Positions 1 to 64,000 of a stretch of 64,000 nucleotides of DNA are shown here, piece after piece (the first letter of the stretch is position 1; each line of letters starts with the position of its first letter). Where the stretch lies: contig NZ_CP021170.1 of the NCBI RefSeq assembly GCF_001421015.2, forward strand, positions 1-64,000, read 5' to 3'. The stretch is from Paenibacillus bovis (GTDB lineage: Bacteria; Bacillota; Bacilli; Paenibacillales; Paenibacillaceae). Both the position numbers and the translations under genes were made by a program. Under the pieces are notes generated by a model. The model did no database searches. It had not been told where the DNA came from and was given only the letters and a program-made list of their open reading frames with translations.

Positions 1-216
1 TTTTTCAAAAAATCGCTGTATGCCTGGCTGGACGTTCCTGATCCGGTCAACCGGCAAAACCAAGCCGCAGCTGATCGATACGCTGGATGGTCTGCAGGTG
101 ACAGGCGTGCTTACTTGGTCAGAGCAGGAACCGACAACGATCCAGCTCCTGCAGTTACCGAGCAGCATAAAAAGGCACCAGCAGTGAGTGCCGAACGCTA
201 TTACACCGAATACTAA
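1..216 (+). CDS. C-terminal fragment of an unknown gene cut by the window edge
   Basis: The window opens inside an open frame that ends with TAA at 214-216 (71 codons, ending in AERYYTEY). A second frame, 2-187, is also open and its codon choice (many CTG, CAG, ATC, CCG) looks at least as native. Either one of the two is real or the gene carries a frameshift here. No family is recognised. Confidence 0.3.
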   Translation, partial: FFKKSLYAWLDVPDPVNRQNQAAADRYAGWSAGDRRAYLVRAGTDNDPAPAVTEQHKKAPAVSAERYYTEY

Positions 217-265
217 TTCTATGCTGCAGTTGAGGATTGGGTCGTCCAGCTGCCAAGATTAGGAT

Positions 266-339
266 TGTTCGGGTTTTACTTCTGCCGGCAGGTCATTTTT
301 CCGGAATTCCCTGGACGTTTTGCGTCAAAAACCCGAACA
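266..339. repeat. Inverted repeat in intergenic leader
   Basis: TGTTCGGGTTTT at 266-277 pairs with AAAACCCGAACA at 328-339 across a 50-nt spacer. It lies in the 217-449 gap upstream of the first complete gene. It may be an RNA stem or a protein site; no T-run follows it. Confidence 0.45.
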
Positions 340-386
340 TTATTTTGTGGCCATGTTTCAGCTTTGACCCAATTTGTATAAATTAA

Positions 387-410
387 GTTAGAAAATTAAT
401 TTTTTCTAAC
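387..410. promoter_or_regulatory. Operator-like palindrome GTTAGAAAA-N6-TTTTCTAAC
   Basis: A near-symmetrical AT-rich inverted repeat lies 40 bp upstream of the gene at 450. Position and symmetry suggest a regulator binding site, but no convincing -35/-10 pair was found around it. Confidence 0.35.
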
Positions 411-449
411 TGATTGTTGCACAATTTTGGTTTAAAGGGGATTTGGTCA

Positions 450-818
450 ATGATTAATACAAGAGATAGAGCCATCATATTAGAGCGTATGCGCTATTCT
501 AAGCGCTTGATCGATAACGGACAGCTTCATGAGTTAATTCAGGAAACGGAGCTGCTCATGGCTTTTCTGGTTAGTCTGGAAGAACATAAGCCGGACGCGC
601 GCCGGGCGCAGCTATTGGAGGAACTGCAGCAGCAGCATCAGGAGATTACAGCGATCCGCGAGAAGAATCTGCAGCTGGTGAATCATATGCCGGATTATGA
701 GAAGGAGCGTGTGCTGGACGCGCTGGTTACCCGGATGGATAATGATCCGCTATTTCATCAGCAGTTGGTTGCTGCCCTGGGTGATGTTACCGGTGCCAAC
801 CTGAAAACCATTCAATAG
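450..818 (+). CDS. Hypothetical helical protein, 122 aa
   Basis: Starts at ATG 450 behind AAAGGGG nine bases upstream; a TTG-initiated extension to 414 has no ribosome binding site and was rejected. The protein is charged and probably all-helical, with Glu/Leu/Gln heptad-like stretches (residues about 20-85) that suggest a short coiled coil. No family is recognised. A 160-bp structured repeat follows directly after its stop codon, exactly as it does after the gene ending at 6719. Confidence 0.75.
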   Translation: MINTRDRAIILERMRYSKRLIDNGQLHELIQETELLMAFLVSLEEHKPDARRAQLLEELQQQHQEITAIREKNLQLVNHMPDYEKERVLDALVTRMDNDPLFHQQLVAALGDVTGANLKTIQ

Positions 819-822
819 CATA

Positions 823-982
823 AGGGCTCACGCTACCAGCTCTAAGGCGGCAAAGAACGCCGCCTAAGACCTGCTACGCGCCGCTGGCTACTACTCAGGT
901 CGATAACTACAGCGACTAAGCAGCGGAGCTGCCAAGTCGCTGTACGTTCCTGTCCTTCGCTTACGCAGCCACGGAGCGTACA
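823..982. repeat. 160-bp structured repeat, copy A
   Basis: This segment matches 6718-6880 over its whole length with scattered substitutions and small indels. Stems are visible: GGCGGC/GCCGCC at about 847-865, and a strong stem in which GCGACT-GCAGC pairs with GCTGC-AGTCGC; the loop length differs between copies but the stem is kept. Both copies start with AGGGCTCACGCTACC immediately after a gene's stop codon. It could be a 3' untranslated RNA element, a recombination site or a small mobile repeat. Confidence 0.75.
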
Positions 983-1016
983 AGCGGACAACCCAAACGA
1001 ATAAAAGATAAAGGTC

Positions 1017-1046
1017 GAGTGCTGGAAACCCAGCACTCTTTTTTTT
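1017..1046 (+). terminator. Rho-independent terminator
   Basis: GAGTGCTGG pairs with CCAGCACTC around a 4-nt loop and is followed by eight T residues. It ends transcription from the gene at 450 and repeat copy A. Confidence 0.8.
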
Positions 1047-1090
1047 ATGTCCGGATCCAAACCCAAACTGAAAAGAGCCAAAATATGTGA

Positions 1091-1114
1091 GAACCGGCGC
1101 GCCGGTTCTTTTTT
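1091..1114 (+). terminator. Second Rho-independent terminator
   Basis: An 18-nt perfect palindrome, GAACCGGCGCGCCGGTTC, is followed by TTTTTT. Two terminators within 100 bp isolate the upstream gene from what follows. Confidence 0.75.
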
Positions 1115-1171
1115 AATTAAAACATTTTTTCCCCTTTTGACTTCCGCATAGTAACCCATAGCAGTTCATCT

Positions 1172-1445
1172 AAGAAAAAAAAAGTCAGAGAACTCACCCC
1201 CTAAAGGGGCTCTAACTTTTTTTTTCTAAGATTCTCAGTCCGATCGTCAAGGGGGGAAAAACTTTTCCGGCCAAGATCGGGCCTGAAACTTTTGTCCCAA
1301 GATCACCCTTGACGACCGGCCTATGCCAAGGTTACTAAGCTCCGCGTCAAAAGGGAAAAAAATTCCCTTCCGGGACATTAACCTATGCGTCAGTCAAAAA
1401 GACAAAAAATGTCCCAAGACAAAAAACAAAACCGAAAGAGAGTGA
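1172..1445 (+). ncRNA. Candidate structured RNA or long leader
   Basis: No gene is evident here. Visible pairings: an A-run plus GTCAGAG with CTCTAAC plus a T-run around CCCCCTAAAGGGG (1172-1228); CGTCAAGGG (about 1235-1244) with CCCTTGACG (about 1307-1315); and GGGAA-AAAAA-TTCCC (about 1355-1370). Repeated 'AAACTTTTxxxCCAAGATC' phrases at about 1258-1305 add regularity. The region leads into the zinc-finger gene block and might be its leader or an independent RNA. Confidence 0.35.
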
Positions 1446-1513
1446 TCAAACATGAATGACTACGAATACGAAACACAGGGCGAACGCAACCGAACAGCGC
1501 ACACTTTCATACC

Positions 1514-1934
1514 GTGTCTGTACTGGAATGGATGAAGGATATGCGTAACCCACAGTTCGGGGAATTGTCGAAAGGCGAAACTGCGTTCTTGGATGGGCTG
1601 GAAAAGCGAATCGCACGGGGTGACTTTTATGTCAGTTCGCACGAGCTGGGAAATTCCGAATTGCTGCTGCAACCTATCGATGAATGGGTGTCCAAGTGGG
1701 ATAAAGCCAACGACCCAGCGACTGGCAATTTTGATCCGGGATTAGAGCGGGTTTTGGAAGATTTCGGAACATGACGAGTTCAGCGCCTTTGAGCATGTAG
1801 TCGATATGGACACCTGCAGTCGCTGCGGTAAAGAAAACCGGGATGTTAAAACGTTCATGGACGAAAACGAGAATATTCACCGGCAATGTTACTACGGCTG
1901 CGACGATCCACGAAGCGGCGCACAAGGCGGATGA
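1514..1934 (+). pseudogene. Frameshifted zinc-finger protein, first of three related genes
   Basis: The first open part (1514-1774, GTG start) aligns with the next gene: both share 'FLDGLExRIARGDFYVSSH'. It then stops, but a shifted frame continues as DEFSAFEHV, CSRCGKENRDV and CYYGCDDPRSGAQGG to TGA at 1932-1934, matching the neighbour's CxxC/CYYGC zinc-binding half. A single-base indel near 1765-1772 explains both halves. It is either a true pseudogene, a sequencing error or, less likely, a programmed shift. A 27-codon ORF at 1452-1535 precedes it. Confidence 0.6.
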
Positions 1935-1958
1935 ATTTGATACATGGGAGGATGGCGA

Positions 1959-2429
1959 ATGAACACGCTGCATACGACAAAGGTATTGGACTGGATCAAG
2001 AGCCGCCGCGGACGTTCTCCGGAACTCAGCGATCAAGCCGCCGCGTTCTTGGATGGGCTGGAAATGCGAATTGCGCGCGGTGACTTCTACGTCAGTTCGC
2101 ACCAGCTGGGAACGACCGAGCTACTGCAGACCGGAGCCATGCACCAATGGTTGATGCGGTGGAAAGAGGATAATTGCCCGGAGCAGTACGATTTTGACGA
2201 AAGTCTGGACGACGTAATGATTGAGTTTGAAGGCGATGCGTATTTTGACAACTTCGAGCATGTACCGGATTTGGGTATCTGCGATCAATGCGGCAAAGCA
2301 CATCAGGACGTGCGTACTTATCGGGTCATGACAGATACATTCATCCGAATTTGTTACTACGGCTGCAGCGATCCGCGAAGCAGCGCACAGGGAACACCAA
2401 ATACAGTTATGGAGGTCATGGAACAATGA
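1959..2429 (+). CDS. Zinc-finger protein, intact paralogue of the preceding gene
   Basis: ATG 1959 (MNTLHTTKVLDW) follows GGGAGGATGGCGA. The N-terminal half is about 85 residues, helical and acidic. The C-terminal third carries CDQCG and CYYGC, a likely four-cysteine zinc site. The stop overlaps the next start (ATGA at 2426-2429), so the genes are translationally coupled. It lies 3' of a frameshifted copy and 5' of a shorter relative, so the block arose by tandem duplication. Function unknown. Confidence 0.7.
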   Translation: MNTLHTTKVLDWIKSRRGRSPELSDQAAAFLDGLEMRIARGDFYVSSHQLGTTELLQTGAMHQWLMRWKEDNCPEQYDFDESLDDVMIEFEGDAYFDNFEHVPDLGICDQCGKAHQDVRTYRVMTDTFIRICYYGCSDPRSSAQGTPNTVMEVMEQ

Positions 2430-2713
2430 GTTACAGCGCAACGGCTTACAGCACGATTGGACGGTGTGAAAAATGCTATCAGACAGGACGGTACGTGGAA
2501 AAAATGGATTTTGTCGAAGGAAATAACGGCTACGTGAGTATTGAGGTTTGCGCGTATGGATGCGACAGCGAACACAGCCAAGCCGAGCCAGTTACGGACA
2601 TGGTAGACAAGCTGCTGCAGGCGGAAATCAAGCTGCTCAAGCAGGATCTACGCAAAGTAAATGTTATGCCGATCAAAGCGCCAGAGAAGAAGCGCAAAAG
2701 GGTCTGCAGCTGA
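2426..2713 (+). CDS. Short zinc-finger protein, third paralogue
   Basis: Starts in an ATGA overlap with the previous gene. It keeps only the zinc part of the family (CEKCYQTG and CAYGCDSEH, residues about 14-50), followed by a basic helical tail ending KKRKRVCS. At 95 aa it lacks the N-terminal helical half of its neighbours. The function is not known; the cysteine spacing is consistent with a structural zinc site. Confidence 0.7.
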   Translation: MSYSATAYSTIGRCEKCYQTGRYVEKMDFVEGNNGYVSIEVCAYGCDSEHSQAEPVTDMVDKLLQAEIKLLKQDLRKVNVMPIKAPEKKRKRVCS

Positions 2714-2751
2714 AAATCGGAATTTGCGAGGGTCTTCAAAAGTATAACACC

Positions 2752-2949
2752 ATGGATCGGTTGAACGTGGATGATTGGAGCCGGATTATGAGCCTGTCCA
2801 ATCGGTGGGAACGCGATACCGACCGCGCGATTAACCAGCGTAAGGCGATGCGCCAGACCGCGAAATGTATAGCTGATGTGGAGCGGCTGCAAGCCGACAA
2901 GCGGCTATATCACGAATTACGCCGGTACGCGCATGGGCAATGTATGTAA
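2752..2949 (+). CDS. Hypothetical 65-aa basic helical protein
   Basis: The frame is open from 2548 but overlaps the upstream gene until 2713. ATG 2752 (MDRLNVDDWSRIM) is the first plausible start after that, although its only ribosome binding site candidate (GAGGG) is about 20 bases away. The protein is rich in Arg and Lys and probably helical. No family recognised. Confidence 0.5.
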   Translation: MDRLNVDDWSRIMSLSNRWERDTDRAINQRKAMRQTAKCIADVERLQADKRLYHELRRYAHGQCM

Positions 2950-3077
2950 CGAAAAAGAGCTTCAGCCGCTGGAACGACTGAAGCCCTGTAAGTCCTGATT
3001 TACCTAGAGAAAGAACAGCAAGGGGAAACTTACTGTTTCCCCGATTATATCACAAGTTGATGCGAGGGGGAACAACA

Positions 3078-3176
3078 ATGGGATTTTGGATAGCCGTAAG
3101 TTGGTTGTTCCTAGCCGGTGTCGTGATCCGCATGATCCACACCGCGCCGCCGGAAGGAGCCAACCACAATGAGTAA
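3078..3176 (+). CDS. Single-pass membrane microprotein, 32 aa
   Basis: ATG 3078 follows GAGGGGG with 8-nt spacing. Residues 3-19 (FWIAVSWLFLAGVVI) form one membrane segment followed by a short polar tail. Its stop overlaps the start of the ArdC-like gene (ATGAGTAA), so the two are probably co-translated. Too short to assign to a family. Confidence 0.6.
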   Translation: MGFWIAVSWLFLAGVVIRMIHTAPPEGANHNE

Positions 3177-4022
3177 CAATCAATTTATATACGAAATGGT
3201 CACCAACAAGATTTTGGAGAAGCTGCGGCAGGGGGTTGCCGTATGGCGGCAGTCCTGGGTGAATATGTTCCCGGTGAACTGGGTCACGCAAAAGCCGTAT
3301 CGCGGTGTGAATCTGTTTTTGGTGGAGCCGGGCGAATATGCCACGATGAAGCAAATCAAAGATGCCGGGGGGCGCGTGAAGCCCAGCGAGTTAAAAAATT
3401 CATCGGTCGTTGTGTTCTGGAAAATGCTGAAATACAAAAACGATGATCCGGACAGCGGCGACGAGGGCGACGGTCAAAAATTGGTGCCGTACCTCAAGTA
3501 TTACCGGGTGTACAACGTCGGTACCCAGTGTACAGGCATCAAGCCGAAAGGGCTGCAGCTGCAAAAGCGCAACCAGCATACGCCGATTAAAGCCGCGGAA
3601 CAGCTCATAAAGAATTACAAAGATGCGCCGCCGGTGTACTACGCATCCGGACGCGCCTACTATAGCCGAAAACCGACCGTATCAGTATGCCGCCGATAGA
3701 GGATTTTGACACGCCGGAAGACTATTATGCGACCAAGTTCCACGAGCTGGCGCACAGCACCGGACACAAAAGCCGGTTAGATCGGGATCTGCAGGAGATC
3801 GCCGCGTTCGGTGACGAGTGTTATTCCAAAGAGGAATTAGTTGCCGAGCTGACCGCCGCCATGATGTGCGGCATCGCCGGGATCGATGGCAGTACGCTGG
3901 ATCAAAGTGCGGCTTACCTTGATTCATGGATCAAGCAATTAGAGGATGATCCGCGATTAATCGTTAATGCTGCAGCGCAAGCACAGCGCGCCGCCGACTA
4001 TATGCAGGGCATTACCTACTAA
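3169..4022 (+). pseudogene. ArdC-like antirestriction protein, split by a frameshift
   Basis: ArdC-family proteins pair an N-terminal ssDNA-binding domain with a C-terminal zinc metalloprotease-like domain and protect incoming DNA. Here 3169-3699 encodes the N-terminal domain (QGVAVWRQSW, VTQKPYRGVN). The protease part resumes in another frame (3687-4022) with HELAHSTGH and a downstream Glu-rich helix. Removing one base, or restoring one A in the CGAAAACC run near 3668-3673, joins them as YSRKTDRISMPPIEDF. The intact relative at 17008-17874 confirms the order. It may be a pseudogene or a homopolymer error. Confidence 0.75.
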
Positions 4023-4079
4023 ATCCACGGCAAGGGAGCCGGGCGGCTCCCTTGCTTCTAATAACAGGAGGACGATTCC

Positions 4080-4427
4080 ATGAGATACCGCTATTACTAC
4101 AAACGAGATACACGCGCATGTTTGAATACCGTTCGCCGGTTGATTGAATCCGGACGGCTGAAGGTGAGCGAGATTGTCGCCATCCGGGGGAACTTCAGTA
4201 ATGCCAAGTGGTACCGGTTCACGATCCGCACCAAGACCGAGCAGTTCCAGTTTAAAGGGATCAGCTGGTTTTACTACGGTACCGGCTCCCTGGGGCTGCA
4301 GCAGGTTTTGCGGTGGCTGCTGGTTCCGGACGTTTACCGGGACGCGGTACTGGATGTGAACCAGCAGGGCGACACGTTTCAGCCGAACTGCTTTGTCATT
4401 CCGGGAAGGGGTGCGGCGTATGAATGA
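4080..4427 (+). CDS. Hypothetical protein, 115 aa
   Basis: ATG 4080 sits behind a strong AGGAGG. The protein is basic and mixed alpha/beta in composition, with aromatic-rich strands (GISWFYYGTG). Its end overlaps the next gene by 8 nt, so the two are probably co-translated. No family recognised. Confidence 0.7.
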   Translation: MRYRYYYKRDTRACLNTVRRLIESGRLKVSEIVAIRGNFSNAKWYRFTIRTKTEQFQFKGISWFYYGTGSLGLQQVLRWLLVPDVYRDAVLDVNQQGDTFQPNCFVIPGRGAAYE

Positions 4428-4755
4428 GGTCAAGCGATTGGCGGCGATCCGGATCACCGGCGGCAAGAACTACCGGGCGAGGTTTGAGGTGTCCGGCTGC
4501 CCGGTGCAGGTAGAGTTCCAGCGGATCGATAACTTTCTGCAGCACTGCGAACAGCTCCGGGCGGAAGGGGTGCGAAGCGTAGACGGGATGCTGCAGCAGG
4601 TGAACCCGCTGGCTGCCGTGTACTACAGCTTTTTTGAAGTCGAGGGTCGGAAGATTTACCAAGTGGCTAACGAGCTGCAGGACATGCTGCAGCGGCTGCA
4701 CCGTAGCATGGAATACTTGCTTGCTGCCGCACCGGTTCAGATTCAAGCCAGTTAA
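4420..4755 (+). CDS. Hypothetical protein, 111 aa
   Basis: ATG 4420 follows GGGAAGGGG and overlaps the end of the preceding gene. The protein begins MNEVKRLAAIRITGGKNY and ends in a Gln/Leu-rich helix. No domain recognised. Its stop is followed by a C/G-rich stretch (4768-4795) that may fold but has only a short T-run. Confidence 0.65.
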   Translation: MNEVKRLAAIRITGGKNYRARFEVSGCPVQVEFQRIDNFLQHCEQLRAEGVRSVDGMLQQVNPLAAVYYSFFEVEGRKIYQVANELQDMLQRLHRSMEYLLAAAPVQIQAS

Positions 4756-4831
4756 GAGCCGCACGGGGGAACCCTCCCCCGGGCCCCTGGCTTTTCACAT
4801 ATCCCAAACCCAAACACAGGAGGTATTCCAG

Positions 4832-5464
4832 ATGCGTATCTATGAAAATGCGACCGCGACGGCAAGGAAAATCCGAAAAGTGTTAAAGCAGCGCTTCCCC
4901 GAAACAGCGTTTATTGTGCGATCGGCAAAAGATGCTGTCAACGTGGATTGGACAGATGGCCCGCTGGAAGAAGACGTGACGGCGGCGGTGGGGTGGATGG
5001 AGAGCAAGCGCAGCAGCCAAGATCCCGAAATCGGCTATTCCTGGGAAGGAAAGTCCTGTTGCGGCGCAGAGTACATTTTCACGCACCGGACAATCAGCGA
5101 CGAACGCCGGGAAGCGATCCGGACGTTCATGCATGAGACCGATCCAAAAGACGCGGACAGTCTGACCAGCAAACTGCAGTGGACAGCCGCCGAAAAGCGG
5201 ATGCAGCAGCACTTTTGTACCAAGGACTTGGTTTCAAACCAAGCCCCAGACGTGTACACGTCGCCGGGAAAAAAGCGGCTGTTTCTCGTGGAACATCCGG
5301 AGCCACTGACTGCGGAACAGAAACTGAAGTATGATCTGCTGCGGCAGCTGCTGGCCAACTGCGAAAAATTGCCAACCGGCGAAATGATCCTACTACGGCA
5401 TGGGGCGTTTATCGATGCGGCATTTTTATCGATAGCGCAGCTGATGTACCCGGACAATGAATAG
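4832..5464 (+). CDS. LPD29-like domain protein, 210 aa
   Basis: ATG 4832 follows AGGAGG. The N-terminal 75 residues match the LPD29 pattern (large polyvalent protein-associated domain 29): basic helix, 'RFPETAF', then VDWTDGPLEEDV. These domains occur on mobile elements and have no known activity. The protein at 33127 is a diverged relative with VDGPLEDD in the same place. The C-terminal half is unique. Another small gene follows after a hairpin (TCTGCCGGC/GCCGGCAGA, 5471-5497). Confidence 0.7.
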   Translation: MRIYENATATARKIRKVLKQRFPETAFIVRSAKDAVNVDWTDGPLEEDVTAAVGWMESKRSSQDPEIGYSWEGKSCCGAEYIFTHRTISDERREAIRTFMHETDPKDADSLTSKLQWTAAEKRMQQHFCTKDLVSNQAPDVYTSPGKKRLFLVEHPEPLTAEQKLKYDLLRQLLANCEKLPTGEMILLRHGAFIDAAFLSIAQLMYPDNE

Positions 5465-5515
5465 ATGGCGGTCTGCCGGCACGATCTGCCGGCAGAAGCG
5501 CGAAAGGAGACCATT

Positions 5516-5779
5516 ATGACTTTTCCTATTAAGACGGTAATTCCTACGGTGATTACTCAAATTTCAGGCGTTGCCGGGCTGGTCTTCCGGAAGCAGCAGG
5601 TCGAGCCGATCCGGACGGACGGGAACTTTTCGCAATACGAGCTGGGAACCGGTCTGTATGAGATCCACCAAGACAATATGTATCTTTATTTGTTCGTGGA
5701 ACACGGACGGGGGCAGTATGTCACCATATCCGGCGCATTACAGAAAGCGGAGCAGCTGCAGGTACCGGATGAAGAATAA
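5516..5779 (+). CDS. Hypothetical protein, 87 aa
   Basis: ATG 5516 follows AAAGGAGA; a longer frame from 5465 would read through a hairpin and lacks a binding site. The sequence is beta-rich (YELGTGLYEIHQDNMYLYLFVE). No family recognised. Confidence 0.65.
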   Translation: MTFPIKTVIPTVITQISGVAGLVFRKQQVEPIRTDGNFSQYELGTGLYEIHQDNMYLYLFVEHGRGQYVTISGALQKAEQLQVPDEE

Positions 5780-5803
5780 GGGAACCGGCTGCAGCGCAGC
5801 ATA

Positions 5804-5836
5804 GTATAATAGTGGTGCGGCGTACCTGGTACGCTG
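5804..5836 (+). promoter_or_regulatory. -10 box with adjacent palindrome GCGTACC-T-GGTACGC
   Basis: TATAAT at 5804-5809 is followed by a 15-bp inverted repeat at 5822-5836, where an operator would overlap the transcription start. No good -35 was found. It probably drives the zinc-ribbon gene at 5871. Confidence 0.4.
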
Positions 5837-5870
5837 CACTACATAACTAACAATCAACGGAGGAACGTTT

Positions 5871-6377
5871 ATGCATACATGCGGATATTGTGGGACGGAA
5901 GTACAGGTAAAGGCGACTATGGCGTACTGTTCGTTTTGCGAGATGGATCTATGGGAAGAAGATATTACCGAAGATGGACAGCGCCGGGAGCTGGTCGTAC
6001 AAAAGGCGGTACTGCTGATCGATGCCAAGCGTCCTACCCCTTATCTGATGGAGCAGAGCGCGTTTTCCTTGATTAAGCTGCTGAAGCTGGTGCGCGCCGA
6101 GCGCAAACGGCTGTACGAAATGTCTCGTTTGTTCCGGAAAGGCAATGAAGCAGGCGGCGGCTTTACGGAGCAGCAGCAGGTGGTCAACGAGGATTACGAA
6201 CTATTTTGTCGTAAAGCTTGGGTGATTGAGAATATTTTACGGGACAAAATGAGTGCGTTCCCGGCGCGGATCACGGACGATTATTTAGAGAAGATGTTGG
6301 AGCAGATGGACAAACAGAGCCGGGATACCATGACCTTCAGTGCGCCGCGTGCGCCGTCTGGTGCGACGAAAAAATAA
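5871..6377 (+). CDS. Zinc-ribbon protein with helical body, 168 aa
   Basis: ATG 5871 follows GGAGGAA. Residues 4-24 carry CGYCG and CSFCEM, a typical short zinc ribbon. The rest is helical and charged (residues 40-155) and ends in a Ser/Pro/Lys-rich tail. A DNA- or RNA-linked role is possible from the ribbon, but no family is recognised. It is followed after 21 bp by a membrane protein gene. Confidence 0.75.
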   Translation: MHTCGYCGTEVQVKATMAYCSFCEMDLWEEDITEDGQRRELVVQKAVLLIDAKRPTPYLMEQSAFSLIKLLKLVRAERKRLYEMSRLFRKGNEAGGGFTEQQQVVNEDYELFCRKAWVIENILRDKMSAFPARITDDYLEKMLEQMDKQSRDTMTFSAPRAPSGATKK

Positions 6378-6398
6378 GATCCGAGAGGAAGGGCTGTT

Positions 6399-6719
6399 AT
6401 GCCGATGATTCAGAAATTTATTACACGTTATGTATTTTCAGCGATGCACATGCTTTTTATGGTATTGGTTACCGGAACCTTGTTTTTTAAAGGGCTGCCG
6501 ATAGGGGATTCGGTAGGGGGGAGTCTGCTTGGACTGGGTTTTATTTTTCTGGCTGGGATTATGCCGGTTGGGTTCGCGCTGCATGAAGCCTACCACAAGA
6601 AAGCGGATTTCTGGTATGTTTACGGTCGCTCTGGAGTGATGATGATGGTTGTGCTGCTGATTGGCTACCTGGTGATTACCGGTCAAATCAGTGCCATGCT
6701 AATTGATCTCTTGCGTTAG
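6399..6719 (+). CDS. Small membrane protein with three predicted segments, 106 aa
   Basis: ATG 6399 follows GAGAGGAAGGG. Hydrophobic segments lie at about 12-30, 38-60 and 75-102, with a polar HEAYHKKADF loop between the second and third. No transporter signature is visible. It is the last gene of the first cluster; repeat copy B begins at its stop codon. Confidence 0.7.
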   Translation: MPMIQKFITRYVFSAMHMLFMVLVTGTLFFKGLPIGDSVGGSLLGLGFIFLAGIMPVGFALHEAYHKKADFWYVYGRSGVMMMVVLLIGYLVITGQISAMLIDLLR

Positions 6720-6880
6720 GGCTCACGCTACCGGCTCTAAGACGGCAAAAAGCGCCGCCTAAGAGCCGCTACGCGCCGCTGGCCGCTACTCAGGCCGATA
6801 ACTACAGCGACTAAGCAGCAAGCTGCCAAGTCGCTGTACGTTCCTGTCCTTCGCTTCACGCAGCCACGGAGCGTACAAGC
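6718..6880. repeat. 160-bp structured repeat, copy B
   Basis: Second copy of the element at 823-982, again starting at a stop codon (TTAGGGCTCACG). The GCGACT-GCAGC...GCTGC-AGTCGC stem is preserved although three bases of the loop are missing. The two direct copies bracket a 5.7-kb block of ten genes. Confidence 0.75.
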
Positions 6881-6977
6881 AAAAAAAATAAAAGTTTCAT
6901 CTGCTTTTTGGCTTCAAAAGCATTAGAATTATAAGTAAGAAATTAATATTCATTGAAACGATTATAAAATCGAAAAA

Positions 6978-6997
6978 ACACACTATAAATAGTGTGT
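6978..6997. repeat. Short palindrome ACACACTA-TAAA-TAGTGTGT
   Basis: A 20-bp inverted repeat in the AT-rich 6881-7349 gap. It might be an operator or a weak terminator. Nothing else in 6881-7100 looks like a gene. Confidence 0.35.
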
Positions 6998-7107
6998 CAA
7001 GTGAATATTTTTTTTCACCAGAAGGTGAGTGAATCAAAGCTTTGAGCGGCAACGTTTTTGAGCGATATTTCGCGTTTTCTATTTGATTTTCTCGCTGGTT
7101 GGCTCTA

Positions 7108-7136
7108 TTGACAGCACTATATATAGCGTTTAAAGT
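7108..7136 (+). promoter_or_regulatory. Putative promoter TTGACA-N17-TAAAGT
   Basis: A perfect -35 with 17-bp spacing to a weak -10. A terminator lies between it and the gene at 7350, so it may drive a short untranslated transcript. Confidence 0.3.
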
Positions 7137-7226
7137 TTAGTCAGATCCCACATATTGCGGTCTGGCTTGTTTTAATAGGCGGTATATGGGTAATGCTTGT
7201 TAGGTGAGTAATGTTTTATCTGGGCA

Positions 7227-7260
7227 GAAAAAAGAGCCGGTTCCTAGGCCGGCTCTTTTT
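7227..7260. terminator. Bidirectional terminator
   Basis: AAAAAGAGCCGG pairs with CCGGCTCTTTTT around TTCCTAGG. It has A- and T-runs on both sides and is usable from either strand. Confidence 0.75.
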
Positions 7261-7349
7261 GTAATGCTACGCTTTCCAAACACCCGTTCCTGCAAGAACT
7301 TCACTGGTGTTTGTTCATATAAATAACTTTTGGTAAAGGTGGTAAGTGA

Positions 7350-7574
7350 ATGTATCAAATTATTTTGGAATACCTCGTGCATCTTGTTTTGGATAGTGTA
7401 ATATTACACATTGGTAATAATATTGAAGCACTTCACGGTGTGTCTATTACGGATTGTCTGGCTATAACAACTGTTCTGTTTGGATTGATTTATTGGAAAG
7501 GTCAGCTCATGCTGGATTATGTCAAACAGCATATCCGCCGAGCAGCAAATTATATCCGCTCACGACTAAAGTAA
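7350..7574 (+). CDS. Small membrane protein, 74 aa
   Basis: ATG 7350 follows AAAGGTGG. Two hydrophobic stretches (about residues 3-20 and 36-52) flank a polar loop, and the C-terminus is basic (KQHIRRAANYIRSRLK). Phage holins have a comparable size and layout, but no holin signature is clear. It ends at a bidirectional terminator shared with yolD. Confidence 0.6.
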   Translation: MYQIILEYLVHLVLDSVILHIGNNIEALHGVSITDCLAITTVLFGLIYWKGQLMLDYVKQHIRRAANYIRSRLK

Positions 7575-7595
7575 CACTAATTGATGTATAACGCA

Positions 7596-7636
7596 AGAAT
7601 CGCCTTTTGAAAAATTCTAAAGGCGATTCTCTTTTT
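7596..7636. terminator. Bidirectional terminator between convergent genes
   Basis: AGAATCGCCTTT at 7596-7607 pairs with AAAGGCGATTCT at 7619-7630, followed by CTTTTT. It serves the small membrane gene on the plus strand and yolD on the minus strand. Confidence 0.8.
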
Positions 7637-7970
7637 ATGGAGCGATCGATAAAATATCCGCGAGCTGGATACGCACCGGTTCATAGTCTATATCATAAAC
7701 CACTAGGACTCGCGCGTGTGGATCACAACTATGTAAGATGCCGCGCAACCGCTGAATGCGTTTGTTTTTATAGTACGAAATGGTTACAGGCTGATGATCC
7801 TGCAGATGTTGATGAATAGCGTAGTTCAGTTCGTCCAGCTGATCGGTACCGAGAATCGGACGGGGAATGTCGTCTTGGGCTAAAATCCATTCCTGCAGCC
7901 GCTCCCGGTGTTCAGGTATAAATAAGGATGTCCATTTGCGGTTACCTCTATCATTGGGTAGCTTATTCAT
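7635..7970 (-). CDS. yolD: YolD-like protein, partner of the UvrX polymerase
   Basis: YolD-family proteins are small and encoded directly after Y-family polymerases of the UvrX type on Bacillus phages and plasmids. Here the start at 7970 follows GGAGG and overlaps the uvrX stop by 8 bp. The sequence fits the family: RGNRKWTSLFIPEHRERL near the N-terminus, then the YDIDYEPVRIQLADILSI end. Length 111 aa is typical. It should be co-transcribed with uvrX under SOS control. Confidence 0.8.
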   Translation of the reverse strand: MNKLPNDRGNRKWTSLFIPEHRERLQEWILAQDDIPRPILGTDQLDELNYAIHQHLQDHQPVTISYYKNKRIQRLRGILHSCDPHARVLVVYDIDYEPVRIQLADILSIAP

Positions 7971-9155
7971 AGTGTCCTCCAATTTTATGTGACTTGTTAA
8001 GGGCTATACCAGCATCGGTAAGCGAAATGGCCCGAAGAATAGCTGCAGATCCGTGCCGCTGCTGTATCGCGTCTGTTGTGCGGCTTAACCGGCGTAATTT
8101 CTCATGATATGCCGAATCAAAAAGATCCAGCTGCACTGCCGATTCTTCAACTAAATTACTTACTGAAATACTGATATGCCGAATCAGGCCATCATTGGAT
8201 GCATGAAGCAGCTGCTGCAGGACTTCCAAAAACGGTACAGACAGACAGCTTGCCGCGTATAAAGTGCGGCTTTTATGATAGCCAGGCATCGGCTCTTTGT
8301 TGCTATATCGGATCGAGAGCGAGACCGTAAAAGCAGCCAGCCGGTACCGGCGCAGCTTGGCCGTGATTTGGTCTGTCAGCTCATAGATCACGATTAGCGC
8401 ATCCAATTTATTGTAATCGCGCATAAGGGTAACACCGGTACTGAAGCCTTTACGGGCTTCAGCATAAGGATCAACAATTACCGGGCTCAGATCCACGCCC
8501 CATGCATGATAATATAGCTGCTCACCGATTACCCCGTAGCGGCTACGAAGCAAAGACAAGGGAGCTTTAGCCAGGTCGCCAAGCCGGTAAATGCCTAATC
8601 GATTCAAGTTCAGCTGCATACGGCGGCCAATTCCCCAAACGTCCTGTATCGGCAGCGGCCAGAGAACGGCCGGTATGTCTGCATAAGTAACTGCAGCCAG
8701 ACCGGTCTTTTTGGCGTAATTGTCCAGAATGACTTTAGCCAGAAATTTATTCGGGCCGATCCCGACGGCTAATAACAGCCCTAGCTCTTTGTAGACTGTT
8801 CTTTTAAGGCTCATAGCTACATCGTGTATAGACCCAAAAAGGCGTTCAGAATGTAAGGTTGTGAAAAACAATTCATCTATACTGTATGGCTGAATCGCTT
8901 CAGCTGGAACAAACCGGTGTACGATGTTAAGTATTTGCATGGAACGTTCTATGTATAATGCCATCCGTGCCGGTACAACGTAGATACGGGGATCATCCGG
9001 AATTTCATAGAGCCGGCTGCCGGTCTTGATCCCGTACCGGTCTTTAATAGCCGGACTAGCAGCCAGTACAACCGATCCGCGGCGGCTCAGGTCGCCAACT
9101 ACAGCAATCATATCTTTGAGAGGGTTTAGACCACGTTCTACAGCTTCCACGCTGG
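7963..9155 (-). CDS. uvrX: UvrX-type Y-family DNA polymerase, exon 2
   Basis: Encodes most of an error-prone translesion polymerase: SVEAVERGLNPL, VVGDLSRRGSVVLAASP, the second catalytic motif YSIDEL, GIGPNKFLAK, and a helix-hairpin-helix region VWGIGRRMQLNLNRLG. On its own the frame lacks the first catalytic Asp and the SFYA steric-gate motif, which lie in exon 1 at 11733-11799. Joining 67 nt of exon 1 to 1,193 nt here gives exactly 420 codons and recreates SFYASVEAVERGLNPL. The gene is therefore functional only after the group II intron splices. Confidence 0.88.
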
Positions 9156-11732
9156 ATAATGATAGGTAAGGGTTTGAAATCATCGCTGCCTTTTCCCCCA
9201 TTTCACACCGTGCATGCAATTTTCACCGCACACGGCGTTCCATCTTTTAGATTTACATATTTATAAGTTCCAGATTACTCATTCGGCGATACATGTTCAC
9301 CTTTTGGAGTCTGGATTTATCCAGATCCAATTCTTTAACGAGTTGTATAATTGTATGTTGTGCAGTAGCGTGTATCAGCCTATGAATATCCTTATGGATA
9401 ATTCTTAGGTTTCTAAAGCTATCGTCTCCTCCGAGATCCGTGGGCAAGTAATGATGACAGTGAACTAGATCTGCAGCCAAGAAAACACCAGATATTTCGC
9501 ATTTTCCTTTGACCATACTGTAGCGACCGATCCTGTTATCCGTATATTGCACGGTACGATTTGACAGAACTGATTTTAGCAGTTCTGCTATTTCCCATTC
9601 CACTGTTCTATTCAGTTTGGTGTATATATCTACCCTTCCTTCAACACTATATGGAGTTCTGGTTTGAGTGAAGCTGAAGTTGTTGACTGTCTTCACACCT
9701 GCCAAAGGAAAGAGGTATATAGTCGCCACCTTAAACGTCCTGAAGCTTTTTGAGTACAGATTGGAGTAGGATGGAGGTGCTTTATTGGGATACATATATC
9801 TACCTATTCTTTTCATACGATTATAGATGAACGTTCTCAGATCATAGGCAAGACGATTGAACTCTACGTTCACGTGAGTGGCATACCTAAAGTAATTGTG
9901 AAGACCTAACACAAGACTGTTGTAAAGCTGTACACGATGGGCTATAGGGTTTTTTTGAATATCTTGAATGTGTGTTTTAATTTTTGCTTTAAGAGCCGAT
10001 TTCTTAGCCTGACTCAGACCCGTGTTGGCCACATACGTGTTTCGCTTTTTGACAGCTTTGATGGTGAAGCCAAGGAAGTCGGATTTCTTTTTACGCAAGT
10101 TGACGATCCTTGATTTCTCAGATGAGATATCCAAACCTAGTCGAATTTTTAGATATTCCTTCACGGCATAGAACCACTTCTCAGCAGATTTATGGTCTCG
10201 GCAGAGGATCTTAAAGTCATCTGCATAACGCACGATATATCCTTCTTTCAAACCTGTCGTTTTGAGGGCTCTATGCTTATTGGAAGGCAGATAATTGTGC
10301 CTAGGCTTAAATAATTCCCATTGACCTGCTACCCATTGGTCTAAATCATTGAGCACAATATTAGAGAGCAAAGGGGAAAGTATCCCGCCTTGAGGAGTAC
10401 CTTTGGTAGGTACACCTTCTCCTTGTATCGGAGCTTTGAGCATCTTCTGAATGATGCTTAAAAATCTACGATCCCTGACGCCTAAGTTCCATAGCTGCTT
10501 AATTAAAGTCCTGTGATTGATATTATCGAAGAATCCTTTAATATCGATATCGACCACATAGTGCAGCTTCGACAGGTTAATTAATTTCTGTAATCTGGCA
10601 ATGGCATGGCGCGTGGATCGTAAAGGACGAAAGCCGTAGCTATGTTTAAAAAATTGAGCTTCAGCGATGGGTTCCAATATTTGCTTAAAGCATTGTTGGA
10701 TCAACCTGTCCATGATACAAGGTATTCCGAGCGGTCTTGTTTTCCCATTAGCTTTGGGGATGGTCACCCGTTTAACTAATTTGGGCTGATATCTTCTGAG
10801 TTTTTCTCTCACGAGATGAACGATTTCATCTTCTTTCAACGATTTAAGAAACTGTATAGTTTTTCCGTCAGTGCCTGGTGTTTTAGATCCTTTATTGGAT
10901 TTAATCATCCGGAAAGCTAATAAAATATTGGCTTTGGATATAACCAGGCTGTATAAGTCTTTGCGTACTATACCGTTTTTGGAAGATTCAAAAAGTTCAG
11001 TGAAACAATCTGTCATGCCGTAATAGTCCCAGTACCGAAGAGCCTGCATTGTAGCACCTCCATGAGGTGTGCCCACATTCTTACCAGATCGATGCAGTTC
11101 ATATTCTGAAAAATAAATATTGAATCCGAAAGACTCAGGACTGTTCCTCCAATCCCATTACAGGATCTTCATCAGTCATGTCCTTACTCTCACAAGGGTA
11201 AATGAATTTCGGCGGTTAAGCCTTATATCAACCACTTAGGTTAGCAGACCCGTATAGCAGCGTCCCTTGCTTTCCTTGTTCCTATCACTTTAGCTATCCT
11301 TTTCACCCTTAGGTGTCTCCTCTGAGCCTGTGGGAGTATACCGCCGTTGTCCGGTATAACGTCGTTCCTATCTACGATTCGTACTAAACGTCACCCACAC
11401 CAGCAGAGCTGGTACATAAGTTTCCTCATGCTATGCCTTCTAGACCCGTACATTCGGAGATTCGTCAGATCGTTAAGATCATTCTCACCATAGGTGATTT
11501 TTCAGCCGTCCGGCATATCATGAGGCATATCTAGAATATAGACTTAGCCCAACTTCTGCCGACTTCACCTAGCTTCACACCCTGTTTACTGCTTCACAGC
11601 GCATGTAGGAGTATTAACGGAACTGTTTCAGAGAAACATGGCTCTCATCATTCCAGTTCTCAAGTGATAAGTTAGACTCAAGATAGAGTCCCCTCATTTC
11701 CTGCTAGGCAGTTGTAGAGGAACAAGTCGCAC
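9156..11732 (-). mobile_element. Group II intron inserted in uvrX (2,577 bp)
   Basis: The intron begins GTGCGAC, matching the GUGYG 5' consensus, and ends ...CATTAT before exon 2. A domain V-like hairpin (GCCGTG...GAAA...CACGGT) lies at about 9203-9240, and domain VI follows. About 650 nt of structured RNA (domains I-IV) precede the encoded reverse transcriptase. The insertion splits the Ala codon of SFYASVE in uvrX, and excision restores the frame exactly. Boundaries were set by the consensus ends and by frame restoration. Confidence 0.88.
9253..11049 (-). CDS. ltrA: Group II intron reverse transcriptase/maturase with HNH domain
   Basis: Intron-encoded protein of 598 aa, starting at ATG 11049 behind GGAGGTG. 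Order: N-terminal RT-0 region, RT core with the catalytic YADD at about residue 274 (GYIVRYADDFKILCR), maturase/thumb region, then an HNH-type endonuclease near residues 530-575 (C...VHCHHYLP...N...HKDIH). All key motifs are present, so mobility and splicing help are plausible. The stop lies just before domain V, typical of an ORF looping out of domain IV. Confidence 0.92.
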   Translation of the reverse strand: MQALRYWDYYGMTDCFTELFESSKNGIVRKDLYSLVISKANILLAFRMIKSNKGSKTPGTDGKTIQFLKSLKEDEIVHLVREKLRRYQPKLVKRVTIPKANGKTRPLGIPCIMDRLIQQCFKQILEPIAEAQFFKHSYGFRPLRSTRHAIARLQKLINLSKLHYVVDIDIKGFFDNINHRTLIKQLWNLGVRDRRFLSIIQKMLKAPIQGEGVPTKGTPQGGILSPLLSNIVLNDLDQWVAGQWELFKPRHNYLPSNKHRALKTTGLKEGYIVRYADDFKILCRDHKSAEKWFYAVKEYLKIRLGLDISSEKSRIVNLRKKKSDFLGFTIKAVKKRNTYVANTGLSQAKKSALKAKIKTHIQDIQKNPIAHRVQLYNSLVLGLHNYFRYATHVNVEFNRLAYDLRTFIYNRMKRIGRYMYPNKAPPSYSNLYSKSFRTFKVATIYLFPLAGVKTVNNFSFTQTRTPYSVEGRVDIYTKLNRTVEWEIAELLKSVLSNRTVQYTDNRIGRYSMVKGKCEISGVFLAADLVHCHHYLPTDLGGDDSFRNLRIIHKDIHRLIHATAQHTIIQLVKELDLDKSRLQKVNMYRRMSNLELINM

Positions 11733-11799
11733 CATAGAAGGATTTTGCATCGGCGCAGATCACTTTATTGTCGGGCAACTTGGAGTAATCAATCCGCAT
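11733..11799 (-). CDS. uvrX: UvrX exon 1
   Basis: Starts at ATG 11799 behind AGGATAGGTGG and reads MRIDYSKLPDNKVICADAK then SFY, plus the first base of an Ala codon. It holds the first catalytic Asp (CADAKSFY) and the aromatic steric-gate region of Y-family polymerases. The exon ends ...CTATG directly before the intron's GTGCG. Confidence 0.85.
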
Positions 11800-11820
11800 A
11801 GATACCACCTATCCTTTAAG

Positions 11821-11834
11821 GGAACATTTGTTCC
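11821..11834 (-). promoter_or_regulatory. LexA (SOS) box upstream of uvrX
   Basis: GGAACAAATGTTCC on the minus strand contains GAAC-N4-GTTC, the core of the Gram-positive LexA/DinR box. It lies 22 bp before the uvrX start and next to a TAATAT -10-like hexamer. This predicts DNA-damage induction of uvrX-yolD and of the intron transcript. Confidence 0.75.
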
Positions 11835-12010
11835 TATATTAGCACAGAAATAAGGAATTGACCTAGACATTTTTAACCAACTCACCGTAAACTAAGGGTG
11901 TTCCGGAAGGCATCCTATAACGGGTGATCATCTGGGCACATGGGTGAGTTTGCATGGCTTCTACTGCTTACCCGAGCTGCCGCCGATCTAAGAAAAAAGG
12001 AGGAGAGACG

Positions 12011-12364
12011 GTGCGTGTAGGTTTTGTGGAACGTCAACTACATATCAAGAAAAAGTACGAACCATACAGTGCGTCTCAACTGCAGCTGATTCGCGATCAA
12101 CTACAAACGCGTATTGCAGCAATCCAGGCTATCCTGCTGATTGGACCGATAGCTATTCTGCTGATAGGCTATGCCATAATGATGTATGATTTCCCCGGCA
12201 TGATCATGGAACTAAGCGCTCCTGGCGAACCCTGGTTCTTTCATGTAATCCTCTATTTCGTGCTGCCCATAGGGCTGCTCGGTCTGGTATGTCGATGGAT
12301 CTGGAAGAAACAATGTCAGTACATCTATGAAAAAGTGGTTATCTCTCATATGATCAACGAATGA
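12011..12364 (+). CDS. Small membrane protein with two segments, 117 aa
   Basis: GTG 12011 sits behind a strong AAAGGAGGAGA; the frame extends to 11954 without a better site. Residues about 37-60 and 82-105 are hydrophobic, with basic flanks. No family recognised. It ends in a terminator. Confidence 0.7.
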   Translation: MRVGFVERQLHIKKKYEPYSASQLQLIRDQLQTRIAAIQAILLIGPIAILLIGYAIMMYDFPGMIMELSAPGEPWFFHVILYFVLPIGLLGLVCRWIWKKQCQYIYEKVVISHMINE

Positions 12365-12390
12365 ATCCTGGATACCCGGGATTTTTTTTA
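12364..12390 (+). terminator. Rho-independent terminator
   Basis: AATCCTGG and CCGGGATT pair around ATAC and are followed by a run of T. It immediately follows the stop at 12364. Confidence 0.7.
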
Positions 12391-12462
12391 TAAGGAGAAG
12401 AAAAAAGGCGAATCCGATAAAACTAAAAAATCAGGCAAAAAATCGTTCAAAAAGCTCGTTTT

Positions 12463-12512
12463 TTGCTTATTCAGCTTGGACTTCAAAACCCCAAATTACA
12501 CGGAATACATTT
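12463..12512. repeat. Short dispersed repeat, copy 1
   Basis: A stem (GCAAAAAA...TTTTTTGC) leads into 'GCTTATTCAGCTTGGA' and 'AAAACCCCAAATTAC'. A close match lies at 22748-22797 (GCTTCTTCAGCTTGGA, AAAACCCTAAATAAC). The role is unknown. The stretch 12391-12740 holds no gene I can support. Confidence 0.4.
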
Positions 12513-12621
12513 ATAAGCCATAAAGTACGTAATGTAGTGTGGAATGAACCGGCTTTCAATGGCTGCCGCTCTTCTTGTTCTGGCGCAGTCCATGGATCAT
12601 CTGTTTCTATGCTACGGGTAC

Positions 12622-12654
12622 AAAAAAGACCGATCTCTGATGTGGAGAACGGTC
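12622..12654 (-). terminator. Minus-strand terminator
   Basis: On the minus strand GACCGTTCT pairs with AGATCGGTC (one mismatch) and is followed by TTTTTT. It stops transcription from the 12776-16764 minus-strand group. Confidence 0.6.
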
Positions 12655-12743
12655 GATAGCAGCGGTTTGGTTTTCCTACACAAGCATGCGCAGGGAAGCC
12701 AGGCTTATTCCGGTTTTGCCCGGGAGTTCGATAGATAAAGGAA

Positions 12744-12777
12744 AACACCACTTGCCCGGCAATAGGGAAGTGGTGTT
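12744..12777. terminator. Hairpin at the end of the minus-strand group
   Basis: AACACCACTT pairs with AAGTGGTGTT. It overlaps the stop codon of the broken gene at 12776 and is followed on the minus strand by TTTTCC. Confidence 0.6.
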
Positions 12778-13684
12778 ATTGTGCGGGCTGCAGCTGCACG
12801 TTGCACAGCGGGAATCGCCCAGAGTCTGTATAAACATATTTGCGTCCGACCTGCAGCACGCGGCTGCTGCGTCCCTTGTTATAAATCCGATCATTGTAAT
12901 AAAGCTGTCCAGGCTGGCGCTCATACACAGGCTGGACGGCTGGGAGAAGGTTGCCTTCAGCAACATATTTCCGGATCACGGCAGCCAGGCGGCGGAAAGA
13001 GGGATCGGTTTCGAAAAGGGCGCGCTGCCGGGCTGCGGTGACCGTCTCTGCCCGGGCTTCTTCCTGAAATTTCAGTTCCCGGATCGCATCGTCCAGCTGT
13101 TGGCGAAAAGAGTGAGTCAGACCGCCAAACCGGCTGTCGGATTCGGCAAAGGTGCTGCCATTGATCTGATAGAGACATTAGCGGACTTTTTCCTGCTCTT
13201 TGCCGGATAGGTACCGGTCAAAGGCTGTCTGCTTTTGTGCACGGTAAGACGGCGGGAAAGACTGCTGCTGGCGGTACCGGTCCAGTGCGGTCTGCAGTAG
13301 CAGATCCAGCCGCCACTGCGCTGCCTCAGGGTCGCTGAGAGCTGCCTGGCGATCTTCTTCCTGAAAAGCGCTGCGCATGGCATCCAGCTGATCAAATAAC
13401 GCCTGCAGAGTAGCGGCTGCCGGTGTGTATCCGGCTTCCTGCTGAATGGATTTTTTAAACTGATTGATTGTGGTGTATGACCAGGCATAAACAAGGCACT
13501 GGGTAGCAAAAGGATGGCTTTGTGCCCGTTTCAGTCCAGCTGCAGGGGTAAACCATAGCCAGACAATGAACTGATTGACCTTTTCCCGGCGAATACCGGT
13601 AATGTGCCAAAGACCCTTGCTGTCTGTGATTTCGTCATTTTGGATCTGCTGCCATATGCTATCAGAGTAATTGGTGAGTGACAT
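12776..13684 (-). pseudogene. Hypothetical helical protein interrupted by an in-frame TAA
   Basis: ATG 13684 follows GAGGTGATCTA. The frame runs 168 codons to TAA (13178-13180, after KEQEKVR) and then continues in the same frame for 133 codons with clearly protein-like sequence (GSTFAESDSRFGGLTHSF, LDDAIRELKFQEEARAET, YVYTDSGRFPLCNVQL). No ATG and no ribosome binding site follows the stop, so the downstream part is unlikely to be an independent gene. It is a nonsense-mutated gene or a readthrough product. No family recognised. Confidence 0.65.
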
Positions 13685-13770
13685 TAGATCACCTCGCTGC
13701 AAGGATATAGTCTTTGTATTGCAGATGTGGCGAGTTATAAGTTCATATTTTGGCTTTTAAGAGATAATAT

Positions 13771-14292
13771 TTATTGGTACAAGGCAAACCAATCATAAAC
13801 GTAATGTCCCATAAATAAAGGAGCTAAGTTTATAGTGTTTTTAAAACACGCTTCATATTCAAGCTTTTTTTCGGCAAGTTTATCAGCGATCTCTTTTGGA
13901 GTGAACTTATCTATCTTCACTACTTGACCAGTTTCATTATCAATCCATTTCATATCAATTAGTTCGTTTAATTGCTGACTTATTAGAGAACTATAGGAGA
14001 AGGCATTATCAGATTTGTCTGCATCAAGGGAAAATTTAGAAGATCCGACACGCTCAATAATACCGTCATTAGCAAGTTCTTCAAGAGCTTTTTCACAGTT
14101 TGTATTTAGCATGTGAATAGGTATAGCTTGGTGGTGTTTAGACCAGAAATCCACCACATATTGAAATGGACCTTCCATCAAATCTCTGACACTATACGAT
14201 ATTTCTTTTTTTTCATGATATAAAATATAGATCCAATTTTGAAGAGCCATAAATTTGAACTGAGCGATGATAAGTTTCTGCCTTTGGTTCAT
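13771..14292 (-). CDS. Hypothetical protein, 173 aa
   Basis: ATG 14292 follows GAGGAGGA. The sequence is AT-richer and more Lys/Asn-rich than its neighbours. Its middle (residues 60-90, CEKALEELANDGIIERVGSS) resembles a winged-helix turn. It lies 18 bp downstream of the methyltransferase, so it is probably in its operon. No confident family. Confidence 0.65.
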   Translation of the reverse strand: MNQRQKLIIAQFKFMALQNWIYILYHEKKEISYSVRDLMEGPFQYVVDFWSKHHQAIPIHMLNTNCEKALEELANDGIIERVGSSKFSLDADKSDNAFSYSSLISQQLNELIDMKWIDNETGQVVKIDKFTPKEIADKLAEKKLEYEACFKNTINLAPLFMGHYVYDWFALYQ

Positions 14293-14309
14293 AGTAATTC
14301 CTCCTCGAA

Positions 14310-15356
14310 TTATATGCTGAATGATCGATTCAGCTCAATTTCTGTAGCATGATAATAGAGTTCCCTGATAAACGGATGATCGTCATACGTGATTACAATA
14401 TCGGCTCCCGGCATCTGCTCATAGAAGGTTTGAAGTAGCCCGCTGACGTCCCTATGATCCTGCTCTGTATAAAAGTGCCGGTACAGCGCAGATCCTTTTT
14501 CATAATACGGTGGATCTAAAAATAAGGTGCTGTTGGGATGCCATGCCTGTTCTTCAATGAACGGAAGTGCATTTTGATGAGAAAGTGTCATTCTATGACT
14601 CATCGCATGGATTTGAACAATGCGCTGACAGAGATCATCCGGATTGTATCGCGCCAGCAGCTGCTTTTGAGAGCCGCAGCGCCCGCCCAGGGGGTTTGCG
14701 CTATAGATTCCCGAATACGCCAGCCGATTAACGATTAAAGCGGCCCACGCTGCATCGAGCAGATCTGCACCAGCATAGTCGGCTTTGATAAGATCACGGT
14801 ACCTGAAAAAATCCTCATGCGACGGCAGCTGCGTACGTATACGCTGAATCAAATCGTCCGGATGTTCTTTGATCAAATAAAAGAGGGAGAAGATCCCAAA
14901 ATCAATATCGTTCATGATGAGCTGTTTGATTAGTCCAGCTTGCAGCATAGCCAGTTCGACGCTGGCACCACCTATGTACACACTAACAAGTGTATCCAGC
15001 TGCTGCGGTCGCATAGCGGCTGTCAGATGCTGCGCAATTTTGCTTTTACCGCCCGGGTACCGGAAAGGGGAGAGACGTTTGTTTAATTTGAAAGCGGCTT
15101 GCCGGTCGTACGGATCATTTACCGGTGTTTTGCTTTCTAAAAAGAGTAAAAATTGCGGACGTTTATTGGGCTCAAAATACGTAAAGTATTCCACTCCATC
15201 TGATCCGCACGCATCACACCAAAACCCTTCATCCGTCTGATCCACTTCATCGGCACTGTACTCAGTATCGCAATATTCGCAGATCAATACTCCGCGATCC
15301 AGCAGTAGCTCATTTCCTTCCAACAAGAAGTCCATTTGCTTCATAAGGGTGCTCAT
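14310..15356 (-). CDS. Zinc-ribbon/Dam-like adenine-N6 DNA methyltransferase fusion
   Basis: Residues about 26-52 form a zinc ribbon (CEYCD...CDACG). The methyltransferase follows: SPFRYPGGKSKI (SAM-binding motif of the D12/Dam class, about residue 95) and LFLDPPYYEKG (catalytic motif IV, about residue 280). D12 enzymes methylate adenine, often GATC-like sites. No restriction endonuclease is adjacent, so it acts as an orphan that could mark or protect the element. The start overlaps the upstream stop (ATGA). The ribbon fusion is unusual for Dam. Confidence 0.85.
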   Translation of the reverse strand: MSTLMKQMDFLLEGNELLLDRGVLICEYCDTEYSADEVDQTDEGFWCDACGSDGVEYFTYFEPNKRPQFLLFLESKTPVNDPYDRQAAFKLNKRLSPFRYPGGKSKIAQHLTAAMRPQQLDTLVSVYIGGASVELAMLQAGLIKQLIMNDIDFGIFSLFYLIKEHPDDLIQRIRTQLPSHEDFFRYRDLIKADYAGADLLDAAWAALIVNRLAYSGIYSANPLGGRCGSQKQLLARYNPDDLCQRIVQIHAMSHRMTLSHQNALPFIEEQAWHPNSTLFLDPPYYEKGSALYRHFYTEQDHRDVSGLLQTFYEQMPGADIVITYDDHPFIRELYYHATEIELNRSFSI

Positions 15357-16012
15357 AACCGTGTGCCTTTTTCCCGTTCATACATGGCCAGCTGAGATTT
15401 AGTTAACCAGTCCTTAATACCTTCAATTTGGATGGGTTTTAATTGAAGCAGCTTGGCTTTGTTATTTCCGCGCAAATCGATTTTGAAATGACTGGCAGCA
15501 TAGACGATGTTAAATTGATTCATTCGCCATGCCAACAAGGCGCCCTGACTCGGTGTGAATTTCCCGTTCTTCTCGTAATACCTCATGAAAGAAGAAATAT
15601 CGACCGGATTTTCCTGCTTGGCATTTTCTTCTGCCTCTTTCAGAATCATTAAGGAACGCAGAACTGAATTATATTTGCCTTGCTCAATCATTTGATTTTT
15701 GGTTTTGGTTGTCAGCTTCTGAGCTTCTTCTTTGGACAAATATCGTCCGGTCTGCTGGGGATCAGCGACACTGATATTGAACCGGTCAATACATTCCGAT
15801 CCGATCCAAAGTTCATGGCTTGTATACTGATTTTCGATCAAAAACTTATAGCGAAGTCCCTGCTTCTGGCATAGCTGACAGACCTCCGTCGGCTTTTCAT
15901 GATCTTCAACTTTTCCTTCAAAAGACCACTCCTGTAAAGCGATTTTAATATTATTTCGTTCTTTGCTGAGTGGGAGGATGGAGGCAGCTACTCGTTGTAA
16001 ATAAGCGTTCAT
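15353..16012 (-). CDS. Hypothetical protein with a cysteine knuckle, 219 aa
   Basis: ATG 16012 follows AAAGAGGG. An N-terminal region with 'CQLCQKQGLRYKF' and 'WIGSECIDRF' suggests a four-cysteine zinc finger, followed by a charged helical region and a basic C-terminus. It overlaps the methyltransferase start by 4 bp. The product is unknown; zinc-binding and a link to DNA are inferences. Confidence 0.7.
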   Translation of the reverse strand: MNAYLQRVAASILPLSKERNNIKIALQEWSFEGKVEDHEKPTEVCQLCQKQGLRYKFLIENQYTSHELWIGSECIDRFNISVADPQQTGRYLSKEEAQKLTTKTKNQMIEQGKYNSVLRSLMILKEAEENAKQENPVDISSFMRYYEKNGKFTPSQGALLAWRMNQFNIVYAASHFKIDLRGNNKAKLLQLKPIQIEGIKDWLTKSQLAMYEREKGTRL

Positions 16013-16068
16013 ATCGATCCCTCTTTATCAAAGTATGGTTTGTATACAGCTACAGTGAATCCTATGAC

Positions 16069-16764
16069 TTACTTGGTTTTCGTTTCAATAAGTGCTTCTA
16101 CACTGACTTGTAATACTTCTGAAATATGAACTAATAACTCAATAGATACATGGGTGTTTACACCATGATAAATAGCAGATAATTCTTCTAAAGAGACGGT
16201 TACCCCTTTGGTTTTCAATAGTTCCTGAAGCTGATCCAGCTTTATATTTAATGAATCCATGACTTCGTTGAGTTTCAACAATTTCCGGCTTACTTTCATC
16301 CATACGCCGGGTGTTTTTCCTATGGCTACCGATAGGGGCGCGATCAGATCGACCGGTAAACGCGTCGATTCATTGTTATTAATGTCACTGAGCGTATTGG
16401 GGCGAAAATCTACCTGATGCTGATCCAGCCATTTAACAAGGTCTGCTTGCTGCCAACCTTTCCTTTGCAGTTCCTCTTTCAGCGTCAGTGTAATTTGTGG
16501 TTCTATAGGTGCCGACGAGAGGGGGAGCGATTCCAAAGGAACAGGGGAATCGATTACTTTGATCCAGTCATCCGGGGTGACCTGTAATACACTGCAAATG
16601 ACTTCTGCCGTTTCAAGTGGAAGCCGTTTAATCGTATTATCACGAATAGCGACCAGTGTAGGGAAATTCACTTTTTTGTTCATTTTTGCTGCTGCTTTTC
16701 GGATATCGCCAATATCTATTTTCTTGGCATCCATAAGTTGATCGAGTGTAAATAATGTCTTCAT
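16069..16764 (-). CDS. Regulator with three tandem Cro/CI-type HTH units
   Basis: Starts at 16764 behind GGAGGG. Three related segments are visible: residues about 5-70 (ending VTPDDWIKV), 93-158 (ending KTPGVWMKV) and 165-228 (ending VSVEALIE). Each has the five-helix XRE layout with a [L/I]..[L/I]...L.V/IG.TP.....V end. Most XRE regulators have one such unit. It is divergent from the ArdC-like gene, and direct operator repeats lie between them, so it probably represses that promoter, the one at 18178 and its own. Confidence 0.8.
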   Translation of the reverse strand: MKTLFTLDQLMDAKKIDIGDIRKAAAKMNKKVNFPTLVAIRDNTIKRLPLETAEVICSVLQVTPDDWIKVIDSPVPLESLPLSSAPIEPQITLTLKEELQRKGWQQADLVKWLDQHQVDFRPNTLSDINNNESTRLPVDLIAPLSVAIGKTPGVWMKVSRKLLKLNEVMDSLNIKLDQLQELLKTKGVTVSLEELSAIYHGVNTHVSIELLVHISEVLQVSVEALIETKTK

Positions 16765-16790
16765 AACACCCTCCTTTGCTTCAGCATAAC

Positions 16791-16805
16791 ATAAAACAAA
16801 ACGTT
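16791..16805 (-). promoter_or_regulatory. Inverted, degenerate copy of the 31-bp-spaced operator
   Basis: ATAAAACAAAACGTTA resembles the reverse complement of TAACGTTTATTTTAA. It lies just upstream of the triple-HTH gene and 31 bp from the next operator, suggesting autoregulation. Confidence 0.45.
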
Positions 16806-16821
16806 AATAAACCCCTTTTTG

Positions 16822-16873
16822 TAACGTTTATTTTAATAAAAAGATTGACTTATATCGTTTAATTTAATATAAT
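16822..16873 (+). promoter_or_regulatory. Promoter with two operator repeats (ArdC-like gene)
   Basis: TTGACT (16845-16850), 17-bp spacer, TATAAT (16868-16873). The spacer is filled by operator TATCGTTTAATTTAA (16853-16867), and a related copy TAACGTTTATTTTAA lies exactly 31 bp upstream (16822-16836). The same arrangement occurs at 18124-18206. Repressor binding in the spacer would block RNA polymerase. Confidence 0.75.
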
Positions 16874-16916
16874 ATAGAAGTGGGGTTAAGAAATTTAACT
16901 CAAAGTGGACACAAAA

Positions 16917-16973
16917 AAACGGCTTTTGCTGTGATGAGCAAAGCCGTTTGGTAAAACATTGGGACGTTTTACC
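16917..16973 (+). promoter_or_regulatory. Two stem-loops in the 5' leader of the ArdC-like gene
   Basis: AAACGGCTTTTGCT pairs with AGCAAAGCCGTTT (16917-16949), then GGTAAAAC pairs with GTTTTACC (16950-16973). They lie between the promoter and the GTG start at 17008. The first resembles an attenuator with a weak U-tract; the second could sequester nothing obvious. Confidence 0.5.
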
Positions 16974-17007
16974 ATTCCACTATATCAACGCGATGGAGGA
17001 ATGTAAA

Positions 17008-17874
17008 GTGAGAAAACAAAAAACGGGTAAAACAGTTGCCGACGTGGTGACAGAGCGTATTGTGGAGCTAATGAGCCGAGGCGTTATTCCCTGGAGACGA
17101 GGCTGGGATGTATTGCCGGCAGTCAACTATGTTACGCAAAAAGCCTACAAAGGCATCAACTTGCTGCTGCTGGATCGGGCTGGGGAGTACATGACATACA
17201 AGCAAATGAAAGATCATGGTGGAACACTGAAAAAAGGAGCCGAAAAATTTATTGCGGTTCAATACTATGAAGGTGAGACCAAACTTACGGAGCAAGAGCA
17301 AAAAGAGGGAAAAGAGGCGACAACGTATCGCAGCAAACGATATTATTCCCTTTATCACATTGCGGATATCGAAGGTATACAAAGTAAGCAGCCGCATAAA
17401 GTTCGTAATCATCAACCTTTGGAAACGGCCGAGAAGTTTATTCAAGAGTTTGCGAATAAACCGGTCATTAAAGTGGGTTACAATCAAGCGGTATACTACA
17501 CCGAAAGAGATTTGATTGAAATTCCGGCATTATCCAGCTATCAAAAACCGGAAGAATATTATTCTACGGCTTATCATGAGCTGATTCATGCGACGGGGCA
17601 TTCCAGCCGCTTGAACCGTGAAGGATTTACAGATAGCTGCTCTATTGATCAATATTCCAAAGAGGAACTTATTGCTGAAATTGGTTCGGCAATGCTCTGT
17701 ACAATGGCTGGTATTGAGCATAGTACGCTCGAAGATAGCGCCGCCTATATTCAAAGCTGGGCAAGCCGATTAAAAGGCGATTCGGATTTGATCATACAAG
17801 CTGCTGCCAAAGCGCAAGCAGCAGTCAGTTACATCGCTCCAAACTACAACATGATGATGGAGGAAGCAGCTTAG
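17008..17874 (+). CDS. ArdC-like antirestriction protein, intact
   Basis: GTG 17008 follows GGAGGAATGTAAA and is preferred over a TTG at 16948 that lies inside the leader hairpins. N-terminal ArdC domain (VIPWRRGWD, NYVTQKAYKGIN, MTYKQMKDHGG), then a metalloprotease-like domain with YHELIHATGH at about residue 190 and a Glu-rich helix. ArdC proteins protect transferred plasmid DNA from restriction. It has 288 aa and is the intact relative of the frameshifted copy at 3169-4022. It follows an operator-controlled promoter. Confidence 0.85.
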   Translation: MRKQKTGKTVADVVTERIVELMSRGVIPWRRGWDVLPAVNYVTQKAYKGINLLLLDRAGEYMTYKQMKDHGGTLKKGAEKFIAVQYYEGETKLTEQEQKEGKEATTYRSKRYYSLYHIADIEGIQSKQPHKVRNHQPLETAEKFIQEFANKPVIKVGYNQAVYYTERDLIEIPALSSYQKPEEYYSTAYHELIHATGHSSRLNREGFTDSCSIDQYSKEELIAEIGSAMLCTMAGIEHSTLEDSAAYIQSWASRLKGDSDLIIQAAAKAQAAVSYIAPNYNMMMEEAA

Positions 17875-17922
17875 GCTGCTTCTGGTTTCACTTCACTTCT
17901 TACACTACTGGAGGGTTCACGT

Positions 17923-18060
17923 ATGAAAAATAATCAAAATTGCTGTGTCTGCCAATACGAAGAGAAAAGCGAATCGGAATATATTTGTCCACGGTGTCAC
18001 GATTGGGCGATGGAAGGGTCACAATTAATCTGGTACGTACCGTCACATCAAGAAAATTAA
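17923..18060 (+). CDS. Zinc-ribbon microprotein, 45 aa
   Basis: ATG 17923 follows GGAGGG. It contains CCVC and CPRCH, a compact zinc ribbon, and ends SHQEN. It lies 48 bp after the ArdC-like gene and before a strong terminator, so it is probably the last gene of that operon. Confidence 0.65.
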   Translation: MKNNQNCCVCQYEEKSESEYICPRCHDWAMEGSQLIWYVPSHQEN

Positions 18061-18070
18061 AATATAAAGT

Positions 18071-18114
18071 AAGCGATATGAGAGCGAATCACGCTTGCAT
18101 ATCGCTTATTTTTC
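18071..18114 (+). terminator. Rho-independent terminator
   Basis: AAGCGATATG pairs with CATATCGCTT, followed by ATTTTT. It closes the ArdC-like operon. Confidence 0.75.
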
Positions 18115-18123
18115 AGTCTATTA

Positions 18124-18206
18124 TAACGTTTAATTTAACAATTTTACTATGTTATATCGTTTATTTTAACAAAAAGGTTGACTTATATCGTTTAATTTAA
18201 TATAAT
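18124..18206 (+). promoter_or_regulatory. Promoter with three operator repeats at 31-bp spacing
   Basis: TTGACT (18178-18183), 17 bp, TATAAT (18201-18206). Operators TAACGTTTAATTTAA (18124), TATCGTTTATTTTAA (18155) and TATCGTTTAATTTAA (18186) start exactly 31 bp apart, the last filling the spacer. The match to 16822-16873 points to one shared regulator, most simply the triple-HTH protein. Confidence 0.75.
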
Positions 18207-18236
18207 AAGAGTATACCAAGTGAGAGGATGATAAAC

Positions 18237-18545
18237 ATGTTAAACAGATTAAAAGTGATTGGACTTACCAAACCACCAAAATTTGCACTGGGTCAGACCG
18301 TTATTACTGTCAATGCTCGGCATGAGCTCACTGACTTCGATATTACATATGCAATGAACCGTTTTATCGATGGAGATTGGGGGCTGTGCTGTGAAGAGGA
18401 TAAGCAAGCAAACGACGAAGGCTTATCCAAGGTTAATCCGGATCGGCTACTCGCTGTGTATGAAACTGCGAATGGAACCCCATTCTGGATCATTACAGAA
18501 TATGATCGCAGTGTGACGACTGTGCTCATGCCAAGCGATTATTGA
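18237..18545 (+). CDS. Conserved plasmid-associated protein, 102 aa
   Basis: ATG 18237 has the better spacing from GAGAGG than ATG 18228. The order GDWGLCCEEDKQAND, LLAVYET, PFWIITEYDRSVTTVLMP matches a small family common on plasmids and integrative elements, often mislabelled in databases as a type I restriction subunit. Its function is unknown. It is expressed from the three-operator promoter. Confidence 0.75.
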   Translation: MLNRLKVIGLTKPPKFALGQTVITVNARHELTDFDITYAMNRFIDGDWGLCCEEDKQANDEGLSKVNPDRLLAVYETANGTPFWIITEYDRSVTTVLMPSDY

Positions 18546-18552
18546 TCATTCA

Positions 18553-18582
18553 GGGGCGAGGATTTACGAGGCCATTCGCCCC
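18553..18582 (+). repeat. 30-nt leader hairpin, copy 1
   Basis: GGGGCGA...TCGCCCC encloses a 16-nt loop ending TTACGAGGCCAT. It lies 27 nt before the gene at 18609. Two further copies occur at 19210 and 20021, each 30 nt long and each just before a gene. Confidence 0.75.
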
Positions 18583-18608
18583 TTATTCTAAATAAGGGAG
18601 ATGTACAG

Positions 18609-19178
18609 ATGACACAAGCTATTCCAAAAAGAAACAAACCCATCTATTTTATGGCTCCTGTTCCAAGCCAGCCACCGCGTTATGTATTTGCTTGGGAGAG
18701 CCTACCTGACGGAACAGCAAGCATGACCATTTTTTGTAGTACACTGGCTAAAGAACCTGCGCTTCAGGAAATTGCCATCTTTAATGATCGGATTTGTTTA
18801 CTAAAAAACGGGAAAATGATTACACGAAAATTATTCAAACGTGTAGAATATGACTTCGCTGAGCGAATCGGCATCGTCATGGATCTACTGCAAAGAGAAT
18901 TAGCGGCGGCAGAGGTCGTGCATGTGTTATATCAGCCGCTGAGCCATACACAAGCAGCAGAATTTAAGCTGTATCATCAAAAGGGGAAAAAGTGGGACGA
19001 GTACACTTTCTTACCACCGAACTACAGCAGTGAAAGTTTCGATCATGGATATTTTATTATGAAGAGTAGCGAAAATAACATTGTCGAGGTTTCATCGCTA
19101 TTAAATACCAATGCCGATATAGCCGTCAGTCTGGGGCACGGATTTTTGAACTCGTTGCAGTTAACAAGCGGTAGATAA
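18609..19178 (+). CDS. Hypothetical protein, 189 aa
   Basis: ATG 18609 follows AAGGGAG and the first leader hairpin. The sequence is mixed alpha/beta without cysteines or membrane segments. No family recognised. It belongs to a set of small plasmid genes, three of which share the hairpin. Confidence 0.7.
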   Translation: MTQAIPKRNKPIYFMAPVPSQPPRYVFAWESLPDGTASMTIFCSTLAKEPALQEIAIFNDRICLLKNGKMITRKLFKRVEYDFAERIGIVMDLLQRELAAAEVVHVLYQPLSHTQAAEFKLYHQKGKKWDEYTFLPPNYSSESFDHGYFIMKSSENNIVEVSSLLNTNADIAVSLGHGFLNSLQLTSGR

Positions 19179-19209
19179 CAGAAATTTATGTCATAAGAGA
19201 GGTTTTGCT

Positions 19210-19239
19210 GGGGCGAAAGCGTACAATACTATTCGCCCC
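19210..19239 (+). repeat. 30-nt leader hairpin, copy 2
   Basis: GGGGCGAAAGC...ATTCGCCCC, same stem and length as copies 1 and 3 but with loop GTACAATACT. It lies 33 nt before the gene at 19272. Confidence 0.7.
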
Positions 19240-19271
19240 TACTCCAAAAATAAAAGGTAAGGAGAAATCAA

Positions 19272-19655
19272 ATGGATAGTACAACAATGGTCAATCAGCT
19301 GGAAGCCGCACATGAAATGTTTTGGCAGGCACGGGTTCATATCGGCGGGGTGGACATGCTTATCGAATTTATCGATGCAGCGGATTGGGAAGAACGCTGG
19401 CGCACATTCTGCGCAAAGCAGCAGCCGGGTTCTACCCTGCCGAATATCCGTCAACTTGACCCAGCTAATTATGTGTTTTGGGCATCTTATCGCACTACGC
19501 AGCATGATTCTACGCGGTATGAGCACCTGATTACGAATGATCCACTGGATGTGGTCCATATCGCAGGCACTTCGGAAAGGATGGAATTTCTAATCGATCT
19601 GACTACCTGCATATCCCGGGAAGCGGATATCGATCTACTGCATATGTCTTTATAA
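19272..19655 (+). CDS. Hypothetical protein, 127 aa, relative of the gene at 20912
   Basis: ATG 19272 follows AAGGAG and hairpin copy 2. Residues about 7-45 and the NDPL-VVHIAG motif match the protein at 20912 (AAxWEERW, NDPLRLVHV), so the two are diverged duplicates. No cysteine cluster or membrane segment. Function unknown. Confidence 0.7.
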   Translation: MDSTTMVNQLEAAHEMFWQARVHIGGVDMLIEFIDAADWEERWRTFCAKQQPGSTLPNIRQLDPANYVFWASYRTTQHDSTRYEHLITNDPLDVVHIAGTSERMEFLIDLTTCISREADIDLLHMSL

Positions 19656-19677
19656 CAACAGAAAGAAGGTAAAAACG

Positions 19678-19956
19678 ATGGAAAAACACAACATGTTGGC
19701 CATCTCTACGGCTCATATCGAGCCTACAGTGCTTGAAAAAATGAACAATGGGGAAAAGGTGGGCTGTATCTATTATGCGAAGGAAGGATATGGATTCTTT
19801 CTGCCGGTGGTGGATCTGCTGGATGAAAGTGCTGAACAACTGGCAGAATGCCTTGATCAGGCGATCGCACTTGCCCGCCGCGAAGGCTGCACCTTCCTGA
19901 TGATTGACAGGGATGTGAGTGCCGTGGAGCAGCTGCCGGAGTATGAGCATGCCTGA
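19678..19956 (+). CDS. DUF5983 family protein, 92 aa
   Basis: The ISTAHI motif near the N-terminus, YGFFLPV in the middle and ALARREGCTFLMIDRDVSAV followed by LPEYEH at the end match DUF5983, small proteins common on plasmids and integrative elements. ATG 19678 is 22 bp after the preceding stop behind AAGAAGG. Function unknown; its relatives often travel with ArdC-like genes. Confidence 0.75.
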   Translation: MEKHNMLAISTAHIEPTVLEKMNNGEKVGCIYYAKEGYGFFLPVVDLLDESAEQLAECLDQAIALARREGCTFLMIDRDVSAVEQLPEYEHA

Positions 19957-20020
19957 TACACTGCAATTTAAAAAAACGAACAGCAAAAAGGCATAATCGT
20001 TTGACGAGAACGATCATGCC

Positions 20021-20050
20021 GGGGCGAAAGCTTACGAGGCCATTCGCCCC
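20021..20050 (+). repeat. 30-nt leader hairpin, copy 3
   Basis: GGGGCGAAAGCTTACGAGG...CCCC. Copies 1 and 3 share the loop TTACGAGGCCAT. It lies 27 nt before the TTG start at 20078. Confidence 0.75.
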
Positions 20051-20077
20051 ACCATTTTATCATAAAGAGGTGGGAAC

Positions 20078-20425
20078 TTGAAAGAGTTTGCCATGGAATA
20101 CCCGTATTTTTCGACAACCGTCCCTTATGAACAAGAGGGCTTAATGCATATATTGGAAATGGTAAGCGCCGGGGTGCAGCAACAGAAACTACCCCAAAAT
20201 TTACAAGTGTACAAGCTGGAATATTTGATTGGTCTGGATGCCATCACCCTGCGGCGGATTGGCAAGGGGATCGAGAAAGAACATCAGGCAGGCAAGCATA
20301 TTGCCCTGATGGCTACCAAGCTGGATCAGTTTGATCAGCTGCTTGATCCGTTCCTACGGAATTGGATGCGCCTGCATTGTATCACGGTGACAAACAGCAA
20401 TCTGCTGGGAGGTGGAGCCGAGTGA
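20078..20425 (+). CDS. Hypothetical protein, 115 aa
   Basis: TTG 20078 follows GAGGTGGG with 5-nt spacing; ATG 20093 is too far from it. Helical, with HILEMVSAGVQQQKLP and ATKLDQFDQLLDPF. Its stop overlaps the next start (GTGA). No family recognised. Confidence 0.65.
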   Translation: MKEFAMEYPYFSTTVPYEQEGLMHILEMVSAGVQQQKLPQNLQVYKLEYLIGLDAITLRRIGKGIEKEHQAGKHIALMATKLDQFDQLLDPFLRNWMRLHCITVTNSNLLGGGAE

Positions 20426-20859
20426 AGGCAGCCTTGATTTGGAACAAAGAAGAGCTGCGGGACTGGATCTACCGATTCCGGCAGAATGTAGCCAATCAAT
20501 ATGACCGCCGTCTCTACGCGGAGGAAATCACCCGCTGGGAACGAAGCGCGATTCATGAAGCCCTGACCTACCGCGGACAAAATGACCAGATCGATGACAG
20601 CACGATTGTCAGCACGGTGCAGCTGATCCTGCAAACCGCCGAAGAGTTCCGGAAATCGGAAGGGCTGACCGCTATGGAAGAAGATCCGCCGTGTTCCTTC
20701 TGTGAATGCGACGATGACGAAGATACCGGGTTTATCTGTTCCGAGTGCCGGGAGCGGTATGAAGAAGCGTCCCGTCCGGAAGAGTCCAGCAGCCATTTAG
20801 CGGCTGTACAGGGCGTCCTCCACGCGATCGAAGCCTTACAGGCAGAACGTTTACACTAA
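20422..20859 (+). CDS. Zinc-finger helical protein, 145 aa
   Basis: GTG 20422 lies behind GGGAGGTGG in a 4-bp overlap with the preceding gene. The first 85 residues are helical (EEITRWERSAIHEAL). CSFCECDDDED and FICSEC form a likely zinc site at about 93-117. An acidic helix follows. Function unknown. Confidence 0.65.
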   Translation: MKAALIWNKEELRDWIYRFRQNVANQYDRRLYAEEITRWERSAIHEALTYRGQNDQIDDSTIVSTVQLILQTAEEFRKSEGLTAMEEDPPCSFCECDDDEDTGFICSECRERYEEASRPEESSSHLAAVQGVLHAIEALQAERLH

Positions 20860-20911
20860 ACCATGAGGCCAGCAGCAGACCCTGCTGCTGGCGATAAGGA
20901 GCGATTGAATA

Positions 20912-21502
20912 ATGAATATCGACCACATTGCTGAGCTGCTGAAACAGGCGCATACGGAGCTACGCGTGGCTAAATATATGATCGACGGGCGAGAAATGAA
21001 GATTGAATTTATTCTTCCTGAACAGTGGGAAGAGCGCCATGAAGAGTACGCGATGGGGGTCAGTCATTACTGGGGCTGGGATGAACTGGATTTCGACGAT
21101 GTAGATATCAGCTTGCCGGTGTACTGGGGCACCCGGTATGAAAAAATTCTGCACTATGTTCATGCCATTCAGACCGTTTCTAATGATCCGCTGCGGCTGG
21201 TTCATGTGCTAGCCAATCAAGCGCATCCCGAATGGGTATGTGTCCCGGGCAGCGCCGTGCCCCGGATAACTGCGACAGAACAGCCGTGGTGCGTGATCCG
21301 GGAAGATCGGAATATCAGCCTGCTGGCTGCGTACCCGCATTTGTCGCCGATCGCAGGACTACAGAAATTCATGCAGGATCGCGACTATGAATATATGGAT
21401 GATGGGCCGACCGGTACCGACAATTTGGTCGTCGATCTGATCAATGAAGACGGCGAAGAGCTGCGCGTGTACGTGCAGTACGAGTATGACTTTGCTGGCT
21501 GA
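20912..21502 (+). CDS. Hypothetical protein, 196 aa, relative of the gene at 19272
   Basis: ATG 20912 follows AAGGAGCG. The N-terminal 110 residues align with the protein at 19272 (QAHTELRVAKYMIDG, WEERHEEY, NDPLRLVHV). The extra C-terminal 85 residues include YEYMDDGPTG and a beta-rich acidic end. Function unknown; a terminator follows. Confidence 0.7.
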   Translation: MNIDHIAELLKQAHTELRVAKYMIDGREMKIEFILPEQWEERHEEYAMGVSHYWGWDELDFDDVDISLPVYWGTRYEKILHYVHAIQTVSNDPLRLVHVLANQAHPEWVCVPGSAVPRITATEQPWCVIREDRNISLLAAYPHLSPIAGLQKFMQDRDYEYMDDGPTGTDNLVVDLINEDGEELRVYVQYEYDFAG

Positions 21503-21526
21503 TCATTCCAAAACGCTGCATCCACC

Positions 21527-21549
21527 AAGCCGGGACTTCCCGGCTTTTT
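21527..21549 (+). terminator. Rho-independent terminator
   Basis: AAGCCGGG pairs with CCCGGCTT around ACTT, followed by TTTTC. It separates the preceding gene run from the TGT-like gene. Confidence 0.75.
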
Positions 21550-21600
21550 CTTTTCCATCACCTAACGATCAACGATTTAAAAAGAGAGGTATCCTGAAAT

Positions 21601-22662
21601 ATGTATCCTTATAAACAACCATCGGCGCGAACCCTGCTTCGCCAATTTTTAACCAGATTCAAAAAACGCGGCTATATCGAAACCGCTAACGGCAAAGCCA
21701 ATTTATATGCCGGATGTACCCGGCTATCTGTGCAGCTGCGCGCGGCAAGCAGCAGAAAACCTTTGACTCTTCCTTACCGGGCTATCCGGGCAGCTATTCA
21801 TTATCTGTATGCTGTCCGCACTGTCACCCGTAGCGATCTGGAAGCGTTCAGCCGCGGCTATAACAGTGCCCTGCTGGGTATCCTGATTGAAATTGCCGGT
21901 AGCGCGGCGCGAATCCAGCGCACGGCATCGGGTCGGCTGCGTTTGTCTCTTCTTGGCATTCGCTACTACTTTGCCGGAGCCGACCGGTCGCCGCGAGACT
22001 TGACTATTGCGGCTCATAACGGGGCGCGTCACGTATTGTTCTCCTATGCCCACCTGCGCGGTCGCCGGGCATGGAAGCAGCATGTTCAGCGGCTTGGGCT
22101 CCGGGTACTGCTGGATTCCGGTGCGTTCTCGGTCTGGCGAGCGGCGCAGCAAGGCAAGGCGATCGCTCCTATCGATCTGGCAGCGTATATTTCGTTTATC
22201 CAAGAACACCAGGACGTGATTCAGGCATATTTCAACCTGGATGTGATTGGCGATCCTGCCGCGACCCGGCAGAATGCTGAGCAGATGCAGGCTGCCGGAC
22301 TCCAGCCGATCCCGGTCTGGCATGCCGGTACCGATCTGCAGGAGCTGCAGCAGCTTATTCAGCAGGAACATCCGGTGATTGCTATCGGCGGGACAGTCGG
22401 TATGTCAGAGAAGCGGCGCAGGCGCATATTCCGCTGGGTATTCCGTTTGTATCCTGAGCAGAATTTTCACTTCCTTGGTGGCAGCAGCCGTCTTTTAACC
22501 GCCTTCCCTTGGTTTTCTGCGGACTCGACCGGTTGGCTGGTTGGCAGGAAGTATGGGGCACTTATCGATGCGCAGGGGCAGCGCAGGGCGCCGGAAATAA
22601 ACGGGCTGCAAGCGACCGCACGGAATTGTCAGTATCTGGCCAGTCTCGAAGCGGCCGGATAA
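21601..22662 (+). CDS. DpdA/tRNA-guanine transglycosylase-like protein
   Basis: The C-terminal two thirds has the TGT barrel signature seen in DpdA-type phage and genomic-island proteins: LLDSGAFSVW at about residue 168, YFNLDVIGDPAAT at about 209, PIPVWHAGTD, AIGGTVGM, and SSRLLTAFPWFSADSTGW near 296-312. TGT enzymes swap guanine for a deazapurine; DpdA does so in DNA. The first 130 residues look like a separate basic, possibly winged-helix, domain. No preQ0 synthesis gene lies nearby, so the substrate would come from the host. ATG 21601 follows AGAGAGG. Confidence 0.75.
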   Translation: MYPYKQPSARTLLRQFLTRFKKRGYIETANGKANLYAGCTRLSVQLRAASSRKPLTLPYRAIRAAIHYLYAVRTVTRSDLEAFSRGYNSALLGILIEIAGSAARIQRTASGRLRLSLLGIRYYFAGADRSPRDLTIAAHNGARHVLFSYAHLRGRRAWKQHVQRLGLRVLLDSGAFSVWRAAQQGKAIAPIDLAAYISFIQEHQDVIQAYFNLDVIGDPAATRQNAEQMQAAGLQPIPVWHAGTDLQELQQLIQQEHPVIAIGGTVGMSEKRRRRIFRWVFRLYPEQNFHFLGGSSRLLTAFPWFSADSTGWLVGRKYGALIDAQGQRRAPEINGLQATARNCQYLASLEAAG

Positions 22663-22747
22663 GCCGCCATACGATCGGTACCGGAAAGAAAGGGAAACGT
22701 CCGCAGCCGAGCCGTTTTGCGCGATAGACCAAAAAAGGGAACTTTAA

Positions 22748-22797
22748 CCTGCCTTTTTCGCTTCTTCAGCTTGGATCATAAAACCCTAAATAACGCT
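22748..22797. repeat. Short dispersed repeat, copy 2
   Basis: Matches the 12463 region: a stem from A- and T-runs followed by GCTTCTTCAGCTTGGA and AAAACCCTAAATAAC. The stretch 22663-22939 otherwise holds no gene I can support; a 15-codon ORF at 22890 is possible. Confidence 0.4.
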
Positions 22798-22939
22798 GAG
22801 GCTCCTTATTTCATTATGAGTGACCGCAGCAGGGAAGGAATAGCACCTGACCAGCGCGTTCATATCACGATGAAGAAAGGGCGATCGATATGTATAAGAT
22901 TAAGATTCAGAAGACAATCCAAAAAGGGAGGGGGTAGCT

Positions 22940-23050
22940 GTGAGCTGGAGTAAGCGCACCATGGTATGGATACAGGAGCGTGTACTGGCTTCGCTATTCA
23001 TTCATTTGATAATTCTGCTGATCCGGTACTGGATTGAACATAGCAGGTAA
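22940..23050 (+). CDS. Membrane microprotein, 36 aa
   Basis: GTG 22940 has a very strong GGGAGGGGGT site 6 nt upstream. Residues 14-28 (VLASLFIHLIILLI) form one membrane segment with a basic N-terminus. It is too short for family assignment. Confidence 0.55.
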   Translation: MSWSKRTMVWIQERVLASLFIHLIILLIRYWIEHSR

Positions 23051-23318
23051 ACGCTAGAATGAAAGGCAAAAATAGGGGATGGGTTGGATAGAAGAATAGG
23101 GTATCCTTCAACAACGGAAGGTAGAATATGAGCGCTATCCATCCATTCCTTATTATATGTTACGGCCGGTATCCGGTTTAATAGGCAATCGAGTGGAATA
23201 GAAAAAAAGGGAAATCTGATAGATAAGCCCTATATCCATACGAAAAGGTGTATAATAATGGTAAATATGATATTTTATTGTATTGTATTTATTACATATC
23301 ACGAGAGGAGTGATAGGC

Positions 23319-23435
23319 GTGTCCGCATCCTTCATAAGCGTGCTATTATATATAATAGTCATTTTGGCCATTATAGGTTTGATCAGTTTCTTTGTAACTA
23401 AAGCCGTTCGGAAAAACAAAAAGAACATCCAATAA
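23319..23435 (+). CDS. Membrane microprotein, 38 aa
   Basis: GTG 23319 follows GAGAGGAG. Residues 5-28 (FISVLLYIIVILAIIGLISF) are hydrophobic, then a basic tail VRKNKKNIQ. It resembles the short single-pass DUF4083-type proteins, but that is a guess. A -10-like TATAAT lies at 23251. Confidence 0.6.
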   Translation: MSASFISVLLYIIVILAIIGLISFFVTKAVRKNKKNIQ

Positions 23436-23477
23436 AAAAAGACCAAGCCAGGTATGATCCTGAGCTTGGTCTTTTTT
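23434..23477. terminator. Bidirectional terminator between convergent genes
   Basis: AAAAAAGACCAAGC pairs with GCTTGGTCTTTTTT. It serves the microprotein and the secreted protein. Confidence 0.85.
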
Positions 23478-23485
23478 ACTGATTA

Positions 23486-24082
23486 TTAATTCCAGTTAAC
23501 GACCATCCAACCTGAGCTTGAAACCGTAGTATACATGATCCAGCGTGAGCTGCCCAGCGGAACCCATGCATTATCAAACATTTCAGCAGTCACAGAAGCG
23601 TTAACTTCTGCAGGCAGGCTGGAAGTGGATACGGCACGAGTCACCTTCAGAGAAGGTGCAGAGAATTTCATGAAGGCACCCCAATAATCATGATTACGTG
23701 GGTTCGAAATTTTCCATTGAGAACCTGATTTTGCTAAATCGAATTGATAACTCATTTTAATAACGCCATATGTAACTTTAGACGTCCACACTCCTGCATA
23801 TCCTTGGTTTGAGTCAGAGCCATTAGTAGAAATGCCTGATTTGCTTGGGGTAAACGTATTTGTAACGGTGTATTCGTTACCATTCTTGTCGGTATACTCT
23901 TTTGTTTCTTGGAACGGATGAATAGGATTCAGTGTACTTAAATCCTGTTCAATCTTCACATCCGGTTTGATAGCGGCAGCAGTGGCAGCAGGATCAGCTT
24001 CACTTGCGAATGCTGAACTTGCTGAAGTGACGGAGAGACCGAGAATAGCCATTAAAGCAAAACCTTTAAAAAACTTTTTCAC
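23486..24082 (-). CDS. Secreted protein with signal peptide, 198 aa
   Basis: GTG 24082 follows GAGGAGG. MKKFFKGFALMAILGLSV begins a Sec signal peptide with likely cleavage after AFA (about residue 27). The mature protein is beta-rich, without cysteines, with repeated VT/YTVTNTFTPS stretches and a WVPLGSSRW segment. It is probably released to the medium or wall. No enzymatic family recognised. Confidence 0.75.
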   Translation of the reverse strand: MKKFFKGFALMAILGLSVTSASSAFASEADPAATAAAIKPDVKIEQDLSTLNPIHPFQETKEYTDKNGNEYTVTNTFTPSKSGISTNGSDSNQGYAGVWTSKVTYGVIKMSYQFDLAKSGSQWKISNPRNHDYWGAFMKFSAPSLKVTRAVSTSSLPAEVNASVTAEMFDNAWVPLGSSRWIMYTTVSSSGWMVVNWN

Positions 24083-24249
24083 GTGTAAACCTCCTCTTAT
24101 ATTGGAACTGCTTCTTAATTATAGTATAAATACCAATAATAACCAAATATTATTGTGTCTATTATGTGAAGTGGTGAAAAGGGTAGGGGGAATCATTAGG
24201 GTAGATTCGTTGGAAAGTCTGGAAGGAAGGCAGAATTAGAGGAGGTACT

Positions 24250-24609
24250 ATGTACAAACGAGTGACGAAATGGGTGCTAACGATCGGCGCAATCTGTGTA
24301 CTCTATATAGGTGTAGAAATCATACTTCTTTACAATCGTCATCCGACATTGTACTCCACGGTGAAACGCTTGCAGGCTCATGCTCCAGAAATCGAAGCGT
24401 ATGGAGAAAAGTGGACGTATACAGATACGGAAAATGTAGATGAGAAAAAGTTAGAGAAGTTTACAGAAGGAGAAGGCGCGTACAAAGATCAAATGTATTT
24501 TTTTTCCGGTAGACCGGGTACTCCCGCCAATATTTATATTAAAAAACAAGGGACCGAATACTACCGATACATGCGTTCGACATTCATTTTTTTTCACGGC
24601 GTAGGCTGA
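24250..24609 (+). CDS. Membrane-anchored protein, 119 aa
   Basis: ATG 24250 follows GGAGGTAC. Residues 8-28 form one membrane anchor, and the remainder is polar and probably extracytoplasmic. No family recognised. It ends at a bidirectional terminator. Confidence 0.65.
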   Translation: MYKRVTKWVLTIGAICVLYIGVEIILLYNRHPTLYSTVKRLQAHAPEIEAYGEKWTYTDTENVDEKKLEKFTEGEGAYKDQMYFFSGRPGTPANIYIKKQGTEYYRYMRSTFIFFHGVG

Positions 24610-24617
24610 TTCAAGAT

Positions 24618-24653
24618 AAGAAAAAGGCGCAGATCACACTGCGCCTTTTTCTT
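24618..24653. terminator. Bidirectional terminator
   Basis: AAGAAAAAGGCGCA pairs with TGCGCCTTTTTCTT. It lies between convergent genes. Confidence 0.85.
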
Positions 24654-25449
24654 ATTTCTTCTTTTTTTGCTCTTTTAGCTGCTGCCAGACTTGTTCTGCA
24701 GACTGAGTAAGCAGATAACCATCGATCCACCGCAGTTCCGAAGAGAATCGAAATTCCTGAGCGCTTAAATGGGTCTTCTGAAACTGCCGCCAGAGAGAGG
24801 GACGCATATTCGACACAGCCTGCTGCCGCATCTCTTTATTCGTGCATGACGCAAAGCTTGGCTCTTGCAAAAGAAATGCAGTGAATTTTTCAAGGATGCC
24901 GCTGCGGATCTGCTCGATCGTTTCTGAAATGAGATCGTCATCGATCGGTTCACCCAGCAGCTCCTCCGCAACTTTACGAGCACGTCCGGTAGTATCCAGC
25001 TGCTGGGCGACATATTGCAGTGCCTCGCTATATACGGTCATGGCAAGGGTCAGATGGGGAGAGAACAAATAGACGGTGATCTGGACCGGCTGCTGGTTAC
25101 CTTCCACATCGAGACTTTGGTTCAGCGCTTCGATACGCTGTTCAAAAAGAGGGAGCTGCTCGGAAGAGAGGAGCAGCATCAGGTCCTGGATCTCCTCTTC
25201 ACTGCTATCGATTATCGCACCTTCAGCCAGAGCATCCGATGCCAAAATACACTCTATGAATATAGGCTGCTTCTGAGCGGCTGCCAGCTGCACCATTTTG
25301 GTTAGATTCGGCTGCGTGGGTTTGAGAGTAGCATCTGGAACAAAGTCCGGGTTCTCTGTGTCCAGATCCTCAGGCCGGAAATAAATAACATGATGCAAAG
25401 CGGCCAATTCCTCCAGCGTGTGTATGATGTTGTGGGTTGTCAATTTCAT
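24652..25449 (-). CDS. Hypothetical protein, 265 aa
   Basis: ATG 25449 (MKLTTHNIIHTLEEL) follows GAAGGAGGGT; the frame extends to 25506 without a better site. Acidic, helical, with a Lys-rich C-terminus (KEQKKKK). No family recognised. It is divergent from the spo0A homologue with about 200 bp between them. Confidence 0.65.
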   Translation of the reverse strand: MKLTTHNIIHTLEELAALHHVIYFRPEDLDTENPDFVPDATLKPTQPNLTKMVQLAAAQKQPIFIECILASDALAEGAIIDSSEEEIQDLMLLLSSEQLPLFEQRIEALNQSLDVEGNQQPVQITVYLFSPHLTLAMTVYSEALQYVAQQLDTTGRARKVAEELLGEPIDDDLISETIEQIRSGILEKFTAFLLQEPSFASCTNKEMRQQAVSNMRPSLWRQFQKTHLSAQEFRFSSELRWIDGYLLTQSAEQVWQQLKEQKKKK

Positions 25450-25655
25450 TGAAAGGTACCCTCCTTCTTTAACTGCCACTACAAATAAATCTCCCATATA
25501 TTTCATTTTCGTTCCCTAAGTAGGTCTTTAGGTGTAGAATAAAGAAGAATATCATAATTTTCTGATTATATTTTACTACTTTATTATCATGATGCATAGA
25601 AAATATTGGTAAATAACACAGAGCAACTTCATTGAAGGGAGAACATAGAACAAAA

Positions 25656-26459
25656 ATGATACGCATTATGATGGCGGATGATAATCGGGATTTTGTAGAG
25701 ATGCTGTCTGACTATATTAATGGGCAGCCCGATATGGAGATCATCGGGATCGGGGCAAACGGGGAAGATATTCTGCAAAAACTGGCGTTTGAAGCGGAAG
25801 ATCCGCCGGACGTGCTTTTGCTGGACGTAATTATGCCGCATCTGGACGGCCTTGGCGTTCTGGAGCGCTTGCCGGAGCTGGATCTGCAGCCGGTCCCTCA
25901 GATTATCATGCTGACAGCGTTTGGCCAGGAACATATTACCCAGCGAGCGGTGGAGCTGGGTGCAGCTTACTACATGCTGAAACCGTTTGAACTCAACGTG
26001 CTGGGTAGCCGGATCCGTCAGCTGGTTGGGAATCAAAAAGCAGTAGAAACAGCGGAAAGAGCTGCAGCCAAAAAAGCGGCAGCCGGGAAAAAAAGAAAAC
26101 CCCCGGTCAATATCGATGCAGAGATTACTTCATTGCTGAATGAAATAGGGGTACCTCCTCATCTGAAAGGCTTTCATTATCTGCGGGATGCCATCCATCT
26201 GGTATATCATAATATTGAAATGCTTGGTGCCATCACGAAACTACTGTATCCGCAGATCGCTGAAAAGTACCATAGCACACCCAGCCGAATTGAGCGAGGT
26301 ATTCGTCATTCTATTGAAGTGTCCTGGACGCGAGGAAAACGCGAGGCCATCATTGACCTTTTTGGATACGAGCGAAAATTGAAAAAAACTAAGCCAACCA
26401 ACAGCGAGTTTATTGCCGTGGTAGCCGATCAATTACGCGTTCAGCATGGTAAAATATGA
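25656..26459 (+). CDS. spo0A: Spo0A-family response regulator on an accessory element
   Basis: Full-length (267 aa), like chromosomal Spo0A, the master regulator of sporulation. The receiver domain keeps ADDN (Asp8-Asp9), phospho-acceptor Asp57 in [13 protein letters not shown], Thr87 and Lys109. The C-terminal sigma-contacting and DNA-binding domain keeps [29 protein letters not shown] and [16 protein letters not shown]. The linker is unusually Ala/Lys-rich ([13 protein letters not shown]). All catalytic residues are intact, so it could accept phosphate from host phosphorelay proteins. An HEPN-like gene follows 30 bp later. Confidence 0.92.
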
Positions 26460-26489
26460 TATGAAAGTAATCATTTAGGAGGGTTTGAG

Positions 26490-27011
26490 ATGATCAGAAC
26501 AACATTGGATGTGAAATTACAAGAGTCTAAACATCATTATGAGCACATGATTCAATATGTAAACGAAAAAGATCTAACAAAATTAAAGTATGAAATCAGC
26601 GCATTTATAAATGCGGCAAGAAGTATTCTGCAATATGCACATAAAACCGCAAAGCAGCAAGACAAAGAAAATGTATATAAGGAGCTGGTTAGTGCTAACC
26701 CCACTTTGAAATTTTTTAAAGATTTACGAGATGAGAATATACACACCAAATTAGTAGAGGTTACCGCTCATGCAAATGCAGAGATAACCATGGGCTTTAT
26801 CATAAGACAAGAAAATACAACCGATGAAGAAATAGAAGGAATTAAAGCAGAACAAGCCAATCAAACTCCACTCCAAACCAGAACCATAGAACAATACTTT
26901 TTTGATGAGAAGCCTGAGGAGGAAGTACTTCCTTTATGTGAAAAATATCTTGTGGAATTAGAAAAATTCACCGCAGAGGCGAAGGTCAAAGGAATCGCAC
27001 CTGTCATATAA
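26490..27011 (+). CDS. HEPN-like helical protein, 173 aa
   Basis: ATG 26490 follows AGGAGGG. The region YEISAFINAARSIL...FFKDLRDENIH (residues 32-90) fits HEPN-like four-helix proteins, with an R-x4-H motif. HEPN proteins include RNases and antitoxin partners. The composition is AT- and Lys-rich, unlike the preceding gene. It is probably co-transcribed with spo0A. No nucleotidyltransferase partner is visible. Confidence 0.55.
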   Translation: MIRTTLDVKLQESKHHYEHMIQYVNEKDLTKLKYEISAFINAARSILQYAHKTAKQQDKENVYKELVSANPTLKFFKDLRDENIHTKLVEVTAHANAEITMGFIIRQENTTDEEIEGIKAEQANQTPLQTRTIEQYFFDEKPEEEVLPLCEKYLVELEKFTAEAKVKGIAPVI

Positions 27012-27022
27012 ATCATTCTATA

Positions 27023-27074
27023 AAAAGTCGTCCTTTAGCCTGTTAGCATGAAAGCCAGGTAAAGGGCGACTTTT
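27023..27074. terminator. Bidirectional terminator
   Basis: AAAAGTCG-CCTTTA-CCTG pairs with CAGG-TAAAGG-CGACTTTT. It closes the spo0A operon and the minus-strand HTH gene. Confidence 0.75.
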
Positions 27075-27082
27075 ATAATCGA

Positions 27083-27346
27083 TCAGTAATCCATAAAGTA
27101 AGCCGATCCGGAAGACGGCGGCGGGCTTTTCATAAACGGATCTTTATTCATTCTTACACTCTCCAGCGAATCGGGATCATCCCAAAGGATATGACCAGCT
27201 TCCTGAAGCGATTCTAAGCGCTTCATCAGTTCCGGCTGGCTCAACCCTGTCCGAGCTTTGAGAAGCGACCAGGGCGGCATGCTCCGGTGCTTGGTGTAGT
27301 GATTAAACAGGATCCGGTATAACTTTTGCTCTGCGTCATTAATCAT
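27083..27346 (-). CDS. Small winged-helix protein, 87 aa
   Basis: ATG 27346. Residues 5-60 (LYRILFNHYTKHRSMPPWSLLKARTGLSQPELMKRLESLQEAGHI) have the layout of the LexA N-terminal winged helix, but no protease domain follows. The tail is Pro/Ser-rich. A regulator role is inferred. Confidence 0.6.
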   Translation of the reverse strand: MINDAEQKLYRILFNHYTKHRSMPPWSLLKARTGLSQPELMKRLESLQEAGHILWDDPDSLESVRMNKDPFMKSPPPSSGSAYFMDY

Positions 27347-27383
27347 GCTGTTCCTCCTTGCTGAAACGCTGCGTTCATTGATT

Positions 27384-27605
27384 CTATTCTTCCACGTATG
27401 TAATCACTTCATGTAGCTGTAATCCATACGTTTGACATAACCGATTTACAATCTCTAGTGATACATTCCCATCATACCATATGCGATTCGCTGTATCTTT
27501 TGAAATGTTAGCCTCTTGCAGCAGATCAAACCGACTTTTCTTCGACTTCGACGTGCCGAGCGTATTATAAAAAGCCCGAAAGGGCTCAAATGTAATCACA
27601 AGCAT
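27384..27605 (-). CDS. Small XRE-type HTH protein, 73 aa
   Basis: RFDLLQEANISKDTANRIWYDGNVSLEIVNRLCQTYGLQLHEVITYVEE has the short Cro/CI-type HTH layout. ATG 27605. It is divergent from the gene at 27766, and two matching palindromes lie between them, so it is a candidate for their binding factor. Confidence 0.7.
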   Translation of the reverse strand: MLVITFEPFRAFYNTLGTSKSKKSRFDLLQEANISKDTANRIWYDGNVSLEIVNRLCQTYGLQLHEVITYVEE

Positions 27606-27675
27606 TCACTCACTTTTCTTCATAATGCTTTCACTATACCGAATTCAAGCACATCCGACTATGAAAGTGAATTTT

Positions 27676-27693
27676 TGACTGATATACCAGTCA
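27676..27693. promoter_or_regulatory. Operator palindrome 1 (TGACTGATATACCAGTCA)
   Basis: An 18-bp palindrome. A second one, TGACTGGTATATCAGTCA, lies 42 bp downstream. The pair brackets a TATTAT -10-like hexamer at 27704. Confidence 0.75.
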
Positions 27694-27717
27694 AAAAGTG
27701 TGGTATTATATCCAGAC

Positions 27718-27735
27718 TGACTGGTATATCAGTCA
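27718..27735. promoter_or_regulatory. Operator palindrome 2 (TGACTGGTATATCAGTCA)
   Basis: The partner of the 27676 site; the pair fits TGACTGRTATAYCAGTCA with four turns of helix between centres. It lies 30 bp before the gene at 27766. Confidence 0.75.
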
Positions 27736-27765
27736 GAATATGAGTGCGATAGAAAGAGTGACCCC

Positions 27766-28326
27766 ATGATTCAGATTCATTTATCTCCTACCGATCAACA
27801 GATGGAGCAGCAGTATGACTTAACCTCGATGCAGCCGCTGGAGCGATTAGAGGTAGTGAAGCAGCTGATCCACACTATAGTCATCGATGGCGGTTCTCTG
27901 GATGAGCTGCTGATCCATTACATAGACCGATTAAAGCAACATTATCAGTTTTATAGTGAAGAAGGAGCAACCCATTCGGATCTACAGATCGAGCCCGGTA
28001 TCCATTTCGCTGCCCCGGCTCCAAAGCCCAAAATCCTGCTGCAGCAGATCCATAATGCAGATAAAGCGTGGACCGGCATCCTTTTTTCACACGATAACAA
28101 ACGTCCGCGTTACCAAACGTATTACCGGTGTGAGTGTGGGAACAGTGAAACCACTTATGTCTATGAACGAACCAAATCTCTTCCCTGTAGAAATTGTCAA
28201 AAACGGATCTGCATTGAACCTGCTACAAACAAAGGGGTGCCCAAAAGGAAAGAAGATCTACAGCCATACCGTGATACCTTCGGGAATTACTATGTTGGTG
28301 GTCTTCAGATAGAAGAAAAGAATTAA
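27766..28326 (+). CDS. Hypothetical protein with zinc ribbon, 186 aa
   Basis: ATG 27766 has only a weak AAAGAG site. The N-terminal 70 residues are helical. A zinc ribbon YYRCECGNSETTY...CRNCQKRICI sits at about 120-150. A short tail follows. Probably under the two-palindrome operator. No family recognised. Confidence 0.6.
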   Translation: MIQIHLSPTDQQMEQQYDLTSMQPLERLEVVKQLIHTIVIDGGSLDELLIHYIDRLKQHYQFYSEEGATHSDLQIEPGIHFAAPAPKPKILLQQIHNADKAWTGILFSHDNKRPRYQTYYRCECGNSETTYVYERTKSLPCRNCQKRICIEPATNKGVPKRKEDLQPYRDTFGNYYVGGLQIEEKN

Positions 28327-28389
28327 ATAACGCATATATGCACTTATTTAAAAATAATTAGTGCATATATGCGTTATTTATGTTATAAT
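28324..28389 (+). promoter_or_regulatory. 21-bp inverted-repeat operator and extended -10 promoter of the toxin-antitoxin genes
   Basis: TAAATAACGCATATATGCAC (28324-28343) and its reverse complement (28361-28380) are separated by 17 bp; each arm contains the palindrome GCATATATGC. They abut TGTTATAAT (extended -10, 28381-28389). MqsA-type antitoxins bind inverted repeats at their own promoter, so autoregulation is expected. Confidence 0.75.
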
Positions 28390-28408
28390 AGATTTAGGAG
28401 GTGAGGGA

Positions 28409-28741
28409 GTGAGTTGGATCGATGAAATGTCTACGGAAGAATTTCTGCTGACGATAAAACATTATATTGAAATCGGCAAGAAACAATTCATCCGGCGCAA
28501 AGGTCGAAACTATCGACAAGATTTAATCACGCTAGGAATTTATAGCATTGACGAGGTTTGGGAAGAAATTTTAAAGCTTCGGGTACGAGATGAATACAAA
28601 CCACGAGAGCTCGACAGAGAATATCCCGACACACCGGTCTTCTTCTTCAAAAAAGAGTTGAATGGGAAAACAGCGTACATCAAATTAAAGTTCATGGCTG
28701 GACGCGGAGCGATTTGCTTATCGTTTCATCCAAGCGAGTAA
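28409..28741 (+). CDS. mqsR: MqsR-like toxin (RelE-superfamily mRNA interferase)
   Basis: GTG 28409 follows AGGAGGTGAGG. It fits MqsR in size (110 aa) and plan: helical N-terminal part (FLLTIKHYIEIGKKQF), LGIYSIDEVWEEILKL, and the final strands AYIKLKF-GAICLSFHPSE, similar to MqsR's VYLKLTV-LIVSFKE. MqsR cleaves mRNA on or off the ribosome. The next gene encodes an MqsA-like antitoxin. Assignment is by overall pattern rather than catalytic residues. Confidence 0.65.
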   Translation: MSWIDEMSTEEFLLTIKHYIEIGKKQFIRRKGRNYRQDLITLGIYSIDEVWEEILKLRVRDEYKPRELDREYPDTPVFFFKKELNGKTAYIKLKFMAGRGAICLSFHPSE

Positions 28742-28760
28742 CAAGTAGCGAGTACATAAC

Positions 28761-28803
28761 GGGAGTGTCTTCACTCCCTTATGCACCGCCCTAACAGCGG
28801 TGC
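28761..28803 (+). promoter_or_regulatory. Two hairpins between toxin and antitoxin
   Basis: GGGAGTG/CACTCCC (28761-28778) and GCACCGC/GCGGTGC (28783-28803). They might tune the toxin/antitoxin ratio by RNA processing or attenuation. Confidence 0.45.
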
Positions 28804-28852
28804 CCTAAAGGAACTAGATAAATGACAAAATGAAGGATGTGACGATCAATTG

Positions 28853-30163
28853 ATGAACATGTATTGTGATACCTGTCAACAAGATGTGGAACCTGTAAAA
28901 ACAGAAACACAGCTGACCTATAATGTACGTGGTAAAGAAGTAACGTTTTTGGCTCAACAGCTGGTTTGTCCCGTATGTGAAAGTGAAATCGCCAATGATG
29001 AAGAAGATAATCGCATACTGAAAACGGCACAGCTGCAATATCGCCTGCAGCATGGCATGACCGGTGAGGAGATCCGGCAGGTTCGTCAGCAGTATACCAA
29101 TGGCAAACAACCGATGAGCCGTGAACTGTTTTCCCAGCTTATCAATATCAGCAAAAGCGCTCTGCAAAAAAATGAGGATGAGGTAAATACTCCCTCCAAA
29201 CAATTGCTCCGAGTCTATGCCGATCTGGAACTGCAGCCAGAGCTGATTGTTCATTACTTTAAGCTGCAGGAGCGTCATATGAGTGCCAAGGATGTGGAGA
29301 AAGTCCGGACGTTCTTGAATCCTTATCTGCAGCAAGCACAAAGCACAGAGCAGCTGCTGTCGGATCATTACGCGCCTTTTGCCTTGACGGAGCAAAGCGG
29401 ATATACCCGCTTGAATGTGGAGAAACTCAAGCAAATGGTTCTATACTTCACCCGGCGCGGACCGGTGCAGCATCAGCTGGGCATTATGCTCTGGCTGGCA
29501 GATATGCGCTACTTTAGCCAGGAGACGGTCGGCATCAGCGGACTACCGTATACACGGACATCGGTAGGACCGGCGCCGCTGGATTACCGGTTGCTGCTGG
29601 CACACCTGGAACACGCAGGTATCATTCGCATCGATGAAACTGCCGATCATAACGGCTGGAGTGTCCAGCATGTGTTCCCGGAAGGCGTGTACGATAAGGA
29701 TCTACTCGCTGAAGACGAATGGGAAGTGATCCGGTGGGTGGACGAAGAGCTGCTGTATACCAGTTATGGGGAGCTGCAGAACCGGCTGACGCAATGGGTG
29801 CCCGCTGCTTGGAAACATGCCCCCCTGCTGCAGCCGGTGAGCTATAAAGTGGCCATGGAGTTACCTGCAGGTCTGGCGGCAGCCTCTACGGAGGGTGTGA
29901 GCAACCATCCTTCTGCGGACCACGCTACTAAAGCACGATCCGGAAACACTGCGATGACGTATTACATGAATATTCAAACCGGTGAGCTGCGTACACAAAC
30001 AGAGTTTACAGGGAATATCGATTATTCGGATTGGATCAACATTCCATTTTATGACTATGTGGGCTTGGCGAAGGCAGAAAAAGAGCATGGCCAGCCAAGC
30101 GCTGATTATATGGATCTGGTTCGCTCGGTCTACCGGCGTTCGCAAGAAGACGGGGAGGAATAA
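28853..30163 (+). CDS. mqsA: MqsA-like antitoxin fused to a Panacea (SocA/DUF4065) domain
   Basis: Residues 3-50 form an MqsA/YgiT zinc domain (YCDTC...LTYNVRGKEVTF...VCPVCE). An XRE helix-turn-helix follows (residues 75-125, FSQLINISKSALQKNE). The region from about 190 to 265 (KLKQMVLYFTRRG...QLGIMLWLADMRYF...RTSVGPAPLDYRLLLAHL) matches the Panacea/DUF4065 domain, a toxin-neutralising module found with many unrelated toxins. The protein is long (436 aa) because of a further 150-residue C-terminal extension. It should neutralise the upstream toxin and repress the operon. Confidence 0.75.
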   Translation: MNMYCDTCQQDVEPVKTETQLTYNVRGKEVTFLAQQLVCPVCESEIANDEEDNRILKTAQLQYRLQHGMTGEEIRQVRQQYTNGKQPMSRELFSQLINISKSALQKNEDEVNTPSKQLLRVYADLELQPELIVHYFKLQERHMSAKDVEKVRTFLNPYLQQAQSTEQLLSDHYAPFALTEQSGYTRLNVEKLKQMVLYFTRRGPVQHQLGIMLWLADMRYFSQETVGISGLPYTRTSVGPAPLDYRLLLAHLEHAGIIRIDETADHNGWSVQHVFPEGVYDKDLLAEDEWEVIRWVDEELLYTSYGELQNRLTQWVPAAWKHAPLLQPVSYKVAMELPAGLAAASTEGVSNHPSADHATKARSGNTAMTYYMNIQTGELRTQTEFTGNIDYSDWINIPFYDYVGLAKAEKEHGQPSADYMDLVRSVYRRSQEDGEE

Positions 30164-30164
30164 G

Positions 30165-30665
30165 ATGGGGGATTATACGGGGATCCGCTGCAAAGTAGTC
30201 TTAAAGCCTGCTTTTATTCCTTGGATCACCACATTGGTTGACGGAGATGGGAAGTGGAGCGATCTTGGGTTTGCTGCTACAGATCATCTGGCGCAGCTGA
30301 GCCGCGGAACCGAACTGGGCAAAAACGAGATCGGTAGTGCCTATATGCCTGAAGAATGGACCACGCCTGACGCCCAGGCTGCCTGCTGCAATCGGGTAGA
30401 GCAGGGGATATGGACATTTCAAATGGATCTTAAAGAGGAAGAGGATGAAGTAGATTGGTTTATCCAGCAGGTGATTCCGCTGATTGCTGAAAAGACGCTG
30501 TGGCTTGAAGTATTCCGCGCGTATGAGCCGTATACGCACAGCACGCTATACACCTATGCCCAAGAAGCGTGGAGCCTATCCACGGGGCCGCAGTACCGCT
30601 GGCAGGGAGCAGAAGATCCCTTTGCGATCAGCAATGAAAACGAACTGAAAAACGGTTATGTATGA
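30165..30665 (+). CDS. Hypothetical protein, 166 aa
   Basis: ATG 30165 is one base after the antitoxin stop and follows GGGGAGGAA. Trp-rich and acidic, with repeated W/F motifs (WTFQMDLKEEEDEVDWF). Its stop overlaps the next start (ATGA). No family recognised. Confidence 0.7.
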   Translation: MGDYTGIRCKVVLKPAFIPWITTLVDGDGKWSDLGFAATDHLAQLSRGTELGKNEIGSAYMPEEWTTPDAQAACCNRVEQGIWTFQMDLKEEEDEVDWFIQQVIPLIAEKTLWLEVFRAYEPYTHSTLYTYAQEAWSLSTGPQYRWQGAEDPFAISNENELKNGYV

Positions 30666-31153
30666 AGCCATTTCAATATACGATTCGCGCTGACAATCGC
30701 GGTACCGGTCAGCTGCCGGCTCACTGGTTTTGCTATCCGGATGAAGCTTCTTCGACATCGGCCTGGCTGCAGCTGATCCAGCAAAGCGGGATCTGGTATC
30801 CCCATTCTTTCCAACTGCAGTTGTACGAGGGCGACCGGCTGCTGAATACAGCGCAGTGCGGCTACATCGATCTTTTCCTGCACCGGGAACGAATGGGGCT
30901 ATCGTTTACGCCGCAGGCTGCCGGCACGGAACTGAGTCTGTATGTCGTGCATGCGGATCTGCAGGGCGAGTATTACCGCTTTGTTTCTCTGGATCGTCCG
31001 CCGCTTTCCATCCTGGCTTGTCATGAGGTCGACCAGGTCCGTATCCGCCTGGAGGCAGACGGCTGGCATTTTGCACCTGGCTCTGCAGAAGTACATCCGA
31101 TCGAAAGTCTGCTGATCGAGGCAAAACACACCGTTCGGATCATCGAATGGTAG
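30662..31153 (+). CDS. Hypothetical protein, 163 aa
   Basis: Starts in a 4-bp overlap with the preceding gene. Beta-rich composition with many aromatic residues; no cysteine cluster or signal peptide. Last gene before a terminator, so it closes the toxin-antitoxin operon. Confidence 0.7.
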   Translation: MKPFQYTIRADNRGTGQLPAHWFCYPDEASSTSAWLQLIQQSGIWYPHSFQLQLYEGDRLLNTAQCGYIDLFLHRERMGLSFTPQAAGTELSLYVVHADLQGEYYRFVSLDRPPLSILACHEVDQVRIRLEADGWHFAPGSAEVHPIESLLIEAKHTVRIIEW

Positions 31154-31167
31154 TCTATTCCCCTATT

Positions 31168-31201
31168 GCGTCAAGCCCTTTAAGGTGCTTGGCGCTTTTT
31201 T
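31168..31201 (+). terminator. Rho-independent terminator
   Basis: GCGTCAAGC pairs with GCTTGGCGC, followed by TTTTTTT. Confidence 0.75.
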
Positions 31202-31321
31202 GTGAGCCCAAAGCCCTGAAAAATCGTGTCCATAAAGTACGTTTAACATTTGCCAAATCCCATTCAAGCGGTTGTTCATCGTATATCCTAAAGAGATGGC
31301 ACAAATAAATGGAGGATAGCG

Positions 31322-31504
31322 ATGAACGGAGAAAAGTGGGACCAATGGATTGTACAATTCTTAAAATGGACAGAGGAACGATTTAGGATCGCTCACCAGA
31401 TCCTGTGGAACGCCTTCCTGATCGTATCGATCATACTTGCTGTACTTGGGCTACTGCTAGACCTTGTAATTAAAGTGACTTCCTTGGTGTATCTATTTTT
31501 CTGA
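31322..31504 (+). CDS. Small membrane protein, 60 aa
   Basis: ATG 31322 follows GGAGG. Residues 27-58 are hydrophobic (WNAFLIVSIILAVLGLLLDL), with a polar N-terminus. One or two membrane passes. Function unknown. Confidence 0.6.
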   Translation: MNGEKWDQWIVQFLKWTEERFRIAHQILWNAFLIVSIILAVLGLLLDLVIKVTSLVYLFF

Positions 31505-31512
31505 ATCCATTC

Positions 31513-31547
31513 AAAAAAACGACTTCCATGATGGGAGTCGTTTTTTA
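31513..31547. terminator. Bidirectional terminator
   Basis: AAAAAACGACT pairs with AGTCGTTTTTT. It lies between convergent genes. Confidence 0.8.
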
Positions 31548-31596
31548 TATCAGCGCTATTAGGTTCTACTTTGGATACTGCTTCCTACGTACTCCC

Positions 31597-31827
31597 TTAT
31601 TCAGAGGGCTCGTCAGGGATGATTTCAAAAAGCTGATGAAAGCTTTCCAGCTCGAACAGCTCATACAGTTTTTCAATATGCTCGGCCTTAAATGTGATGG
31701 CAGTGCCGTTATTGTAATCCCGTAGTGTGTTATATCGAATCCCTGCAATAGAACCGAGTTGATTCAGGTTCCCCATCCGCTTAAATTCTGTTTCTATCAG
31801 TTCGGTTAATCTCATGCGAACCGCCAT
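31597..31827 (-). CDS. Small XRE-type HTH regulator, 76 aa
   Basis: MRLTELIETEFKRMGNLNQLGSIAGIRYNTLRDYNNGTAITFKAEHIEKLYELF is a compact Cro/CI-type HTH. It is divergent from the PAPS-reductase-like gene, with an operator array between, so it probably represses that operon and itself. Confidence 0.7.
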   Translation of the reverse strand: MAVRMRLTELIETEFKRMGNLNQLGSIAGIRYNTLRDYNNGTAITFKAEHIEKLYELFELESFHQLFEIIPDEPSE

Positions 31828-31894
31828 TTTTCATCACCCGTACTGATCATACGTTATCAAAGTGCTCTCTTGCAAGCCTTTCTCGTCAATCATA

Positions 31895-31951
31895 AACGAA
31901 TTATGATCATTTAATAGTCATTATTTGACTAAAATATAGTCATAATTCGTT
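31895..31951. promoter_or_regulatory. Nested inverted-repeat operator array
   Basis: Outer arms AACGAATTATGA (31895-31906) and TCATAATTCGTT (31940-31951), with inner TAGTCA half-sites in both orientations (about 31915-31942). It lies directly upstream of a TTGACT/TATATT promoter and next to an XRE gene. Confidence 0.7.
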
Positions 31952-31978
31952 GACTTCGGATTCAAACAGGGGTATATT
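31950..31978 (+). promoter_or_regulatory. Promoter TTGACT-N17-TATATT
   Basis: Consensus spacing, overlapping the end of the operator array. It drives the gene at 32033 and probably the following run. Confidence 0.7.
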
Positions 31979-32032
31979 TATATAGGTAGAAACGAAGTCA
32001 ACCATTCAAAGATTGCGAGGCCATTTGAAAGT

Positions 32033-33079
32033 ATGAATTGTGAAATCATGATCGAAACGCAGCTGGAAAGAGGGCAGCAGGACGAGCTGCTGCCGCTGGA
32101 TCAGTACGACAAGGTACTAATCGCCGAATCCGCTGGAAAAGACTCTATGGCCTGCCTGTTCCATATGCTGGATCTGGGTATTCCCAAGGAAAAAATCGAG
32201 CTGTGGCACCAATCCATCGATGGGGGAGGGGAGCAGCATACCGAATTTCTGGACTGGCCCGTGACCGAAAGCTATATCGAAGCAGTCGGGCAGTTGTATG
32301 GTATCAAAACCACCTACCAGTGGCGATCCCACGGGATCTACGGGGAACTGCTCCGGCAGGACTCGTTGACCGGGGATGTCTACCATCTGGAAGACGGCGA
32401 AATCCGGCACTGGCCCACCACAAGGGGCAAGCGCTCGACGCGCCGCCGCTGGCCGGCCATGTCGGCGGATCTGCGCACCCGCTGGTGCTCAGCGTACGCG
32501 AAGATTGATGTGTTTGCCCGGGTACTGAGTAATCATCCAGACTACCAGGGCAGCAAAGAAAAGCCGCTGAATATCCTGGTCGTCAGCGGCGAGCGGCGAG
32601 AAGAATCCGCCAACCGCGCCCGGTACCATGAAGTGGAGCTGCATCGATGCAGCAATAAAAAACGCCGGGTCCACGCCTGGCGCCCGGTGATCGACTGGTC
32701 CGAGCGCCAAATCTGGGATGTGTATGAAAAACGCCGCTTCCTACCGCACCCAGCGTACCTGCTGGGCTGGAACCGCACCAGCTGCTTTGGCTGTATCTTC
32801 TCAACAGCAGATCTGTGGGCGATGATGCGCGAAATTGCGCCGGATCGCTTTGATCGGCTCGTTCGGATGGAGAAAGAGCTGCAGCACACTATCGATCCCA
32901 AATGGACGCTGGAAGAAAAAGCGAATCTGGGGTCGTTAAAACGACTGCCGACTGATGCCCGGCTGAGTCGCTGGGTGGAGCTCGCTTTAAACCGCAGCTT
33001 TGTAGCCAGTGATCTGATCATGGAAGCCTGGGAGCTTCCGGCAGGAGCGATGCGAGGCGCGGCAGGCGGTCCGGGATAA
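32033..33079 (+). CDS. PAPS reductase/DndC-like phage-type protein
   Basis: Adenine-nucleotide alpha hydrolase fold: the pyrophosphate loop SAGKDSM near residue 33, RTRWCSAYAK, a GERREESANR motif, then WRPVIDWSERQIWDVYEKR and CFGC near residue 252. Members include PAPS reductases, DndC (phosphorothioate DNA modification) and many phage proteins of unknown role. DndB/D/E are absent, so this is not a standard Dnd system. It is the first gene after a regulated promoter and overlaps the next gene (TAATG). Whether ATG 32033 or 32048 is used is unclear. Confidence 0.8.
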   Translation: MNCEIMIETQLERGQQDELLPLDQYDKVLIAESAGKDSMACLFHMLDLGIPKEKIELWHQSIDGGGEQHTEFLDWPVTESYIEAVGQLYGIKTTYQWRSHGIYGELLRQDSLTGDVYHLEDGEIRHWPTTRGKRSTRRRWPAMSADLRTRWCSAYAKIDVFARVLSNHPDYQGSKEKPLNILVVSGERREESANRARYHEVELHRCSNKKRRVHAWRPVIDWSERQIWDVYEKRRFLPHPAYLLGWNRTSCFGCIFSTADLWAMMREIAPDRFDRLVRMEKELQHTIDPKWTLEEKANLGSLKRLPTDARLSRWVELALNRSFVASDLIMEAWELPAGAMRGAAGGPG

Positions 33080-33126
33080 TGAAGAAGTTAAAGCGCTTAA
33101 AGATAGAAACGAAAGGAATGTACCAC

Positions 33127-33600
33127 GTGAAAAACGCTTATGTTGTACGTCAGCTGGATCGCGGTGTGGCTACCGCGGTGCGGCAGTATCTGCAGCGCCT
33201 GTACCGGCACACTGCCTTTTATATTCAGCCTACGGTCGATCCGGGTGTGATCCGGATCGAGTGGGTAGACGGTCCGCTCGAAGATGATCTTCAATCCTGT
33301 ATTCAATTTTTCAAAGGATCGAAGTTTTTGCATAAAGGAAAGATTGGGTATGATCGCACCTATACATTGGATCATACGACGTATGAAACCAGTAATATCA
33401 TTCAGTTTGAATGTCGCCGCAGCTATTCACCTGAGCGCAAAAGACTGCTGCGAAAGTGTGTAGAGGAGTTTATCGGCCCGTGCACATCGGAACTGCAGTA
33501 CGTACATATGGAGCACGATTTATTCCATATCCACGTGTTGGATGCATGCGGGCTGCAGCGTAGCGATATTGAAACGGCCTGGTTTACGGAAAGACAATAA
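33127..33600 (+). CDS. LPD29-like domain protein, 157 aa
   Basis: GTG 33127 is preferred (AAAGGA, 9-nt spacing) because it makes the N-terminus match the relative at 4832; an ATG at 33079 overlapping the previous stop is the alternative. IEWVDGPLEDDLQSCIQFF and IGYDRTYTLDHTTYET align with the 4832 protein. Function unknown; the domain is linked to mobile elements. Confidence 0.65.
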   Translation: MKNAYVVRQLDRGVATAVRQYLQRLYRHTAFYIQPTVDPGVIRIEWVDGPLEDDLQSCIQFFKGSKFLHKGKIGYDRTYTLDHTTYETSNIIQFECRRSYSPERKRLLRKCVEEFIGPCTSELQYVHMEHDLFHIHVLDACGLQRSDIETAWFTERQ

Positions 33601-33721
33601 GGAAGGCGAGGAGCAGGGGCTGCTGCCGATCGGCAGCTTGATCGCTCTGCTCACTCGGCACTATCCATATATATTTCTTCAAACAACGAATTAATAAACG
33701 TTAAATCAAGGAGGAACCGAT

Positions 33722-35611
33722 TTGGCTCCATTTAAAGTAAACACGCAGAAAACGATCGCTCTTTTGTTCGGAGGAATTGGCGGTGCCACCCTGGGCTATA
33801 TGAGTTCTCGGGTCGAGTACGGCGGTCACATCCATTCCTTTAACGTTCTATGCTCGATCGACAGTGATCCTGTCGCATGCATGAATCATGATCTAATCAC
33901 CGGCGAACCGACCTCCGTATGCATGGATCTGTTTAAACGCTGGCAGTACACGGCCTGGCACGGCTGCGCTCCGCCGCCCGAATGGCAGGAAGTCACGCCT
34001 GCAGATCTATGGAAAGCTTTTCAGTATCAGGTCCCGGACTTCTTGTTCAGCTCACCGCCCTGTAAGGGGCTGAGCGGGCTGCTGCCCAACGAGAAAGCCA
34101 AGTCAGACAAATACCAGGCGCTCAACTATTTGACCGTTCACGGGCTGGAACTGGCGCTTCGGGCCTGCGATGAATACGGCGGCAAGGTACCCGGCGTGAT
34201 CCAGCTCGAGAATGTACCGCGGATTACCACAAGAGGCGCGTCGCTGCTGAAACAAATCAAAAAGCTGCTGATCAAGTACGGCTATGCCGTCAGTATCCGT
34301 CCGGATCACAACCTGGGCGAAATCGGCGGGCTGGGACAGAACCGGGTTCGCTTCCTGATCATGGCCCGGCACGAAACCCAGGTCCCGAACTTTATTGAGT
34401 ATCCGGAGAAAAAACCGCTGCGCTCGATCGGCGACGTTCTCAAAGACCTGCCGTATCCCGGGGATGTTGGCGCCGGTGGCCCGCTTCATCGACTGTCAAA
34501 GCTGCAGTTTAAAACCTGGATGCGCCTGGCCTTGATTCCGGCAGGCGGCGACTGGCGGGATCTGCAAACGGTGGATTACCAGAACCTGCGCGTGATGCAT
34601 GAGCCGCGACGAGGCGCCTTTGAAGTCGCCGCCTGGGAAAACACCAGCCGAACCGTCACCAGCTCGTCCGGACCCGGGCAAAGTAACGGGGTCACGTCGG
34701 TTGCCGACCCTCGCTCGCAGCACGAGGACCATCTACCGGTGTTCCGTGTGCAGCCGGCGGGCGGTGCCGGTGATCTGCAGAGCGCAGATATCGCGAATCC
34801 GAACCTGAGCGAGCGTTCCAGCCGACATGCAGCTACGTACCGGATTGTCCGGATGCATGAACCGGCTCCATGCGTGACTGGTACTCGCTTCGGAAGCGGG
34901 GCGCTGGCGATTGCAGACATGCGTGTAAACACCAAGCTGATGCCGGACAGTTACGGCGTACAAGACTGGGAAGAAACGGCCAAAACGGTCCGCTCCGCGA
35001 ACCGCACGATGCAAGCGGCAGCTGCCGTGGCAGATCCATGCATCAAAGATCGCCCTGGGCGCTATACCGACAAATTCCGGATGCAAGATGCCGGGCTGCC
35101 GGCAGCGACCGTCACCGGTGTGACTGACGTGCAAAGCGGCGCCCAGCTGATTGCAGATCCGGCACTGGGAAATTCCCCTCGCTCGGGTACCTTCGGCGTA
35201 CAGGACTGGCAGGAAACCGGCAAAACGGTCACCGGCAGCGCCGATGTGCATGCATCCGCAGCTGCGATCGCCGATCCCCGCCCGATCCCGCAGGATACGG
35301 ACCGCGGCGTGTACATGATCATTGCCGAAGACGGTACCTGGCATCGGCCGCTGACCACGTATGAGCTGGCCATGCTGCAGTGCTTCCCGGCGCATCTTCC
35401 GGACGGCAGACCGTTCCAACTGATCGGCTGCGCGGATGCCAAGGCGCGGGAGTATATCGGCAACGCCGTACCTAAAGATAGCGCCATGGAAATGGGGAAT
35501 GTGGTTTTACTTGCCCTGGCGCAGGCCGAGGCAGGAGATCACTTCTCCATGTCCTGGAATGAAGTATGGGTCGCGCCAGAAGAAAATCAACCGGAAGCGA
35601 TGGTACACTAA
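33722..35611 (+). CDS. DNA cytosine-C5 methyltransferase with five degenerate internal repeats
   Basis: TTG 33722 follows AAGGAGGA. Motif I FGGIGGATLGY (residue 15), catalytic SSPPCKGLSG (about 111), QLENVPRI (about 160), GQNRVRFLI (about 204), and the C-terminal GNAVP motif X. Between about 296 and 521, where the target recognition domain belongs, five units of 35-45 residues recur with the pattern (Y/F)GVQDW-ET-KTV-G...AIADP. This suggests several recognition modules or a repeat scaffold. No cognate endonuclease is adjacent. Confidence 0.88.
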   Translation: MAPFKVNTQKTIALLFGGIGGATLGYMSSRVEYGGHIHSFNVLCSIDSDPVACMNHDLITGEPTSVCMDLFKRWQYTAWHGCAPPPEWQEVTPADLWKAFQYQVPDFLFSSPPCKGLSGLLPNEKAKSDKYQALNYLTVHGLELALRACDEYGGKVPGVIQLENVPRITTRGASLLKQIKKLLIKYGYAVSIRPDHNLGEIGGLGQNRVRFLIMARHETQVPNFIEYPEKKPLRSIGDVLKDLPYPGDVGAGGPLHRLSKLQFKTWMRLALIPAGGDWRDLQTVDYQNLRVMHEPRRGAFEVAAWENTSRTVTSSSGPGQSNGVTSVADPRSQHEDHLPVFRVQPAGGAGDLQSADIANPNLSERSSRHAATYRIVRMHEPAPCVTGTRFGSGALAIADMRVNTKLMPDSYGVQDWEETAKTVRSANRTMQAAAAVADPCIKDRPGRYTDKFRMQDAGLPAATVTGVTDVQSGAQLIADPALGNSPRSGTFGVQDWQETGKTVTGSADVHASAAAIADPRPIPQDTDRGVYMIIAEDGTWHRPLTTYELAMLQCFPAHLPDGRPFQLIGCADAKAREYIGNAVPKDSAMEMGNVVLLALAQAEAGDHFSMSWNEVWVAPEENQPEAMVH

Positions 35612-35637
35612 CCGATTGGAATAAAGGAGAATTTGCG

Positions 35638-36372
35638 ATGACAAGTCAGCTGGAACGATTAAATGACATGGTGGTTACGCAATGCCGCGTTTGGGGTCCC
35701 CATATTGAATATATCTTGGTCTCCAATTGCGTGGCGAACGTCGATACGCTTTTCGCCTTGGGGCTTAGCGTCAACGAGATTAGCCGGATACAAGAGTATG
35801 CGAAAGCACTCTTCACTGAAAATGTGCTGGAAATAAGCGCTACCGCCTTCAAATACACCAACGCCAAGTGGTTTGATCCGAATCGGAACCAGTTCGTGGA
35901 GTACGGCTATGAAGAGCGCTTCCAGTCACATTACAATCCTTTTGCCGAACTGATCACCGAAGAAGAACGGAGGCAGCTGCCGGCAGACACGCAGCAGCTC
36001 CTCTCCCTGATGACCAGCTACTTTGCTTTAGTGGATTTTGTCACCGAAGAACGCGAACGCGTTGCAGAATCCAAAAAGCATGCCGCTGATCCGTATACCA
36101 ATGATCTGCTCCTCCTTCGGGAAAACACGAATGTCTTTGATCATAACATCCACCGATTATCGTATTTGATGCAGCCGATTCATACTTACCTGAACAGAGA
36201 CCGCAATGGAAAGCCTGTTCCGAAGGAAGACGAGCACATTATTCGGTGCCTGCTGGAAAGCTACCTGCAGATGAGTGAAGTCCTGCTGCAGCCCGGGCTG
36301 TATCATGCACCGGTCAAGCATCATCTGCAGCGGGAAAGCGAAGTCGCTGCGTTCTTAAAACAGTTGGACTGA
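35638..36372 (+). CDS. Hypothetical protein, 244 aa
   Basis: ATG 35638 follows AAAGGAGA. Acidic and helical, no cysteines in clusters, no membrane segment. It lies 26 bp after the methyltransferase, so it may belong with it. No family recognised. Confidence 0.7.
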   Translation: MTSQLERLNDMVVTQCRVWGPHIEYILVSNCVANVDTLFALGLSVNEISRIQEYAKALFTENVLEISATAFKYTNAKWFDPNRNQFVEYGYEERFQSHYNPFAELITEEERRQLPADTQQLLSLMTSYFALVDFVTEERERVAESKKHAADPYTNDLLLLRENTNVFDHNIHRLSYLMQPIHTYLNRDRNGKPVPKEDEHIIRCLLESYLQMSEVLLQPGLYHAPVKHHLQRESEVAAFLKQLD

Positions 36373-36435
36373 AAACAGGGCAGTAGGCTGTGTCGGGTGT
36401 TCAAACCAAATCAATCGATCAGGGAGGAATTATCA

Positions 36436-36939
36436 ATGAGTACTTTAATCAAAGGGGATCAGGTTGTCATGACGGGCTGCGGGGAGGCAGAAGAGCCAGA
36501 AAATCAGGGTGTCGTATGGACCTGTGAAGGGGATTCTTACCGCGGAGGAAGCCAGGAACGCGTCTTTTTGGAAGGCTACGGTCCTAGCTTTATGGTGAGC
36601 TGCCTGCGAAAAGCGACGCCGGAAGAAATCGAGAAGTATGCGGCCCGGCCGAAAGAATCGGCACCTGCTTCCCTGGTCTATCAAAGCGTCATCTGCGGTA
36701 TTCCTGGAGCTACATGGGAAACGCCGGAAGAAGCGCTGGCTGACATTGTGGAACATCTGGCTACGGCGGCGGATTTGCCGTTTAATCCGGAGGATATCCA
36801 TAAGATTATTCAGCTCCACATGGCTGCCCTGATTCTCCCACCATTTAAAACAGCGGATTACCCGGTTACTCTGAATCTGTTCAGCACAGCTTACCAACTG
36901 ATTATTTTACAAAGCTGCGCTGCCCAAACCGGTAAATGA
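36436..36939 (+). CDS. Hypothetical protein, 167 aa
   Basis: ATG 36436 follows GGGAGGAA. The first 65 residues are beta-rich (GDQVVMTGCGEAEEPENQGVVW), resembling a small SH3-like barrel; the rest is helical. Function unknown. Confidence 0.7.
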   Translation: MSTLIKGDQVVMTGCGEAEEPENQGVVWTCEGDSYRGGSQERVFLEGYGPSFMVSCLRKATPEEIEKYAARPKESAPASLVYQSVICGIPGATWETPEEALADIVEHLATAADLPFNPEDIHKIIQLHMAALILPPFKTADYPVTLNLFSTAYQLIILQSCAAQTGK

Positions 36940-36964
36940 ATACGTAAAGAAAAGGAACGAACCT

Positions 36965-37240
36965 ATGCTACCCGATCATTTGAAAAACCCTGCTGGTATT
37001 ATCCAGTACTACAACCGGAAGGAGAACGCTTTTATGAAAATGTCTATCTTTGTCTCCAAAGCGCACTGCCCGTCATGCAATCATTCGGTCTTCGAACTGC
37101 AGCAGGCGCTGCTGGAGACCTGCCCCTATTGCGGTCAGCAGCTGAGCGAGAACGATCATCAGCAGCAAACCCATCCCACTTACCAATTGACGATGGATCC
37201 GCAACACGGCACGTTGCTGCTGGCCAAACAAGAAGCATAA
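36965..37240 (+). CDS. Zinc-ribbon protein, 91 or 68 aa
   Basis: Two starts are possible: ATG 36965 (AAAGGA) or ATG 37034 (GGAAGGAG, stronger). The core is HCPSCNHSVFELQQALLETCPYCGQ, a typical two-knuckle zinc ribbon, followed by a Gln/His-rich stretch. Function unknown. Confidence 0.65.
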   Translation: MLPDHLKNPAGIIQYYNRKENAFMKMSIFVSKAHCPSCNHSVFELQQALLETCPYCGQQLSENDHQQQTHPTYQLTMDPQHGTLLLAKQEA

Positions 37241-37324
37241 GCAAAGCACCAGCAGCGATGCTCCAGATTTAAATCAATGCATTTCAGATAACAACAAGTA
37301 AACGATTATAAAGGAGGAAGGCAT

Positions 37325-38059
37325 ATGGCCCTGCAGCAACCGCTTCAGCAAGATGGATACCGGGCTGCCTGGCTGCAGCAGTTTCGCGCAGTCAGCTACC
37401 GGCACGGGGAATGGAAAGTGTTTCAGGATTTTGTCCGGGTCAGCTCCTGCGTGATATCCAACACCCTGGATCACCACGCCTATCCGATCCGGGAACAAGA
37501 ATACCTGGCGCTGATCCAGCAGTACAGTCCGGCAGAGCAAGAAAAAATAGCTAAACTGCATGCCCTGCTGTATATGGCTTACCAGGAGCAGCCTGGCCAG
37601 GATTTCCTTGGCAGCATGTATGAGGAGCTGAGGCTGACGAGCGACCGGCTGAGTCAGTATTTTACGCCTTATCCAGCGGCATCGGTGATGGCGGCAGGCG
37701 TGCTGCAGGCATATGCTGCTTTGCCTGAAGGTGAGGAAATCCATCATACGGACCCGGCCTGCGGATCAGGCGTGATGCTGATCGCTTTATTCAATCACTG
37801 CCAGGAGCAGCGTATCCCGGCGAGCCAGCTACTGCTGCAGGGACAGGATTTGGATCCGGTGGTCGCCCGGATGTGTTATATACAGCTTTCCATGCTGCGC
37901 TGCGCCGCTGTGATCAGTATTGGAGACAGCCAAACCGGCGCCTGCGGGCTGCACAGTGCCGGCGAAAAGTGGTTGACGCCAGAATACCTGGGCTCGGCCT
38001 GGCTGGCTCGGCGGCAGCAGCGTGGCTGGCTGACCATAGAAAGGAGAATACAGGCATGA
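37325..38059 (+). CDS. N6-adenine methyltransferase-like protein without catalytic motif
   Basis: ATG 37325 follows AAAGGAGGA. YFTPYPAASVMA (about residue 112) and HTDPACGSGVMLIALF (about 141) are the HsdM-like target and SAM motifs, and GQDLDPVVARMCYIQLSM follows. However the protein ends soon after, with no (D/N)PP(Y/F) motif IV. It could bind SAM or DNA without methylating. Similar short versions are known on plasmids. It overlaps the next gene by 4 bp. Confidence 0.75.
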   Translation: MALQQPLQQDGYRAAWLQQFRAVSYRHGEWKVFQDFVRVSSCVISNTLDHHAYPIREQEYLALIQQYSPAEQEKIAKLHALLYMAYQEQPGQDFLGSMYEELRLTSDRLSQYFTPYPAASVMAAGVLQAYAALPEGEEIHHTDPACGSGVMLIALFNHCQEQRIPASQLLLQGQDLDPVVARMCYIQLSMLRCAAVISIGDSQTGACGLHSAGEKWLTPEYLGSAWLARRQQRGWLTIERRIQA

Positions 38060-38481
38060 AATACGACTTCAGATCGTTTAATCGATTAACCGGGGAGACG
38101 CTATACACCGAGCAGCTGATGCAGATCGGAGCGCTGTATCCGCTGCTGCAGGGGCAGGCGCTTGAAGACTTCTCACCGCTGGACTTTTGCATCGCTGAAG
38201 CAAGAGCGACGCGTCCGAATATCTATGCGCGGGATATCCTCACCACGGAGCAGTACCCTACCCGCGAGAACGACAAGTATTACTACGTGATCTTGCCGGG
38301 GGACGCCGGTTACGAGGCGGTGTTGGTCCGCAAGGAGGGCATGGGCGGCGGTGAGGCGGGCACTGTTCACCCATTGTCTGCAGTCCTGAAAGAATCCGGT
38401 CGCGTAACCGTGGTGGGCAACCTGGAGCAGGACGTAGATTTAATCCTGGAGCAAGACCTTGAAATATGCGAAGGCGAGTAA
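38056..38481 (+). CDS. Hypothetical protein, 141 aa
   Basis: Starts in an ATGA overlap behind AAAGGAGAA. YDFRSFNRLTGETLYTEQLMQIG opens the protein; a Gly-rich loop (EGMGGGEAG) lies in the middle. No family recognised. It is translationally coupled to the methyltransferase-like gene. Confidence 0.7.
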   Translation: MKYDFRSFNRLTGETLYTEQLMQIGALYPLLQGQALEDFSPLDFCIAEARATRPNIYARDILTTEQYPTRENDKYYYVILPGDAGYEAVLVRKEGMGGGEAGTVHPLSAVLKESGRVTVVGNLEQDVDLILEQDLEICEGE

Positions 38482-38517
38482 CCGGCGAAGTGACGTCAAA
38501 TGAGAGGAGTTTTTAAT

Positions 38518-39129
38518 ATGGAACGATTGCAACCAGGGGATAGCATTATGCACGGCATGGATCAGCTGGAACTGACAGCGATCCAGCCGAACCAGAACCG
38601 CTACCAAGCAAAAGGAATAAGCGGCTGGCTCTACGGAGCCGATCGGTTAGTAAAACGCGAGTCGGAAGAGTATATCGGAGCGCTGGAGTCTGAAAACGGC
38701 GTCCTCCGAGAACTTCTTGCCGCGCGAAATGACCGGCACCGGGCGGTCCGCGGAGAGACTGTAACGATTACAGCAGGGGTGCCTAAAGTGCCAGCTGCAG
38801 TAACCGGTACCGAGTGGGTAGTGACCCTTTCCCATTACAACTACATTCTGGCTACTCATCCGGATCACGGCATGAAAGCTTTTGATCATGACAGTTACGA
38901 GATCCGGGCGGCGATCGATGCTGCGCTACCCTGGGTACCGTATGATCCAGCAGATCCGCCAGCCTTTGATCTGGACTACTTGGTCACTGACGGATATAAC
39001 AACTATGAGCTCGCTCGGATGAGCTTCTATCAAGAAGGACCGATCTGGTCGCTTCCGGACGACACGGCTATTTTTGCTTCAAAAGACGTACTGTACTATT
39101 TGCCGCTGTCTCAGCCAGTAGGAAAATAA
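38518..39129 (+). CDS. Hypothetical protein, 203 aa
   Basis: ATG 38518 follows GAGAGGAG. The first 30 residues are beta-rich, residues 45-70 form a charged helix (EEYIGALESENGVLREL), and the remainder is aromatic-rich. No family recognised. Confidence 0.7.
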   Translation: MERLQPGDSIMHGMDQLELTAIQPNQNRYQAKGISGWLYGADRLVKRESEEYIGALESENGVLRELLAARNDRHRAVRGETVTITAGVPKVPAAVTGTEWVVTLSHYNYILATHPDHGMKAFDHDSYEIRAAIDAALPWVPYDPADPPAFDLDYLVTDGYNNYELARMSFYQEGPIWSLPDDTAIFASKDVLYYLPLSQPVGK

Positions 39130-39164
39130 AAGCCAAAATTCATAGGCCGAAGGAGAACAAATCA

Positions 39165-39371
39165 ATGGGAAAAATGAAAACCTATTACTTCATGTCCGGC
39201 GGAAAACGGACAAACAGTACCGTAAAGACATCGGATATCCAAGAATTTATCGAGGATGCCTACGGAGACATTTTAGATAAAGTCCACGTGGATGAGAAAA
39301 AAAGAGAAATAACGATCAACCTTGATTTGCTGGAATCGATCCAGCATTTGCTCGGCAGAGATTGCAAATAA
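39165..39371 (+). CDS. Hypothetical protein, 68 aa
   Basis: ATG 39165 follows GAAGGAG. Short mixed alpha/beta protein with FIEDAYGDILDKVHVDEKK. No family recognised. The 39372-39585 gap holds nothing I can support. Confidence 0.6.
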   Translation: MGKMKTYYFMSGGKRTNSTVKTSDIQEFIEDAYGDILDKVHVDEKKREITINLDLLESIQHLLGRDCK

Positions 39372-39585
39372 AAATTTGGTTCCCAGATGTGTATAGCGAC
39401 AGCCATAAAAATAATATCTTTCCAGATAGAATGCAGACATGCCTGGGAATTTAACGGAACCAGTCCAACAGAAATACAATAAACTTCCCGGATGGAAGTA
39501 GCCTTGTCTATTTTCCGCCTAAAGAGAGCTCAGTAGGCAAGCACGAGTGAGCCATTTTAAATTCAAAAATAGAGGAGCGATAACT

Positions 39586-39906
39586 ATGGAAAAGACACAG
39601 GAAAATGTAGAGCGCGTATTGGTTCAAGGATCGGCTACTTTCAGTATTAGCTGCAATGAATTAAAAGCCCTTGTTACGCCGGAACAAGCCAAAGACGAAG
39701 CTTTCATGGAGGGTTGGTTCATCAATCAAGCTTATAAAATGCTGATAAACGGTGGTTCGCATGACAGTGAAGCTACCTATGAAAATGATGTGCCCGTACT
39801 TCTTTATGAGGAAACGGCGCAAAGTTTTACAGGTAAGATCGTTACCGATGCTCAGTGGAAAGCCATTCGGGAAGAATCACAGGAAAATAAAAGCAAATCC
39901 GAATAG
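39586..39906 (+). CDS. Hypothetical protein, 106 aa
   Basis: ATG 39586 follows GAGGAGCG; the frame is open from 39547. Acidic, with LVQGSATFSISCNELKALV and a helical C-terminus. No family recognised. Confidence 0.65.
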   Translation: MEKTQENVERVLVQGSATFSISCNELKALVTPEQAKDEAFMEGWFINQAYKMLINGGSHDSEATYENDVPVLLYEETAQSFTGKIVTDAQWKAIREESQENKSKSE

Positions 39907-39967
39907 GGACAAGCAGAACAAGGGGAGGCTTATTTCGCCTCCTAGTTCTCTTCATATAGGAGGCACT

Positions 39968-41419
39968 ATGAAAAGAAAGACGTTACTGGATGTACTGATT
40001 CGGCAACTGTCCAAACCACAAGATCCGGAAAATTCGATAACGATCGATCAAAAAGAATATCAAGAGTTGAAAGATCAAGCCAAGCGCTATGAACAGCAGC
40101 GTAAACAAGCGGACACGATCCGTAAGCGTGGAGAGAGGCTGGAGAATGACCTACAGCAAGTCAAAGAGCAAAACAAAGACATACGGGAGCAAATCCGGAA
40201 AGAACGGGATGCAAGGGAAACTCAGGCGTCTGAACAGCAAGAATCATTGCAGCAGATCACAAGCTTACAGCAGCAGCTGAAGCAGGAGCGGCAGCTGGGT
40301 GAACAACTACAACGCAAGCTGGAAGAGCAGCAGCAGCTATTAAAAGTGCAGCAGCAAAAAGAGGACGTTCTGCAGCAACAGCATCGCGATACCAAAGCAG
40401 AGCTGCGCGTAGTCAAACAACTGCTGATGGATGCATTGCGGTCTTCTTCGGAAGCATCCAATATAGAATCCCGGCTGGAACACATCCTGCAGGAAACGCG
40501 GAATGCACTTCTTCAAAATGACCATGGGCAAACCCCAAAAGGGACTCATTCATTGTCTACGTCTGAATCTACCCAGGATGTTCTCGAGAAAAAATCGGTT
40601 TCAGTTCCAGTCACTCACTGGGAAAATGCAGTATTTGGTCGTATGGCTCATGGGGGTGTACTTCAAACCGAGGCCGGTGCGTTTTACCGAATTACGGAGC
40701 TCATGGTACAGCAGTATGATTTGGAACATGAGGCGCAGGTACGTATTCAGCTGGATGCCAACCGTATTGTGGATATCAAACTGCTGTTCCAGGGGGACGA
40801 TACATTATCGCCGATCCTGCAACTTACCGGTACGATTCAGCTCGGAGAATCTTACCAGTGGTACTGTTTATCGACCGAAGATCCGCAGCAGCGCTATCCG
40901 ATCCATTATAAAGATATCGAAGTGCTTACTCTTACAGAAGGCATCCCCTGTTTTTTCAATATCGATACGTCAGAATCGGAATTTTCTCGGTATGCCCGGA
41001 TCTCTCGTCTGTTTACGGAGCTTCCAGAAGAAAATCGTCCTACAAAAAATAAAAAAAAACCAGTAGCTAACCTGGCTAAGCGAAAAAATAAGCCCTCTCC
41101 CTTCCTTGAAGGCTACACGGTTGCCGTGGTCGGCGGGATGAAGAAGTGGGTTGAACAGACGGTAACAGATACGGGGGCTGAATTCATTCATGATGATGAA
41201 AAACAGATCAAGCGGATCACGGCAGCCCTCACCAAAGTAGACGCTGTTTTCCTACTACTGACTGCAACGTCGCATGAAAGTACCTGGCAAGCTATTGAAA
41301 TTGTGAAAGAAGCCGGTATTCCTCATTTCCGCATTGAAGGATCAAAATCGAATCTGCGGCAGCTGCTGATAGACAACCAGGAACGTATACGCCAGGCGCG
41401 AGAGGATCGGAATTTATGA
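39968..41419 (+). CDS. Coiled-coil protein with C-terminal DUF2325 domain
   Basis: ATG 39968 follows AGGAGG. Residues about 25-170 are a long Gln/Glu/Lys-rich coiled coil. The middle (220-350) is a beta-rich domain. The last 110 residues match DUF2325: YTVAVVGGMKKWVEQTV, TGAEFIHDD, KVDAVFLLLTATSHESTW, and AGIPHFRIEGS. Its role is unknown; DUF2325 proteins have a Rossmann-like look. It overlaps the following zinc-finger gene. Confidence 0.8.
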   Translation: MKRKTLLDVLIRQLSKPQDPENSITIDQKEYQELKDQAKRYEQQRKQADTIRKRGERLENDLQQVKEQNKDIREQIRKERDARETQASEQQESLQQITSLQQQLKQERQLGEQLQRKLEEQQQLLKVQQQKEDVLQQQHRDTKAELRVVKQLLMDALRSSSEASNIESRLEHILQETRNALLQNDHGQTPKGTHSLSTSESTQDVLEKKSVSVPVTHWENAVFGRMAHGGVLQTEAGAFYRITELMVQQYDLEHEAQVRIQLDANRIVDIKLLFQGDDTLSPILQLTGTIQLGESYQWYCLSTEDPQQRYPIHYKDIEVLTLTEGIPCFFNIDTSESEFSRYARISRLFTELPEENRPTKNKKKPVANLAKRKNKPSPFLEGYTVAVVGGMKKWVEQTVTDTGAEFIHDDEKQIKRITAALTKVDAVFLLLTATSHESTWQAIEIVKEAGIPHFRIEGSKSNLRQLLIDNQERIRQAREDRNL

Positions 41420-41697
41420 ATCGGCGTGAAGTTGTCCAGGAGATCAGCGCCCGGCTCGATGGTATCTGCAGATCGTGCACCATCCGGCAGCAATTACAGG
41501 ACTCCCTGCAGCCCGGCGGCCAAAAGGATAGCACGATTGACCGCTATTGCATCAAACAGTGTGCAGTCGGTAAAGAGCTCCAGCAGCTGGGGAAAAAGCT
41601 GGGAGCTAAAGATCCATTGATGCCAGATGAACAGCTCTGGTATCGCTCACCCAAGCGGCGAGCAGCTTTCTATCAAACATGTGGAGGTTCACGATGA
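41416..41697 (+). CDS. zf-C2HCIx2C-type zinc-finger protein, 93 aa
   Basis: Starts in an ATGA overlap. MNRREVVQEI...ICRSCTIRQQL...YCIKQCAVGKELQQLGKKL matches the small Bacillus zinc-finger family (C-x2-C ... C-x3-C-x2-G). Members are about 60-90 aa and of unknown role. Its own stop overlaps the next start. Confidence 0.75.
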   Translation: MNRREVVQEISARLDGICRSCTIRQQLQDSLQPGGQKDSTIDRYCIKQCAVGKELQQLGKKLGAKDPLMPDEQLWYRSPKRRAAFYQTCGGSR

Positions 41698-42044
41698 ACA
41701 TATACTTACCAGAACTCAACACAACGCACCTGGTACAGATTGTACTGCAGGATGCTGATTACCGTAATGAATACCGTATTGCAATAGATGGAAATTGTAA
41801 AGGCGCCGAGATCCTAACCGGTGCGATAGACGTGATCACGGATGGAACAATGACAAAGACCGACTGGCTTATGTCAGAGTCTTATATAGCGGACGAACAC
41901 GGCTATGTTACACATTTTGTTTTATACAATGGTGCCGGAGAGCAGCTGCTGTACGATGCTAGCGATCCGGATCTGCCGCGTATCATTGTTGCTGCAGTGA
42001 TTGTACAAGCTGCGCCAGAAGGGTCTTTACGTCCAAACGCATAA
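41694..42044 (+). CDS. Hypothetical protein, 116 aa
   Basis: ATG 41694 overlaps the previous stop and follows GTGGAGG. Beta-rich, with EYRIAIDGNCKGAEILTG and HFVLYNGAGEQLLYDAS. No family recognised. Confidence 0.65.
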   Translation: MNIYLPELNTTHLVQIVLQDADYRNEYRIAIDGNCKGAEILTGAIDVITDGTMTKTDWLMSESYIADEHGYVTHFVLYNGAGEQLLYDASDPDLPRIIVAAVIVQAAPEGSLRPNA

Positions 42045-42068
42045 TTCCAATTTTTACTGGAGGAATCA

Positions 42069-42587
42069 ATGAACGTACTTTTTATATTATGGGGCGCTAT
42101 TACACTGATTGTAATTCTCTTTTTGCTGTACTCCATTTATAAGCGGGTTACCTATAAGCCTTTTCCCGCAGATCAAGTGCAGAAATATTTAGAAGAAATC
42201 CTTTCCGATGAACATCTTAGTATGCGGATTGAAATTAGTCATCGTCTCTATCAATGGGAAGTTTTTTGCGAGAAGAAAGTACTAAATGATAGTATGCTGA
42301 CCCGCTTTTTAATCTTGCTGACTGTCCAGTTGGGTCTATTTATTATTCATCCTACTTTGTCAGATTTTTTCAAGGGACATTGGGAAATTATATTGTTTAT
42401 TCTCACAATAATCATTTTAGTGTACCTCGCGTTACGGAACATTACGAATCATCAATATATACAAATGGATTTCTGTTGGAATAGTTTTTTATTAGAAGAA
42501 ACTCTCAAGAAAGAGGAGAGGGATCAATTATTGAAATCTGAACAACTACTGCCTGCTGAGAGTAGAAAGGAAGTATACGATGAATAG
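42069..42587 (+). CDS. Membrane protein, 172 aa
   Basis: ATG 42069 follows GGAGGAA. Hydrophobic segments at about 4-22, 77-97 and 103-122, then a cytoplasmic charged tail. AT-rich. No family recognised. Overlaps the next gene by 8 bp. Confidence 0.65.
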   Translation: MNVLFILWGAITLIVILFLLYSIYKRVTYKPFPADQVQKYLEEILSDEHLSMRIEISHRLYQWEVFCEKKVLNDSMLTRFLILLTVQLGLFIIHPTLSDFFKGHWEIILFILTIIILVYLALRNITNHQYIQMDFCWNSFLLEETLKKEERDQLLKSEQLLPAESRKEVYDE

Positions 42588-42783
42588 TAAGAGAAAAATC
42601 GTAAAAGCATTAATGGCGAAAGGATACCGCGCACGGGCCGTAGATCGGATCGATCACACATGGAGCGTAGCATATACTCAGAATGAACAAGCTTCCGAGC
42701 TCCTGACTGGACAAACGGTAACGCAGGTTCTGGAGCAGATTGGCGAGCTGCCGGATGCCCTGGAGACTTTGAAGACAGACTGA
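42580..42783 (+). CDS. Hypothetical protein, 67 aa
   Basis: Starts within the end of the previous gene behind AGAAAGGAAG. Basic N-terminus (MNSKRKIVKALMAKGY) and acidic C-terminus. No family recognised. Confidence 0.6.
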   Translation: MNSKRKIVKALMAKGYRARAVDRIDHTWSVAYTQNEQASELLTGQTVTQVLEQIGELPDALETLKTD

Positions 42784-42874
42784 ATCGGTGCCCTGGCTTG
42801 GACGTCCTATCTGGATTAATTCTTAAATGGCTTCCAAGCTAATGATATTGAAAACAACACATAGGAGAAAAAGA

Positions 42875-43294
42875 ATGATCAAAAAATATATGATGAAGGC
42901 TCGCCAAAGAGATTTTTACGTTAATGTGATCATCACATTTGCAGGTGTGATTGCATTTATCTGGCTTTGTTACTTCTTTGTTCCGTTTCTAACTTCTTTT
43001 CAAACCCCAGCGAGTAACCAATCTGCTTTTGAAGTTACAGGTAAGGTTGAAGCCATCAATAAAAAGTTTTCGAACACACGAAGTAGCTTACTTGGAGGTG
43101 GCGGCGGAACGGTAGAAACCGAGAATTATACGATTCAAGTGAAAGGTCATAACTATGACGTCACCGCGAACATGGTCCATGTATTGAAGCCTGGTCAGGC
43201 CGTCACACTTATAGGTGACGAGAACAAAGTAGAATCGATCCAAATCGAAGTGACGAATTGGAATCGCTTAATGAATGGAGTGGATAGTGAATGA
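42875..43294 (+). CDS. Membrane-anchored OB-like protein, 139 aa
   Basis: ATG 42875 follows TAGGAGAAA. One membrane segment (about 17-40), then an extracytoplasmic beta domain: FEVTGKVEAINKKF, a Gly-rich insert SLLGGGGGTVET, YTIQVKGHNYDVTANMVHVLKPGQAVTLIGD. The next gene encodes a diverged duplicate, so the pair arose by tandem duplication. Function unknown. Confidence 0.65.
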   Translation: MIKKYMMKARQRDFYVNVIITFAGVIAFIWLCYFFVPFLTSFQTPASNQSAFEVTGKVEAINKKFSNTRSSLLGGGGGTVETENYTIQVKGHNYDVTANMVHVLKPGQAVTLIGDENKVESIQIEVTNWNRLMNGVDSE

Positions 43295-43686
43295 GTAAGA
43301 GCGTTTTTACTGCAAGGGAAAATAAAGATTATTTCATGAGGATCAGTGTGATTCTTGCCGGTGTCCTCATGGTTGTAATCAGTATTTATCTTGCAGGTCC
43401 ATCTATCGCCCAGTCCATGACCTATGCTGATCAGCGTGTCCAATCTTCTGTCTTTCATGTGACCGGTAAAGTAGAAGGGGTCTATACAAAGTATACGTCG
43501 CAAAGCCTGGACGATCGCTTACCATTAGCCATCTCTTATACCGTTCGGGTGATGGGGAAAAATTACGATATTACAGATAAAATGGCACATGAGCTTGCAG
43601 CAGGCCATGCAGTCGGTAAAACAGTAAGTGTGTCTGGCGACTGGAAAGGCTTAGAATCGCTGGAAATGTCATGGAAAGCTGAATAA
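43291..43686 (+). CDS. Membrane-anchored OB-like protein, duplicate, 131 aa
   Basis: Starts in an ATGA overlap. One membrane segment (about 17-36) and the same beta domain as its neighbour (FHVTGKVEGVYTKY, YTVRVMGKNYDITDKMAHEL, GKTVSVSGD). It lacks the Gly-rich insert. Function unknown. Confidence 0.65.
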   Translation: MSKSVFTARENKDYFMRISVILAGVLMVVISIYLAGPSIAQSMTYADQRVQSSVFHVTGKVEGVYTKYTSQSLDDRLPLAISYTVRVMGKNYDITDKMAHELAAGHAVGKTVSVSGDWKGLESLEMSWKAE

Positions 43687-43715
43687 GTCTATGTATCAGT
43701 AGAAGGAGAAGTGTT

Positions 43716-43976
43716 ATGACTGTTTCTGTATTTACACACTATGCAAGCCTGGGGGCCATCTTTTGGCTGGGGATCGTATTTATAATGATACTTCCGTTGT
43801 GGTTCATGGTACTTACTGGATATTGTCCTTTGATTATCGATAAATCAATTTCTCTTCAACAGCGCAGTAAAGCACTTTTCATTGTGAGCGCTTTTTCTGG
43901 AACAATGATTATAGGAGCGGTCCTTATTGGTTGGGCAGTTACGATCGCTGCTCCCTATAACAGTCCATCTGGATAG
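43716..43976 (+). CDS. Small membrane protein with two segments, 86 aa
   Basis: ATG 43716 follows AGAAGGAG. Membrane segments at about 12-35 and 53-78. No family recognised. Confidence 0.6.
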   Translation: MTVSVFTHYASLGAIFWLGIVFIMILPLWFMVLTGYCPLIIDKSISLQQRSKALFIVSAFSGTMIIGAVLIGWAVTIAAPYNSPSG

Positions 43977-44047
43977 GCAGCAGTTTACAGCACCGCATTG
44001 CGTAAAAATAAATACGATCTAGCTATGCCTATAGAAAGGACTTTTTA

Positions 44048-44722
44048 ATGAATATTGAGCACATCAATACTCAGTATGAGCAAATGGTCTATGTTTCTGC
44101 ATTGCCGCATACTTCTGTATTCACAAGCATCACTTTTTATGGATTTTTCATCCTTCTCCTGTCGATATGCTGTTTGAAAACGATGGCCGATTTGATGGAT
44201 ACGCGTACTAAAGGAAAACACCTCAGTGCGTCTGATTTAAAATTAATCATTCAGTTATATGTAGTAGGTAGCCTTTTTATAAGTTTTACTGGGGCTTGGG
44301 GAGCTAGCTCTATTATGGCCTTCACGACAGATTATCTGCGGCTCTATGAGCAAGCAGAGAACCGGCAGCAGCAACTTGTTCATTGGAAGCAAGAATATGC
44401 AGAACCCTATCTGCAAAAACTCCCTGAGTCAAACTATCATGTACTACAAATTGAAAATCAGGGTCCGGCTCTTCCGGATCAATCGTTTCCTTTGCAAATC
44501 ATCTATGAGAAAGATGGGAGAGCTGTTAGCGACAATGATCATTATACGGTTCTTATCGACTTACCGGCAGGATCGAAGCCCTTGTTGACGACCGTGCATC
44601 TTGATCATGGACTTGGACCTGTACAGGCATCGCCGGATAAGGGTTTCGAATATGAGCCTGGCGAGTACCATAAAGCTCTTCATCTCCCGAGCGGATATAC
44701 ATTTAAATCTAATGCAGAATAA
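44048..44722 (+). CDS. Membrane protein with extracytoplasmic domain, 224 aa
   Basis: ATG 44048 has a GAAAGGA site. Two membrane segments (about 26-45 and 72-97) precede a 125-residue polar domain rich in Pro and Gly. No family recognised. It closes a block of five membrane proteins. Confidence 0.65.
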   Translation: MNIEHINTQYEQMVYVSALPHTSVFTSITFYGFFILLLSICCLKTMADLMDTRTKGKHLSASDLKLIIQLYVVGSLFISFTGAWGASSIMAFTTDYLRLYEQAENRQQQLVHWKQEYAEPYLQKLPESNYHVLQIENQGPALPDQSFPLQIIYEKDGRAVSDNDHYTVLIDLPAGSKPLLTTVHLDHGLGPVQASPDKGFEYEPGEYHKALHLPSGYTFKSNAE

Positions 44723-44824
44723 CCCGTGATCCAAGGGATTTGCAGGCGGCCCTCTGAACTTTCATGGTGAAAGCGCACAATGGTAAGGAGTGCGTATCAA
44801 GACCGAGTGATCCCAACAGAAACG
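44723..44824 (+). ncRNA. Candidate structured RNA
   Basis: No ORF. Pairings: CTTTC/GAAAG (about 44758-44774), CGCAC/GTGCG (about 44775-44798), and possible long-range GTGATCC/GGATTT near 44728 with GTGATCCC at 44809. A strong terminator stem follows. It may be the 3' end of the preceding mRNA or a small RNA. Confidence 0.3.
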
Positions 44825-44856
44825 ACGCCCCTTCTTTTAATTAAGAAGGGGCGTTT
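44825..44856 (+). terminator. Terminator-like stem
   Basis: ACGCCCCTTCTT pairs with AAGAAGGGGCGT; only two or three T residues follow. Confidence 0.6.
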
Positions 44857-44897
44857 GCTATAACAGGTTGATTGTCTTACTCATACCAATTATACTG

Positions 44898-44949
44898 AAT
44901 TAAATAGCTGAAATAAATAATATAATCAAAAATTTACAGCTGTTTAATT
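44898..44949. promoter_or_regulatory. Inverted-repeat operator before an HTH gene
   Basis: AATTAAATAGCTG (44898-44910) and CAGCTGTTTAATT (44937-44949) match in 12 of 13 positions and flank a TATAAT-like hexamer. The following gene has an N-terminal HTH, so self-regulation is plausible. Confidence 0.55.
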
Positions 44950-44968
44950 TGATATAGCGAGGTATAAT

Positions 44969-46111
44969 ATGCATCCAGAAGAGAAATTGATTTTGTTTTT
45001 GCAGCAAAATTTAATCAGTGCAGATCAGGCCGCGCAAGAGTTGGAAGTTTCTAAAGCAACACTAATGGCTTGGGTTAAAAAAGGCAAAATATCGGCCGTT
45101 TACCAGCGCCCGAATGCTTGTCTTTTTTTGCAGCAAACCATTAAAGCCCATAAAAGGCATACTAATAAGCTGAATTCAGTACCGTCCAAACCGCGTTTTC
45201 ATATCCAAGGAACACCACTTTACAAAGTGGAAGACGAAATTATAGATGCGATCGGTCAGATGGGAAGAATAAAAACGATTCATGTTTATTTTAATCATGA
45301 CGATGCTGTTTTAGATGGATTTTATTATATCGATTCGGATCGTCCATTCGGCGGTTTGGATTCTATACGGAGCGCGCGTATGATTCTTATTGACGAATAT
45401 GGAGAACAGTTGTGGGCACAATGCGGCACTGCAGGATACGGGGGGACTGGTCCACATGATGCAGAAGAGATCATGCGTTTACTACCCTCTAGTGGATTAA
45501 TTCAAGTGCCCCCGATTCCAGAGGAACAGATTCAAAAGGTTTTTCGCGACCGAGTAGTAAAGTATGATCTGGATTGGAAAGGCGAAACATGGCAGTGCTT
45601 TAGCCAGGATAGCTATATGGATCCTCGGAAGGTAGAAGATTCCGGCTCTAACGACCGCCCAGTATCAGGTTCCCTTTACAGCTATCAAGGAAATTTGGTT
45701 TTGCTTGGAGGAGATGAGCACTCCTGGAGTGATAGTAGTATGGCCAAAAGAGCACTACAGCGCTATAAACATTTCATTCCTTCCCCTATCTCGTATATTT
45801 ACTATCCCACTCAGGAACTGGCAATAAAAGCGAATCGATTTGCTCCTTATTATCCAATCGATATGGATTTTCATTCGGCCCAAGCTTTTCAACTGATTAT
45901 CCAGGATAAAAGTGGACGGGAATTATGGCTGGCACCAGATATTGAGAAAGATAAAGGAATCACTCGGCAAAACTCGATACTGGAACTTCTTGAACTGGCA
46001 GGATTTGATGTTTCTCGGTACCGGAAACCTGGTGCGGTACTGAGCGAATGGATGACTGCATTACTTGCTCCAAATAGTGAGGAAAAGCCTATACAAGGAT
46101 TTAAAAATTAA
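44969..46111 (+). CDS. Protein with N-terminal excisionase-type HTH, 380 aa
   Basis: ATG 44969 follows GAGGTATA. Residues 18-52 (SADQAAQELEVSKATLMAWVKKGKI) form a MerR/excisionase-like helix-turn-helix. The remaining 320 residues contain two similar beta-rich halves (each with a long-range 'YxYxxxD...' pattern around 105-150 and 278-320) and no known domain. A DNA-binding role is inferred. Confidence 0.65.
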   Translation: MHPEEKLILFLQQNLISADQAAQELEVSKATLMAWVKKGKISAVYQRPNACLFLQQTIKAHKRHTNKLNSVPSKPRFHIQGTPLYKVEDEIIDAIGQMGRIKTIHVYFNHDDAVLDGFYYIDSDRPFGGLDSIRSARMILIDEYGEQLWAQCGTAGYGGTGPHDAEEIMRLLPSSGLIQVPPIPEEQIQKVFRDRVVKYDLDWKGETWQCFSQDSYMDPRKVEDSGSNDRPVSGSLYSYQGNLVLLGGDEHSWSDSSMAKRALQRYKHFIPSPISYIYYPTQELAIKANRFAPYYPIDMDFHSAQAFQLIIQDKSGRELWLAPDIEKDKGITRQNSILELLELAGFDVSRYRKPGAVLSEWMTALLAPNSEEKPIQGFKN

Positions 46112-46144
46112 ATTAAAAAGTTTTCACGATAAGCGGAGGTAGGT

Positions 46145-47011
46145 ATGTATAAAACGTTATGGACGTCCGTACTGCATGATGACGGCGACACCTATCATCT
46201 CAAGCTCAAGTGGGATGGCCTACGCTGTAGCGTATGGATCACTGAGGCAGGTGAACGTAAAGAGGAAGAGCTCGGCAAGCGGCATGCGGACTGGCTGCAG
46301 GTATCCGTTTACGATCAGCTGCAGCAAGAGTGCGGGGAATGGGTAGCCCGGAATGTACGGGAGGATCCGGAGCGGCTCTGGCTGGAGACCAAAGAAGCCT
46401 TACAGATACCGGTACCGAAAAAGGTAGTGGCCAAACGCTCTATGATGTTCTATGGCATCAAGTATCAGATCGAGCTGTCCACCGACGGCTTTGATTTGTT
46501 TTTGTCTTGCCAGGCGGCCGGCAGCGAAAAACCGTTATCAGCCAAACAAATAACAAGTGTGCTGCAGGAGAGACTGGAGAACGTTCTGTTCAAGCACTAC
46601 GGACGCGAGACCGCTGCGATCGTCACCAAGAGCGCTCTGCCGCTCAGCAGCCGCATTTGTGCGGAACTGGACCTTCCGTTGCCGGTTATCGGAGCGCAGC
46701 TGATGTACGCGGAGCAGCTGCAGGAAAATGGCTATGTGGTCGTGCCAGCAGCCTACTCTTCGTCGTTTGTAGATGCTCTTGTTTACCAGGATCAATCGTA
46801 TCAGCTATTCCATAGCGGCCCCTATACGTATATCGCTATTCATGAAAAAGGGCTGCAGCAATGCCGGCTGGAGCTCGATAAGCAGCGGAAACAGCTGAAT
46901 GAGCAGCTGAAAGAGCTCCAGGAACAGCAGCGGCTTCTTCGCGAGCAGATTTCAGACGTTATGGAAACCCAGGATGCTGCCCAGAGCGCCCAGTTCAGTA
47001 GATCCAAGTAA
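46145..47011 (+). CDS. Hypothetical protein with C-terminal coiled coil, 288 aa
   Basis: ATG 46145 follows GCGGAGGTAG. The body has no recognised domain. Residues about 235-275 (LDKQRKQLNEQLKELQEQQ) are a clear coiled coil, suggesting oligomerisation. An ATGCC-TTCG-GGCAT-type UUCG hairpin follows the stop (47013-47027). Confidence 0.65.
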   Translation: MYKTLWTSVLHDDGDTYHLKLKWDGLRCSVWITEAGERKEEELGKRHADWLQVSVYDQLQQECGEWVARNVREDPERLWLETKEALQIPVPKKVVAKRSMMFYGIKYQIELSTDGFDLFLSCQAAGSEKPLSAKQITSVLQERLENVLFKHYGRETAAIVTKSALPLSSRICAELDLPLPVIGAQLMYAEQLQENGYVVVPAAYSSSFVDALVYQDQSYQLFHSGPYTYIAIHEKGLQQCRLELDKQRKQLNEQLKELQEQQRLLREQISDVMETQDAAQSAQFSRSK

Positions 47012-47151
47012 ATATGCCTTCGGCATGTAGAGCGGCAGAACAGACCGCTACCGCCGTTTTACAGGATATGCTGGAACGCGAGTTACCCGTTTTCTGGTGA
47101 GCAGTTTATTCATACGATCCAACCATCCTATCCAAGAAAGGATTTCCTATC

Positions 47152-48294
47152 ATGGCTGAAGATTTAAAAGCACTGCTGCTGAACCACCTTCAGTTTTTAG
47201 ACGTTTCGCATGCCACAATTGAATTTGTCGCTTCTAACATTGAGCGAAGACAACCCTTTGGCTGGATGGTGATGCATACCGATGTACAGTGTCAAAGTCT
47301 GGAAGAAATTAGAGTGCTGGTGCTTATGGCTCGGGCATTTAAAGAATACCAGCTGCTGCAGTATACCCTCACCTCCAGCATTGTGGTAAGCCGCGCAGAG
47401 CTGGACGATGAGACGGCCAAGCGCCTGGCAGCATTTTATGATGGAGAGCTGAACAGGCCCCGGCTCAGCCCTATGATTTACGACTATGAGACAGATTATG
47501 ATTACCGGATTCCTCCGGAAGAGCGGTATACTCGCCGTATGAGCGCGCTGAAAGACCAGCCTTGGCTATTTACCGCTGCTTCTGCAGAGCAGCAAGGGAT
47601 AGCCCTGCCTGCCGTGCTGTCCGGCTTGTCGGGCTGGACCCATGAAGATTTTACATCGCATCTGCAGGAGGCGGTGGCAGCGCAGCATAAGGAGTACTAC
47701 GGGCACTCCGCCGGCACTCTGCAGTACCGTATCTACATAGAGCGCGCAGAGGAGCACGATCAGAAAGATCTGGGCGGCCATGATCTGGTCGAGTTTCCGG
47801 AAGATGCTCCGCGGCTGGTGATAGACGTGGGCGGTACCGATCCTTTACTTCACCCGGTAACAACGTTCTATTTTAATCTCTTTACCGATTACTATGGGCA
47901 CCGGACCTTTGATGGCCGGAAACTCTGGGTGGACTATCACCGGATGATTGGCGAACAATATCTGAGCGTTCCCTACCCCAGCCCGCAGCATTCCTTTTTA
48001 GCCTTTCACAGCTTCGTGAAAAGAAATCTCTCTACATACCAACAAAAAGGATGGAAAGTGTGCTATCCGGATGCAGGGGGGCGGACCGGCCAGGAGAAGG
48101 ATGTTATCCTGGACTATTTTATGCATCAAAGTGGGCAGCATCTACTGGTAAGTTACCGGTATAATGTACTGCAAGACAAGGTTCAAACGACTATCCTTTC
48201 AGATGCAGAAGCCACGAAAGGGGAAGAAGATCGATGTTACAATGATCCTTATTTATACCGTCTCTTTGATCAAACGATACGAGATGGTCAATAA
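47152..48294 (+). CDS. Hypothetical protein, 380 aa
   Basis: ATG 47152 follows AGAAAGGA with a longer spacer. Acidic, aromatic-rich, probably cytoplasmic. Regions near 110-135 and 240-260 are Tyr/Asp-rich. No family recognised. It is the last gene before the transposon-disrupted locus. Confidence 0.65.
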   Translation: MAEDLKALLLNHLQFLDVSHATIEFVASNIERRQPFGWMVMHTDVQCQSLEEIRVLVLMARAFKEYQLLQYTLTSSIVVSRAELDDETAKRLAAFYDGELNRPRLSPMIYDYETDYDYRIPPEERYTRRMSALKDQPWLFTAASAEQQGIALPAVLSGLSGWTHEDFTSHLQEAVAAQHKEYYGHSAGTLQYRIYIERAEEHDQKDLGGHDLVEFPEDAPRLVIDVGGTDPLLHPVTTFYFNLFTDYYGHRTFDGRKLWVDYHRMIGEQYLSVPYPSPQHSFLAFHSFVKRNLSTYQQKGWKVCYPDAGGRTGQEKDVILDYFMHQSGQHLLVSYRYNVLQDKVQTTILSDAEATKGEEDRCYNDPYLYRLFDQTIRDGQ

Positions 48295-48379
48295 TTAATA
48301 CCATTCAAAAGGTACCTATAGTGAATAATATGAAATTAGCTGAGGTGCCTGAATAATATAGTGAGTGTTAGTTATGCTC

Positions 48380-48415
48380 AAAAAAGAGTCCCTTCCGCCG
48401 GAAGAGACTCTTTTT
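48380..48415. terminator. Bidirectional terminator
   Basis: AAAAAAGAGTC-TTCC pairs with GGAA-GACTCTTTTT. The stretch 48416-48580 holds no supported gene. Confidence 0.8.
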
Positions 48416-48580
48416 CATAAAAATGGATGTTTATTGCGAGCACCGCCTATGTTTCAGTGTTTTCATGTACAGCGAATATGTATCCGAAAACGCCATGAGG
48501 ACGGAGTAGAATGTATGGTTTGAAAAGTCTGTTGCGCAGGATCAGGTCTCTAGCGGCAGATTTACCGGGTCTTTGCTGTC

Positions 48581-48879
48581 CTATCGGGCTATTTTTTGCC
48601 GGACGGCCAGGATATCTGCTTCTTTTTGAAGCACCTGCAGGCGCCGGCAGCAATTGGGACATAGCATGGCGATCTCCTGGCTCGATTGAAGCTTTTCTTT
48701 TGGGCTTAAAAAGAAAGCCTCAAGAAAAGGAAGGCCACTCGGATGTATAAATGGAGCGAATGTTCCGCAGTCTTCACACATTCCATCAGCGCGCCGCTGC
48801 GCTTCCTCGATCAACGGCTTATATTTTGACAGGCCTGTAAGCTCCTCTGCCGCTTCCGGCAGTCCTTCTGTCCATTCGT
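48581..48879 (-). pseudogene. 3' part of HTH/zinc-finger gene split by the transposon
   Basis: Continues in frame from the part at 55381-55578 when the transposon and one TTCGT copy are removed. It encodes WTEGLPEAAEELTG..., then CEDCGTFAPFIHP and CPNCCRRLQ, a CxxC...CxxC zinc site. The zinc part resembles HNH-type treble clefs but a catalytic HNH is not evident. Confidence 0.8.
48875..48879. repeat. Target site duplication TTCGT (left)
   Basis: Five-base direct repeat matching 55381-55385, flanking the Tn3-family transposon, as expected for this family. Confidence 0.9.
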
Positions 48880-48917
48880 GGGGTAGCGTCAGGAAAATGC
48901 GGATTTACAACGCTAAG
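48880..48917 (+). repeat. Left terminal inverted repeat (38 bp)
   Basis: Starts GGGGTAGCGTCAGG and ends CAACGCTAAG; the exact reverse complement lies at 55343-55380. Confidence 0.95.
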
Positions 48918-48953
48918 CACATTTTCGAGACGATTCCCCCATTTTTAACAACG

Positions 48954-51920
48954 TTAAGAAAATTTCAATGGTCTTAAAGAATCTAACGAGACCATTTTCT
49001 CGGAATTAAAATGGTATTCTCCTAGCAAATTAATATGTTCCCAACCTAGAGGCGACATATGGTGCAATAATTCTTCATTAAAACTACTAGCCTGTTTTTG
49101 ATATTCAACTGCTTTTGTTAGGTGTAAGGTATTCCATATACTGATGGCATTAATGATTATGTTTAAGGCACTGGCCCTTTGCAATTGATGTTGTATAGTC
49201 CGTTCCCTAAGCTCACCTTGTTTTCCGAAGAAAATAGCTCTTGCTAATCCATTCATGGCTTCTCCTTTATTCAATCCTCTTTGTATTTTTCTTCTTAATG
49301 ATTCATCCGATATATAATTCAAAATAAAGATCGTTTTTTCTATTCGGCCCATCTCACGTAAGGCCGAAGCCAAGCTGTTTTGTCTTGAATAGGAACCTAG
49401 TTTCCCCATAATAAGGGATGCTGAAACTGTTCCCTCTCTTATAGAATGAGCTAATCGCAAAACATCCTCATAATTTTCTTTAATGACCTTTGTATTTATT
49501 TGTCCACGTAAAATGGCTTCTAATTTTGGATATTCACTTGCTTTATCTATTGTAAATAATTTTGAGTCTGATAAATCTCTTATTCTAGGAGCAAATTTAA
49601 ATCCTAATAAATGAGTCAGTCCGAATATTTGGTCTGTGTAACCGGCCGTGTCTGTATAATGCTCTTCTATATTTAGATCCGTCTCATGGTGCAACAATCC
49701 ATCCAAAACATGAATCGCATCCCTTGAATTTGTATGAATAATCTTTGTGTAGTAAGAAGAGAATTGATCACTAGTAAAACGGTAGATGGTGGCTCCTTTT
49801 CCAGTCCCGTAATGTGGGTTTGCATCTGCATGAAGTGATGAAACACCTAGCTGCATTCTCATACCATCTGATGAGGATGTTGTACCGTCGCCCCAATTGG
49901 AGGACAACTGTAATTTATGATGGAAATTTACTAATATGGCTTGGGCTTTATTCATTGCATCTTCATACATACGCCATTGAGATACATTGGCTAGTTGCTT
50001 ATATGTAAGTCCGGGTGTGGCCTCGGCCATCTTGCTCAAGCCAATATTCATACCCATTCCTAAAAGGGCAGCCATGATAATGATTGTTTCTTCCTTATCT
50101 GGTTTTCGATTATTGGAAGCATGAGTGAATTGCTCATGAAATCCTGTTATATGAGCCACATCCATGAGTAAATCAGTTAACTTTATTCTTGGTAGTATCT
50201 GATAGAGGCTTGCGCTAAATTTTTTTGCTTCTTCTGGAACATCTTTTTCTAAGCGTGCAAGTGACAGTTTTCCTTTTTCAAGAGAAACTCCATCTAGCTT
50301 GTTGAAATTGGCAGCTAACCACTTTAACCTTTCATTAAGGCTTCTAGTTCTCTCTGTTATATAATCTTCAAATGATAAACTAACTGATAATCTCGTATTC
50401 CCCTTCGATTGATTCCATGTATCTTCCGAAAACAAATATTCCTCAAAATCCCTATATTGTCTGCTGCCCACAATGGAAACATCTCCTGCCCGAACATGCT
50501 CCCGAAGTTCTGTTAAAACAGCCATTTCATAGTAATGACGATTAATTGTTGTACCATCATCCTCGTATAAATGCTTTTTCCATCGTTTTGAAATAAAATC
50601 CACAGGTGAGTCGTCAGGCACTTTTCGCTTTCCGGATTCGTTCATTCCTCGGATAATCTCAACAGCCTGTAAAAGTGGCTCATTTGCTTTTGTAGAATGA
50701 AATTCCAATACTCTTAATAGCGTTGGCGTATATTTTCTTAGTGAATAAAACCGTTTTTGCAGTAAGTCCAAATAATCATAGTCGGCAGGACGTGCAAGCT
50801 CCTGAGCCTCTTCTACTGAAGAGACAAAGGTATTCCATTCAATAACCGATTCTAAAACCTTAAAAACATCTAATTTTTCCTCTTTTGCTTTAATTAATGC
50901 TTGTCCGATGTTCGTAAAGTGTATAACTTTCTCATTTAGCTTTTTACCATTTTGTTTCTGGATTTCCTCTTGAGCCTTACGACCTTTTGATAACAAACTA
51001 AGTATTTGCCTATCATGAATTTCAAACGCTTTATCCGTTAGCTCCTGAGTAAGTTGTAATAAATAGACGGTTAATATCGAATAACGTTTATTTTTTTGAA
51101 AGTCACGGAATGCATACGGCTCGTATCTTGAACCTAAGCGAGACAGCTGCAACAGGCGGTTGCGGTGCAAATGACTAATTTGTACCGTTTCCAATTCCAT
51201 TCCTCGTATATATTCGAGTCGTTCTATTACTTTTAGAAATGTTTCGGGTGAAGGATGACCCGGTGGTTCCTTTAACCAACCCAATATCGTTTTATTAGAT
51301 TCAGATGGATGCTGCGAAGTAATAATCTCTTCAAGCTTTTCTTTTTGCTCATTTGTAAGAGATTTACTAACTGTATTAAATAGCTTCTTTTCAGCCATCG
51401 CCCTTGCTTCCCACACCATTCTTTCAAGTGTAGTGATAGCAGGCAGTATAATTTTGTTTTTTCTTAGAAAATCTATGCATTCATGCAGTAGATGAATGGG
51501 ATCACCATTTTCCAAAGCTAATTGATGAAGGTACTTAAATGTCATTCGATATTCACTCAGGGTAAAAGTTACAAAGTCGTATTCACTTCGAATTTCTTTC
51601 AAATGATCCCAAAGTGTATTTTCCCTTTGAGGATAATGACCAAGCGAGGATGGACTAGCACCAATCTGTTTCGATATATATTGTATGACCGAATCTGGGA
51701 TGCTTTTGATATGAGTGTATGGCCAACCGGGATACCGAAGAACAGCTAATTGAACGGCAAACCCTAAACGGTTTTCTTCCCTCCTTCGCTTATTAACTAT
51801 TTCTAAATCACGTTTGGAAAAAGTGAAGTAGGTCCCCAATATCCATTCATCTTCAGGGATTTGCATAAAAGACTGTCTCTGTTCCGGTGTAAGCAATTCT
51901 CTACCTCTCGCAATTTTCAT
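48954..51920 (-). CDS. tnpA: Tn3-family transposase, 988 aa
   Basis: Full-length DDE transposase of the Tn3/Tn1546 group: starts MKIARGRELLTPEQRQ, has the conserved SSDGMRMQLGVSSLHAD and HYTDTAGYTDQIFGL segments of the catalytic core and ends LLGEYHFN...LRPLKFS. It catalyses replicative transposition through the 38-bp ends. Transcribed toward the left end and divergent from the resolvase. Confidence 0.95.
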   Translation of the reverse strand: MKIARGRELLTPEQRQSFMQIPEDEWILGTYFTFSKRDLEIVNKRRREENRLGFAVQLAVLRYPGWPYTHIKSIPDSVIQYISKQIGASPSSLGHYPQRENTLWDHLKEIRSEYDFVTFTLSEYRMTFKYLHQLALENGDPIHLLHECIDFLRKNKIILPAITTLERMVWEARAMAEKKLFNTVSKSLTNEQKEKLEEIITSQHPSESNKTILGWLKEPPGHPSPETFLKVIERLEYIRGMELETVQISHLHRNRLLQLSRLGSRYEPYAFRDFQKNKRYSILTVYLLQLTQELTDKAFEIHDRQILSLLSKGRKAQEEIQKQNGKKLNEKVIHFTNIGQALIKAKEEKLDVFKVLESVIEWNTFVSSVEEAQELARPADYDYLDLLQKRFYSLRKYTPTLLRVLEFHSTKANEPLLQAVEIIRGMNESGKRKVPDDSPVDFISKRWKKHLYEDDGTTINRHYYEMAVLTELREHVRAGDVSIVGSRQYRDFEEYLFSEDTWNQSKGNTRLSVSLSFEDYITERTRSLNERLKWLAANFNKLDGVSLEKGKLSLARLEKDVPEEAKKFSASLYQILPRIKLTDLLMDVAHITGFHEQFTHASNNRKPDKEETIIIMAALLGMGMNIGLSKMAEATPGLTYKQLANVSQWRMYEDAMNKAQAILVNFHHKLQLSSNWGDGTTSSSDGMRMQLGVSSLHADANPHYGTGKGATIYRFTSDQFSSYYTKIIHTNSRDAIHVLDGLLHHETDLNIEEHYTDTAGYTDQIFGLTHLLGFKFAPRIRDLSDSKLFTIDKASEYPKLEAILRGQINTKVIKENYEDVLRLAHSIREGTVSASLIMGKLGSYSRQNSLASALREMGRIEKTIFILNYISDESLRRKIQRGLNKGEAMNGLARAIFFGKQGELRERTIQHQLQRASALNIIINAISIWNTLHLTKAVEYQKQASSFNEELLHHMSPLGWEHINLLGEYHFNSEKMVSLDSLRPLKFS

Positions 51921-51968
51921 TCAGTATCATCCCATTTCTGTATTTTTCAATTTATTAGTTCAATTATA

Positions 51969-51994
51969 TATCAATAGAGTGTACTCTATTGATA
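51969..51994. promoter_or_regulatory. Resolution (res) subsite
   Basis: TATCAATAGAGT and ACTCTATTGATA form a 26-bp inverted repeat with central GT, located between tnpA and the resolvase. This is where a Tn3-type res site and the divergent promoters are expected. Confidence 0.75.
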
Positions 51995-52066
51995 CAAGTG
52001 TAGTAGACAGATAAAATCATAGTAGGGAGTGTCTCATAAGACTTGTATCAAAAACGAGGTGGTATG

Positions 52067-52636
52067 ATGCGAAAAATCGGTTATATACGTGTCAGTTCAA
52101 CTAGCCAGAATCCTTCAAGGCAATTTCAGCAATTGAACGAAATCGGAATGGATATCATTTTTGAAGAAAAAGTTTCTGGAGCAACAAAGGATCGTGAGCA
52201 ACTTCAAAAAATGTTAGAGGATTTACAGGAAGGTGACATTATTTATGTTACAGACTTAACTCGGATCACTCGAAGTACGCAGAATTTATTTGAAATGATT
52301 GATTTAATACGCAGTAAAATGGCAAACTTAAAATCACTCAAGGATACATGGTTAGATTTATCAGAAGATAATCCATACAGCCAATTCTTAATTACGGTAA
52401 TGGCTGGCGTTAACCAATTAGAGCGAGATCTTATTCGTATGCGTCAGCGTGAAGGGATTGAGCTAGCAAAGAAAGAAGGAAAGTTTAAAGGTCGATTAAA
52501 GAAATATCATAAAAATCACGCAGGTATGAATTATGCAGTTAAACTATATAAAGAAGGAGGAATGACTGTAAATCAAATTTGTGAAATTACAAATGTATCT
52601 AGAGCTTCTTTATATAGAAAATTATCTGAAACATGA
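52067..52636 (+). CDS. tnpR: Serine resolvase of the transposon
   Basis: GYIRVSSTSQNPSRQ holds the catalytic Ser, followed by YVTDLTRITRST, NQLERDLIRMRQREGI and a C-terminal HTH (MTVNQICEITNVSRASLYRKL). Size 189 aa is typical. It resolves the cointegrate made by TnpA at the res site. Start after GAGGTGGT; ATG 52064 is equally possible. Confidence 0.92.
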   Translation: MRKIGYIRVSSTSQNPSRQFQQLNEIGMDIIFEEKVSGATKDREQLQKMLEDLQEGDIIYVTDLTRITRSTQNLFEMIDLIRSKMANLKSLKDTWLDLSEDNPYSQFLITVMAGVNQLERDLIRMRQREGIELAKKEGKFKGRLKKYHKNHAGMNYAVKLYKEGGMTVNQICEITNVSRASLYRKLSET

Positions 52637-52709
52637 AAAGGATTAAAGAATTAAAGGATTATAGGAGTATTAAGGGCTTTACCTTATGGTAAGCCCTTAA
52701 TTTGAAGAA

Positions 52710-53132
52710 TTACTTCTTAACAATCAAGACAGGAATTTCGGACCGGTGTAACACCCCTTGAGCAACACTGCCCACCAATACTCGATCAAAAACACCTCTT
52801 CCATGACTACCCAATATAATAAGATCTACTTCCTCTGTTTGGGCAACATGACAAATGGTTTGACTTTGGTGACTTATTTGATGATTATATTCAAGACGAT
52901 CCTTCCAAGGTTGAAGGACTCCTTCCATAATTTTCTTTTCAATATGTTTACTAAGTTCTTTTTCGTATCGATCCACTGCTTCAGTTGCAAAATCATAGGC
53001 GTAATTTTCTTTAACCGTGACGTAAAGCACAACACCTGTTGCATTTGGCCAAGCTTCCAAGAACTCCCCTGTCATTCTTGCGGCATGTTCAGAATAAGCC
53101 GAACCATCAGTAGGAAATAATATTTTATTCAT
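52710..53132 (-). CDS. Universal stress protein (UspA family), 140 aa
   Basis: MNKILFPTDGSAYSEHAA opens the fold, and the ATP-binding motif GSHGRGVFDRVLVGSVAQGV is intact, so it is an ATP-binding type. Transposon cargo, 27 bp downstream of the transporter and probably co-transcribed with it. ATG 53132 follows GGAGG. Confidence 0.9.
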   Translation of the reverse strand: MNKILFPTDGSAYSEHAARMTGEFLEAWPNATGVVLYVTVKENYAYDFATEAVDRYEKELSKHIEKKIMEGVLQPWKDRLEYNHQISHQSQTICHVAQTEEVDLIILGSHGRGVFDRVLVGSVAQGVLHRSEIPVLIVKK

Positions 53133-53159
53133 TTAAGAAACCTCCTGATTTACAATTAA

Positions 53160-54182
53160 TTACATTGTGAAGTATGTGATAACAGATAACAAAACAGATG
53201 TAATAGCCATTGCTAGAAGTGGTCTTAACGCTTTCGTTCTAAGGTCTTTTAGACTAACATTTAAACCTAATCCAATCATAGCCATAGTTAGGATAAAGGA
53301 AGTGAAGAAAGAGATGCTATTCATGACACTAGTTGGGACGGTAATCAAATGACCAAGGACATAACTTCCAAATAAGCTCATGATAATAAAACCTATGAGA
53401 AACCATGGAAATTCAATTTTAGCATCAGAATCTGATTCAACTTTATTTTTTCGTTTCATCCAGTACATAAGAATAAAACTAAGTGGAACGAGTAAGAAAA
53501 CACGACCTAGTTTCGCTAACAAAGCAATAGCAAGTGCATCTGGACCAGCAGGCGCTCCTGCTAAGGCAACATGAGCAATTTCGTGTAGACCTACACCTGA
53601 CCAAACACCGTATTGAAGGTCTGTCAAAGGGAGAAACGGACGTAAGATAGTGTATGTTATGGCGAAAATGGTACCAACTAAAGCAATTATACCTGCCCCA
53701 ATAGCAGTATCTTCATCCTTTGCTTTCAAAATGGGTGAAACGGCTGCAATTGCAGCAGCGCCACACACCCCTGTTCCAATTCCTAATAACAAGGATAAGG
53801 AAGAATTCGCTTTGAATAGTTTTGCAAGCAACATTGTAAGAAGGATTGAAAAAACGATGGTTCCGACATCTCTTGCAAGCAAACCTAACCCTTGATGAAA
53901 AACAACATCAATGTTTAGTTTTAACCCAAAAAGGATAATAGCAAGCCTTAACAACCTTTTGGCAGAGAATTGGATTCCAGTACGGAATTTCTCAGGATAT
54001 CCCCAAATTTGTCGATAAACTACTGCAATGATGATTGCACAGGCGAGCTGACCAACATGATCTAACCCGGGTATTTGTGATAATCCAAAACCAACTAATG
54101 CAATAATAAAGGTAAATCCAACACCACCGAACCAAAGTCCTCTCGAGGATGATTTTTTATGTTTTGCTAATGATGTATTCAT
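53160..54182 (-). CDS. YeiH-family putative sulfate/sulfonate exporter
   Basis: About ten membrane segments; the conserved stretch LLLGIGTGVCGAAAIAAVSPI and GVGLHEIAHVALAGAP match the YeiH/PSE family. These are integral membrane proteins of uncertain substrate, usually paired with a LysR regulator (YeiE or CysL-like) as here. Transposon cargo. Confidence 0.9.
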   Translation of the reverse strand: MNTSLAKHKKSSSRGLWFGGVGFTFIIALVGFGLSQIPGLDHVGQLACAIIIAVVYRQIWGYPEKFRTGIQFSAKRLLRLAIILFGLKLNIDVVFHQGLGLLARDVGTIVFSILLTMLLAKLFKANSSLSLLLGIGTGVCGAAAIAAVSPILKAKDEDTAIGAGIIALVGTIFAITYTILRPFLPLTDLQYGVWSGVGLHEIAHVALAGAPAGPDALAIALLAKLGRVFLLVPLSFILMYWMKRKNKVESDSDAKIEFPWFLIGFIIMSLFGSYVLGHLITVPTSVMNSISFFTSFILTMAMIGLGLNVSLKDLRTKALRPLLAMAITSVLLSVITYFTM

Positions 54183-54330
54183 TTTAACAACTCCTATATT
54201 TGCTTCCTTGTATTAAGAGTATATTTGTTTTGATAATAAGTAAAATAGATTATAATTATAGCTGTAATATAAAATTACTTATCATTGAAGTTTCTTAGAC
54301 CCCATTTTATTCTAAGGAGGAAGACTCATA

Positions 54331-55206
54331 ATGGATCAATCTTTACTTGTATTTACTACAGTTGCAGAACAAAAGAACTTTACTCGAGCAGCTGAACTTC
54401 TCCATATGACACAACCAGCAGTCAGCAATTATATACAAACGTTAGAAAAAAACATGGGGATAAAATTGTTAGAGAGGACAAACAAATATGTTCGACTTAC
54501 CAAGGCTGGAGAAATAGTATTTCATCACGCCAAGGACATCTTAGGTCTCTATACTCGAATGGAAAGACTCATTGATGATTTAAAACATACTGCAAGTGGT
54601 CCTCTTTCTATTGGTGCAAGTTATACTTTCGGAGAATACATTCTTCCTCATAAAATTGCCAGTTTGCTTAAATCCTATCCATTATTAAATCCAATCATTA
54701 CTATAAAAAATTCTAATGAAATTATAGATTTAATAAAGAAACACGAGGTAGATGTTGGGATAATCGAAGGAGAGGCTAATAATGAAAATATAAAGGTTAT
54801 ACCATTTTCTCTTGACGAGTTATCAATTACAGTCCCTTCAAATCACCATTTAGCAGAACAAAAGGAAATAGACCCCTTGTTATTAAACCTAGAGACTTGG
54901 TTAGTTCGTGAAGAAGGTTCTGGAACGAGAGAAATGCAAGAAAAGGGATTTAAACAATTGGGGTTTTCTCCGAAGAAGTATATGACATTTGGGAGTACGC
55001 AAGTTATTAAGGAATCTATTGAAGCTGGTCTAGGAATTTCTATACTCTCACACGCGTCAATAAAAAACGAACTAGAACTTGGTAAAGTGAAGTTACTTGA
55101 TATAAATGGGTTTCCAATCTCACGAAATTTTTCACTTATAACTCCAAGAGTTGAATTTTATACAAAAGCAATCGAGATATTTATTGAATCCTTAGTTATA
55201 GAATGA
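54331..55206 (+). CDS. LysR-family regulator of the transporter gene
   Basis: N-terminal winged HTH (FTRAAELLHMTQPAVSNYIQTLEKNMGIKLLERTNKYVRLTKAGE) and a C-terminal effector-binding domain with EEGSGTREMQEKGF. Length 291 aa is typical. It is divergent from the YeiH gene across 148 bp, the standard arrangement for a regulator and its target. ATG 54331 follows AAGGAGGAAG. Confidence 0.92.
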   Translation: MDQSLLVFTTVAEQKNFTRAAELLHMTQPAVSNYIQTLEKNMGIKLLERTNKYVRLTKAGEIVFHHAKDILGLYTRMERLIDDLKHTASGPLSIGASYTFGEYILPHKIASLLKSYPLLNPIITIKNSNEIIDLIKKHEVDVGIIEGEANNENIKVIPFSLDELSITVPSNHHLAEQKEIDPLLLNLETWLVREEGSGTREMQEKGFKQLGFSPKKYMTFGSTQVIKESIEAGLGISILSHASIKNELELGKVKLLDINGFPISRNFSLITPRVEFYTKAIEIFIESLVIE

Positions 55207-55342
55207 AATCCAGTCAATTGTGAATAACGAGGTGAAAAGCAAGCCCTATCAACGTGGAACAAGTTCATCCAATGTCAGATAAAATAAATACCAATCCTCC
55301 ACGTATCGTTGTTAAAATCGGGTTATTAATCTTGGGAGTGAT

Positions 55343-55380
55343 CTTAGCGTTGTAAATCCGCATTTTCCTGACGCTACCCC
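55343..55380 (-). repeat. Right terminal inverted repeat (38 bp)
   Basis: Exact reverse complement of 48880-48917, followed by TTCGT. Confidence 0.95.
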
Positions 55381-55578
55381 TTCGTCTACAAAAGAGGTGA
55401 TAGGAGTCTCAAGTAAAGCGGCAAGCCGCGATAGATAGATAATATCTGGTGTACGTTGCCCTCGTTCATACATGCCGATCGCAGAGGGAGACACCTGCAT
55501 TTGAGCAGCTAATTCTTTTAAGGTGAGATTATGTGATTTGCGTATGGCTCTTAAAGCAGCCAAATTAATATTTTTCAT
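55381..55578 (-). pseudogene. 5' part of HTH/zinc-finger gene split by the transposon
   Basis: ATG 55578 (MKNINLAALRAIRKSHN). Residues 5-60 are a Cro/CI-type HTH (LTLKELAAQMQVSPSAIGMYERGQRTPD). The frame then enters the transposon end. Removing 48880-55380 plus one TTCGT joins it in frame with 48581-48874 into a 163-residue protein: TPITSFVDE-WTEGLPEAAEEL. Confidence 0.8.
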
Positions 55579-55622
55579 CGTCAGTCGTATACCTTTCCGA
55601 AGCATAAGAATGGAAAGCTCGA

Positions 55623-56288
55623 TTAAAAAATCATTTTTTTTATCTGCTTTCTTGTACTATTGAACCATTCGGGTTCCACATCTAAATCCGCATCAATCGG
55701 ATAGTTGATAATTTCTCCATCTGGACAGACCTTCCAAATGGATTGAGCGACATTTTTTTGTTGATTCCATAAATCGTCACTGTAGCGGATCGCTGGGGCT
55801 AGAGTAAAATAAAAATTGATCTGAGCTGTACTGGTAAGATCTTCTTTAACGAATTTTTCATGACTGGCTAAAAGAAGATAAGGAACATACTTGAAGGTTA
55901 AGCCTTTATAAGCCCAGACATTTCGTTGATGGCAGTTTTGAATCAGCTTTCGGAAGGTAGCAATTCTCAATCCACCGGTTAATGCACTGCACTTGTTATA
56001 CACCTTATACAATTGCCGCTCTAATTCTTGTCTAATTTCCAGCGAATTCTTCTCGTCGATTGCCGAAGGACGAAGGTTTAAAAAAGGAGTGCGGTTTCCA
56101 GCTTTGGTTGGACATTTTGTGCCCTGGTAATGAGCAAAATGAGCTGCTGTTGATGTTGTTTCTTTTGCTCGTATGTAGACATCTTCGCCACACACTTCAC
56201 ATCTGCCTATCGTTCGATTTTCACAATGAATCTTCCATTCTGCTATAGAATAGCGCTTACCTGCAACTTTATCGATGGCATACTTCAT
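55623..56288 (-). CDS. CoiA-like zinc-finger protein, 221 aa
   Basis: ATG 56288 is chosen because GGAGG lies upstream, though 12 nt away; the frame is open to 56390. CEVCGEDVYIRA and AAHFAHYQGTKCP near residues 30-65 fit the N-terminal zinc finger seen in CoiA-type proteins. The rest has no clear nuclease motif. Function uncertain; the adjacent plus-strand gene has similar features. Confidence 0.5.
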   Translation of the reverse strand: MKYAIDKVAGKRYSIAEWKIHCENRTIGRCEVCGEDVYIRAKETTSTAAHFAHYQGTKCPTKAGNRTPFLNLRPSAIDEKNSLEIRQELERQLYKVYNKCSALTGGLRIATFRKLIQNCHQRNVWAYKGLTFKYVPYLLLASHEKFVKEDLTSTAQINFYFTLAPAIRYSDDLWNQQKNVAQSIWKVCPDGEIINYPIDADLDVEPEWFNSTRKQIKKMIF

Positions 56289-56551
56289 ACTATTGTTGTG
56301 ACCTCCTTTAAGGACGCTGGTCTGCGCAATAAAAATTTTCCTGGATAGCCTATTCTTTAGTATAGCGGTTGATATTCTATAGTGCGACAATACGCGGTTT
56401 AAAACGTATGATACCTAGAAAAAGTGATAAGACCTATACAAACAAAAACCGATTATGGATAGAAATGAGTAGTAATCATTGGCATACATTATAAAATTCA
56501 TCTGGATTGGCACTACCAGGTGCTGAATTTGGATACCGAGGAGGATAAGCT

Positions 56552-58312
56552 ATGGCGCAGCGAGCTTACTTAAACTATTTCGATGGATGGAAAGAGCAGT
56601 TTCCGAGTGCAACGCTGCAGGAGATGGGGGATGAGCTTGTAATTGAGCTGGATTCCTCCCAAATTTCAGCGGCGGAGGTATTAGCTGTGCGGAACATGCA
56701 CAAAAAAGGCTTACGTACCCCATTTTGTGCGATCTGCCAGACCCGTTTGGTTTATGATAAAGGATTTATCGATAATGACCGCTCCGGAATGGGTTCACAT
56801 CGAGCGCCTTCTTTCAAGCATTTGAAAAGAGACTGTTTCCGCAGTGAATCGCTTCCGCATGCGTATACCAAACGCTTTGTTTTTAGTCGTTTGGAAACGG
56901 CCGGTTACCGGGTCTTTGAAGACATGCGGCCTTTTGGTGCTCAGCAGCTTCAAGCAGATGTGGCTGCCTATCAAAAGGAAAACGGAGAAGAAGAGCTGCG
57001 CATGGTTGTCGAAGTACTGGCCACCCCTCCGAAAGTTCCAAATATGATACGAAAAATGAATACGTTTGCTACTGAATCTGTACCGACTGCCTGGGTACTA
57101 CTTCTGGATAGTTTCTTTGACAAGCGAGTGGTCGGCGGTGTCACCCGTATGGTTGATCCTACATTTTTGCATGAAGTGAAATACAAGGTTACGCCTATTG
57201 AGCCAGGGCAAAATGATAATTTTGTGGTTGCAGGCAAAGAGAATGCTGCTTTTTCCTTTTTGATTCAGAATTATGGATACGTTATAGGCGTTTTTCAGCC
57301 AGGGTATGTATTTTTTATTCGGCGCGATCCGCGGAATGAAGAAGAACGTCAGTACAAGCTCTTAAAAGGGCAGACATGGGATTCCGCGGATGATTTGTTT
57401 GTGATTACGCGTATGGCGGATAAGGATCTGGTGCCGACCCTTCTTTATACCCCTGTTCTAACCTTCGCAGAACAAGCGGCCAAGCGACCATTACAGCCTG
57501 GAGCGCCCCGGGAACTCCAAGAACAAGACATGCATGCCATTGTTAAGAATAGTCCAAATGAAGAGGCGAACGTAGATATCGATTTTGAAGCAGCTAAGCT
57601 GGTAGGTGAGGAGGCTGAGTTAGCGTACAATCCGCTCCAGCTTATCCAGGAGAGCCGGCAAGCGCGGGAAGCGGCGCGAATAAGGTATGAAGAAGATATT
57701 GCCAGAGAAGAGGCTCAGAAAGCAGTCCAGGAGCTTCAAAACGAGGAAGTTGATCAGCAAGCTGCTGGAAGGGAGCAATCCGAGTCTGCTGACACGCTGG
57801 AAATTAATCAACTCGATGACCGTTCATACGAAGAAGCAGAGTTATTAGCAAGCGATCCAGATTATCCACCCAACATCCGAATGAATGAAAGAAAAGAATG
57901 GGCGCCTTTTGAGTATCCGATGAATTATAAACAGCGGGAGCAGGTCACCTATGAAATTCAAGTTCGTGGTTATACACTGGCGGAACCTGATCAGCTCCTG
58001 CATTGTAGTGAGGCGGAGGGGCTGCAGATTGTACAGGCGATGAAGGATGGCAGGATTGAAAATTCTCCACTAGAACTGATTCGTAATGAGCAGACGATCA
58101 CAGAAGCTTATGCGCACCTGGATGATAAAGGCCGACTCGCAATGGGACACTTTTTGTATCCAGAAGGACTTGCCGAACCTTGGTTTTTTACTATGACGAC
58201 TAAGCAGAAAGAAAAAGATCAACAAAAAATGAAGCGATTACAGAAGCTGCAGCGTCAACAAGATAAGCAAAAAAAAGGTGTTCCTGAAGATCAAGAACGC
58301 TTTGATTTTTAA
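56552..58312 (+). CDS. CoiA-like zinc-finger/nuclease-type protein, 586 aa
   Basis: ATG 56552 follows GAGGAGG. FCAICQTRLVYDKG...HRAPSFKHLKRDCF (residues 58-95) is a CoiA-like zinc region. A nuclease-like core follows: HAYTKRFVFSRL, GAQQLQADVAAY and LRMVVEVLA at about 100-155, reminiscent of the D...E-x-(Q/V) pattern of restriction-like folds. A long acidic coiled-coil region (330-440) and a second globular part follow, then a Lys-rich C-terminus. DNA processing is inferred only. Confidence 0.5.
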   Translation: MAQRAYLNYFDGWKEQFPSATLQEMGDELVIELDSSQISAAEVLAVRNMHKKGLRTPFCAICQTRLVYDKGFIDNDRSGMGSHRAPSFKHLKRDCFRSESLPHAYTKRFVFSRLETAGYRVFEDMRPFGAQQLQADVAAYQKENGEEELRMVVEVLATPPKVPNMIRKMNTFATESVPTAWVLLLDSFFDKRVVGGVTRMVDPTFLHEVKYKVTPIEPGQNDNFVVAGKENAAFSFLIQNYGYVIGVFQPGYVFFIRRDPRNEEERQYKLLKGQTWDSADDLFVITRMADKDLVPTLLYTPVLTFAEQAAKRPLQPGAPRELQEQDMHAIVKNSPNEEANVDIDFEAAKLVGEEAELAYNPLQLIQESRQAREAARIRYEEDIAREEAQKAVQELQNEEVDQQAAGREQSESADTLEINQLDDRSYEEAELLASDPDYPPNIRMNERKEWAPFEYPMNYKQREQVTYEIQVRGYTLAEPDQLLHCSEAEGLQIVQAMKDGRIENSPLELIRNEQTITEAYAHLDDKGRLAMGHFLYPEGLAEPWFFTMTTKQKEKDQQKMKRLQKLQRQQDKQKKGVPEDQERFDF

Positions 58313-58410
58313 TTTATATATCTTTATGTATCTAAATAAATATAAATGAGTCCTACTAGTTGTTAAGTAGAACTCATTTTTCATATCTTCTATTTTTTGT
58401 CTTCTAACAG

Positions 58411-58989
58411 CTAATAGCTGTCATTCAAATCAAGAGTTTCTACATTCCGTACTTTTACTTGAGTGAATGGTTCTGATCTTCCTACTCGAAAACTTAATGG
58501 ACTATAAAATCGAGATTCTGGATCTTTGTTAATTTTACGAATCCGGAACTCACAAAATTTTTGGCTAAGTGGATGCCGGAAAACGAAACTTGCTTGAGTA
58601 GGATCATTTGACTTCGCTAATTGAAGTTGAGGTTTTTGCATCATTTGATATAGAAATGGAAAACAAAGCATTCGGAGCTCGTCATCTTTAAATGTTCTAT
58701 TATTAGCTGCCTTTAATGATTCAAAAGTAATATTTTCATTATTTAATTGAATGAAACCATTATATCCACCACCATGATTCCCTAAAATATGGTGAATACC
58801 TAGCAGATGAGCAAGATTACCACGTTCAAATCGTATTCTAATCTCTTTTAAAGGACTAGCTATTTCCATTCGGAACTGTCGATCAGATAAGTGCTGAAGG
58901 TAAAAATCTGTAATAATTTTTAGTGTGAGCTCACTAGATTTGGGAATTTTATTTAACGTAAGTAGCTGTTCGACAGTTAATAGACCCAA
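58411..58989 (-). CDS. Possible PBECR4/BECR-type nuclease, 192 aa
   Basis: TTG 58989 follows AGGAGA. The segment IRIRFERGNLAHLLGIHHI at about 50-68 resembles the conserved 'F..eNF.HL.G' box of PBECR4 proteins, a BECR-fold RNase group found in phages. A strand-rich basic C-terminal half (FVFRHPLSQKFCEFRIRKI) follows. The match rests on one motif. AT-rich composition suggests a separate origin. Confidence 0.45.
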   Translation of the reverse strand: MGLLTVEQLLTLNKIPKSSELTLKIITDFYLQHLSDRQFRMEIASPLKEIRIRFERGNLAHLLGIHHILGNHGGGYNGFIQLNNENITFESLKAANNRTFKDDELRMLCFPFLYQMMQKPQLQLAKSNDPTQASFVFRHPLSQKFCEFRIRKINKDPESRFYSPLSFRVGRSEPFTQVKVRNVETLDLNDSY

Positions 58990-59011
58990 TGCATAATCTC
59001 CTAATATAAAG

Positions 59012-59040
59012 AGAAGACCTTGATATGCTCAAGGTCTTCT
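59012..59040. repeat. Perfect hairpin upstream of the possible nuclease
   Basis: AGAAGACCTTG/CAAGGTCTTCT with a 7-nt loop. No T-run on the plus side. It would lie in the 5' leader of the 58411 gene. Confidence 0.5.
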
Positions 59041-59478
59041 CATAGTATAATTTGGCAACGGCAGGGACCTTCTCCCTACGGGATAAACCAAGCCAGTCAA
59101 ATATTCGAATTCCCAATATAAGACTGTAGTATCAAAAGATACCTTAATTATTTTACATCTTGTATAAACAAGATGCCGCCCGGCGCGGTATGCGAAGTGC
59201 CAAAATTTCACTTGCTCAAAAGCAAGCCTCGTTCGCATATATGAGTATCGTTAACTTTACAACAACTTTTTTTACTCTTCATACACTCTTTAGAAAATTA
59301 TCATTAACGATACATGTATATTATATTTTAAAACGCATTATATTTCAAGAGGATTTTTAATGAGAAGCCCGCCGCCTGCGGGTCGCAGCGCATACCTCGC
59401 ATGAATAATACACTGTTATTTTCAATGTAATTGTAGGCTTAACAAAGGAATTAGGAGTCTATTAAAAGTCGGTAGGTT
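59041..59478. other. Gene-poor stretch
   Basis: No convincing gene. A hairpin CATCTTG/CAAGATG lies at 59156-59175, and two G/C-rich patches at 59176-59205 and 59365-59400 share ..GCGGTATGCG/GCGCATACC.., which could pair with each other. Confidence 0.35.
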
Positions 59479-59577
59479 TTATACAGCTAACCTAAGCTTG
59501 AGTGACCGGGAAGCGGCCTGCATCCAATAAGCATCTTGAGCCAGCTGATTATAGAGCGCCCATTCTTTTTGTAGCAT
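59479..59577 (-). CDS. Possible 32-aa protein
   Basis: ATG 59577, or an in-frame GTG four codons earlier that touches the previous stop (TAAGTG). Reads MLQKEWALYNQLAQDAYWMQ. No clear ribosome binding site; translational coupling to the upstream gene is possible. Confidence 0.35.
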   Translation of the reverse strand: MLQKEWALYNQLAQDAYWMQAASRSLKLRLAV

Positions 59578-59589
59578 GCAGCCAGTCAC

Positions 59590-59967
59590 TTAGCCTGCAG
59601 ATAGCTGTGTATGACTGCACAGCAGTAATTGTACAGCCTGATACCGCGTACGGTAGGGTTTAGGGATGGTATAAAGCTGCTCGATCACCACTGTATACGT
59701 TTCAGAAAGTACATAAGCTCGATTCATAGCGTCCAGGGAGAGCAGGCCAAATACGCCTAAGGACTCTTCGATCAGCTGGATGCGCCAGGCTTCCGCGATC
59801 TGCTGATCCGGCAGCAGGCAGCTGCTTGTAAATACACCCGGCCGATCCCGATCAAAATCCCAAAACAGACCGCTGTCTTGCTGCAAAACAAAGCCGGTCA
59901 GCGGCGATTGTAAAAACGACTCAATCTGGACGTGTTCAGATAGCAAATCGGCGTGCTGCTCGGTCAT
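59590..59967 (-). CDS. Hypothetical protein, 125 aa
   Basis: ATG 59967 lies behind GGAAG; a TTG at 59985 is possible. Just upstream a 24-codon ORF (ATG 60010, strong GAGGTGAT site) runs through the start region in another frame, either as a coupled leader or because of a one-base indel. Acidic, helical. No family recognised. Confidence 0.55.
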   Translation of the reverse strand: MTEQHADLLSEHVQIESFLQSPLTGFVLQQDSGLFWDFDRDRPGVFTSSCLLPDQQIAEAWRIQLIEESLGVFGLLSLDAMNRAYVLSETYTVVIEQLYTIPKPYRTRYQAVQLLLCSHTQLSAG

Positions 59968-60195
59968 TGTTTCTTCCGGAAGCAAGCAGCCGGGCTACAG
60001 CATAGTTCATAGGATCACCTCTGCCAGCGAGTATAGAAGGGCAAAGAGATCGAAGTCAATAGAACGAATACCACAAAAATAAAGAGGGAAATTAACACCG
60101 GTATGCCTCAGAGGAGACAAATAGGACGGGGAAGGCTTTAAAAAGAAAGCTATAGTTTAGCGATGTTTCTGGTTAGAATGCGGAACCACGGTACG

Positions 60196-60483
60196 CTAGC
60201 GTAAGCGCGTAGAACGAGTGCGTGGATGGCTGTGTAGCGGTGGTTTGGCTTGTTCTTCCGTTTCGATACGCTCGGTGCGATCAATTCGCTGCAGCGCGGT
60301 CTCATCGTGCTGTGGATCGGTTTCGAAGGCTATCCATTCTCGCCCATGCATCTTGGCGGCAGCCGGACCTATGCTTCTTCTGGCAAATAGATCGACAACT
60401 TGTTCACCAGGCTGTCTGCTGTTTAAAATTATCTGCAGGTTCGTAATATCGAGGAAGCTGTATCCTAATTTGTATACTTCATC
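60196..60483 (-). pseudogene. C-terminal remnant of a DNA methyltransferase
   Basis: A 95-codon open stretch without a start reads ...LNSRQPGEQVVDLFARRSIGPAAAKMHGREWIAFETDP..., the end of a beta-class adenine/cytosine-N4 methyltransferase where 'PG-VVD-FAGSGT' normally binds SAM. The AGSGT core is altered to ARRSIG and everything upstream is lost behind a TAG codon. It is a decayed fragment. Confidence 0.5.
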
Positions 60484-60535
60484 CTACTCTTATTACATAG
60501 TTGTTCCTGGGATAGAAAGAGTAGAGGAGAGTAAA

Positions 60536-60573
60536 AAGCCCCTGTTCTTCCAATTTAGAAGACAGGGGTTTTC
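60536..60573. terminator. Bidirectional terminator
   Basis: AAAAGCCCCTGT-CTT pairs with AAG-ACAGGGGTTTT. It closes the secreted protein gene on the minus strand. Confidence 0.8.
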
Positions 60574-60596
60574 ATTATTTAATCAATGGTCATTAG

Positions 60597-61013
60597 TCAG
60601 ACCGGTGTAACTGAAAAAGTTCCTTTAACACCATCGGGGGCGGTAATGGATACTTGGTAGCCCGAACCATGGAAACTACCAAATCCTACAGTAGATTGAT
60701 ACACAGCACCACCAGGTCCTGTGGCACGCATCGGCATTTTAACCACGACTTGTTTACCATCGTTAGCATATACCGTGAAGTATACAAGCTGTCTTGGAGC
60801 AGGATTGTAAATGAATATACGTACATCCACGCCTCCATCGAGATCTAATTTTGTGGATTTTGATCCAAACGAATAGGGACCGTAGGTCACAGATTGCGCT
60901 TGTACAGACATGGTTTCTGCTGATGGCTCAGCGGATGCTGACGTTGATGCAACACCGAAAAGGGATAATGATAGAGACGCTGCCAGGGTACTTGTAATGA
61001 TTTTTTTAAACAT
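60597..61013 (-). CDS. Secreted protein with signal peptide, 138 aa
   Basis: ATG 61013 follows AAGGAG. MFKKIITSTLAASLSLSLFG is a Sec signal with cleavage likely after SASA (about residue 28). The 110-residue mature protein is beta-rich and cysteine-free. No enzymatic motif. Probably extracellular. Confidence 0.75.
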   Translation of the reverse strand: MFKKIITSTLAASLSLSLFGVASTSASAEPSAETMSVQAQSVTYGPYSFGSKSTKLDLDGGVDVRIFIYNPAPRQLVYFTVYANDGKQVVVKMPMRATGPGGAVYQSTVGFGSFHGSGYQVSITAPDGVKGTFSVTPV

Positions 61014-61110
61014 ATGTATGCTCCTTTTTATTTTTTTCCGTATAATTGTAACATAAGGAAAAAATTATACAAATATAAACAGTCTCATGAAAAACGTTAT
61101 ACAGGATAAA

Positions 61111-61141
61111 ACAAAGCGAGCCATGATGCGGCTCGCTTTGT
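61111..61141. terminator. Terminator between minus-strand genes
   Basis: ACAAAGCGAGCC pairs with GGCTCGCTTTGT around ATGATGC; an A-run precedes it, giving a T-run on the minus strand. Confidence 0.75.
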
Positions 61142-61146
61142 TCAAA

Positions 61147-61284
61147 TTAATACACATAGGCGCCAGTCGTAGGAGCTTTGGGAGCTGTCAGTTTGATGAG
61201 CACAAAAGCTGCAATCACAAGGAGCACTAGGACGGGAACGCCGAACGCTTTTCCGCCGCCCAGGGCAATACCAATTTTGCGCAT
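61147..61284 (-). CDS. Single-pass membrane microprotein, 45 aa
   Basis: ATG 61284 follows AGAGGTGT. MRKIGIALGGGKAFGVPV leads into a membrane segment (about 14-33, VPVLVLLVIAAFVLI) and a Pro/Thr tail ending GAYVY. It is followed by a terminator. Function unknown. Confidence 0.65.
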   Translation of the reverse strand: MRKIGIALGGGKAFGVPVLVLLVIAAFVLIKLTAPKAPTTGAYVY

Positions 61285-61489
61285 AGGATACACCTCTTTT
61301 CAGGAATAAGGCTTTGTGCAGAGATCCACCAAAGAGTAGCGAGAAAGTGCAGCAGAACACTCTGGGGTTTTATTTAAAAGCAGAATTTGAGGCCCCTAGC
61401 TGGCTGCTAGACCATATTTGGTAGCTGTTTAGGTATACCAATCAGGATCGATACCTTATTAGCGCCTTATACGCGGGCTCAGGAGCTCA

Positions 61490-62482
61490 TTATTTTACCG
61501 GGAACAGAGATGAGGATTGCCACTTGGGTTGATTTTTCAGAACCATCTGCTCATTCAGCTGCTTGCAAAAGTCTTCCCACTTCTGCAGACGCCCAGGAGT
61601 GGATAAATAGTCGACGATCATTGGAGCAAGTCCACTGGCCATTAGCAAAAAGATCAGCAGCCGGCAGCCAGCTGGGTTGGCTGTAAAAAAGGGGAGGCTC
61701 AGCAATTCACGAATTCCTTCCCCTGCAGGGGAGTGTAAAAAGGGAGCTGCAGCCAGAGCAGCTGCATAGCTTCGAATCCACTGGACAACATTTTCAAGAA
61801 TCTCCTCATTGTTTTGACGTGTAAAGGTAGTGGGCTGCAGCCAGGTCTCCAGTTGAAACATAGCCTGCTGCTTTAAAAATTCTTCCATGTCTGTATTTTG
61901 CAGCTTTGGATCCCCTACAAACTTGGCGATCAGAGGAAAAGCGATGTAGCCAAGTGTTTTAAAGCCTTCTAAAAACAGCTCGGCTTGAAGCGCTGCTTCT
62001 TTTCTCGCCTCAATCTCAGCGTTCATACGTTCCTGGTCTGATTTTTTCGGTCGTCCGCCGCGCGGAGTCGTAAAGGACATAAGAATCTCCTCTTTAATGA
62101 TTTCTTTCAGACTTTCCTCAAATGCAGATCCACTACTGATGTTTTCGACTGCAGTTATCAGCCGAGCTTGGAATTGCTGCTGGTAGTCATAAAGCTTGTT
62201 CATCAGGATAGGGGTTCGAACGGGTAAGCCTGCCCAGTATAAAACGAATAGCGTATCTTTCTTGGTAATATGCCGATGCTTTACCAGTTGATGAATCAGG
62301 CGAATCGCGTCCATCGCCTGGGCATAAGTAGCCGGTTCGGTACCGTGATATCCTTTGCTGCGCAGGCTGGACCGTAACAATCCCCAGGATACGTATTTGT
62401 CGAACATGAATGAGCTGAGAGGAATGTTCTCTTTGCTCGCCTGCTCCAGGATCTGTTCTTTGGTACATAAGGAAGTGTGCAT
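61490..62482 (-). CDS. Hypothetical protein with N-terminal HTH and AT-hook-like motif, 330 aa
   Basis: ATG 62482 follows AGGTGG. Residues 1-75 look like a winged/MerR-type HTH (LLRSSLRSKGYHGTEPATYAQAMDAIRLI). TPRGGRPKKSDQE at about 140 is AT-hook-like. The C-terminal half is hydrophobic-helical (PAGCRLLIFLLMASGLAPMIVDYL), perhaps membrane-associated. No family recognised. Confidence 0.65.
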   Translation of the reverse strand: MHTSLCTKEQILEQASKENIPLSSFMFDKYVSWGLLRSSLRSKGYHGTEPATYAQAMDAIRLIHQLVKHRHITKKDTLFVLYWAGLPVRTPILMNKLYDYQQQFQARLITAVENISSGSAFEESLKEIIKEEILMSFTTPRGGRPKKSDQERMNAEIEARKEAALQAELFLEGFKTLGYIAFPLIAKFVGDPKLQNTDMEEFLKQQAMFQLETWLQPTTFTRQNNEEILENVVQWIRSYAAALAAAPFLHSPAGEGIRELLSLPFFTANPAGCRLLIFLLMASGLAPMIVDYLSTPGRLQKWEDFCKQLNEQMVLKNQPKWQSSSLFPVK

Positions 62483-62757
62483 GTTTGATTCCACCTTTTA
62501 TTTGATTGAGAAGATGGTTTAATCGTACAATTCTGCGGATGTCGAAACTACAGCAATTAATTCTTAAATGCATAAAAGTATGAAGGAGAGAGATAAGAAG
62601 CGAAATCGAGGGAATGATGATATGATCGAGAAGATGAAGAGGCTGCCAGAAGCACTGGTTCATCCGCTCATCGATCTTTCTTGAAATAAATAGGGGTTAC
62701 ACAGATGCTGGGATATAATCACGGGATGGGTGCCTGAGCAAGGTGCGTTGTATAATA

Positions 62758-62788
62758 AAAAGAGTCTCGCAGATCTGCGGGACTCTTT
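62758..62788 (+). terminator. Terminator in the 62.5-63.1 kb gap
   Basis: AAAGAGTC-CGCAG pairs with CTGCG-GACTCTTT, followed by CT. The 62483-63100 gap holds only this and two weaker hairpins (about 62839-62862 and 62895-62925). A 34-codon ORF at 62580 has no ribosome binding site. Confidence 0.65.
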
Positions 62789-63100
62789 CTATAAGCGATA
62801 TTTGTTAGTGGCTTGCTATATGGGTGTTCCGGGTAAAAAAAGCAGCCTGGACATCTTATCCAGACGCGGTCAATTACTACGGAGTCGTCTATTAAAAAAA
62901 GCCCCGGTAGAATCGGAGCCCCGCCAACACGCGGTGATATACACCTTATTACGTATACGATCCGATAAGAAACGTATGTAGCGAGTATAATTTAGAATGA
63001 TGAAAATGAAAATCGGTAATCCTGGTCTTCATGAAGCAGGGTAGAGCATACGATATGATCTTTCTGCAGCATGTCTGTACATAGAAGGTGGAATTATCGG

Positions 63101-63688
63101 TTGTCCAGGAGTGTGAAAGTCATAGAGACGTATTGGACCATACAATCTGAGGAAGTCTGGGAGCTTGCTGTCCGGCGTGGCTACCTGATAGGAGATCCAC
63201 ACTATTATATGTTTCCGGAAGAATATGAATGGATGATCCAGCAGATGAGAAACCGGCTACCGGGCTATATCGGCGAACCACCGATATGGCTGTGGTTACA
63301 GAAACCGGATATGCGCAGTACCGGTCACGCAGAGTCCGGAAGTAAGATCGTTCGCCTTACGGTGCAGTTGGATCCGCGCAGCGTCCTGGTGTCGGACTGC
63401 TGGGATTGGGAAATCGTGCTGAATAATGGATTTAATGCAGACACAGAGGCCGAATCCCAAGCGTTTGATGCAGGAGAATTGCAGCTTACGAAGGAACAGA
63501 GCTGGGAACGCATATTTGAACTCGATCGGCCCCGGGATAGCTCTTGGATCGGTAGCCATCCTCGTATACTACAAGGTACGACAGGACGGATTGATCTGCA
63601 GTATATTCGGAAAGTAGAGTACTTTACTGCTCGCCAGTTAGGACGATATTTAAAATCGAAGAAGGAGACTGAAGTATGGCATTTTTGA
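63101..63688 (+). CDS. DUF3841 family protein, 195 aa
   Basis: TTG 63101 follows AAGGTGG; GTG 63113 is an alternative. ETYWTIQSEEVWELAVRRG, EEYEWMIQQMRNR, PPIWLWLQ, SVLVSDCWDWEIVLNN and WERIFELD match DUF3841, a family of unknown function in Firmicutes. Its end overlaps the rtp-like gene by 13 bp. Confidence 0.75.
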   Translation: MSRSVKVIETYWTIQSEEVWELAVRRGYLIGDPHYYMFPEEYEWMIQQMRNRLPGYIGEPPIWLWLQKPDMRSTGHAESGSKIVRLTVQLDPRSVLVSDCWDWEIVLNNGFNADTEAESQAFDAGELQLTKEQSWERIFELDRPRDSSWIGSHPRILQGTTGRIDLQYIRKVEYFTARQLGRYLKSKKETEVWHF

Positions 63689-64000
63689 TTGGTCAGCGAC
63701 CGTTTATCAAGCTCTATATTCTACACATTCTTGATCAGCGACAAAGTTATGGGCTGGAGATGATAAGTGAGGTGAAAAGATACTTAAAGGAAGAGGGATA
63801 CACACCGCCACAAAGTGAAATATATCGAGGTTTAAACGAATTAGTAACAGCTGGCATTATTGAAACAACTCATCGAATTAAAAAAGATCATAATGGAAGC
63901 ACGGGCGATTTTCAGGAAATTATTCTGTACAAATATACAATAGACGGCAGGCAAAAGGCAGAAATGTTTAAACGTGAGGTGAAACTAGAACTTGATCGTT
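63676..64000 (+). CDS. rtp: Replication terminator protein (Rtp) homologue, partial
   Basis: ATG 63676 follows GAAGGAG; the gene runs past the window end after 108 codons. The match to Bacillus Rtp is along its whole length: FLIGQRPFIKLYILHIL, YGLEMISEVKRYLKEEGY, SEIYRGLNELVTAGII, QEIILYKY and EVKLELDR. Rtp is a winged-helix dimer that binds Ter sites and stops replication forks. On a plasmid it could control fork fusion or act on host Ter sites. Confidence 0.85.
   Translation, partial: MAFLIGQRPFIKLYILHILDQRQSYGLEMISEVKRYLKEEGYTPPQSEIYRGLNELVTAGIIETTHRIKKDHNGSTGDFQEIILYKYTIDGRQKAEMFKREVKLELDR

Follow-up and report, generated by a model that had tools for sequence, protein, structure and literature searches.

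A full-length Spo0A-family response regulator on a plasmid-type replicon of an apparently asporogenous host genus

The Spo0A of the second replicon

The 162,922-bp second replicon of Paenibacillus bovis encodes an intact, two-domain Spo0A-family response regulator in addition to the two Spo0As of the chromosome, and the host genus, judged by genome content, looks asporogenous. Spo0A is usually treated as a single-copy, chromosomal mark of spore formers. The reading we put forward, with confidence somewhat short of even, is that the plasmid protein is an accessory, non-autoregulated Spo0A that would tap the host phosphorelay and act on what remains of the Spo0A regulon outside sporulation. The window, meaning the whole stretch of DNA analyzed, comprises bases 1-64000 of this replicon (C2).

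The gene occupies 25656..26459 on the forward strand, with its ATG at 25656 and its stop codon at 26459, and encodes 267 residues; the ORF and its coding signal are intact, free of any lesion. The product contains a receiver domain (residues 4-120, forward-strand bases 25665..26015; Pfam Response_reg, 73.8 bits against a cut-off of 30.2) and a Spo0A_C DNA-binding domain (residues 157-260, 26124..26435, same strand; 133.2 bits against a cut-off of 25). By sequence, it matches the solved Spo0A receiver and DNA-binding domains (1fc3, 1lq1, 9phz, 1dz3). Asp8, Asp9, Asp57, Thr87 and Lys109 (DDDTK) are retained, with the codon of the phospho-acceptor Asp57 at forward-strand positions 25824-25826 within the receiver domain, and Arg211, Glu213, Arg214, Arg217 and His218 (RERRH) of the helix-turn-helix are unchanged; both sets are identical in the canonical Spo0As with which they were aligned. 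The roles of these residues in phosphorylation and DNA contact are those known from B. subtilis. The gene is a full-length Spo0A-family response regulator, as the initial annotation had proposed from the intact frame and the conserved phosphorylation and DNA-binding residues. That annotation also singled out the linker as Ala/Lys-rich and atypical. The composition is real (about residues 125-150, forward-strand bases 26028..26105), but the divergence alone means little because linkers vary among all the Spo0As aligned. One departure lies in a conserved motif: the Asp that follows KPF, invariant in 31 canonical Spo0As, is Glu in the plasmid copy. These 31 canonical rows comprise 16 from the host genus and the 15 family rows remaining in the alignment, which excluded L001 and L002 as duplicates and another 14 family loci as near-identical.

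The replicon and the neighbors of the gene

The host genome (G000, 5,517,199 bp in total) comprises two contigs, of which C2 is the second. C2 is most likely circular because an ORF reads across the joined contig ends, its product resembling by eye the protein of 27083-27346; both proteins are small, with no assigned function. The gene content of C2 includes TraG-type P-loop, FtsK-type and T2SSE-type ATPases, an M23 peptidase, an ArdC-type antirestriction gene, a Tn3-type transposase and arsenic and metal transport genes, together with a weak actin-like domain match (24 bits, under the cut-off of 27.8). Three Paenibacillus plasmid records encode proteins 53-56% identical to the TraG-type ATPase; this ATPase and the FtsK-type one also weakly match a terminase-large-subunit family, phrog_2666 (1.3e-11 and 2.6e-9). 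Among the 50 of 173 called C2 ORFs that were scanned against Pfam, none was a relaxase. C2 is described as a plasmid-type second replicon, apart from the chromosome, which bears out the earlier placement of this spo0A on an accessory element; 'conjugative-type' denotes a likeness, seen in its T4SS-type ATPases, rather than a proven class. Elsewhere in the window, at 7963-11076, a UmuC-type (IMS) polymerase gene adjoins one for a reverse transcriptase that weakly matches a group II intron maturase.

The plasmid gene has no recN (spoIVB) linkage, and its flanking genes are orphans. Upstream, beyond an intergenic region (25507..25655, read on the forward strand) that contains no exact 0A box, lies a divergent gene of 284 aa on the reverse strand (24652..25506) with no Pfam, PHROG or plasmid match. 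Downstream, a gene of 173 aa on the forward strand (26490..27011) starts 30 bp after spo0A and is a possible operon partner. Its product has no Pfam or PHROG match, displays by eye an R-x4-H motif as in HEPN proteins, and has one plasmid relative, of 31% identity, in Paenibacillus peoriae; no spo0A is annotated in the 18.5-kb neighborhood of that relative. Among 16 genomes of the genus, each of these two flanking genes was found only in the host.

Spo0A copies in the genus and family

The host genome encodes three Spo0A_C proteins, two of them chromosomal, so that the extra intact Spo0A noted in the initial annotation is a third copy rather than a second. The canonical gene (C1:3997504-3997815) adjoins recN, which was identified by eye; an argR match lies next to recN. 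The second chromosomal copy, here called Spo0A2 (L005:8026-8937, reverse strand; G000:C1:3628052-3628363), stands in the order lexA, a 127 aa gene, spo0A2 and glnA (flanks named by eye), and occupies the same site in three species (G000, G003 and G015). A fourth genome, G006, carries an extra Spo0A at a different location, which brings the accessory proteins to five: the plasmid copy, three Spo0A2 and the G006 extra copy.

Spo0A_C matches were present in 16/16 genus genomes, with more than one in these four. A family-wide search with the plasmid protein as query (E <= 1e-30, at most 8 candidates per genome scored) gave a match in all 295 genomes and more than one in the same four only. The expectation that Spo0A is single-copy is thus borne out in 291 of the 295 family genomes, and the four exceptions all belong to the host genus. 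Extra copies occur in 4/16 genus genomes versus 0/279 other family genomes (Fisher p 5.9e-6, a value that ignores shared descent), and three of the four extra-copy genomes share one syntenic copy. Among the other loci collected, a Lachnospiraceae MAG contains a tandem pair of Spo0A-like genes (L063:8711-10927), with no spoIVB match in its 12.9-kb locus.

Sporulation genes of the host genus

Four core sporulation markers were sought in the genus. SpoIVB and alpha/beta SASP were each found in 0/16 genomes, with positive B. subtilis controls; SpoIVA was found in 0/16 versus 33/33 others of the family and order, and SpoIIGA in 0/16 versus 15/15 sampled outside the genus. Because none of the four was found in the 16 genomes, the genus looks asporogenous. 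In the family, spoIVB lies beside spo0A in 27 of 29 loci, the exceptions being a short locus (L056) and one with no match (L032); no spoIVB was found in the flanking sequence available for the 16 canonical genes of the host genus. Spo0A itself is retained in all 16 genomes, and a SPOB_a protein is present in 16/16, although SPOB_a is not specific and was also positive in 5/14 control genomes.

Descent of the plasmid copy

The plasmid Spo0A is 54-59% identical to each of eight Spo0As compared, including 55% to the host canonical copy and 55-56% to Spo0A2, and the highest family identity is 62% among the matches listed. Recent capture of the host's own spo0A was considered and is rejected on the 55% identity to each chromosomal copy and the 54-59% range across all eight. 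At 27 columns uniform in the 31 canonical proteins, the plasmid copy stands apart, matching neither these nor the other extra copies; 26 of the differences are substitutions and one is an inserted residue.

Three residues, L113, P168 and E239, are common to all five accessory Spo0As and absent in the 31 canonical proteins; G117 is also common to the plasmid protein and Spo0A2. Trees pair the plasmid protein with Spo0A2 with support of 98/88 (36 rows) and 97/84 (33 rows), and in the 33-row tree the five accessory proteins fall on one side of a branch supported at 91/80. The 36-row tree omitted 16 further rows (L060, L063 twice, L064-L070, L072-L074, L035, L044 and L056), and the 33-row tree additionally omitted L061, L062 and L071. 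In both trees the plasmid protein sits on a long branch (1.67 and 2.34 changes per column) and draws a long-branch warning. Three alternative placements of it are not rejected by the AU test: alongside the six canonical copies of the type found in the host (p 0.114), alongside the other ten genus copies (p 0.241), and alongside the family rows combined with the first six (p 0.173). The phylogeny with the host Spo0A that had been suggested at the outset thus joins the plasmid copy to Spo0A2 while leaving a grouping with the host canonical protein compatible with the AU test; a kinship with Spo0A2 is likely on these alignments, though not proven.

The chromosomal Spo0A2 is under purifying selection: dN/dS was 0.041, 0.078 and 0.049 in three pairs, against 0.024-0.068 in six canonical pairs, the ratios being rough as dS exceeds 1 in several. 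At seven donor-specificity positions, taken from table 1 of Davidson et al. (PMC6136694) and mapped here onto the alignment, the plasmid protein reads NDFMDYE, the host canonical copy NEFMEYD, Spo0A2 NEFMDYD and B. subtilis NELLEYD. Four of the seven are identical between the plasmid and host canonical proteins, and the other three are Glu/Asp swaps. The canonical spo0A of ten of the 16 genus genomes (L011-L020) forms a second class, whose specificity set is NDFMEHD and whose genes have a single exact 0A box in place of two. Rapid change of Spo0A may have followed the loss of sporulation.

0A boxes and autoregulation

An exact TGTCGAA lies within 420 bp upstream of the ADDNR motif of the canonical gene in 16/16 genus genomes and 29/29 family loci. 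One of the 29 family upstreams is only 318 bp long, and these loci are the best matches to the plasmid protein, many near-identical, rather than a random sample; shuffled upstreams carry a box in 91 of 2000 cases. Because the genus canonical promoters keep their boxes in 16/16, the Spo0A-box circuit survives without sporulation. In the same span, exact boxes precede 0/5 accessory genes, the plasmid copy among them. A box with one mismatch occurs once before the plasmid gene, at -141, and once before the extra gene of G006; the three Spo0A2 genes have none. The plasmid spo0A is thus predicted to lie outside Spo0A autoregulation.

The initial annotation had also raised a link between Spo0A and the plasmid's own genes, to be sought as 0A boxes, and the box search lends it no support. 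C2 contains 21 TGTCGAA sites, a number at the chance level, since 20 simulated sequences averaged 19.45 (range 14-25). Four of the 21 fall outside called genes, on a replicon that is about 19% non-coding by the ORF caller used here. A single TTCGACA-N14..24-TGTCGAA box pair is present in the host genome, at the canonical spo0A promoter, and C2 has none; pair counts alone prove nothing, as a reversed control pair occurs five times in the genome.

Proposed role and alternative readings

The proposed sequence of events starts with Asp57 of the plasmid Spo0A, which would be phosphorylated by the host's own phosphorelay. The phosphorylated protein would then dimerize and bind 0A boxes of the host chromosome, that of the canonical spo0A promoter included, and the surviving non-sporulation regulon (stationary phase, surface or biofilm, stress) would be altered in plasmid-bearing cells. 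Counted in favor of this accessory-regulator role are the intact domains, the DDDTK and RERRH residues, the specificity set, the SPOB_a protein in every genus genome, the four sporulation markers found in none of them, the 0A boxes kept at the genus canonical promoters, the purifying selection on Spo0A2 and the plasmid context. Counted against it are the long branch, which could also mean relaxed constraint, the single known copy of the plasmid gene, the Asp-to-Glu change after KPF, the lack of a 0A-box excess on C2, the poor specificity of SPOB_a, the weak terminase matches of the C2 ATPases and the lack of a relaxase among the 50 of 173 ORFs scanned.

The same intact DNA contacts would also suit a competitor, a dominant-negative Spo0A that accepts phosphate and occupies 0A boxes yet is a poor activator of sigma-A promoters, lowering the output of the host Spo0A. 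Positions 231, 233, 239 and 240, which presumably belong to or adjoin the sigma-A activation surface, read A, I, E and R in the plasmid protein and S, S, T and I in the host canonical copy. Position 231 also differs in the ten other genus canonical copies (N) and in Spo0A2 (H), and we regard such interference as unlikely. Control of the plasmid's own genes (transfer, partition, neighbors) according to host state seems a little less probable again. Some boxes do stand before genes, for example at 133145 ahead of a tyrosine recombinase and at 154239 before a gene adjoining a histidine kinase; against this stand the chance-level count, the few intergenic sites, the missing box pair and DNA-contact residues that are unchanged from those of the canonical protein.

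The long branch, the departures at the 27 canonical-uniform columns and the apparently asporogenous host would all fit an evolutionary passenger, a chromosome-derived gene drifting with little or no function. We consider this improbable, slightly more so than control of plasmid genes, as the ORF, key residues and coding signal are all intact, and a pseudogene at 54-59% identity would be unlikely to lack lesions altogether. Least probable is the other consequence first envisaged for the gene, an effect that alters or prevents the host's commitment to sporulation. The extra Spo0A is intact, and a transferable plasmid could bring it into sporulating relatives, but with four core markers in 0/16 genus genomes, two of them universal in the samples taken outside the genus, the claim is left unsupported, and a sporulation switch is rejected for this host.

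The accessory-regulator role can be extended to its evolutionary origin, though only as a tentative and rather doubtful proposal: the loss of sporulation would have freed Spo0A to multiply and mobilize, and a member of the accessory clade on a conjugative-type plasmid would reset the former developmental regulon, via the host phosphorelay, for the plasmid's benefit.

Comparison with known Spo0As and other mobile copies

The plasmid protein shares its receiver, Spo0A_C domain and key residues with the canonical chromosomal Spo0A of B. subtilis and the Paenibacillaceae, which is recN/spoIVB-linked. It differs in being plasmid-borne, away from recN and without an exact 0A box upstream, and in carrying E239, L113 and P168. 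With Spo0A2 it has in common E239, L113, P168, G117 and the absence of 0A boxes; unlike it, Spo0A2 is chromosomal, sits at the same site in three species and is only 55-56% identical to the plasmid copy. Clostridium thermocellum likewise has a second Spo0A homologue (Cthe_3087 / Clo1313_0637) beside the one needed for sporulation, and mutations in it in evolved strains have been read as a hint of a role in stress response (PMC3804516, PMC4890492). In contrast to the present case, that host sporulates, and the passages describing its homologue mention no plasmid. Among Spo0A-positive non-spore-formers, Exiguobacterium, Macrococcus and Bacillus selenitireducens lack spoIIGA, spoIVA, spoIVB and SASP genes (PMC3533761, table 5); Spo0A is kept there as in the host genus, and the account accompanying the table refers to neither multiple nor plasmid-borne Spo0As.

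On mobile elements, 29 Spo0A homologues from phages of the human-gut virome are described as aligning to the effector domain only, without a receiver (Schwartz et al. 2023, PMC10294663). These too place a Spo0A DNA-binding domain on a mobile element, and the plasmid copy differs by having the receiver. A phage protein family of 278 positions and no assigned function, phrog_37855, aligns with residues 2-264 of the plasmid Spo0A at 9.5e-88, and because it spans these residues, full-length Spo0A-like proteins do exist in the phage family library.

In a plasmid collection, 7 of 72,556 records matched at least 80% of the plasmid Spo0A length. Four of these are Bacillota records, and three of the four (H1, H2 and H3) were set aside, since they have spoIVB beside spo0A (H1 also recN and argR) and are likely chromosome pieces labelled as plasmids. 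The fourth, H4, is 28.8% identical, with no spoIVB match within 6 kb, and three Vibrio plasmid records match at 28% over residues 1-215. The 'plasmid' records NZ_CP142397.1 and NZ_OY725742.1 resemble chromosome pieces, with spoIVB-spo0A in both and recN and argR in the first. Of 50,697 phage records, 10 matched at least 80% of the length; among four of them examined, three have spoIVB beside spo0A and are probably bacterial DNA, and H67 does not. Scans seeded with exact short peptides of the plasmid Spo0A, which reach close relatives only and may leave out records near the source genome, gave no relative in viral contigs and, in genome contigs, 19 loci, none above 40% identity. A plasmid-borne Spo0A was not recognized in the passages of the open-licence literature searched, and the portions of PMC10017872 and PMC5261816 that came up do not have extra Spo0As as their subject.

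Implications

If the evolutionary proposal above is true, the plasmid Spo0A would be a full-length, signal-responsive equivalent of the phage Spo0As that lack a receiver. A whole phosphate-sensing Spo0A can be carried by a mobile element, beyond the DNA-binding half known from phages of the gut. The association of sporulation loss with extra Spo0As (four genomes within the genus, none in the rest of the family, in a comparison that ignores shared descent) is testable across other asporogenous lineages, and a genus that keeps and multiplies Spo0A without the core sporulation genes offers a natural setting for the non-spore role of this regulator.
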